From a virus: a stretch of 27,630 nucleotides of DNA. The stretch spans positions 1 through 27,630 of IMG/VR virus record IMGVR_UViG_3300028581_000200. One strand, 5' to 3'. Under the pieces are notes generated by a model, which made no database searches, was not told the origin of the DNA, and saw only the letters and a list, made by a program, of their open reading frames with translations. A program made the position numbers and the translations under genes. Positions 1 to 27,630 of the stretch are shown here, in pieces. Within the stretch, counting starts at the first letter, position 1, and each line of letters begins with the position of its first letter.

Positions 1-303
1 GATCCTGGTCCCCCAGAACATGGGCCACCAATGCAGCGGGTTCCAGCTGTCGTACTTGTCTATGACCATGGCGAAGAATCCCAGGATGGGCAAGGCAACA
101 ATTAAAGTTAGGGGCTCCACCCACCATATCATGAGATTGCCCAGGAAGTGATCCACCCAATGCACCAGCAGCCAATACAGGCCCCAGACCACCACGAGCA
201 GGACGCCAAGTATGAGCCCATCTCCCTTGTCCAGGTCATCATAGGCGAGATGATGGTATACATATCCCTTGCGTGATCTTTTACCAAACTGCGGGGGCAT
301 CAT
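1..303 (-). CDS. Partial membrane protein of unknown function (C-terminus outside window)
   Basis: The minus strand is open from a double ATG (303 and 300) to base 1, giving 101 codons with no stop. The product starts MMPPQFGKRSRKGYVYHH, a basic N-terminus. It then has two hydrophobic stretches, about residues 27-45 (LILGVLLVVVWGLYWLLV) and 62-80, each long enough to span a membrane. The end is rich in Trp (WNPLHWWPMFWG). It is divergent from the sulfotransferase gene, and GGAG lies about 14 bases before the ATG. I do not recognise the family; small membrane proteins like this are common in large phages. The frame is clear, the function is not. Confidence 0.6.
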   Translation of the reverse strand, partial: MMPPQFGKRSRKGYVYHHLAYDDLDKGDGLILGVLLVVVWGLYWLLVHWVDHFLGNLMIWWVEPLTLIVALPILGFFAMVIDKYDSWNPLHWWPMFWGTRI

Positions 304-347
304 ATTATTTTTTAGTTATCTCCACGAAAAATAAGTAAGGTGGAAAT

Positions 348-1040
348 ATGCCCAAACTATTGCTGCATCGTGGACACATGTACCTGGGCAATGCCAAGTC
401 CGGCACCACCAGTGTCAAGAAACAGTTTGATCTCATCAGGGATGACGCCAGCCTGGAGATAGAGAACTCCAACGATTTCACACAGCAGTACCTAGACAGC
501 ATCAGGGAACACTGCCGACAGCTGCCAAAGTTCGTGCTGTTCTTTCATGTGCGAGAGCCATGGGATCGCTTCCTCTCCGCGGTGGCCACTGACATCAAGA
601 GGGGCGCTTGTTCGCCGATAGAGAGATGCAAAGAGATAATGAATAAATCTAGATTGATAATTCCCAACCAACCGGACAGCATCGCCGAGTCAGGCCTGGT
701 GTTAAAATTTGCTCCTGTGCTGGAGACCGTGTATAAGGTAATACTTTTGACGTTGCCACCCATGTCGGACAAGATAGAATCAATCAATGTGTGGAACTAC
801 GGTGCTTTGAAGGAGTCCATGGAAAGACACTGGAACTGCCAGTTTGATTCCCATGAAAACCTCACGCCACCATGGATCAAAAATATCGTCAATGATTTTT
901 TCGAGGGAGACACGGAGTTCAAGCAGGAATGGATGGAGAAGAACAAAAAGGATCTTGAATTGTACGACCTAGTGAGTCAACAGCCAATGCGCTCATTGAG
1001 CACTCGAGAATATATCAATAAATTCTACGAAAAATTATAA
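348..1040 (+). CDS. Sulfotransferase-family protein
   Basis: A 230-aa protein with both PAPS-binding signatures of sulfotransferases. The 5'-phosphosulfate loop is YLGNAKSGTTS at residues 12-22, and the 3'-phosphate motif is R69-EPWD-R74-FLS at 69-77. Known family members move sulfate from PAPS to a hydroxyl or amine on sugars, lipids or proteins; the acceptor here cannot be read from sequence. AAGGTGG four to five bases before ATG 348 is a good ribosome binding site. The gene ends directly against the convergent DUF1353 gene. Together with the nearby glycosyltransferase-like gene it may modify virion or host surface glycans, which is inference. Confidence 0.75.
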   Translation: MPKLLLHRGHMYLGNAKSGTTSVKKQFDLIRDDASLEIENSNDFTQQYLDSIREHCRQLPKFVLFFHVREPWDRFLSAVATDIKRGACSPIERCKEIMNKSRLIIPNQPDSIAESGLVLKFAPVLETVYKVILLTLPPMSDKIESINVWNYGALKESMERHWNCQFDSHENLTPPWIKNIVNDFFEGDTEFKQEWMEKNKKDLELYDLVSQQPMRSLSTREYINKFYEKL

Positions 1041-1451
1041 TTACGGTGCGGTCTTGATCGGGTAGCTGCCCGCTGGATCAGCTGACTTCTTGCCAAATAG
1101 CCTCACAGCATGATAGGTGTAATAGGCCCTGAACCAACCCATGCCATCCTCTCGGCACAGCTTGCGCATCATGTCATCTGCCACCTTGCGGTATTTGTTG
1201 GCGTCCAATTTGCCCATCCTCATGGCTTGATACAGTGCGTCATGAACCAAGGCACCACGCATGAAATCCCGGGTGTCCACGGTGGGTCCGCTTGGGCCAT
1301 CCCAGCAGTAGCCATCATAGATGGTCAGTGAGCCGTCTGGCTTGAGGTCGATGTAGTCCGTGTCCACGGTCTCTCCCAAGATGTCCACTTTGACTGTGTA
1401 ATCCTTCTCCAACTGATATTTGTAGCCTTCGCTGTATGTGATGTAGTCCAT
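1041..1451 (-). CDS. DUF1353 family protein
   Basis: A 136-aa protein matching the DUF1353 pattern. The aromatic/glycine segment YDGYCWDGPSGPTVDT is at residues 45-60, followed by a helix with GALVHDALYQ at 67-76, whose His-Asp pair (H70, D71) is the likely functional site. DUF1353 proteins are frequent in phages and phage-like regions, and I know of no secure function. The start is supported by AGGAGA six bases upstream. A GTAAATA box lies further upstream on the same strand, which fits late expression. Confidence 0.75.
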   Translation of the reverse strand: MDYITYSEGYKYQLEKDYTVKVDILGETVDTDYIDLKPDGSLTIYDGYCWDGPSGPTVDTRDFMRGALVHDALYQAMRMGKLDANKYRKVADDMMRKLCREDGMGWFRAYYTYHAVRLFGKKSADPAGSYPIKTAP

Positions 1452-1502
1452 AGCTTCTCCTGTAATATAGTTGTATTTACTCGATTATTTGGTATTTTGC
1501 CA

Positions 1503-1530
1503 TAGACAACCGCTATTATTATGCTATACT
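1503..1530 (+). promoter_or_regulatory. Sigma70-like promoter, TAGACA-16-TATACT
   Basis: TAGACA (1503-1508), 16-base spacer, TATACT (1525-1530). Predicted start is near 1537, 11 bases before ATG 1548. The -35 box is the same TAGACA seen before nrdA and before the RNase P RNA. A TTAAATA late-type box (1536-1542) lies just downstream, so the gene may have both an early and a late start. Confidence 0.55.
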
Positions 1531-1547
1531 GTAAGTTAAATACCTAT

Positions 1548-1850
1548 ATGCAGAAAAAAACCCGCAGCATCCTGGAAGAACTCAGCACGGTCAGGGTCAA
1601 CAAGGACCCGGAAAATTTCGTGGAGAGCCGCGCGGGCCACATCATTGATTCTGCGATCAACCTCGTGAACTACATCAGGGAGAACTTCGACCAAGAGACC
1701 GCATATGTTTTGGAGAAGAAATTCAACTCCGCCATCAAGAACCTGGATGCCGACAAGTTCAGCCGTGGAGTGACCCGCATCAAGGAACTCAAGGATGTCA
1801 AGAACAGCCTGTCGCTCAAAGAGGGTGAACTGCGTGACGAGGATGAATAA
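1548..1850 (+). CDS. Conserved-looking small phage protein, unknown function
   Basis: A 100-aa, highly charged, helical protein (starts MQKKTRSILEEL, ends ELRDEDE). I chose ATG 1548 rather than the upstream ATG 1521, because 1521 lies inside the -10 region of the promoter. A TTAAATA late box ends five bases before ATG 1548. The stop codon overlaps the ATG of the next gene by one base (TAATG at 1848-1852), so the two are probably translated together. From memory, similar short helical proteins sit beside the same 405-aa gene in marine T4-like phages. No function known. Confidence 0.7.
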   Translation: MQKKTRSILEELSTVRVNKDPENFVESRAGHIIDSAINLVNYIRENFDQETAYVLEKKFNSAIKNLDADKFSRGVTRIKELKDVKNSLSLKEGELRDEDE

Positions 1851-3067
1851 TGCTGGTAGAAGAGATACTTAACGAATTCAAGCGAACGCACCTGCAGCAC
1901 ATCGAAGACATAATATTGACCGATGGGCATGCGGGAGGCACGTCCGTGATAGAATATTTCCAGGGCATACTGCAGACCCTGCAGGGCTCCGCGGATCAGC
2001 CCATCAACGTGTCGGTCAAGTGGGACGGAGCGCCCGCGGTGGTGTGCGGAACCAATCCCGAGAACGGCCGTTGGTTCGTGGGCACCAAGGGGGTGTTCGG
2101 CAAGACGCCCAAATTGAACTACACCAAGGATGACATCAGCCGCAACCACGGCACCGATGACCTTGGACAGAAATTATTGAAGTGCCTGGTGCATCTCGAA
2201 AAATTAAACATCAAGGGCATCGTGCAGGGCGACTACATGTTCCACAGGGAAACCCTGCAGAGGCAGAGCATGTCAGGTGAAAATTATCTCACGTTCAAAC
2301 CCAACACCATAACTTACGCGGTGCCCGAGGACAGCGACCTGGGCCGGCAGATGGCCGCCGCACAGGTGGGCATCATATTCCACACCACCTACTCAGGTTC
2401 TAGGATCGACAATCTAAAGGCACAGTACGGGGCGGACGTCGCAGCTTTCACAAAGACCCCAGATGTTTGGTTTGACAACGCCACCTACAAGAACGTCAGC
2501 GGCACGGCCAACTTCACGGCAGAGGAGCAGGCACAGTTCACAGCGGGCATGGACAAATTGAAAGCATTGCTCACCAAGGTGCCAACCAACCTATCAGCCA
2601 TGCTGGGAGTCAACAAGGACTTCCTGCCGTTCTTCATGCTGTTCATAAATGATCAGATCAGGCAAGGCGTGTTGCCCACGGACACCAACGAGTATCTCAA
2701 GGGCTTCGCAGAGTTCTACCAAGGAAGGATGCAGCAACAGGCGGCAGGCTTAAAAGCACAGAAGGCGCTGCAACTGAGGCAGCAGAAGATGAAAGACATG
2801 CCGCTGTTCCTAAAACAGATGCAGCGACCCTTGGCTGCCATGATGGCATTCTACAAGGAAGTCATTGCACTGAAAAAATTAACGCTGGACAAGATGAACA
2901 AGGCCACAGCGATAGGCACGTTCGCACAGACTGACTCGGGCCTGGAGGTCACAGATCCCGAGGGCTTCGTGGCAGTGGGCAAGACGGGTGATGCTGTGAA
3001 ACTGGTGGATCGTTTGGGATTCAGCAGGAAGAATCTAACTTCTATCAACAAGTTCCAGAAAGCCTAG
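1850..3067 (+). CDS. Putative nucleotidyltransferase (ATP-dependent ligase-like), phage protein
   Basis: A 405-aa protein usually annotated as hypothetical in marine T4-like phages. It carries, in the right order, motifs resembling the covalent nucleotidyltransferase (DNA/RNA ligase, capping enzyme) superfamily. Motif I is K57-W-D-G60 in SVKWDGAPAVV; a motif III-like GDYMF is at 127-131; a motif IV-like EGFVAV is at 371-376; a motif V-like AVKLVDR is at 382-388. In that superfamily Lys of KxDG takes AMP or GMP. A long segment (about 180-350), rich in Gln and Lys with probable coiled-coil character, separates motifs III and IV; such spacing is unusual and may be an inserted domain. It is translationally coupled to the previous gene and overlaps the convergent glycosyltransferase gene by 33 bases. 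The frame is certain, the enzymatic call is inference. Confidence 0.6.
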   Translation: MLVEEILNEFKRTHLQHIEDIILTDGHAGGTSVIEYFQGILQTLQGSADQPINVSVKWDGAPAVVCGTNPENGRWFVGTKGVFGKTPKLNYTKDDISRNHGTDDLGQKLLKCLVHLEKLNIKGIVQGDYMFHRETLQRQSMSGENYLTFKPNTITYAVPEDSDLGRQMAAAQVGIIFHTTYSGSRIDNLKAQYGADVAAFTKTPDVWFDNATYKNVSGTANFTAEEQAQFTAGMDKLKALLTKVPTNLSAMLGVNKDFLPFFMLFINDQIRQGVLPTDTNEYLKGFAEFYQGRMQQQAAGLKAQKALQLRQQKMKDMPLFLKQMQRPLAAMMAFYKEVIALKKLTLDKMNKATAIGTFAQTDSGLEVTDPEGFVAVGKTGDAVKLVDRLGFSRKNLTSINKFQKA

Positions 3068-4093
3068 CACAGTAGCATTGACACTAGCGCTGAGAGCGTT
3101 CCGATCCAGGAACCTATCTCGGTTGTGACGCCTTATGCTCTCGGTTACTTGGTATATCTTAGCTTTGTCCACTGTGCGCAGGTGTTTGCACAATGACACA
3201 ATCTTGGCTATCCTCCTGGCGGGATCTTGCTCGAGGTCATAGCTCTCGTCAAACACAGAATCAAATGTGCGGAAACCCATGTCCCTCAATTTTCGTAGGT
3301 AACCAAGATTTCCATGCACCACGAATATCTGCTCTGCCAGCACCGGCTTCCACAGCTTCTCAGTTATGAACACGTCCGTGTTGTTATCATTGGTCTCCGA
3401 CACGAGATTAAATGCTGTGTGATTGAACTGTGGCTCATGCACGTCCTGGTCGCTGCCATATTTGGGATAATTGTTGGCGTCAACCCAAGGCAGTTCATAA
3501 CTGGGATCCAGCTTGGCCTTGTGCGGCGCATCAAGGAAGCTGTACAGGCTGTTCCTGAGCAGTGACTCTTTCTGCAGGTACTCGAACAGTTGCCTCCTGT
3601 GTGGCCTGGATTGTTTGTTGAGGTATAAAAAATCATGCTTTTTGTTGGAGTGGTCAAAATTATATTGCTTGTCGCGATGTCGGCGTTGCATCAGGAACCA
3701 GAACCAGTTGTGACCGCCACTCCAGGTCAGGTGCGGCGTGTTGGCCAGCAGGTCGTTGTATTTTTGATGGTCCCTGAGGTTCTCTGGTGATTCCCATGGC
3801 TGGGCCACTATGAAACTGAATCCCCTCTCCGCCAGATGTTTTATCCTGCGCTGTGCCTCCTGCCAGTATTCGGGACTGTTCCAAAGTCTTTGGTTCTCCC
3901 TGCGATGGTCTATCATGGCCAGCAGCCGATCATATCTGTCAAAATTTATGTTGTGCAGGGTGTAGTATTCCCCGTCGCTGGTGATGCGCTCGTTGGGCAG
4001 TGTGGCCAGCGCCAGGAACTGCTCTATGTCCTGGTGGTTGCCCGTCTTCATTAGATCTGTCAAGAAAAAGCTATTTTTGCCCATGATCGCCAT
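3035..4093 (-). CDS. Glycosyltransferase-like protein (GT10/fucosyltransferase-like C-terminus)
   Basis: A 352-aa protein from ATG 4093. The C-terminal part holds FNLVSETN followed by FITEKLWKPVLAEQIFVVHG and then a GYLRKLRDMGF segment. This resembles the sugar-nucleotide binding region of GT10-type fucosyltransferases, with the conserved E-K and P residues. The N-terminal half has no motif I can name. The frame is open further upstream, but ATG 4093 is preferred: a TTTAAATA late box lies exactly five bases upstream, and the extra residues would cross the divergent promoter region. The likely role is to glycosylate virion protein, DNA or host surface; the acceptor is unknown. Confidence 0.6.
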   Translation of the reverse strand: MAIMGKNSFFLTDLMKTGNHQDIEQFLALATLPNERITSDGEYYTLHNINFDRYDRLLAMIDHRRENQRLWNSPEYWQEAQRRIKHLAERGFSFIVAQPWESPENLRDHQKYNDLLANTPHLTWSGGHNWFWFLMQRRHRDKQYNFDHSNKKHDFLYLNKQSRPHRRQLFEYLQKESLLRNSLYSFLDAPHKAKLDPSYELPWVDANNYPKYGSDQDVHEPQFNHTAFNLVSETNDNNTDVFITEKLWKPVLAEQIFVVHGNLGYLRKLRDMGFRTFDSVFDESYDLEQDPARRIAKIVSLCKHLRTVDKAKIYQVTESIRRHNRDRFLDRNALSASVNATVLGFLELVDRS

Positions 4094-4098
4094 ACAGC

Positions 4099-4106
4099 TA
4101 TTTAAA
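4099..4106 (-). promoter_or_regulatory. Late promoter box TTTAAATA before the glycosyltransferase-like gene
   Basis: On the minus strand TTTAAATA is followed by five bases (GCTGT) and the ATG at 4093. In T4 the TATAAATA box is centred near -10, so the transcript would start at or next to the ATG and be leaderless. Confidence 0.5.
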
Positions 4107-4141
4107 ACCGTTATGTTATAGCATAATTTACCAATTGCCGG

Positions 4142-4149
4142 TATAAATA
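4142..4149 (+). promoter_or_regulatory. Consensus T4-type late promoter TATAAATA
   Basis: An exact TATAAATA, about 60 bases before ATG 4209. Unlike most late genes in this window, the gene has a proper leader and a strong AAGGAG site, which fits high expression of a structural protein. Confidence 0.7.
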
Positions 4150-4208
4150 GTTGCAACATGTCACCTGAGCGGTGACGTGCCATTTAACAGAGAAAAAGGA
4201 GAAAAAAA

Positions 4209-4517
4209 ATGGCTATAGTAACAAACGCAAACCAACCCGTGATTTCTTTAAATCAAGGTCTTGGACCAAGAACCACAATCGTTAACCTAGCATTAACCAA
4301 TATGACCAATGCTAACGTTGATACTGTGTTAAAAGCAATCGCTCAAGATGGTTTCACCATCGCTGGCGTTACAACTGCTGACGGATCAGCATTTGTATCT
4401 GGCACAACTGACAACATCCAAATCGCAGTACAAGGTACAGCAACCTTCACAGCTGATGGTTCAGATGCGTACGGTGTAACAGGTGCAGCAACTACAGTGT
4501 TAGCAATATTTGCTTAA
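4209..4517 (+). CDS. Small abundant-type virion protein (unknown)
   Basis: A 102-aa protein, rich in Ala, Thr, Val and Asn with no Cys, of the beta-rich composition typical of capsid decoration or tail surface proteins (starts MAIVTNANQPVISLNQ, ends TTVLAIFA). It has the strongest expression signals of the window: exact TATAAATA, AAGGAG eight bases before the ATG, and a 12-bp hairpin after the stop. Codon use (many GCT, GTT, ACA, CAA) differs from neighbouring GC-richer genes, as expected for a highly translated protein. No recognised family; the virion role is inference. Confidence 0.65.
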   Translation: MAIVTNANQPVISLNQGLGPRTTIVNLALTNMTNANVDTVLKAIAQDGFTIAGVTTADGSAFVSGTTDNIQIAVQGTATFTADGSDAYGVTGAATTVLAIFA

Positions 4518-4544
4518 TTAGAAATAATCAAGTAAGTTTTTACG

Positions 4545-4576
4545 GAAAGGGTGGACATTTGTTTGTTCACCCTTTC
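4545..4576 (+). terminator. Hairpin terminator after the 102-aa gene
   Basis: GAAAGGGTGGAC (4545-4556) pairs with GTTCACCCTTTC (4565-4576): 12 bp with one G-T pair and an eight-base loop. Only a short T run follows, so it may act partly by stabilising the 3' end of the mRNA. Confidence 0.65.
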
Positions 4577-4603
4577 TTGCATTGTGATTAAATAGTTCAT
4601 TAT

Positions 4604-5074
4604 ATGCACACATATTCAATTACCACACTGGTGGACATCACGGAGAACGGGGTGCTGAGCAATCAATTCCCTTTCACCACCAAGAGCGGTGAACTGGTGC
4701 ACGACGCGGCCACGCTCACCATGGCCCGCAACCAGCAGGCCAACTTCACCACGCTGCTGCAGATGCTGCAGATGAGGAGCAACATCACCTGGGAGAACAC
4801 GCCTCAGCGCATGACGGAGTCAGTGGCCAACTATCGCTTTGGCACTGCCTACGAAGGCCGGCACACGATATGGCAGTTCACCTGGCAGGTGGAGCAGCTG
4901 GGAGTGTATGAGTTTGACAATGATCAGGTGGGCGGCCTGGTGGAGGATTTTGACAACATACCCATAGTGAACTTCTGCAAGGAGACCGCTGCCTTTCCCA
5001 AGAATGTGTTCAACACGCAGGACAGCAAATACATAAACACCTACTTTAATCTCACAGCAGATTTAGATAAATAA
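4604..5074 (+). CDS. Phage protein of unknown function, probably virion-related
   Basis: A 156-aa soluble protein beginning MHTYSITTLVDITENG. The middle is Gln/Thr/Trp rich (NITWENTPQRM, WQFTWQVEQLG), suggesting a beta-rich fold. No signal peptide or membrane segment. GATTAAATA, a late-type box, ends nine bases before the ATG and there is no clear Shine-Dalgarno. It follows the terminator of the 102-aa gene and starts a plus-strand late run. Not recognised beyond similarity in type to conserved marine myovirus proteins. Confidence 0.6.
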   Translation: MHTYSITTLVDITENGVLSNQFPFTTKSGELVHDAATLTMARNQQANFTTLLQMLQMRSNITWENTPQRMTESVANYRFGTAYEGRHTIWQFTWQVEQLGVYEFDNDQVGGLVEDFDNIPIVNFCKETAAFPKNVFNTQDSKYINTYFNLTADLDK

Positions 5075-5202
5075 TGTTACTCAAGGCACATACAGCATTA
5101 ATAGGCACCGCAGGAAGCAATGGCAAACATACAGGCTCGGTTAAGAGAAATACATTCACAGGTAGCGGAATTAAAACGAGAGTTGAGACAATTTATGAGT
5201 GA
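5074..5202 (+). CDS. Possible 42-aa overlapping ORF (doubtful)
   Basis: ATG 5074 directly follows GATAAATA (5066-5073) and opens 42 codons, rich in Thr, Gly and Lys. It overlaps the next gene out of frame by 83 bases. It could be a small real gene, or only the leader of the holin-like gene. No family recognised. Confidence 0.25.
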   Translation: MLLKAHTALIGTAGSNGKHTGSVKRNTFTGSGIKTRVETIYE

Positions 5203-5422
5203 CCTAGAAAAGACCAATTTGGAAGCACACGTGGACCTTTGCGCCGAGCGCTACAAGGGCCTGCACGATCGCCTGTCCGCGATCGAACACAGCCTCAAGA
5301 GGCTGAGCGATGACGTGCTGGAGGGACAGAAGAGCCAGACCAAGACCCTGATCATGACCGCGGGCACCGTGGTGGCAGGACTGCTCAGCACCATAGTCGT
5401 GGTACTAATGAAGATCAATTAA
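5120..5422 (+). CDS. Holin/XhlA-like small membrane protein
   Basis: A 100-aa protein with a long amphipathic, coiled-coil-prone N-terminal helix (residues 1-72, ARLREIHSQVAELKRELRQF and onward). A single C-terminal membrane segment covers about 77-97 (LIMTAGTVVAGLLSTIVVVLM), then a short KIN tail. This layout, cytoplasmic coiled coil plus one C-terminal helix, resembles XhlA-type lysis proteins. A membrane anchor for another function would look the same. A weak AGGAA lies just before the ATG. The GATAAATA box at 5066 probably drives it. Confidence 0.55.
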   Translation: MANIQARLREIHSQVAELKRELRQFMSDLEKTNLEAHVDLCAERYKGLHDRLSAIEHSLKRLSDDVLEGQKSQTKTLIMTAGTVVAGLLSTIVVVLMKIN

Positions 5423-5449
5423 TCTAAATAATGTCAATCTAAATAATGT
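5423..5449 (+). repeat. Tandem duplication of a TCTAAATAATGT promoter/start element
   Basis: TCTAAATAATGT occurs at 5423-5434 and again at 5438-5449 in a 15-base repeat unit. Each copy holds a CTAAATA late-type box joined to an ATG. The second ATG (5446) begins the 74-aa gene; the first opens a three-codon frame (Met-Ser-Ile-stop). Confidence 0.6.
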
Positions 5450-5670
5450 ACGTTCACATATCTCGCCACGTGCGAGTTTTCATAACCGAACAGCAACACC
5501 TGTTCATACACAAGTACCAAAACCACGAGCACTTCCTGCAGAGCCAATTACCAATAGAAGAGGCCATCACGGCCAAGACCCTGAGCGACAAGGGCATCCT
5601 GGTGAGGAAAAAACTTGACAACGACACGCAATACGCTTTAAATAAGCACATAAGGTTTGACAACAGATAA
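5446..5670 (+). CDS. Small unknown phage protein
   Basis: A 74-aa soluble protein rich in His, Gln and Lys (MYVHISRHVRVFITEQQ at the start). No membrane segment or known motif. It has no Shine-Dalgarno; the CTAAATA box abuts the ATG, with a duplicate copy 15 bases upstream that could make a short leader. It lies in a late plus-strand run between a holin-like gene and a 169-aa gene. Not recognised. Confidence 0.5.
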   Translation: MYVHISRHVRVFITEQQHLFIHKYQNHEHFLQSQLPIEEAITAKTLSDKGILVRKKLDNDTQYALNKHIRFDNR

Positions 5671-5679
5671 GATATCATA

Positions 5680-6189
5680 ATGCGCAATCGCAAGGAACTG
5701 CAGAGACAGATAGAGGCCTACGGCCTCGGGGACAAGCTGAAGAAGCTGGCTGAGCACGACGAGAGCACACGCCCGTTCCGCCACCTGCCCAAGCAGTTCA
5801 GCAAGGGCATCCTCATCGGCAACATAGCCATCGTGCCGCGCAGAGCGGACGAGACACGCTTCGTGTACGTGATAGCGGACATGGTGCAGGCACGCATAAT
5901 CTACGATGACATACATCTCAAGCAGAGCGCGATCCTGATGGCGCACCACCTGGCGGATGGCAAGCCCATGCCGGAAAAGGTGCTGATCTGGGACACGGAC
6001 TTCGCCAGCAGGATATTTGACATCAAGAGCTACAAGGGCAAGATGCGGGCCGCTGAAAAAAGCGGCGATGACGACCAGGCCTTCATTTACGAGGAGAAAT
6101 TCCGCGAAGCAAACCGCCAAGCGGACGCAGCAAAGCAAAGAATACAGGATTTATTTGATAGCACGTTCAGGGTCAACCCTGCTAAATAA
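5680..6189 (+). CDS. Unknown phage protein with charged C-terminal helix
   Basis: A 169-aa protein. Residues 1-30 are charged and helical. A central part is likely beta (KGILIGNIAIVPRRADETRFVYVIADM, abridged) followed by HLKQSAILMAHHLADG. A C-terminal Lys/Glu/Ala/Gln helix ends NPAK. No catalytic motif or membrane segment is visible. The ATG lies 10 bases after the previous stop. The last codons overlap a GCTAAATA box for the next gene. Function unknown; its place in the late run suggests a virion or assembly role. Confidence 0.55.
   Translation: MRNRKELQRQIEAYGLGDKLKKLAEHDESTRPFRHLPKQFSKGILIGNIAIVPRRADETRFVYVIADMVQARIIYDDIHLKQSAILMAHHLADGKPMPEKVLIWDTDFASRIFDIKSYKGKMRAAEKSGDDDQAFIYEEKFREANRQADAAKQRIQDLFDSTFRVNPAK
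6181..6188 (+). promoter_or_regulatory. Late promoter box GCTAAATA
   Basis: GCTAAATA overlaps the end of the 169-aa gene and lies 24 bases before ATG 6213. AAGGA in the leader provides a ribosome binding site. Confidence 0.4.
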
Positions 6190-6212
6190 ACACAATACAA
6201 GGACAAACACGC

Positions 6213-6533
6213 ATGGCATATAGAAGAATTTACACGAGCATACACAAGGCCAACCCAACAGAATATCCTGCGGCCATCAGAGCGGAAAGCGCCAGGCTAC
6301 AGGCGGCGGGCACATTAACCCGGACAGTTGAGCCCGTGGTCAGCCCCGCGGAGCTGGCTGAACAGAACGTGGGCGCAGATCAGACCAAGAGCACCATCAC
6401 GGAAGTGTGGACATCACAGGCCGCCATGCAATCTTATAGAGATTGGGTAAAATCGAATCATCCCGGAGCACATAATGCATGGATGGCTGCCAACAACTGC
6501 ACACAGACAGAAATATCCTCTGGAGAGATATAA
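6213..6533 (+). CDS. Small unknown phage protein (dimeric alpha/beta barrel-like?)
   Basis: A 106-aa protein. It begins MAYRRIYTSIHKANPTEYP and has a segment TEVWTSQAAMQSYRDWVKSN at about 64-83. That segment has the look of the 'E-x-W-x-s-x-e-a-x-x-x-y' helix of antibiotic-monooxygenase/NIPSNAP-type barrels. This likeness is weak and I would not assign an enzyme. GGAGAG near the end of the gene serves the next ATG. Not otherwise recognised. Confidence 0.5.
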   Translation: MAYRRIYTSIHKANPTEYPAAIRAESARLQAAGTLTRTVEPVVSPAELAEQNVGADQTKSTITEVWTSQAAMQSYRDWVKSNHPGAHNAWMAANNCTQTEISSGEI

Positions 6534-6536
6534 AAT

Positions 6537-7388
6537 ATGAAAGCCACAGAATTAACAAAGAACATCACAACAGAAACTTTATTGGCACAGTTCGAGTCAA
6601 GATTTGGACAGACCTTAAATCTTGAAGGCATGGACCAGGCGCAGCTGGAAGACATGGCCAACATGGTCAGGACCAAGATACACACCATCACTGACAACCA
6701 GCACTTTGGACAGGAGTTGAAAGACGACAACTACCAGAAACACCAGATGATGCTGGATGTGCTGAACCAGGCAGTGCGAGAGGCATCAGGAATCAACACA
6801 CAGATCACCCCACAGCAACAGATGATCGCCAAGAAGATCCAACAGACACCAGGTCTCAAAGACCAGGACAAGGATGCCATCATAGGCGCCATGGTCTCCA
6901 AGGAGAGCGCTGTGAAAGAAGGCATAGAAAATCAATCGGAACTGATTTTGGCAGCCAAGGACATGATGGACAAGGTAACAGGCTACCTCGAAGAGCTGGC
7001 CAAGATGAAGACAGAGAGCATGCTGGAATTATCAGATAGGATCAGAGACGAGATGGGCGCAGACAAAGCAGACGCCTTCGCACAGAAGGTCAAGCCAGCA
7101 CTGGACTCAGCGGAACAGACCCTGACCAACACCAGGACGGAATTAGATCAGGCAGTGAGAGTATTGACCGGCGAGGAAGTCGCGGCCACGGAACCAGTGG
7201 GAGCATTGGACGAGCCATTGGACACCACGAGCGATGACCTGGACAGCCTGGACGCACCGGCATCGGATGAGTTCGCAGCAACGGACGCCAACGCAGGTGG
7301 CACTGAACCCGAAGGCAGGCAGAAGAGAGAAAGCCGTGAAGTGTTCGAAACCAGCTCAAGAATCTATTCAAGACTAGCTGGGAAGTAA
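6537..7388 (+). CDS. Scaffold-like acidic coiled-coil phage protein
   Basis: A 283-aa, Cys-free, strongly helical protein with Gln-, Met- and Lys-rich segments over residues 1-210. A disordered acidic tail rich in Asp, Ala, Thr and Pro covers about 212-265, and the end is basic (RIYSRLAGK). This composition resembles prohead core or scaffolding proteins, but no family-specific motif is visible and no capsid gene is adjacent, so this is only a suggestion. GGAGAG about 10 bases before the ATG sets the start. The stop is followed after four bases by the next ATG, so the two genes are probably co-expressed. Confidence 0.55.
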   Translation: MKATELTKNITTETLLAQFESRFGQTLNLEGMDQAQLEDMANMVRTKIHTITDNQHFGQELKDDNYQKHQMMLDVLNQAVREASGINTQITPQQQMIAKKIQQTPGLKDQDKDAIIGAMVSKESAVKEGIENQSELILAAKDMMDKVTGYLEELAKMKTESMLELSDRIRDEMGADKADAFAQKVKPALDSAEQTLTNTRTELDQAVRVLTGEEVAATEPVGALDEPLDTTSDDLDSLDAPASDEFAATDANAGGTEPEGRQKRESREVFETSSRIYSRLAGK

Positions 7389-7392
7389 TCCC

Positions 7393-7752
7393 ATGCGCTT
7401 CTCAGAATTCCTCAACAACACCAACAATGAACTGGAATCGGTCATAGTCAACACTCTACAAAATCTCAGAGGCGATGCTGATGAGCAAGGACAAACAGCA
7501 GAGATCAGCTTTGACGCTCTGACACAGATAATCAAAAACACGGGCTACGCCACTTTCAACTACAACCTGTTCAAGAGCATCTATGACAAGGGCACTGCGC
7601 TGAAGAACGTTGTGTCGGACTTCAATAAAGACAAGATCATACTCAACACAGAGAAGCAGGCCGAGAAAGATCCCGCAATGAACAAAGACAACATCGGCAG
7701 CACAGACACAGTGAAGAGGATGGCCAAGGCAGCCCTAAAGAGACGAACTTAG
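7393..7752 (+). CDS. Unknown phage protein, partner of the scaffold-like gene
   Basis: A 119-aa helical protein beginning MRFSEFLNNTNNELESV, with Tyr/Phe-rich ATFNYNLFKSIYDKG in the middle and a basic C-terminus (AKAALKRRT). Its start is four bases after the preceding stop, and its end overlaps the convergent radical SAM gene by four bases. The N-terminal 'MRFSEF' helix is reminiscent of late phage proteins, but I cannot assign it. Confidence 0.5.
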   Translation: MRFSEFLNNTNNELESVIVNTLQNLRGDADEQGQTAEISFDALTQIIKNTGYATFNYNLFKSIYDKGTALKNVVSDFNKDKIILNTEKQAEKDPAMNKDNIGSTDTVKRMAKAALKRRT

Positions 7753-9050
7753 ATCCTATCCAACCATTCGGCTATCACGGGAAACGTGGTCTTATAATTG
7801 GTGCCACGCCTGCGATCCAGCTCCGTCAAATAGATCTTGAATTGTTTCTGCCTTAATGCATCAGGTTCCTGCCGCGCAAACTCTTCGATTATGCCGTTCA
7901 TGTAGTTTTTGTAATTAACCTTGACTGAATCCGGATATCCGTGGCTGTTGACGTCAAATAATTCCACAGCCTCTTTAAGTCCAATGTCGTTGACTTTGCT
8001 GCCAAAGATGCCGGGATAGAGGTATGGCCGCGGGCCATGGTTCTTGGTGCTGGCCTTCATCATGGACCAATAAACGGGCCTTATCCTGGACCATTGGTTG
8101 ATGTTTTTGACAAGCGCCGGCATGCCCGGCACAGCAGTGATGGTCAGCGCGGAGTTGATGTTCTGCAGAGTCGTGGATTCATTCAGGATGTATTCAAAGT
8201 TCTTTTGGAACAATTTCAGATCCAGACCGTTCCTAACATATTCCGCTTCGGCGCCCCATGAGTCCAGCGATCCAACTATCTGCAGCTTGTCCAATCTCTT
8301 GTCCTCAACCAACCTGTTGAGCCTTTTCACCCAGTTCTTGACCCTCTCGTGCTCCACGGTGAGGTTGCTGAAGAAGCACAGCGTGAGGTCGGGCAGCTCC
8401 TTGGTCTCCAACAAGGCTATCATCCTCTCGGTCTCTTTCTGCAGGAATGGCTCTCCTCCCATGATGAACAGCTTGTGCAGGTGCTGCAGGTTGCTCTCGA
8501 ACCACACAAACAGCTTCTCCGTGGCCTCCTCGATCTTGTCAAACATCTGCCAGCGGCTGGCGTCCAGCACCACACCATCTGTGTTGAACGGGCCAAATCT
8601 TTTCTCCTCCTGATGTATCTTGGAGCTGTAATGGGCCGCGCAATAGATGCATTTCAGGTTGCAGGTGTTGCCCCAATACACTTCCAGCTGCCTAGGCGTG
8701 ACGTTCACAGCTGTTGGGTTATTGGCCAACTCCGGCGGCTCTGTGGTGCCTTCCATCTCGAGATGTGCCACCCGGTCGCTGGTGCCACCCGCCTCTTCTA
8801 TGTGTTTGCAGTGCTCGCATCCATTGCCGGGCCACTGCCCGTTCAACATCTTGGTGCGATCCTCCAGCTTGTTGGCAATGTTGTGGAAATTAAACTTGTC
8901 TCCATCCATCTCTATCTTGCCATACCCCGCTCTGTGGCAGCTTGAGCTCACTCCGTTGGTGAGATACACCGTGGAATGTGTCCATTTCAACTGGCAGGGT
9001 ATGCCCTGCTTGATGGAGAAACGTTTTGGCGGTTGCTGAGATATGCCCAT
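7749..9050 (-). CDS. Radical SAM protein (twitch/SPASM-like, extra Cys at N-terminus)
   Basis: A 433-aa radical SAM enzyme. The 4Fe-4S motif C130-x3-C134-x2-C137 sits in GNTCNLKCIYCAAHYSSK, and KLFIMGGEPFLQ is the SAM-binding GGE motif. Upstream, an N-terminal region holds further cysteines (C38, C78, C81 in GNGCEHCK), unusual in place and perhaps ligands for an auxiliary cluster. The start at 9050 is chosen because TGATG joins it to the stop of the preceding gene, so translation is coupled. Family members carry out radical chemistry on peptides, nucleotides or sugars; the substrate is unknown here. Residues 25-130 lack a recognised domain. Confidence 0.8.
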   Translation of the reverse strand: MGISQQPPKRFSIKQGIPCQLKWTHSTVYLTNGVSSSCHRAGYGKIEMDGDKFNFHNIANKLEDRTKMLNGQWPGNGCEHCKHIEEAGGTSDRVAHLEMEGTTEPPELANNPTAVNVTPRQLEVYWGNTCNLKCIYCAAHYSSKIHQEEKRFGPFNTDGVVLDASRWQMFDKIEEATEKLFVWFESNLQHLHKLFIMGGEPFLQKETERMIALLETKELPDLTLCFFSNLTVEHERVKNWVKRLNRLVEDKRLDKLQIVGSLDSWGAEAEYVRNGLDLKLFQKNFEYILNESTTLQNINSALTITAVPGMPALVKNINQWSRIRPVYWSMMKASTKNHGPRPYLYPGIFGSKVNDIGLKEAVELFDVNSHGYPDSVKVNYKNYMNGIIEEFARQEPDALRQKQFKIYLTELDRRRGTNYKTTFPVIAEWLDRI

Positions 9051-10063
9051 CAATCCACTCCACAACAATGGTAGCAGGCATTAAGCCTCACGCTGGTGTC
9101 GCTGCCGTTGATGCCATTCTCTAGCTTGCGGAAGAAAGAACCCTTCAATATATCCTCCAGATACGTCAAGTTTAGATTGATCTTGTCATAATCTTCCACT
9201 ATTTTTTGAGACTCGTGTGTCTTGGGATCACCTATCCAGCAGCAGGGCGTGACATAGCCCGATGCCAAAAGGTATATTTCATATTTGTTGTTGGAGCATG
9301 AAACGCAAGATATCTTCCTGGTGTGGAAGTTGTCCACCACGTCTGTTGGCAAAATTTTATTGTTGACCTTATCCACTATGTGTCTCTGTGGCTGACGCAT
9401 AGTTGCCTTCCTGATGTAGTAATCATCCACTTTTATTTCATCCACATCTCTGAACGTGCCATCGTAATCGTAGTCTTTCCATCTAGATGTGAAATCCAAA
9501 TGGAAGTCCTTGAATCCCATTTGTTTTGCCAGATCTTTTGCTGTGGTTGATTGATGCTCATTGTGCTGGAATGAGAACATCCGCCACTTGGCCTTGCCAC
9601 CGGCGGCTATGAAGGATCTCGCATTGGCCATGAGTTTATCCCATTTCACGTTCCTCCTGTACAGATGATTGGTGTCTTCCAGGCCATCTATATGAAATAA
9701 AACTTCTACACCTATCTTTGCCAACTCCGCCCAGAACTCCGGCGTCCTGGCACCACCGTTGGTGTATAGTTCCAATTGGCATCCAGCATTATTCTTCCTG
9801 ATGTGTTCATATATCTCCAGGCATTCTGGGTTCATTGATCCGTCACCGTAGGTGCCACAGGAATAGAAACGCTTCAATCGCTTGGTGATGCTGCTGCCTA
9901 TCCGATCCCTGACCAGAGACAGGCTGGTGTGTTTGTTGTTGGTCACGTCTTTTCTCAACTCCAATTTGAAGTTGAATCTCGAGCACATGGGGCACGCCGC
10001 GTTGCAGTAATTGGACAGTTCCGCATTGATGCTGTTTATATTATCGACAGTGATATATGACAT
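9050..10063 (-). CDS. Radical SAM/SPASM-domain protein
   Basis: A 337-aa protein with C20-x3-C24-x2-C27 (NYCNAACPMC), the radical SAM cluster motif. The C-terminal cysteine set (CVSCSN, GYVTPCCW, ACYHCC) is typical of SPASM domains that hold auxiliary Fe-S clusters. SPASM enzymes often modify ribosomally made peptides or alcohol groups. No obvious precursor peptide gene lies beside it. It is first in a two-gene unit, with its TGA overlapping the ATG of the second radical SAM gene. The divergent promoter at 10122 serves the nuclease on the other strand. Confidence 0.8.
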   Translation of the reverse strand: MSYITVDNINSINAELSNYCNAACPMCSRFNFKLELRKDVTNNKHTSLSLVRDRIGSSITKRLKRFYSCGTYGDGSMNPECLEIYEHIRKNNAGCQLELYTNGGARTPEFWAELAKIGVEVLFHIDGLEDTNHLYRRNVKWDKLMANARSFIAAGGKAKWRMFSFQHNEHQSTTAKDLAKQMGFKDFHLDFTSRWKDYDYDGTFRDVDEIKVDDYYIRKATMRQPQRHIVDKVNNKILPTDVVDNFHTRKISCVSCSNNKYEIYLLASGYVTPCCWIGDPKTHESQKIVEDYDKINLNLTYLEDILKGSFFRKLENGINGSDTSVRLNACYHCCGVD

Positions 10064-10121
10064 TATAATATGTAATTATGCTTCCTAAAGCCGTGCGCCG
10101 ATAGAAGAATCCAATAGTTTA

Positions 10122-10150
10122 TTGACTGGCCAGCATATCCAGTGTATAAT
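10122..10150 (+). promoter_or_regulatory. Sigma70 promoter TTGACT-17-TATAAT
   Basis: TTGACT (10122-10127), 17-base spacer, TATAAT (10145-10150). The predicted start is about 10157, exactly at the third of three in-frame ATGs (10151, 10154, 10157), so the early mRNA may be leaderless. Confidence 0.65.
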
Positions 10151-10861
10151 ATGATGATGAAGTTTACCAACGACACCCTATTGGCACAGGGCATAGCGTA
10201 TGTGGCCCGGTATCCCTACAGCGAATTGAGCAAGACATCACCCGAGGGCCGGAGGCACTACACCACTCCGGATGGCCGGCAGGTGCCTTCGGTGACCACA
10301 ATATTATCACAGACCAAGGACATGACACATCTCATTGCATGGAAGAAGCGTGTGGGAGAAAAGGAAGCGCAGAGGATCGCCACGGAGTCAGCCAACATCG
10401 GCACAGTGATGCACAGGAGCCTGGAGAAGCACGTCAAGGGCGAGAGCAGGGTGCCCGGCAGCAATCTCATACAGCAGCAGGCCCATGCCATGGCCAACGT
10501 TATCATAGAGAATGGATTGAAGGACGTCAGCGAGGTGTGGGGATCAGAGATCAACCTGTACTATCCAGAACTGTACGCAGGCACCACGGACTTGATCGGT
10601 GTGTACAAGGGACGGCCGGCCATAATGGATTTCAAGCAGGCACGCAAGTTGAAGAAGGCGGAATGGGTGGAGGACTATTACCTTCAGTTGGTGGCCTATG
10701 CGGAAGCACACAACAAATTATTTGACACAAAGATAAGCAACGGCAGGATCTTTATCTGCACACAAAACAACGAGTTCCAGACCTTTGAGATAGACAACTA
10801 CGAGCAATGGGTGGGCAAGTGGTTCAACAGGGTGGAGCAATACTACAAGTCTGTGCTATAG
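10151..10861 (+). CDS. PD-(D/E)XK exonuclease, RecB/Cas4-like
   Basis: About 236 aa. It has the parts of a RecB/Cas4-type nuclease: VPSVTTILSQTKD near the start, the helix motif with GTVMHRSLEKH, then AGTTDLIGVY (catalytic Asp), IMDFKQARK (the D-x-K pair) and the conserved QLVAYA helix. Such nucleases act in DNA recombination or in degrading host DNA. It is near full length for the single-domain phage version. There is no Shine-Dalgarno, and the start may be ATG 10151, 10154 or 10157; the promoter predicts transcription start near 10157. Its end overlaps the convergent SGNH-like gene by six bases. Confidence 0.8.
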   Translation: MMMKFTNDTLLAQGIAYVARYPYSELSKTSPEGRRHYTTPDGRQVPSVTTILSQTKDMTHLIAWKKRVGEKEAQRIATESANIGTVMHRSLEKHVKGESRVPGSNLIQQQAHAMANVIIENGLKDVSEVWGSEINLYYPELYAGTTDLIGVYKGRPAIMDFKQARKLKKAEWVEDYYLQLVAYAEAHNKLFDTKISNGRIFICTQNNEFQTFEIDNYEQWVGKWFNRVEQYYKSVL

Positions 10862-11563
10862 ATATCTTTTCACCAACTGCGCCCAGTCATCCACTGCCGC
10901 GATGGGCAGGCCGCGATCATAGCCAGGCAGGAACTGCTCTGAAAACTTGCTCTGCATGTGGTGTCGCATGGAGTACCAAAATTCCTTGATCCATATGTCC
11001 CGGTCCAAAGCCGACAATAATTTTTTAAGTTCTGCTACATTGTGCTGTATGCCCTGCCTCCTTATATCCGGATCACTGTCTTTCATGAATGCACAACCGG
11101 CCACCTGCGACAGCGACGCATCTGACAGCTCGACCTCCAACACTGACCTGAAATACAGCAACTTTATTTTCTTGTGCCTGCAATATTCCTGCAGGAAGAT
11201 CATGTGGTTAAGGAGGTTGCGGAAACACACATATTCATTGTGTACGCGACCATAATAGAATTTCTTGAAATCTTCCAGGTCTTCGCCGGTGTGCTCGTCA
11301 AACGCCCTGTGTGACGTGATTATGACCTGTGATCCATTGCTCCTTGGCAGCATGGCCCTGCCCAGCACGGTCCAGCCCACTATCAATATGTCCGGAGTCT
11401 TTTGATTGAGGTATTCTATGGTGCTATTAAAGATGCGATCATTGCTGGCCCCACCCATGGCGATGTTGTCGCTTGCGCCAATTTTCACGCTCCATTTGTG
11501 CTGTGCGTCTTGGAGGAACTCTTGCGTGAAGGAATCGCCGCTAACGCATATGATCTTGCTCAT
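10856..11563 (-). CDS. SGNH/GDSL hydrolase-like protein
   Basis: A 235-aa protein. Block I of SGNH hydrolases is seen as CVSGDSFTQEF near residues 6-16 (the GDS serine). Block II/III-like NIAMGGASNDRIF is at about 33-45, with Gly and Asn of the oxyanion hole. The C-terminal Asp/His pair is not clear to me; FWYSMRHHM is a candidate. Known members remove acyl groups from sugars, lipids or peptidoglycan. ATTAAATA ends five bases before its ATG on the minus strand, so it appears to be a late, possibly leaderless gene divergent from the tailspike gene. Confidence 0.6.
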   Translation of the reverse strand: MSKIICVSGDSFTQEFLQDAQHKWSVKIGASDNIAMGGASNDRIFNSTIEYLNQKTPDILIVGWTVLGRAMLPRSNGSQVIITSHRAFDEHTGEDLEDFKKFYYGRVHNEYVCFRNLLNHMIFLQEYCRHKKIKLLYFRSVLEVELSDASLSQVAGCAFMKDSDPDIRRQGIQHNVAELKKLLSALDRDIWIKEFWYSMRHHMQSKFSEQFLPGYDRGLPIAAVDDWAQLVKRYL

Positions 11564-11568
11564 GCCAT

Positions 11569-11588
11569 TATTTAATTTGCTATAAATA
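11569..11588. promoter_or_regulatory. Divergent late promoters (minus ATTAAATA, plus TATAAATA)
   Basis: The minus-strand box ATTAAATA (11576 down to 11569) is five bases from the ATG of the SGNH-like gene. The plus-strand box TATAAATA (11581-11588) is 24 bases before the tailspike GTG start. The two boxes are separated by only four bases, so one site may serve both directions. Confidence 0.6.
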
Positions 11589-11612
11589 CACTAAAAATAA
11601 AGAGGAGCACAA

Positions 11613-13214
11613 GTGCCCATAGTACAGATTTCAAGGATACAACACAGGCGAGGCAGATCCACGGATCTACCGCAACTAGCGGCGGGCGAGCTGGGTTGGG
11701 TCATTGACGAGCAGAAGTTATTCATAGGTAATGGCACAGTGGCCGACGGCGCACCTGCCGTGGGCAACACAGAGATATTGACATCGGGATCATCCGCATT
11801 TTCATCCGCACTCAAATACGTCTACAAGGGTTATCTGGGCAACGCGACACCAATCGTCACAGGAGCAGGAGTGGATGTGCTTAGGACCCTGCAGGAGAGA
11901 TTGGACGACTATGTGTCAGTCAAGGCCTTTGGGGCAGTGGGTGATGGCGTGACCAACGACACAGTGGCCATACAGAGGGCCCTGGAAGAGATCTATTCAG
12001 ACGTGGTGGACCAGGATGACTATCAATCTTCCAGGATTCTATTTTTCCCGGCCGGCCAATACATCATAACGACTTCTCTTAAGATACCTCCCCATGCGAG
12101 ATTATTGGGCGAGGGCGTGGACGGATCAGTGATATATCAGTCAGGTGGAGCAGCACCAGTGGCTGTGACAGAAGACAACGGCGGCAACACCTACGGCACC
12201 ATAGGAGCAGCATCCGCGGTGGCACCCACACAAATCACCATAGAGGGCATACATTTTTGGAACGGTGAGGCCTACGCGGGCTTCAGCATTGACTGCGCGA
12301 CCAACGTGAGATTCGTCAATTGCGCATTCAAGGGAACCTATGCCGCAGGTGGCGCCAACAACGACAACAGCGCAGGAGTTAGAGTGAGAAGCACCAGTGC
12401 CCTGCCATGCAGCAACATTATATTCGACAGCTGCCAGTTCAAGAAATTTTCATCGCTGGTTGATTTCAGTGATGATGTGACCTCAGTGAAATTCATCAAC
12501 TGCGACTTCAACGAGGCATTGAATGGAGCAAGGTTGGGCTATGCAACCGACGGCAGCACCAACGGCAAGACTTTTGGACCCGTGAATATACAATTTTTAC
12601 ACAACACATGGAGCAACATCGGTCGCAATGCGATCAAGGCACACGCCAATGGTTCAGTTAGGAACGTCATCAGTTCTGGAAATTGGTATGCGGCTGACGT
12701 GGGCAATGACTTCGAGGAATATAGCACCAACGACCCCAATGACATACATGCGGCGCTTTCATTCTCGGCCAACGAGTGCAGCAGCCACATGGACTACTTT
12801 GAGAGATCAGATCTAAGGGCGGCGACTATCGCCCCCTCACAGGAAGTCGAGGGGGTCAGCATAGTGGATGGCACCAACAAGGAGATCACGCTGGCCGACA
12901 ACACAGCAGCGGCCATTACCACGGGCATCAGGATCAAGGCATTGAATGGATCTGCCCTGGTAATCAAGTACAAGATAGACAGGGGCACAAATTTCAGGAC
13001 CGGAACGCTGACAGCAGTGGGTGCCGAAGGCACCACGCCCAGCTTCAATGATGATTTTGAGGAAACCGCGGACATCGGAGTTGCGCTGACCGTGGCCGTG
13101 GATGATCTTGATTCAACTGTGACTCCGGGAAATGAGACATTCGTGGTCAAATACACAACTACCAGCACCGGCGCCAACGCCACAATGAATTATCGCACTA
13201 CGATCCTGTCGTAA
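11613..13214 (+). CDS. Tailspike/tail fibre with pectate-lyase-type beta helix
   Basis: A 533-aa protein. Residues 1-57 (QISRIQHRRGRSTDLPQLAAG, then ELGWVIDEQKLFIGNG) match the short N-terminal repeat domain of many phage tail fibres that attach to the particle. Residues about 100-122 (VSVKAFGAVGDGVTNDTVAI) are the typical start of pectate-lyase_3 right-handed beta helices, which bind and cut polysaccharides. The rest is Asn/Ala/Thr-rich repeat-like sequence and a beta-rich C-terminal domain (about 410-533). It starts with GTG at 11613, supported by AGAGGAG six bases upstream and the late box TATAAATA. It probably recognises host surface glycans; no active-site residues can be fixed by eye. 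Confidence 0.8.
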   Translation: MPIVQISRIQHRRGRSTDLPQLAAGELGWVIDEQKLFIGNGTVADGAPAVGNTEILTSGSSAFSSALKYVYKGYLGNATPIVTGAGVDVLRTLQERLDDYVSVKAFGAVGDGVTNDTVAIQRALEEIYSDVVDQDDYQSSRILFFPAGQYIITTSLKIPPHARLLGEGVDGSVIYQSGGAAPVAVTEDNGGNTYGTIGAASAVAPTQITIEGIHFWNGEAYAGFSIDCATNVRFVNCAFKGTYAAGGANNDNSAGVRVRSTSALPCSNIIFDSCQFKKFSSLVDFSDDVTSVKFINCDFNEALNGARLGYATDGSTNGKTFGPVNIQFLHNTWSNIGRNAIKAHANGSVRNVISSGNWYAADVGNDFEEYSTNDPNDIHAALSFSANECSSHMDYFERSDLRAATIAPSQEVEGVSIVDGTNKEITLADNTAAAITTGIRIKALNGSALVIKYKIDRGTNFRTGTLTAVGAEGTTPSFNDDFEETADIGVALTVAVDDLDSTVTPGNETFVVKYTTTSTGANATMNYRTTILS

Positions 13215-13250
13215 TACACACAAAAAAATCAAAAATATTTTTTTTACCAA

Positions 13251-13279
13251 TAGACATCGCTGCGTTTTGATTGTATAAT
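13251..13279 (+). promoter_or_regulatory. Sigma70-like promoter of nrdA, TAGACA-17-TATAAT
   Basis: TAGACA (13251-13256), 17-base spacer, TATAAT (13274-13279). Predicted start is near 13286, giving a 40-base AT-rich leader. A GCTAAATA box (13319-13326) overlaps the ATG and might give a second, late, leaderless transcript. Confidence 0.65.
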
Positions 13280-13325
13280 AAAAAAATAATTCAAAATTAA
13301 CATTAATAATATTTTTTTGCTAAAT

Positions 13326-15728
13326 ATGCACAGTCAAACAAGAACAAAATCAGAAACAAAAACAAAAACAGTCATGCCAGGCACCACAACCACCATCAGA
13401 GTCAAGAAAAGAGACGGCAGCCTGGAGCCTTTGGACATCAACAAGATACATTTCGTCGTGGAAGAAGCCTGCGAGGCATTGCCGGGAGTGTCGGCGTCCC
13501 TGATAGAGATGAACGCCAACATACAATTCTATGACGGCATGAGCTCCAAGGACATACAGCACATATTGGTTAGGTCCGCCAACGATCTTATCTCCCTGGA
13601 TGCCCCAAATTATCAATATGCCGCGGCGAGATTGCTGAGCTATGACATACGCAAGGAGGCCCATGGCCAGTACGAATACATTCCACTGCTGAAACTTATT
13701 CTAAGGAACATACGCAATGGCGTGTATGACAAGGCCATAGTTGAGCAATACAACATGACGGAGATCAAGAAACTCAACACCTGGATAAAGAGAGACCGAG
13801 ACCTAAACTTCACCTATGCGGGCCTGAGGCAGATAGTTGACAAGTACCTGGTGCAGGACAGGAGCTCCGGTGAGTTGTACGAGACACCACAGGACATGTA
13901 CATGATGATCGCGGCCACCCTGTTCGCGGACTACCCAAAAAACAAAAGGATGACCTATGTTAAAAGATACTATGACGCTATATCAACGCACAAGATCAAC
14001 ATTCCAACACCTGTCATGGCGGGCGTTAGAACTCCTATTCGTCAGTTTGCTAGCTGTGTGCTTGTTGACAGTGATGACACTCTCCCTTCTATTTTCAGCA
14101 GCGATATGGCCATTGGCCTCTACGTGGCGAGGCGTGCGGGCATTGGCATCAATGCTGGCAGGATCAGGGGCATCAACTCCAAGATCCGAGGCGGAGAAGT
14201 ACAGCACACGGGAGTGATCCCATTCCTCAAGAAATTCGAAAGCACAGTGAGATGTTGCACGCAGAATGGCGTCAGGGGTGGCAACGCCACTGTGCATTTC
14301 CCCATCTGGCATTCTGAGATCGAGGACATCTTGGTGTTGAAGAACAACAAGGGCACCGAAGACAACCGAGTGAGGAGGATGGACTACAGCATCCAGATCA
14401 GCAAAATTTTTTATGAGAGATTCATCAGGGAAGAGGAGATCACCCTGTTCTCGCCACACGAGGTGCCGGGATTGTATGAAGCATTTGGCACAGACGCATT
14501 TGACGAGTTATATGAGAAGTATGAGGCAGACAAGTCCATTCCAAGGAAGACCATCGCTGCACAGGAATTATTTTTTGACCTATTGAAGGAGCGTGCGGAG
14601 ACCGGCAGGATTTACATAATGAACATCGATCACTGCAACTCGCACTCATCGTTCAAGGACAAGGTCTACATGAGCAATCTCTGCCAAGAGATCACGCTGC
14701 CCACCAAGCCCATACAGCACATAGATGATGAGGATGGAGAGATAGCCCTATGCATACTCAGCGCCATCAACGTGGGATCCATAAATGAACTGAGCGAGCT
14801 GGAGTCAGTGTGCGACCTTGCCGTGAGGGCACTGGACGAGATCATAGATTATCAACAATATCCTGTGAAGGCAGCCGAGGTCAGCACCAAGGCAAGACGC
14901 AGCCTGGGCATAGGCTACATTGGTTTGGCGCATTACCTGGCAAAGTTGGATCTCAAATACGAAAATCCCAAGGCATGGGAGGCAGTGGATAGACTTTCAG
15001 AGGCATTCCAATACTACCTGTTGAGGGCCAGCTGCAACCTAGCAGAGGAAAAAGGCAGATGCACGGCATTTGACAGGACCAAATACGCAGATGGACTTCT
15101 GCCGATAGACACATACAAGAAGGAAGTGGACGACATCGTGCCGCACAAGACCAGGATGGCATGGGAGTCACTGAGGAAGGACATCGCCAAGCATGGCTTG
15201 AGGCACAGCACACTGTCAGCGCAGATGCCGAGCGAGAGCTCCAGCGTGGTCAGCAACGAGACCAATGGCATCGAACCCCCAAGGGCCATACTGGGCATCA
15301 AGAAGAGCAAGAAGGGACCACTGAAACAGATAGTCCCAGGGTTCCCCAAACTTAAAAATTCATACACCTTGTTGTGGGAGATGACGGGCAACGAGGGCTA
15401 CATCAAGATCGTGGCCATGATGCAGAAATATTTTGACCAGGCCATATCCGGCAACTGGAGCTACAACCCCCTGAACTATGCCAACAATGAAGTGCCTCTG
15501 AGCGTGATGGCCACGGACATGCTGACAGCCTACAAGTACGGCTGGAAGACCTCATACTACCAAAACACATACGACTTCAAGGGCGAGGAAGAGGACCTGC
15601 AGCCATCCGGCATCGATCCCATAGACGTCAAACAGGACGGAGAGGACGTGGAGCTACAATTGGTCAATGGCCACGCTAATGTAACGCAGGCAGCTGAAGA
15701 CGATGACTGCGAAGCCTGCAAGATCTAA
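13326..15728 (+). CDS. nrdA: Ribonucleoside-diphosphate reductase, alpha subunit (class Ia)
   Basis: About 800 aa, full length. It makes deoxyribonucleotides from ribonucleoside diphosphates with NrdB. An N-terminal ATP-cone is present (IRVKKRDGSLEPLDINKIHF). Catalytic residues are recognisable: the first redox Cys in FASCVLVDSDD, the NLCQE motif (Asn, Cys and Glu) after KDKVYMS, and the partner Cys in ALCILSAINVG. The C-terminal cysteine pair is CEACKI, the usual thioredoxin/glutaredoxin-reducible tail. ATG 13326 is chosen; another ATG 16 codons later is possible, and neither has a Shine-Dalgarno. The stretch around the first catalytic Cys (about 13990-14110) uses different codons from the rest. 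nrdB follows 35 bases downstream. Confidence 0.93.
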   Translation: MHSQTRTKSETKTKTVMPGTTTTIRVKKRDGSLEPLDINKIHFVVEEACEALPGVSASLIEMNANIQFYDGMSSKDIQHILVRSANDLISLDAPNYQYAAARLLSYDIRKEAHGQYEYIPLLKLILRNIRNGVYDKAIVEQYNMTEIKKLNTWIKRDRDLNFTYAGLRQIVDKYLVQDRSSGELYETPQDMYMMIAATLFADYPKNKRMTYVKRYYDAISTHKINIPTPVMAGVRTPIRQFASCVLVDSDDTLPSIFSSDMAIGLYVARRAGIGINAGRIRGINSKIRGGEVQHTGVIPFLKKFESTVRCCTQNGVRGGNATVHFPIWHSEIEDILVLKNNKGTEDNRVRRMDYSIQISKIFYERFIREEEITLFSPHEVPGLYEAFGTDAFDELYEKYEADKSIPRKTIAAQELFFDLLKERAETGRIYIMNIDHCNSHSSFKDKVYMSNLCQEITLPTKPIQHIDDEDGEIALCILSAINVGSINELSELESVCDLAVRALDEIIDYQQYPVKAAEVSTKARRSLGIGYIGLAHYLAKLDLKYENPKAWEAVDRLSEAFQYYLLRASCNLAEEKGRCTAFDRTKYADGLLPIDTYKKEVDDIVPHKTRMAWESLRKDIAKHGLRHSTLSAQMPSESSSVVSNETNGIEPPRAILGIKKSKKGPLKQIVPGFPKLKNSYTLLWEMTGNEGYIKIVAMMQKYFDQAISGNWSYNPLNYANNEVPLSVMATDMLTAYKYGWKTSYYQNTYDFKGEEEDLQPSGIDPIDVKQDGEDVELQLVNGHANVTQAAEDDDCEACKI

Positions 15729-15739
15729 ATTGACAAGTA

Positions 15740-15748
15740 TATTAAATA
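15740..15748 (+). promoter_or_regulatory. Late-type box TATTAAATA between nrdA and nrdB
   Basis: TATTAAATA lies 15 bases before the nrdB ATG and could allow nrdB transcription independent of nrdA. No Shine-Dalgarno is visible. Confidence 0.35.
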
Positions 15749-15763
15749 TAGTAAAATAACATT

Positions 15764-16864
15764 ATGACAAAGACAGTATTCAACAGGAACGAAGTGGACT
15801 GGAGCAAGGAGCCCATGTTCTTTGGAGAGGATCAATCCCTGCAGAGATATGACGTGTTCAAGCACCCGCAGTTTGACAAGCTGAACCAGACCATGCTGGG
15901 CTACTTCTGGAGGCCGGAAGAGGTCAGCCTGCAGAAAGATCGCTCGGACTACGCCAACTTCCGACCGGAACAGAAACACATATTCACATCCAATCTAAAA
16001 TATCAGACCTTGTTGGACTCGGTGCAGGGCCGCGGACCATGCCTGAACTTCCTGCCTTATTGTAGCAATCCAGAGCTGGAAGGCTGCATAGTGACCTGGG
16101 ATTTCTTTGAGACCATTCACAGCAGGGCCTACACGCACATCATGAAGAACGTGTACTCGGACCCAAGCGAAGTGTTCGACACCATATTGAATGACAAAGA
16201 GATATTGAAGCGAGCTGTCAGCGTGACAGAGAACTATGACTCATTTGGAGAGCTGGCCCTGCAATACGTAGTCAACGGCAAGGGCGACGTGGACGAACTG
16301 AAGAGACAGTTGTACCTGGCCATGATCAATGTCAATTTATTAGAGGGATTGAGATTCTATGTGAGTTTCGCCTGCACGTTCGCGTTTGGTGAATTGAAGC
16401 TGATGGAGGGATCTGCCAAGATACTTTCATTGATAGCCAGGGACGAGGCCACACATTTGAATCTAACCACTCACGTGATCAAGGCATGGCAAAAGGGTGA
16501 CGACAAGGACATGCTGCGAGTGATGAAGGGCCAGGACAAGAAAGTGATCGAGATGTTCCACAAGTGCGTGGAAGAAGAAAAGGCCTGGGCCAAGCATCTG
16601 TTCAGCGGCGGATCCATCATAGGACTCAACGAGAAGTTGTTGGGACAGTACGTGGAATACACCGCCAACAAAAGATTGAAGGCCCTGGGATTTGATCCGG
16701 AGTTTGACATACCCGGCAACCAGAACCCGCTGCCATGGACCACTCATTGGTTAAGTTCTAGAGGCATGCAAGTGGCTCCCCAAGAAACGCAAATTCAAAG
16801 CTATATCATAGGTGGTATCAAACAAGATATCAAAAAAGACGAATTTAAGAAGTTTAAATTATAA
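15764..16864 (+). CDS. nrdB: Ribonucleoside-diphosphate reductase, beta subunit (class Ia)
   Basis: A 366-aa radical-generating subunit. It aligns readily with the class Ia type: KEPMFFGEDQSLQRYDVFKH, FWRPEEVSLQKDRSDY, and KYQTLLDSVQG with the first iron-ligand Asp. ETIHSRAYTHI supplies Glu, His and the radical Tyr, and ARDEATHLNLT supplies the second Glu-His set. It pairs with NrdA. The last 40 or so codons (from about 16746) are AT-rich compared with the rest, right beside the AT-rich homing endonuclease gene. The C-terminal end (KKDEFKKFKL) differs from the usual NrdA-docking tail of Escherichia, as expected for a phage partner. Confidence 0.93.
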   Translation: MTKTVFNRNEVDWSKEPMFFGEDQSLQRYDVFKHPQFDKLNQTMLGYFWRPEEVSLQKDRSDYANFRPEQKHIFTSNLKYQTLLDSVQGRGPCLNFLPYCSNPELEGCIVTWDFFETIHSRAYTHIMKNVYSDPSEVFDTILNDKEILKRAVSVTENYDSFGELALQYVVNGKGDVDELKRQLYLAMINVNLLEGLRFYVSFACTFAFGELKLMEGSAKILSLIARDEATHLNLTTHVIKAWQKGDDKDMLRVMKGQDKKVIEMFHKCVEEEKAWAKHLFSGGSIIGLNEKLLGQYVEYTANKRLKALGFDPEFDIPGNQNPLPWTTHWLSSRGMQVAPQETQIQSYIIGGIKQDIKKDEFKKFKL

Positions 16865-16893
16865 GAGTCAAGTTCAGTCATAAATATAAATGT

Positions 16894-17580
16894 ATGTCAT
16901 ACATTTATAAAATTACTAATACAGTTAATAACAAATCTTATATAGGTTACACTAAAAATCCTTCAGCAAGATGGAAAGCACACAAAAATCATCAAGGCTC
17001 AAATTTAATATTTCAAGCAATTAAAAAATATGGAATAGATAAATTTAAATTTAAAATCATTGCAAAAGACATTGTAGAAAATGAACAAAAATATATAGAA
17101 AAATATAATACTCTGTCTCCTTATGGATATAATTTAAGAGAAGGTGGAAGTCTCCCTCCCAATCATAAAGGTAAAACTTACAAAGAAATATATAAAAACT
17201 TAAAAGAAGCCGAACAGCAAAGATTAAAAAGACATTTAAAACAAATACAAACAGGAGGATATGGTCCTAAAAAACATAAAGAGGAAACAAAAAATAAAAT
17301 CAGTGCAGCCTTAACTGGAAAAAATAATCCAATGTACGGAAAAAAACACTCAAATAAAACCAAACAACTTATAAGCAAATCTAATAAAGGTCGTTTTATT
17401 GGATTTAAAAATCCTAAAGCAAAAAAATGGATATTGATCTCTCCCAAGGGAGAACAGCACGAGGCACACGGCGATCTTAGGAAAAAATGCTTGGAACTTG
17501 GATTAAGTTTTGCTACAATACATGCAAGCCATATGCACAATAGACCAATGAGATCAGGATGGAAAATATTACAAAAATAA
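16894..17580 (+). CDS. GIY-YIG homing endonuclease with NUMOD3-type DNA-binding repeats
   Basis: A 228-aa protein. The GIY-YIG motif is present as Y3-I-Y and Y16-I-G18 (SYIGYT), with catalytic Arg R26 and a later Glu in ENEQKYIEKYN. The C-terminal half has NUMOD3-type repeats (KHKEETKNKISAALTG, then KNNPMYGKKHSNKTKQLISK) that bind DNA in related enzymes. It is a free-standing (seg/mob-like) endonuclease, not within an intron. The gene is clearly more AT-rich than nrdB and sits 29 bases after it, the usual place for a mobile endonuclease that spreads by cutting phages lacking it. A short GC-richer patch occurs at about 17440-17490. Confidence 0.85.
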   Translation: MSYIYKITNTVNNKSYIGYTKNPSARWKAHKNHQGSNLIFQAIKKYGIDKFKFKIIAKDIVENEQKYIEKYNTLSPYGYNLREGGSLPPNHKGKTYKEIYKNLKEAEQQRLKRHLKQIQTGGYGPKKHKEETKNKISAALTGKNNPMYGKKHSNKTKQLISKSNKGRFIGFKNPKAKKWILISPKGEQHEAHGDLRKKCLELGLSFATIHASHMHNRPMRSGWKILQK

Positions 17581-17972
17581 CAGATGCTTGTCTCCCAGAC
17601 ATCAAAGACATTCGTTTAAAAAATATTCAAGAAATATTAGGATGTCCAAATGTTATTCTTTTAAGTATAGATCCACGACCACACTCGAAGATCAATAGGT
17701 GCCATGCCAATGTACAAAGACAGGTGCAATGGTATGGGGGTGAAAAAATAGAAGGATATTATTTGGCATTCAGCAAATCATCTGATAGATGGACAGCCAT
17801 AAAACACAGTGTGTGGAATAGGAATGGTGAGATAATTGATGTCACTCCTGTAAATGACGAAAGAACTCAAAATGTTTTCTTATGGGGCAATAAAGAATTA
17901 TATACTTCTGTGTATTTTGATGGTAATATTCTACAAAAAGATAAAACTGTAATATTAGAACAAACAATATAA
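17559..17972 (+). CDS. Unknown AT-rich phage protein
   Basis: A 137-aa soluble protein starting MENITKITDACLPDIK. It has NRCHANVQRQVQWYGGEKIEGYYLAF followed by AIKHSVWNRNGEIIDVTP (first part abridged). The CH-N, GGE and HSVW-G-DVTP pattern recurs in a family of small phage and bacterial proteins that I cannot name with confidence. It overlaps the end of the GIY-YIG gene by 22 bases. It shares that gene's AT-rich composition, so both may have arrived together. Function unknown. Confidence 0.55.
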   Translation: MENITKITDACLPDIKDIRLKNIQEILGCPNVILLSIDPRPHSKINRCHANVQRQVQWYGGEKIEGYYLAFSKSSDRWTAIKHSVWNRNGEIIDVTPVNDERTQNVFLWGNKELYTSVYFDGNILQKDKTVILEQTI

Positions 17973-17990
17973 CAGCACATAATTACTATC

Positions 17991-17998
17991 CATAAATA
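17991..17998 (+). promoter_or_regulatory. Late promoter box CATAAATA before the PAAR gene
   Basis: CATAAATA is followed by five bases (CTGGT) and ATG 18004, the same five-base spacing seen before four other genes in the window. This predicts a leaderless late mRNA. Confidence 0.55.
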
Positions 17999-18003
17999 CT
18001 GGT

Positions 18004-18285
18004 ATGCCAGCAGTAGCCAGAATAGGAGATGCGGAAGCCAATCATTGCAGCCCACCCAAGCGGCTGCAGGGAGTGAAAACCGTGTTCGCCAACGGCAAGC
18101 CACTGAGCTGCGTGGGACATCTAAACACCCCTCACAAGATGAAAGGAAAAAAGTGTCCAGTGCACCAAGCACCATTAAAAGGTGGATCAAGGACAGTGTT
18201 CGCCGAGGGCAGGAACCTGGGCAGGGTGGGAGACAGGACCTGCACCATGGTGATACAGGGATCACCCAACGTGATATCAGCATAG
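18004..18285 (+). CDS. PAAR-motif spike tip protein
   Basis: A 93-aa protein with PAAR-type structure: MPAVARIGDAEANHC at the start, then FANGKPLSCVGHLNTPH, FAEGRNLGRVGDRTC and VIQGSPNVISA, with spaced His/Cys residues that bind a metal at the cone tip. PAAR proteins cap the central spike of contractile tails (T4 gp5.4 type) and sharpen it for envelope puncture. It is close to the usual length. The next gene starts four bases after the stop and is likely another baseplate/tail component. This is good evidence that the virus has a contractile tail. Confidence 0.85.
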   Translation: MPAVARIGDAEANHCSPPKRLQGVKTVFANGKPLSCVGHLNTPHKMKGKKCPVHQAPLKGGSRTVFAEGRNLGRVGDRTCTMVIQGSPNVISA

Positions 18286-18288
18286 AAC

Positions 18289-19500
18289 ATGAGTGTACAG
18301 CAAGGATTAAAATCACTGGCGGAGTCAAGTCCCAACTTCAGCAACACAGGAGTGGAAGCTGCCATAACACTGGCCAACATCGGATTCATAACCAAGACGA
18401 AAACATTGCACTACCTCGTGGACGTCAACAGCACACTGACCGATCCACAAAAGGTCACAATCAGGGCCTCTCTCAACGTGCAGCCCTATCTCAACGCGGG
18501 CAGATACCTACAGGACCTCAGCAACCACACTTCTAAAATATTGGACGGAACCCTGGGAGAGACCGATCCCGACGACGTGGACACGGCCACATTCCAGGAA
18601 CATCTGGGCACTGTGGACGGCATACAGGGATCATACCTGGCGCTGTATGGCCAGGAGGCCAGCACAGCGGGCAAGGGCGTGGACGACTACTTCGGCACGC
18701 TGCGCCAGACCATGAACGGCAAGCTCACTGAGATCAGAGACGCAGCGCAGATAATCACCAACGGCAGTCTGGCCGAGAACACGGCATTCCAGGCCGCCAC
18801 ACAGGCCCTGATAGATTTCGTCAACGCACTGGGCGACAGCACGACCATGGACACCAGCACACTGAACAGCCTGCTCAGCGCCTACGAGTCCGCGGCCAAC
18901 AACTTCAACACGGTGCTGACGGCAGCCGCCTTCAGCCTGCAGAAGGCCATATTGGTCAGCAACAGGGCTGCCATAGTGGCACAGATGGCCACCGAGGCGG
19001 CGAACCTGGGCACCATAAGGACCTATGCCACGTCACTGGCCACGCTGCAGGGATTCCAGAGCCTGGCGAGCAACAGCAAGATCAGGGACCTGATCGGCAA
19101 GGCCGCGCAGACCACCGCATGGAAAGACTACTACGAGAACTACGAGACCAGATTTGCACAGATCAACCTCAAGTATGAGAACGCACTCAGCGACAGCGAG
19201 AACGAGACCATCATCACCAACGAGATGACGCAGCGCGGACTGCCTGACGTCAAGGACCACACGGACCTCAGATCAGTGGCTGCCAAGGCCAGCAGGGACA
19301 CAAGGCTGTCAGAGGTTAGGTTCCAGGGCAGGAGCATAGCACAGATCATGGAGGACTGCTGCGAGAAGCTGGGCATACCATCCAAGGGTCTGGACGTGTA
19401 TGGACAGAGCCAGGTGCTGCTGGAGAACATGAACAGCAACGACAGGGAAATCATAAGAACACAGCTGAATCTGCACCAAGAAGCCAACACTCTGTCATAG
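18289..19500 (+). CDS. Probable baseplate/virion structural protein
   Basis: A 403-aa, Ala-, Thr-, Ser- and Asn-rich protein with long predicted helices from about 110 to 330. It has a Cys pair near the C-terminus (EDCCEKLG). No enzyme motif, signal peptide or membrane segment is seen. It follows the PAAR gene after three bases, which suggests it belongs to the spike/baseplate hub or is a tail structural protein. No family is recognised. The downstream sigma70 promoter of the RNA operon begins within its last codon. Confidence 0.55.
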   Translation: MSVQQGLKSLAESSPNFSNTGVEAAITLANIGFITKTKTLHYLVDVNSTLTDPQKVTIRASLNVQPYLNAGRYLQDLSNHTSKILDGTLGETDPDDVDTATFQEHLGTVDGIQGSYLALYGQEASTAGKGVDDYFGTLRQTMNGKLTEIRDAAQIITNGSLAENTAFQAATQALIDFVNALGDSTTMDTSTLNSLLSAYESAANNFNTVLTAAAFSLQKAILVSNRAAIVAQMATEAANLGTIRTYATSLATLQGFQSLASNSKIRDLIGKAAQTTAWKDYYENYETRFAQINLKYENALSDSENETIITNEMTQRGLPDVKDHTDLRSVAAKASRDTRLSEVRFQGRSIAQIMEDCCEKLGIPSKGLDVYGQSQVLLENMNSNDREIIRTQLNLHQEANTLS

Positions 19501-19525
19501 ACAAACTGCCAAACAGTGTTATAAT
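19498..19525 (+). promoter_or_regulatory. Sigma70-like promoter of the RNase P RNA-tRNA operon
   Basis: TAGACA (19498-19503), 16-base spacer, TATAAT (19520-19525). The expected start, six or seven bases beyond, is 19532, which is exactly the first base of helix P1 of the RNase P-like RNA. Confidence 0.75.
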
Positions 19526-19531
19526 ACTAGC

Positions 19532-19680
19532 ATGATCGAGCCACCGCGGCGGCAATGCCGAGGAAGGTCGGGACACCCCTGGTGGGTGCAAGTCCAAGTA
19601 AGCAGTGAATGGCCAGGCACGCTGCGGGTGGGACGCTGAGACAGATGGTGGCATAGAACAGAATCCCGCCTACGGATCAT
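19532..19680 (+). ncRNA. rnpB: Phage-encoded minimal RNase P RNA (bacterial-type core)
   Basis: About 149 nt, roughly 40% of the Escherichia length, with the universal core. P1 is ATGATC (19532-19537) with GATCAT (19675-19680). P2 is GCCACC (19540-19545) with GGTGGC (19647-19652). P3 is the hairpin CGGC-AAT-GCCG (19550-19560). CR-I is GAGGAAGGTCGGGAC, and CR-V is ACAGAATCCCGCC. P4 forms between GG-T-CGGGA (19566-19573) and TCCCGCC (19664-19670), leaving a single bulged T (19568) where the universally conserved bulged U of P4 lies. AGATG (19643-19647) before P2 matches CR-IV. The insert between is only about 70 nt: CACCC (19574-19578) can pair with GGGTG at 19584 or 19626 (P5), and CCTGG (19578-19582) with CCAGG (19613-19617). 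The specificity domain is therefore largely lost. RNase P removes 5' leaders of tRNA and tmRNA. No protein subunit is seen in the window, so host RnpA may be used. Confidence 0.85.
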
Positions 19681-19686
19681 CAACGT

Positions 19687-19761
19687 GGACCCGTAGTTCA
19701 ACGGATAGAATAGGAGTTTCCTAAACTCTAGATCCAAGTTCGATTCTTGGCGGGTTCACCA
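19687..19761 (+). tRNA. tRNA-Arg (anticodon CCT)
   Basis: 75 nt. Acceptor GGACCCG pairs with CGGGTTC, and CCA is encoded. D stem GTTC/GAAT, anticodon arm GGAGT-TTCCTAA-ACTCT with CCT, T arm CCAAG-TTCGATT-CTTGG. It reads AGG, a codon used often in the GC-richer phage genes here. It starts six bases after the end of the RNase P RNA. Confidence 0.93.
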
Positions 19762-19765
19762 ACAT

Positions 19766-19850
19766 GCGGTCATGTTGGAATTGGTAGACAGGCACGCTTG
19801 AGGGGCGTGTGGAGCAATCCGTGAGAGTTCGAGTCTCTCTGACCGCACCA
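19766..19850 (+). tRNA. tRNA-Leu (anticodon GAG)
   Basis: 85 nt with the long variable arm of leucine tRNA. Acceptor GCGGTCA/TGACCGC with encoded CCA, anticodon arm CACGC-TTGAGGG-GCGTG, T arm GAGAG-TTCGAGT-CTCTC. It reads CTC and CTT. Confidence 0.93.
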
Positions 19851-19854
19851 AGAT

Positions 19855-19929
19855 GGGCACCTAGTTCATTGGTAGAACACTTGCTCGACACGCAAGGGGT
19901 GGCAGGTTCGATTCCTGCGGTGCCCACCA
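19855..19929 (+). tRNA. tRNA-Val (anticodon GAC), with unusual C33
   Basis: 75 nt. Acceptor GGGCACC/GGTGCCC with encoded CCA, D stem GTTC/GAAC, anticodon arm CTTGC-TCGACAC-GCAAG, T arm GCAGG-TTCGATT-CCTGC. All stems pair perfectly and place GAC at 34-36. Position 33 is C instead of the nearly universal U. It would read GTC and GTT. Confidence 0.85.
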
Positions 19930-19932
19930 TAT

Positions 19933-20009
19933 GCACCTGTAGCTCAACTGGATAGAGTGTTGGTCTTCGAAACCAAAGGTTATAAGTTCAAATCTTATCA
20001 GGTGCACCA
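19933..20009 (+). tRNA. tRNA-Arg (anticodon TCG)
   Basis: 77 nt. Acceptor GCACCTG/CAGGTGC with encoded CCA, D stem GCTC/GAGT, anticodon arm TTGGT-CTTCGAA-ACCAA, T arm ATAAG-TTCAAAT-CTTAT. It reads CGA (and other CGN by wobble). It is the last of the four-tRNA run. Confidence 0.93.
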
Positions 20010-20021
20010 ATAAGTAATAGC

Positions 20022-20231
20022 ATGAGGTATCTGTTCTTATTATTATTTTTAATCTCTTGCGGTGTGCAAGACTGTAGAGTGGATCCCAACACCACCGTGC
20101 AGACAAAGACAGAAAACAAAACAGATCCTAAAATGATAGACCCCAAATCAGAGTCAAAGGGCATTGCTGACCAGGTGCGTGATCTTCGCGATAATCTACA
20201 GCCTGGTGCACAGTTGCGTTGTATTTTTTAA
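20022..20231 (+). CDS. Small lipoprotein of unknown function
   Basis: A 69-aa protein with a short lipoprotein signal: hydrophobic MRYLFLLLFLIS followed by Cys13 (L-I-S-C-G lipobox). The mature part is Lys/Asp/Thr-rich and ends PGAQLRCIF. It would be anchored in the outer or cytoplasmic membrane. The size resembles outer-membrane spanins, but no Rz partner or Pro-rich signature is seen, so this is only a thought. It begins 12 bases after the last tRNA and may be on the same transcript. The stop codon lies in the loop of the terminator hairpin. Confidence 0.55.
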   Translation: MRYLFLLLFLISCGVQDCRVDPNTTVQTKTENKTDPKMIDPKSESKGIADQVRDLRDNLQPGAQLRCIF

Positions 20232-20242
20232 CAACGCAACTG
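20211..20242 (+). terminator. Hairpin terminator between convergent genes
   Basis: CAGTTGCGTTGT (20211-20222) pairs perfectly with ACAACGCAACTG (20231-20242), a 12-bp stem with loop ATTTTTTA. It is followed by a T-rich stretch on the plus strand. It probably ends the RNase P-tRNA-lipoprotein transcript and may act for the convergent tctC transcript. Confidence 0.75.
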
Positions 20243-20258
20243 AGTGTTTTATTGTGAT

Positions 20259-21128
20259 TTATTGATATTGTTTAAACTCTTCGGCTGTCTTTAGAAATTT
20301 ATCTAAATTTGCCTTTGATATGCCCACTGTGTTCTCAACAAAATCTTCTTTGTCTAGACTATTGTTGAATTCAGTAGATAGAGACTTCTCTAGTTTAGCA
20401 ACTTGATCTGCAGGTACGTTCCTTACAAAAAGCATCAACCCTAATTTGAATTCATTTAAGGCATCTTTGGTTCCAGTGAATTCAGTCATTGGTTTTTGAC
20501 CATACTTCTTTGATCCTGTTGAATAAAGACATTTGATTGTGCCTGCTTTGATAGCAGTTGCAGCATTACCGGTAGCGATATAGCCAGCATCAATATCTTT
20601 ATTAAGTAATCCTGCCACTGTTTGTCCTGATCCTTCAAAAGTTACAGTTTTGAACTTGATGTTTTTGTTATTTCTATTTAGATGTTCCGTAAGAGAAATT
20701 GTTGGATTAGCTTTGCCGTGTCCAAGTGTGTAAGTTTTTCCTGGCACAAAATCAAAATCTTTCCTAACGCAAACGTCATATGTCACCCAAGTGGCTGCCA
20801 CAGGTTTAGCTTCTGCAAAATTAATTATGCAGTTCTGTTTTGTTTCTGCAGAATTTTTATGCATTGTGACAGAAGTGGTTATACCCACAGGATTTTTTGT
20901 GGTGTTGAAATAATCCACCGCTTCTCCGCAGCTTCCCATTTGTTTTGGAATAATATTGAATCCTGCATTCTTTGAAATGTCTCTCACAGAATAAATGATA
21001 TTGCCATGCGGTCCTTTTAGACTCGAAAATGGCATGACTTCTATGTCTGTAGCCGATGCAGATGATGGGATAGTGATTGCCCACATTACCAATAGTGTTC
21101 CAACTATTTTTTTCATTGTGTTACTCAT
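20259..21128 (-). CDS. TctC-like tripartite tricarboxylate transporter solute-binding protein
   Basis: A 289-aa exported protein. Its signal peptide is about residues 1-26 (basic MKK, then hydrophobic VGTLLVMWAITIPSSASA). The rest follows the TctC/BugT binding-protein pattern, with GSGQTVAGLLNKDIDAGYIATG and a helical C-terminus. Such proteins catch small organic acids in the periplasm and pass them to a TctA/TctB permease; the ligand cannot be read. GGAG seven bases upstream supports the start; Met5 is an alternative. It has its own promoter and lies after the TctA-like gene. AT-rich, bacterial-looking composition suggests gene transfer. The family call is fair, not certain. Confidence 0.65.
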   Translation of the reverse strand: MSNTMKKIVGTLLVMWAITIPSSASATDIEVMPFSSLKGPHGNIIYSVRDISKNAGFNIIPKQMGSCGEAVDYFNTTKNPVGITTSVTMHKNSAETKQNCIINFAEAKPVAATWVTYDVCVRKDFDFVPGKTYTLGHGKANPTISLTEHLNRNNKNIKFKTVTFEGSGQTVAGLLNKDIDAGYIATGNAATAIKAGTIKCLYSTGSKKYGQKPMTEFTGTKDALNEFKLGLMLFVRNVPADQVAKLEKSLSTEFNNSLDKEDFVENTVGISKANLDKFLKTAEEFKQYQ

Positions 21129-21156
21129 TTTTATTCTCCTTTGTGTTTACCTTGTT

Positions 21157-21185
21157 ATTTTATTGTTTTTTCCTAAGAAAGTCAA
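21157..21185 (-). promoter_or_regulatory. Sigma70 promoter of the TctC-like gene, TTGACT-17-TAAAAT
   Basis: On the minus strand TTGACT (21185-21180) and TAAAAT (21162-21157) are separated by 17 bases. The start would be near 21150, leaving a short leader with GGAG before ATG 21128. Confidence 0.6.
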
Positions 21186-21205
21186 GGTTTTACTCTCTTA
21201 GATTT

Positions 21206-22495
21206 TTAAAAATATATTTGTATCACTTGCCTAAAAGTAAACAATATATCTTTGATCAACAGCAGGCCTATTACCACAGGCAGCATGTTTATTTTTATTT
21301 TATGTATTAGCCAGCTCAGTGGCACAAATATAAAAAGATGTACCATGATAAAACTCAAAGAGTGTCTATCTATAAAATAAAAAATTGTAAGGCTTAAACA
21401 AGCCAATCCTATCGAAAACCATCTCTTGGTAATTAATTTTCCTAATAAATTATACATGGAGCGGTTCACCATCACTGACAGCATGTAATAAATTAATCCA
21501 GCCACTATCATTGATGTTAATAGAATTATTTGAGCGTCGGTTGATTTTAGGAAACCGAAATTAAATCCAAATTTATTTAGATGCTGTACCAACAAAACTT
21601 CTGTTGCTGTTATAGGCACTCCCATCAACAACAGAGGAAACCAGCAGGATATTATGGCACTGTTGTTGGCTGTCTCACTGGCTGTGATCCTTTTAAAACA
21701 ATCTCTTTTTTTAAATTTTTCCCAGTTATAAGAGGCATAACTGCTTATGGTTGCTCCCAATTGAGGTATAAAACCAAGCACGGTTCCTACCATGCTATAT
21801 TTGAACATTAAAGGAATATTTTCTGCGATGGGATAAGATGATTTTTGAGACTTAGCAGCCGTTGACAGTTTAATGGGTTTATTCCATATCAATTGCATTA
21901 CAAAAAGTATTATCAATGCCAACATACTGTTGAAATAATACATTGGAAATACTTTGCTCGCCAGGGCGGTAAAAGAATTTAAAAATATTAATATATCGGA
22001 ATAAAAAACAAAAATAATACAGGTCATTAATATTAAAAAATTTTTTATATATTTTTTATCATGAGCCAGTGACAAAATCACCAGGCTTATAAAAACGATC
22101 AGTTTCAACCACAAAGGCATGTAAATTTTGTCAAAGATACCTGTGGATAAACTCAACCAGATTCCTGCAGAAGCTATTAAAGTGGCTATCAAGCTGCCCA
22201 ATGTAGTGAGCTTGATTGCATGATATATTTTTTTTGGAGTATTAATATTTTTAAGTTCTAGAAGCACAGGAAAAGAACTAGACTCTCCTGGAACTTTGAA
22301 ATACAGAGCAGACATGCTGCCAAAGTATTGAGTTCCAATATTCATCACTATGCCATAGATTACAATACAAAGTGGATCAATCGGCACAAATGGTAAGAAT
22401 AATAGGAATCCTAAGAATATAGGCACGCCAGGCAAGAGCCCAGACATGATTCCAGCAAACATACCCAAAAGCATTGTGAATAATATATCAATCAT
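21206..22495 (-). CDS. TctA-like tripartite tricarboxylate transporter permease
   Basis: A 429-aa integral membrane protein with about 10-12 hydrophobic segments. It keeps the two-fold repeat signatures of TctA. The first is FAGIMSGLLPGVP with GTQYFGSMSALYFKVPGESS; the second is GTVLGFIPQLGATISSYASY with ASETANNSAIISCWFPLLLMG and PITATEVLL. TctA is the large permease that moves organic acids with Na+ or H+. It is shorter than the usual 500 aa. The small TctB subunit is missing here. Its ATG follows the PP-loop stop by one base, so translation is coupled. AT-rich. It lies beside the TctC-like gene, which supports a working pair that borrows or skips TctB. Confidence 0.75.
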   Translation of the reverse strand: MIDILFTMLLGMFAGIMSGLLPGVPIFLGFLLFLPFVPIDPLCIVIYGIVMNIGTQYFGSMSALYFKVPGESSSFPVLLELKNINTPKKIYHAIKLTTLGSLIATLIASAGIWLSLSTGIFDKIYMPLWLKLIVFISLVILSLAHDKKYIKNFLILMTCIIFVFYSDILIFLNSFTALASKVFPMYYFNSMLALIILFVMQLIWNKPIKLSTAAKSQKSSYPIAENIPLMFKYSMVGTVLGFIPQLGATISSYASYNWEKFKKRDCFKRITASETANNSAIISCWFPLLLMGVPITATEVLLVQHLNKFGFNFGFLKSTDAQIILLTSMIVAGLIYYMLSVMVNRSMYNLLGKLITKRWFSIGLACLSLTIFYFIDRHSLSFIMVHLFIFVPLSWLIHKIKINMLPVVIGLLLIKDILFTFRQVIQIYF

Positions 22496-22496
22496 G

Positions 22497-23660
22497 TTAT
22501 TCTAAATAATACGGTGGAGATATTGATGCCTTTATTCCCTTCTCAATATTGTTAGGATCATTCATCCAATAAGGATCCAGCTGGGACAGGTGTTGTTTCA
22601 ACACAGCTTGTTGTCGGCCAAACTCTGGATCATTATTAAAGACATCATCTCTACTGCTGGTAACCAAACTCAATATTTTACCAATAGTAAATGTCTTAAC
22701 ATTAAACTTAGGATATATTAAAGTGTTTATTAAATTACGATAACTTAACCCATCTTCTGTATTTTGATTAGCAAATATCTTATCCAAATTTGGCAGGTCA
22801 ATTAGAGTGTCACTGTAATATTTTTCTTGTTTGTAAATTTTGTGTTTGATAAAGAAATTTTTTAAAATATGTCCTTGTTTGCAAACTATGTCCATGGCTT
22901 CAGGAGCCCAATAAAATAGCTCATCATATTCCCATGGTCTGTTGTTTATCTGCGTGAGGCAAGAAATCCCAGAATCAACCACGTCTAAAAATCTAATGCA
23001 ATATCTATTATTTTCAAAATATAATCTTGGCTTGTCTATGCCCCAAACAAAGACTACTTTTTTTCCAGATTCTATTAAACGTCTGTAATCTTCAACGTAG
23101 TCTCTGATTTGTCCTTTCGCCACGTGAGACACACCCCAACGCCCTGTGCCATAATACGCTCTATTAAGATTATAAGATTTGTCCGTGATTATTTCAAAGG
23201 CAGCATCACTCATATCTATAACTCTGTGTTTAAATTTTACACCTTGTTGTTGTAATTTTTTTACACGTGGATAACTTACATTGACTTGCTCTGCATTGAA
23301 ATAATTGGTGGGGTCTGGATCTGCTTTATAAAAATTGTAACTTGCTATCTCGTCAAATCTGATATCATTGTCAACAAAGGTGTCTACGATGTTGCCGCTA
23401 TCAGCTCCCCCACTGTAAAACAGAACCACATAATCATAATTTTCTCTGATCTGCCTAGCTCTCTTTGCATATAATTCATCTAACGATTCTGTTGGTTCTA
23501 CAGTCCAATCATACTTGGCAAAGATTGATTGATTGAAATCCCAGTGAGGATGTATTCTGGTGTGTTTGTGCAATTCTATGGCTTCTATCTTGCTATAGGT
23601 CTTGTAGTCACCGATCCTATAAAATCCAAATTTGTCTTTGTTGTTACCCAGAGCAATCAT
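22497..23660 (-). CDS. PP-loop ATP pyrophosphatase-like protein
   Basis: A 387-aa protein with the PP-loop SGGADS at residues 83-88 (VVLFYSGGADSGNIVDTF). This motif binds ATP in asparagine synthetase, QueC and tRNA thiolation enzymes. The region after it (YNLNRAYYGTGRWGVSH) does not match a single known subfamily. The reaction would be AMP activation of a carboxyl, amide or thio group; the substrate is unknown. It is the middle gene of a tight minus-strand unit, 13 bases after the 2OG oxygenase gene and one base before the TctA-like gene. AT-rich. Confidence 0.65.
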   Translation of the reverse strand: MIALGNNKDKFGFYRIGDYKTYSKIEAIELHKHTRIHPHWDFNQSIFAKYDWTVEPTESLDELYAKRARQIRENYDYVVLFYSGGADSGNIVDTFVDNDIRFDEIASYNFYKADPDPTNYFNAEQVNVSYPRVKKLQQQGVKFKHRVIDMSDAAFEIITDKSYNLNRAYYGTGRWGVSHVAKGQIRDYVEDYRRLIESGKKVVFVWGIDKPRLYFENNRYCIRFLDVVDSGISCLTQINNRPWEYDELFYWAPEAMDIVCKQGHILKNFFIKHKIYKQEKYYSDTLIDLPNLDKIFANQNTEDGLSYRNLINTLIYPKFNVKTFTIGKILSLVTSSRDDVFNNDPEFGRQQAVLKQHLSQLDPYWMNDPNNIEKGIKASISPPYYLE

Positions 23661-23673
23661 ACAGCAATCACAA

Positions 23674-24273
23674 TCAAATAGAAGCTATCTTAGATAGATC
23701 ATCTATGTTGGAAATGGTTTGTAAAGCCAACTTATTTAAAAAACTTATCTGTAAACTGATCCTGGTGGATGTGAGATTTTCTACACTGTGTAAAATTCTA
23801 GCATCTACCAATAACCATTTATTTTCTGGCAACTTTGTTTTATCTAAAAATTCCAGTTTTGAAAAATCAGTACCTGGCGTTTTAGGAGCTCTGTATAGTG
23901 GTTGATCCTTTTCTTTCCAAAAAGTAAGTTCAGCATCATCACCCCCGGCCTCTACATTCCATAACAACACAAATTCACGAGTTCCATCTGTGTGTGCACC
24001 TGTGCTTATGGGTAAATTGTCGGGATCATCGTAGGTAACATAATTAATTCCAGCATCAAGTATGTGAAAAGTAATATTCTCCTTAACCCAATTTTCAAAA
24101 TCAATAAAAGGAATTCTAGCATTAACTCCTGCGTTGAAACTTCGTCCATACCAATTATGACAAATTCTTTTTGTTTGATAGCCCAATTCTGCTTTTTTTG
24201 GTCTCAGCGATCTATCTATTTTATCTAGTAAAGTTTGAGGTGGACTTGCAACATTTTCTAATATAAGAAACAT
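23674..24273 (-). CDS. 2-oxoglutarate/Fe(II)-dependent oxygenase-like protein
   Basis: A 199-aa protein with the facial triad of the 2OG-Fe(II) fold: H94-T-D96 (AHTDGTREFVLLWNVE), then H162 in ILHSVENLTSTR, and R171 nine residues on, which would bind 2-oxoglutarate. The double-stranded beta-helix core seems complete. Such enzymes hydroxylate proteins, nucleic acids or small molecules; phages often carry them with unknown targets. It is the first gene of the minus-strand unit that continues into the PP-loop and TctA-like genes. The start is ATG 24273, without a clear Shine-Dalgarno. Confidence 0.7.
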   Translation of the reverse strand: MFLILENVASPPQTLLDKIDRSLRPKKAELGYQTKRICHNWYGRSFNAGVNARIPFIDFENWVKENITFHILDAGINYVTYDDPDNLPISTGAHTDGTREFVLLWNVEAGGDDAELTFWKEKDQPLYRAPKTPGTDFSKLEFLDKTKLPENKWLLVDARILHSVENLTSTRISLQISFLNKLALQTISNIDDLSKIASI

Positions 24274-24326
24274 AATATACTCTCTATCGTTATAATTTTT
24301 TATTATTTGCTAATAATACTGAATGT

Positions 24327-24356
24327 ATTATATACGATAGGCGTTCTACAGCACAA
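24327..24356 (-). promoter_or_regulatory. Probable promoter of the oxygenase-PP-loop-TctA unit
   Basis: On the minus strand a good TATAAT (24332-24327) has a weak -35 (TTGTGC, about 18 bases upstream) overlapped by the hairpin CTACAG-CACAA-CTGTAG (24346-24362). The hairpin may be an operator. Start predicted near 24320. CTATCGTTATA (24283-24293) and TATATACGATAG (24329-24340) form an imperfect inverted repeat around it. Confidence 0.4.
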
Positions 24357-24448
24357 CTGTAGTAAAGACATTAATGTGTCAAGCGTCTGGTTCTCGTCGA
24401 CGTCGCATCGAGCGGCGTTGCAAGAATACTTATCAATGATATTATGAG
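24341..24448. other. Structured, GC-richer intergenic segment after bL12
   Basis: About 108 bases between the bL12 stop and the oxygenase promoter. It contains hairpins CTACAG-CACAA-CTGTAG (24346-24362) and GACAT-TAAT-GTGTC (24368-24381), followed by a GC-rich block (about 24384-24422) with GTCGACGTCG. The surroundings are AT-rich, so it may hold a small RNA or a terminator/operator. I could not match it to a known RNA. Confidence 0.35.
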
Positions 24449-24817
24449 TTACTTAATTTCCAGCTCTGCGCCGGCATCGGTCAGAGACTTTTTAATCTTT
24501 TCTGCTTCTTCTTTTTGTAGATCGGCCTTTACCAATTTTGGGGCAGCCTCAACAAATGCCTTGGCTTCCATCAACCCCAATCCCAATATATCCTTGATTA
24601 TTTTTAGTATTACCATTTTCCTATCTGCTGGGTATGCTTTGAGAGTTATTGAAACCAACGCATCCTCACCAGCAACAGTTGGCGTTGTTGTTGCCACCGC
24701 TGTGGTTGCCGAAGGTAATTCTATTCCCCATTTTTTAGATAATAACTCAGACAACTCTCCTGCCTCTGGTCCTGAGAGCGCTACCACTTCGTTTAGGAAT
24801 GTTTGATCTAATGCCAT
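24449..24817 (-). CDS. rplL: Ribosomal protein bL12 (L7/L12), phage-encoded
   Basis: A 122-aa full-length bL12. The N-terminal dimer/bL10-binding part starts MALDQTFLNEVVALSGPEAG and continues to KKWGIELP. A short Ala/Thr/Val hinge follows (about 36-50). The C-terminal factor-binding domain has the diagnostic ILGLGLMEAKAFVEAAPKLV and ends LTDAGAELEIK. In cells bL12 forms the ribosomal stalk that recruits EF-G, EF-Tu and IF2. The phage copy may exchange into host ribosomes to favour phage mRNA, which is inference. ATG 24817 is chosen by alignment; the frame is open further upstream. It has an ideal sigma70 promoter and a predicted leader of only about six bases. It is divergent from the HNH gene. 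Confidence 0.93.
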   Translation of the reverse strand: MALDQTFLNEVVALSGPEAGELSELLSKKWGIELPSATTAVATTTPTVAGEDALVSITLKAYPADRKMVILKIIKDILGLGLMEAKAFVEAAPKLVKADLQKEEAEKIKKSLTDAGAELEIK

Positions 24818-24829
24818 GATTGTTTTTAT

Positions 24830-24858
24830 ATTATATAGTATCTCTGATAGATTGTCAA
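24830..24858 (-). promoter_or_regulatory. Perfect sigma70 promoter of bL12, TTGACA-17-TATAAT
   Basis: On the minus strand TTGACA (24858-24853) and TATAAT (24835-24830) are separated by 17 bases, an exact consensus. The start near 24823 leaves about six bases before ATG 24817, so translation is close to leaderless. Confidence 0.8.
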
Positions 24859-24905
24859 GTTGACAGCACTGCGAAATTTTGTGTCGAAACCAAATAAATA
24901 TAATA

Positions 24906-25367
24906 ATGATATTACATAAACACCATATAATACCTAAACATGTAGGTGGTACAAATAACAAATCTAATTTAATAGAATTAACTCCTGAACAACATGCAGA
25001 AGCTCATAGAAAATTATGGAAAAAATATAGCAGATGGCAAGATTTTTGTGCATGGCAAGGATTAGCTAAATTATCTAAAGATAAAGAACATATAAAACTT
25101 GTTATGAGTGAAAGAAACAAAGCTAGTTGGAAAGATCCAGTGGTAAGAGCAAAAAGAATTGCAGGAATGAAATCGTCCACTTATAAAAACAGAACTTGTA
25201 ATAGAAAAAATTATGAAATAACAACTCCTAACGGTAAAAAAATAAAAATTTATGGTTTAAGAAAATGGTGTAAAGATAATGGATTGAATCATAATTCTTT
25301 TTGGAGAGCCACAATAGCAGATAGTAGACAATTTCGAGGATATACTGCTAAAAGATTGACAAAGTAA
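24906..25367 (+). CDS. HNH homing endonuclease
   Basis: A 153-aa protein. The HNH motif is complete: H6-H7 (LHKHHIIPKH), N21 in NKSNLIEL and H30/H34 in EQHAEAHRKLW, followed by a basic, helical DNA-binding C-terminal part with NGKKIKIYGLRKWCKDNG (NUMOD1-like). ATG 24906 is preferred over earlier near-cognate starts, with a CAAATAAATA box (24891-24900) just upstream. It is AT-rich and free-standing, placed between bL12 and the tmRNA. The TTGACA of the tmRNA promoter is inside its last codons. Confidence 0.8.
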   Translation: MILHKHHIIPKHVGGTNNKSNLIELTPEQHAEAHRKLWKKYSRWQDFCAWQGLAKLSKDKEHIKLVMSERNKASWKDPVVRAKRIAGMKSSTYKNRTCNRKNYEITTPNGKKIKIYGLRKWCKDNGLNHNSFWRATIADSRQFRGYTAKRLTK

Positions 25368-25384
25368 AAAATTATGTTTAAATA
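25356..25384 (+). promoter_or_regulatory. Promoter of the tmRNA, TTGACA-17-TAAATA
   Basis: TTGACA (25356-25361), 17 bases, TAAATA (25379-25384), the latter also part of a TTTAAATA late-type box (25377-25384). It could be read by host sigma70 early and by the late sigma later. Predicted start is near 25391. Confidence 0.5.
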
Positions 25385-25390
25385 CTATTG

Positions 25391-25682
25391 TAAACGTTGA
25401 AGTACAAAGATAATTTTTACGGACCGGGCTCGATGCCCGCACCTCCACCAAAGTTATTATTGGTGGCTTATGTAATCCCTATCGGGGGTGTAAGAATCGA
25501 CGTACTATGAAGGTTGTATGGAGTTTATCAGTTAGGCACCCTGTAAAGGTCCAAAACTACAAATGCTAAAAGCAAAGCATTTGGATTTGCTGACTTAACG
25601 GTCGGTAGATCTAAAATGAGATTGGCTGCTTAATAACCAGCTACCTCGGGGCACGGGCAACGCCTGGCAACAGAAGTTGCCC
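25391..25682 (+). ncRNA. ssrA: Two-piece (circularly permuted) tmRNA, phage-encoded
   Basis: The gene order is permuted. The acceptor piece (about 25391-25450) comes first: T arm CGGG-CTCGATG-CCCG (25425-25439), acceptor strand CACCTCC (25440-25446), then ACCA. A 33-nt spacer (25451-25483) follows, then the coding piece (25484 to about 25682). The latter begins GGGGGTG, which pairs fully with CACCTCC (one G-T), followed by the D-loop-like AATCGACG. The tag frame runs from GCT 25565 to TAATAA (25631), about 22 codons, starting AKSKAFGF and ending RSKMRLAA. The stop codons sit in the loop of GGCTG/CCAGC, as in Escherichia, where CTTAATAACC is shared. GGTAG/CTACC encloses this, and GGGCAAC/GTTGCCC closes the 3' end. 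tmRNA rescues stalled ribosomes with SmpB, which is not in the window. The permuted type is known mainly from alphaproteobacteria and some cyanobacteria and betaproteobacteria. Confidence 0.88.
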
Positions 25683-25685
25683 TTC

Positions 25686-26492
25686 ATGATGAAAAATTTA
25701 AAGATAACTTTTAGCAACCAAGTTTCCAGGCAAGAGCTATTTTACAATATCGTTGCCAATCCTGTCAGCGAGCGATGGCTACGCAAGATAAAACATCTCT
25801 CCTCGATCGCCCACAGCCCATTGGAGACCACGGGAAGATCCAACGAGGGAGATGTCCAGCGCACACATCGAGAGTTTTGCGACTTTGCTGGCATTGACTA
25901 TGAGGCCACAGATTACGATGATCAGCAATCTTTGAACCAACTGCATGAGCAATACGTACACAATCATGATAGATTGAGCATGCTGGCGAACAATGACATC
26001 TTGTATAAATTCCACAACGCCATACACGACATGGAAAAGAAGTCACAGGGCAACAGGTTCTACGTGGGCTGGGGAGTCAAGGAAGGTCCGCTGGGAGAGA
26101 AGTTCAACTGCAACGAGCACTACGCCGAGGCGTTCGTCAAGAACAATATATACCTGCCATGGACGGAACTTGGCAAGACGCCCTTGGACTATTTCAACAA
26201 CCATGAGCCCAACGACCTGGAAAGTTTGTGCCACCTGGCCAAACCCCACGTCACGCTGCGGGCCAAGTTCATGATCGCCAGGAGAGACTTTGTTCCCCCA
26301 CCATTCTCTCAGGAATTCCAGGATTGGTTCCTGCAGTACCGTGCCACGTGGCTGGAACATCATGGCATCACAGATTGGCGTCCACGGGATGAATATGTTG
26401 GAGTATTACTGGCAGAGCCACAAGATAGAACTGTAGACATTGAGCAAGTATTGAAAGAATATCCCACATTCCATTCCTTAGAGATAGTATAG
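25686..26492 (+). CDS. Unknown phage protein
   Basis: About 268 aa from the double ATG at 25686/25689; a TTG at 25677 is less likely because it lies in the tmRNA 3' hairpin. The protein is soluble, with a His/Tyr/Asn-rich central part (LHEQYVHNHDRLSMLANND, IHDMEKKSQGNRFYVGWGV) and a C-terminal VGVLLAEPQDRTVDIEQVLK. No known motif is recognised; similar unassigned proteins are common in marine myoviruses. It is GC-richer again, marking the end of the AT-rich island. It starts three bases after the tmRNA coding piece. Confidence 0.6.
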   Translation: MMKNLKITFSNQVSRQELFYNIVANPVSERWLRKIKHLSSIAHSPLETTGRSNEGDVQRTHREFCDFAGIDYEATDYDDQQSLNQLHEQYVHNHDRLSMLANNDILYKFHNAIHDMEKKSQGNRFYVGWGVKEGPLGEKFNCNEHYAEAFVKNNIYLPWTELGKTPLDYFNNHEPNDLESLCHLAKPHVTLRAKFMIARRDFVPPPFSQEFQDWFLQYRATWLEHHGITDWRPRDEYVGVLLAEPQDRTVDIEQVLKEYPTFHSLEIV

Positions 26493-26520
26493 TAGCATTT
26501 AATTTTCAAACCCATCCACA

Positions 26521-26527
26521 GTAAATA
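26521..26527 (+). promoter_or_regulatory. Late-type box GTAAATA
   Basis: GTAAATA precedes ATG 26528, a frame that is not the long one. The real start is ATG 26548 with GGAG seven bases upstream. The leader would be about 15 bases. Confidence 0.35.
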
Positions 26528-26547
26528 ATGCACCAACAGGAGCGTGC

Positions 26548-26862
26548 ATGGCCAAGAGGCGTGTGAAGAGTTTGCCCAAATACGAGCAGATGTGGCGCAA
26601 GATTCGCAAGAAGGCTCCACGAGTGCCTGACATCACTTGCCCCGCCATAGATGAAGTGCTATCCAGGTTGGACACACTGAGCAGCACCACTAAACGACTC
26701 TCAACAGCACAGAACAAGGTGTTGAGCAAGAAGATGGAGAAGCTGAGGGACGCCAATTCCGCTCTCAGAGACAGCGGACAGTATTGGCACGACGCCTGCA
26801 GGGACGTGATAGACGACTTCTACAAATATAAAAATCACAAGCGCCCAAAATATCTCAAATAA
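26548..26862 (+). CDS. Small basic helical phage protein, unknown
   Basis: A 104-aa protein, Lys/Arg-rich throughout (MAKRRVKSLPKYEQMWRKIR) with a helical middle (SRLDTLSSTTKRLSTAQNK) and a basic end (KNHKRPKYLK). This composition suggests nucleic-acid binding, but there is no motif to prove it. GGAG lies seven bases before the ATG. Not recognised. Confidence 0.55.
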   Translation: MAKRRVKSLPKYEQMWRKIRKKAPRVPDITCPAIDEVLSRLDTLSSTTKRLSTAQNKVLSKKMEKLRDANSALRDSGQYWHDACRDVIDDFYKYKNHKRPKYLK

Positions 26863-26952
26863 TAGCTGCACTTTTCACATTAACCAGGCATATTTCAGCA
26901 GCCAAGGCCAAGATAATTATGGTTGCTAATCACACAACATGGAGGTAGCGCA

Positions 26953-27183
26953 ATGGAAGACAACAAAAACATCATAGAGCAACTGCAGGACAAGGTTGAA
27001 AAGCTGGAGCAAGACATACAGGACATCAAGGGCGTGCTGGAGATCCAGGACGAGGACGATGACTTTGACTACGACAGCGACGAAGACGACATGGAAGAGG
27101 ATTCCGACGAGGACTCCGACGACGACCAAGACGAGGACGAGATCGAGGACGAAGACGACTATCCCAAAAAGAAAAAGAAATAA
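26953..27183 (+). CDS. Coiled-coil protein with extreme acidic tail and poly-Lys end
   Basis: A 76-aa protein. Residues 1-32 form a short coiled coil (MEDNKNIIEQLQDKVEKLEQ). Residues about 33-70 are almost entirely Asp and Glu, and the last five residues are Lys. Acidic tails of this type occur in DNA mimics, histone-like chaperones and phage scaffold parts; none can be chosen from sequence. GGAGG eight bases before ATG 26953 fixes the start, 30 bases downstream of the first in-frame start. A hairpin follows the stop. Confidence 0.6.
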   Translation: MEDNKNIIEQLQDKVEKLEQDIQDIKGVLEIQDEDDDFDYDSDEDDMEEDSDEDSDDDQDEDEIEDEDDYPKKKKK

Positions 27184-27196
27184 GTAATTGCATACA

Positions 27197-27220
27197 CAGG
27201 GTGCTCGCGAGGGCACCCTG
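27197..27220 (+). terminator. Hairpin after the acidic protein gene
   Basis: CAGGGTGC (27197-27204) pairs with GCACCCTG (27213-27220), an 8-bp stem with an eight-base loop. No T run follows, so it is either a weak terminator or an mRNA-stabilising hairpin. Confidence 0.5.
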
Positions 27221-27240
27221 ATAACCAACCGGAGAGCACC

Positions 27241-27390
27241 ATGGACGTCATCTTCGCTGTGTCAGTGCCCGTGGCCATCTTGGCCATCCTGGTTTGGATC
27301 TATGTGGACGTTTACCTGCACCCCAAGAATTATTTCAAGCGCAGGAACAAAAGAAAACCAAGAAATAATATAACCCAACTTAATATATAA
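27241..27390 (+). CDS. Small single-span membrane protein
   Basis: A 49-aa protein, MDVIFAVSVPVAILAILVW onward, with one membrane helix (about 3-25). A basic C-terminal tail follows (YFKRRNKRKPRNN). GGAG seven bases before the ATG supports it. Its last codons overlap the late promoter of the next gene. Unknown function; small membrane proteins of this kind are frequent in phages. Confidence 0.55.
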   Translation: MDVIFAVSVPVAILAILVWIYVDVYLHPKNYFKRRNKRKPRNNITQLNI

Positions 27391-27393
27391 ATA
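27386..27393 (+). promoter_or_regulatory. Consensus late promoter TATAAATA before the nuclease gene
   Basis: An exact TATAAATA, five bases (GCAGC) before ATG 27399. It predicts a leaderless late transcript. Confidence 0.65.
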
Positions 27394-27398
27394 GCAGC

Positions 27399-27630
27399 AT
27401 GATTAGGATTGCATTGATAGCGCTGTGGTTGTTCACGGCCACTGCCTGGGCAAATCCCATCGACGACAAGTGTCCACAACATGTGCTGCTGGGAGCGCCC
27501 GTCAGCAAGATCAAGCAAAATTCACAGTACATCTGCAAGATAAACTATGCCATACACTACAGATATGATACCAAGACAGCAGAGTATGTGGTGGAACACG
27601 TGACCCAGGAAGGCACCACAGGCACTGCCA
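27399..27630 (+). CDS. Secreted DNA/RNA non-specific nuclease (NUC1-like), partial
   Basis: The 77 visible codons begin with a signal peptide (MIRIALIALWLFTATAWA, cleavage likely after Ala18). They continue as the start of the beta-beta-alpha nuclease family: DKCPQHVLLGAPVSK, QYICKINYAIHYRYDTKTAEY, VVEHVTQEGTTG (parts). The DRGH active site is beyond the window. Family members degrade nucleic acids in the periplasm or outside the cell. In a phage this might scavenge nucleotides or clear DNA at lysis. The gene runs out of the window. Confidence 0.65.
   Translation, partial: MIRIALIALWLFTATAWANPIDDKCPQHVLLGAPVSKIKQNSQYICKINYAIHYRYDTKTAEYVVEHVTQEGTTGTA

Follow-up and report, generated by a model that had tools for sequence, protein, structure and literature searches.

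A virus record from IMG/VR (IMGVR_UViG_3300028581_000200; 27,630 bases, hereafter the window, meaning the whole stretch of DNA analysed) encodes an RNase P RNA of 149 nt that consists of the catalytic domain only. Its identity as an RNase P RNA is shown by homology, by compensatory changes and by covariation across a family of relatives; its catalysis is inferred. Our preferred reading, to which we give a rough probability of 0.77, is that the RNA acts in trans and matures the tRNAs of the phage together with the host protein RnpA. The homology, the fold, the conserved letters of the catalytic core, the genetic context and the absence of RnpA from the phage records searched are shown, and expression, RnpA binding and catalysis are inferred. 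An initial annotation, made from sequence alone, had proposed a minimal RNase P RNA encoded by a virus, and this claim held on homology and covariation, with cleavage activity remaining an inference. RNase P is the classic natural trans-acting ribozyme and is normally specified by a single cellular gene. The open-access literature searched yielded no account of an RNase P RNA in a phage; subscription papers and preprints were outside the scope of that search, and a prior description is possible. In the closest open-access paper only tRNAs and tmRNA were detected in megaphages, and RNase P goes unmentioned in the huge-phage paper.

Identification and anatomy of the RNA

The bacterial class A model RF00010 matches positions 19528-19687 (+) end to end (model positions 1-367) with 64.8 bits, at E 1.2e-19 in a local scan and 2.0e-21 in a scan of the whole record. 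The score falls short of the Rfam gathering threshold of 100 bits because the specificity domain is missing, and a routine Rfam scan therefore misses the RNA. No separate match to the archaeal type T model was reported for it, overlapping lower-scoring clan hits having been left out. The initial annotation had described an RNA of about 149 nt with P1-P4, a bulged U and CR-I, CR-IV and CR-V in order, and had called for a scan with the Rfam covariance models; the scan gave this match, under the cut-off, and the description held, with the helices lying where Table 1 places them.

The molecule retains P1, P2, P3, P4 with its bulged U, P5, P6, P15 and P16, along with the GGGU motif of L15 and, in the expected order, CR-I (GAGGAAgGUCgGGAC), CR-IV (GCAAGuCCAA.UA) and CR-V (AACAGAAuCCcGCcUAC). 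P1-P3 form a cruciform, P2 and P4 form a pseudoknot, and P6, the type A feature between the P5/P7 junction and the P16/17 loop, is present as well. As judged from the RF00010 alignment and a reading of the structure, P18 is missing, and so is the entire specificity domain (P7-P14, including CR-II and CR-III), whose place is taken by a 7-nt P5 loop; no hairpin stands ahead of J18/2. The further claim that nearly all of P12-P18 had been lost was thus only partly borne out, since P7-P14 and P18 are gone but P15, P16 and P6 are kept. The retention of these three elements had not been foreseen, nor had the family in many phages, beside tRNA genes, that is described below.

Single-sequence folding was rejected as support for this structure, because the minimum-energy structure of the window RNA is a different fold and its z-score is only -0.94. 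Pseudoknotted RNAs are commonly not revealed by thermodynamics alone. The support for the fold is comparative, not thermodynamic, and it is possible that the RNA, having a lower-energy alternative when alone, needs a protein or co-transcriptional folding to reach its structure.

The gene sits between a gene for a 403-aa protein of unknown function and four tRNA genes, which are spaced 3-4 nt apart and all encode their CCA. The predicted start point of the sigma-70-type promoter (about 19531-19532) coincides with the first base of P1, so that the transcript would begin at P1 and the RNA would be co-transcribed with the four tRNAs. Only a 6-nt leader, CAACGU (19681-19686), lies between the end of P1 and tRNA-Arg (CCU).

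Table 1. Coordinates of the RNase P RNA, its elements and its neighbours in the window.
Feature	Position	Strand	Details
Sigma-70-type promoter	19498..19525	+	TAGACA-16-TATAAT; 11/12 consensus, TG before -10
RNase P RNA, catalytic domain only	19532..19680	+	149 nt (P1 to P1'); RF00010 match, comparison with contig L097
P1	19532..19537 with 19675-19680	+	AUGAUC/GAUCAU; covariation
P2	19540..19545 with 19647-19652	+	GCCACC/GGUGGC; two compensatory pairs vs L097; 100% paired, n=57
P3 hairpin	19547..19560	+	CGGC/GCCG; one compensatory pair vs L097
P4	19566..19573 (CR-I) with 19664-19670 (CR-V)	+	GG-[U19568]-CGGGA/UCCCG-CC; bulged U19568
P5 stem	19574..19588	+	CACC/GGUG; one compensatory pair vs L097
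P6 pseudoknot	19578..19582 (P5 loop) with 19613-19617 (P16 hairpin loop)	+	CCUGG/CCAGG
P15	19592-19595 with 19631-19634	+	GUCC/GGAC; encloses P16 and L15
P16	19602-19607 with 19620-19625	+	GCAGUG/CGCUGC
L15	19626-19629	+	GGGU, presumed tRNA-CCA binding motif
tRNA-Arg (CCU)	19687..19761	+	CCA encoded; starts 7 nt past last P1 base
tRNA-Leu (GAG)	19766..19850	+
tRNA-Val (GAC)	19855..19929	+
tRNA-Arg (UCG)	19933..20009	+	tRNA kept at corresponding site in contigs L022 and L023
Terminator-like hairpin	20211..20242	+	consensus scan only; transcription unit of P RNA and tRNAs may end here

Covariation and distribution

The nearest homologue, in contig L097, aligns with the window RNA without gaps over 155 nt and differs from it by 29 substitutions. 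Fourteen of these fall in helices, where they create six compensatory pairs (two in P2 and one each in P3, P4, P5 and P6) and two tolerated one-sided changes without breaking a single pair; when the substitutions were placed at random, none of 100,000 placements reached six compensatory pairs and the maximum was four. A lack of compensating changes among homologues had been set in advance as a refuting outcome, and the claim was not refuted. The compensatory change in P6 turns it into CCUGA/UCAGG in L097, and in contigs L002-L008 the letters of this helix differ yet stay complementary (GGUAG/CUACC, GGCAG/CUGCC, GGUGG/CCACC and GUUGAG/CUCAAC).

Across 57 sequences, P4 is 98.7% paired and shows 103 double-changed cells against a shuffled mean of 25.7, with a covariation of 0.621 against 0.173 in the shuffles. 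P4 and P6 had been left out of the covariance model used in the search (R1, built from eight short sequences), yet both covary, as do P1, P2, P3 and P15 across the family. The pair types of P4 swap freely where the search pattern left positions open. The patterns did fix the bulged U and two P4 pairs; the presence of the U in 57/57 sequences is mostly imposed by the pattern, so that this invariance reflects in part the selection made by the search and is not independent evidence. In an alignment of 14 short sequences, 91.2% of the cells pair and double-changed cells number 115 (37.4 in shuffles), whereas pairing drops to 27-39% in slid versions of the same alignment. P6 pairing stands at 69% there, a count lowered by alignment shifts, and the L15 GGU motif is kept in every one of the 14 rows.

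These data bear on the view that the RNA is a decaying, non-functional relic of a captured host rnpB. The greater part of the molecule is indeed missing, and relatives of the phage without the RNA exist. However, compensatory evolution in every pseudoknotted helix and an intact core in dozens of diverged copies already contradict this explanation, which we consider very unlikely.

Pattern scans, the covariance model and BLAST together yielded relatives in two published huge phages, in one cultured phage, DLP6, and in some 68 further IMG/VR contigs. A gapped CR-I/CR-V pattern detected seven more IMG/VR contigs in which the spacing equals that of the window RNA, and a relaxed pattern added another seven, all of which also match the covariance model. 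Patterns with longer gaps uncovered a second class of about 190-210 nt bearing a short P7/P8-like remnant, and no still shorter form was found by the pattern search at gaps of 40-69. The seven contigs of the relaxed pattern aside, R1 scores 64 loci at E<1e-4, namely the window, 61 IMG/VR contigs (some of them near-duplicates), DLP6 and the cellular contig L025. The copy number is a lower bound, because the search patterns fixed the bulged U and two P4 pairs. A further contig, L034, matched the pattern and was rejected, as the covariance model finds no RNA in it. Among 19 contigs tested, only L016 (10596-10802) and L019 (482-672) exceed the RF00010 cut-off; these phage-contig RNAs of about 200 nt look built unlike the main class and could represent separate captures.

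The association with tRNA genes is a recurring one. A tRNA on the same strand lies within 30 nt of the RNA in at least 39 of 57 copies (28 downstream and 11 more upstream), and directly downstream in all of the first eight short copies. Contigs L022 and L023, whose upstream proteins are 77% and 70% identical to that of the window, have a promoter like the window's ahead of their tRNA genes and retain the tRNA site, without the RNA. This arrangement marks the gene as an accessory cassette, and the RNA is not essential for this type of phage.

One relative belongs to Stenotrophomonas phage vB_SmaS-DLP_6 (KU682439.2), which is cultured and deposited as complete and which carries an unannotated RNase P RNA at about 105,774-106,020. 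When the window RNA was compared by BLASTN with GenBank phages, no convincing full match was obtained and the hits were short and chance-like, DLP6 excepted; two different queries hit DLP6 at one shared CR-V place, which led to a closer look at this phage. The RNA of about 247 nt (2802-3048 of our excerpt, L026) lies in a tRNA region with a tRNA-Arg directly after it and has P1 UUUGCAAGCC/GGCUUGCAAA, P2 GUCAUC/GAUGAC and P6 GUGAGAA/UUCUCAC; an Rfam scan misses it even at E 1. The huge phages LR756508.1 (484 kb) and LR756511.1 (595 kb), deposited as uncultured, each carry a relative. That of LR756508.1 scores only weakly with the model (E 1e-4 for an excerpt, absent from the genome-wide scan) and is clear by eye, with P1 GGUCUA/UAGACC, P4 GC-U-CUAGA/UCUAG-GC and a tRNA-Ser next to it.

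Several other matches were not counted as relatives. That in Stenotrophomonas ANB28 lies inside a coding gene, and a weak one in Streptomyces phage Daubenski lies inside thyX; in Fusobacterium phages JD-Fnp1/4 and Enterocloster CB457P2 only a J18/2-like stretch matches, and no RNA was found at a meaningful model E-value.

Because the origin of a metagenomic contig is only inferred, it could be argued that the RNA is not viral and represents host or assembly contamination inside a viral contig. The window, however, holds T4-like genes for the large and small subunits of ribonucleotide reductase (the small subunit being 63% identical to those of Pelagibacter phage Mosig and Synechococcus phage S-SSM7), as well as a PAAR protein, a phage exonuclease, tail-spike-like and structural proteins and DUF6267, and the same type of RNA is carried by cultured DLP6 and by the two published huge-phage genomes. 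Contamination is therefore a very remote possibility.

A strict short pattern, run over about 85,000 prokaryote species, matched two places, only one of which is a real mini-gene. The other, L024 (Saprospiraceae), was rejected, as a normal full-length P RNA had been matched there through a second CR-I-like stretch. The real one, L025 (JACRNU010000015.1, 3931-4107, -), is a second, mini P RNA among the tRNA genes of an Elusimicrobia genome in which a normal P RNA (154.9 bits) and RnpA are present too; its contig bears cellular-looking genes. It seems to keep P18 and to lack P6 and P16, and thus looks like an independent reduction. Within this one strict pattern and these species, no cell was found to rely on a P RNA as short as that of the phage.

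Proposed function

In the mechanism we propose, the phage RNA would fold into a double pseudoknot (P2/P4 and P5/P6), bind the RnpA protein of the host and cleave the 5' leaders of phage pre-tRNAs. Recognition would rest on the acceptor stem, the CCA end (through L15 GGGU) and the leader, and not on the T-loop, which is normally bound by the lost S domain. A cut at the start of tRNA-Arg (19687) would also free the 3' end of the P RNA itself. The presumed benefit is a supply of RNase P once the genes of the host have been silenced or degraded in the infection. The use of a host protein is inferred; RnpA (PF00825) was found in none of 29 phage records of up to 595 kb, 27 of which carry the RNA, with controls positive in 10 of 14 genomes. 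As most of the IMG/VR contigs are fragments, this absence is weak evidence for them, except in the case of DLP6, deposited as complete.

Biochemical work on truncated RNAs makes such an activity plausible. Model substrates are cut by the isolated catalytic domain of the E. coli RNA, whether or not protein is present; the reaction relies on a P6-like contact, and P18 becomes dispensable in the absence of the S domain (PMC5839562). Cleavage by C domains, unaided as well as assisted by RnpA, has been reviewed (PMC4919922). The activity of isolated catalytic domains in vitro is hundreds- to thousands-fold lower (PMC5839562). The phage RNA keeps P6 and has dropped P18 and the S domain, as the E. 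coli results would predict for a functioning core, and a working RNase P RNA is thus most likely, its catalysis being inferred.

Two other functions could be envisaged. First, the RNA could be a decoy whose catalytic domain titrates the protein subunit of the host and so weakens host RNase P during infection. The part retained, the catalytic domain, is the one to which RnpA binds; the short gene is equipped with a promoter of its own; and phages often switch off host functions. A decoy, however, would have no need of the P4 bulged U, the CR-V adenines or the CCA-binding motif of L15, which are kept while P4 pairs swap; the placement in tRNA clusters suits a tRNA-processing helper, and a block of RNase P would harm the phage's own tRNAs. 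We therefore regard a decoy as unlikely. Second, the RNA could be a specialised RNase P acting mainly on other phage substrates, such as the permuted pre-tmRNA at 25352-25684, mRNAs or intergenic hairpins, or one with an altered specificity that favours phage pre-tRNAs over those of the host. Loss of the S domain removes T-loop recognition and should broaden or shift the choice of substrate, and a permuted tmRNA is present in this contig and in L004 and L006. The constant neighbours of the RNA are nevertheless tRNA genes, not tmRNA, and this alternative also seems improbable to us.

Maturation of phage tRNAs with host RnpA remains the preferred reading. A bolder version, which the evidence neither favours nor disfavours, is that these RNAs form a widespread viral class whose shortest form, devoid of a specificity domain, is a trans-acting ribozyme, autonomous or borrowing RnpA, that matures tRNAs independently of host rnpB and may release its own 3' end through a cut at the adjoining tRNA.

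Should the phage RNAs prove active, viruses would possess a copy of one of the oldest RNA enzymes, and it would be explained how tRNA-rich phages could sustain tRNA maturation after host shut-off. The natural series, grading from full type A through the P7/P8 remnant to the bare catalytic core, would then reveal the parts that are dispensable under selection. Long-standing questions on the minimal RNase P, on what P6 does when no S domain is present and on how freely the P4 sequence can vary would become directly testable, with cultured DLP6 as a starting point, and a very small tRNA-processing ribozyme would be available for engineering.

Relation to known ribozymes and neighbouring genes

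The closest likeness is to bacterial type A (RF00010, rnpB), with which the phage RNA shares P1-P6, P15, P16, CR-I/IV/V, the P4 bulged U, L15 GGU and the double pseudoknot. In contrast to type A, which averages about 374 nt (PMC7191817), it has 149 nt, lacks P7-P14, CR-II, CR-III and P18, is encoded by a phage next to tRNA genes and scores under the Rfam cut-off. Archaeal type T (Pyrobaculum-type) likewise consists of a catalytic domain whose S domain is lost or degenerate, with a modelled P6 (PMC4919922, PMC5839562). It is archaeal and cellular, however, works with several RPP proteins and measures about 207 nt in Thermoproteus uzoniensis (PMC7191817), whereas the phage RNA is smaller and bacterial type A in detail. 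Engineered C domains (E. coli CP RPR and P. furiosus; PMC5839562) have the same helices, require a P6-like contact and can dispense with P18, but they are laboratory truncations, while the phage RNA is natural and has undergone compensatory evolution in its truncated form. Very small RNase P RNAs also occur in some fungal mitochondria, so that the status of smallest natural RNase P is not established and we claim no size record.

The theta ribozymes of gut phages (PMC10879173) offer a parallel of another kind, being phage ribozymes beside tRNA genes with a proposed role in viral tRNA maturation. They are HDV-like self-cleaving RNAs that act once, in cis, at tRNA 3' ends, whereas the phage RNase P RNA is expected to act in trans at 5' ends.

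The window also contains further translation components. A phage-borne ribosomal protein bL12 (L7/L12) is encoded at 24452-24820 (-), and a permuted (two-piece) tmRNA at 25352-25684 (+) scores above the Rfam cut-offs with both RF04321 (80.2 bits) and RF01849 (65.3 bits), having been missed by ARAGORN. Both are bacterial genes, which argues against an archaeal host. In L004 and L006 the permuted tmRNAs lie near the mini P RNA. Two reading frames recognised by eye could encode homing endonucleases, one of the GIY-YIG type (16894-17580, +) and one of the HNH type (24879-25367, +), the latter ending just before the tmRNA. Finally, this phage contig holds a Pfam-supported TctA-family tricarboxylate transporter permease at 20259-22495 (-), beside which lies, as judged by eye, a probable binding protein.
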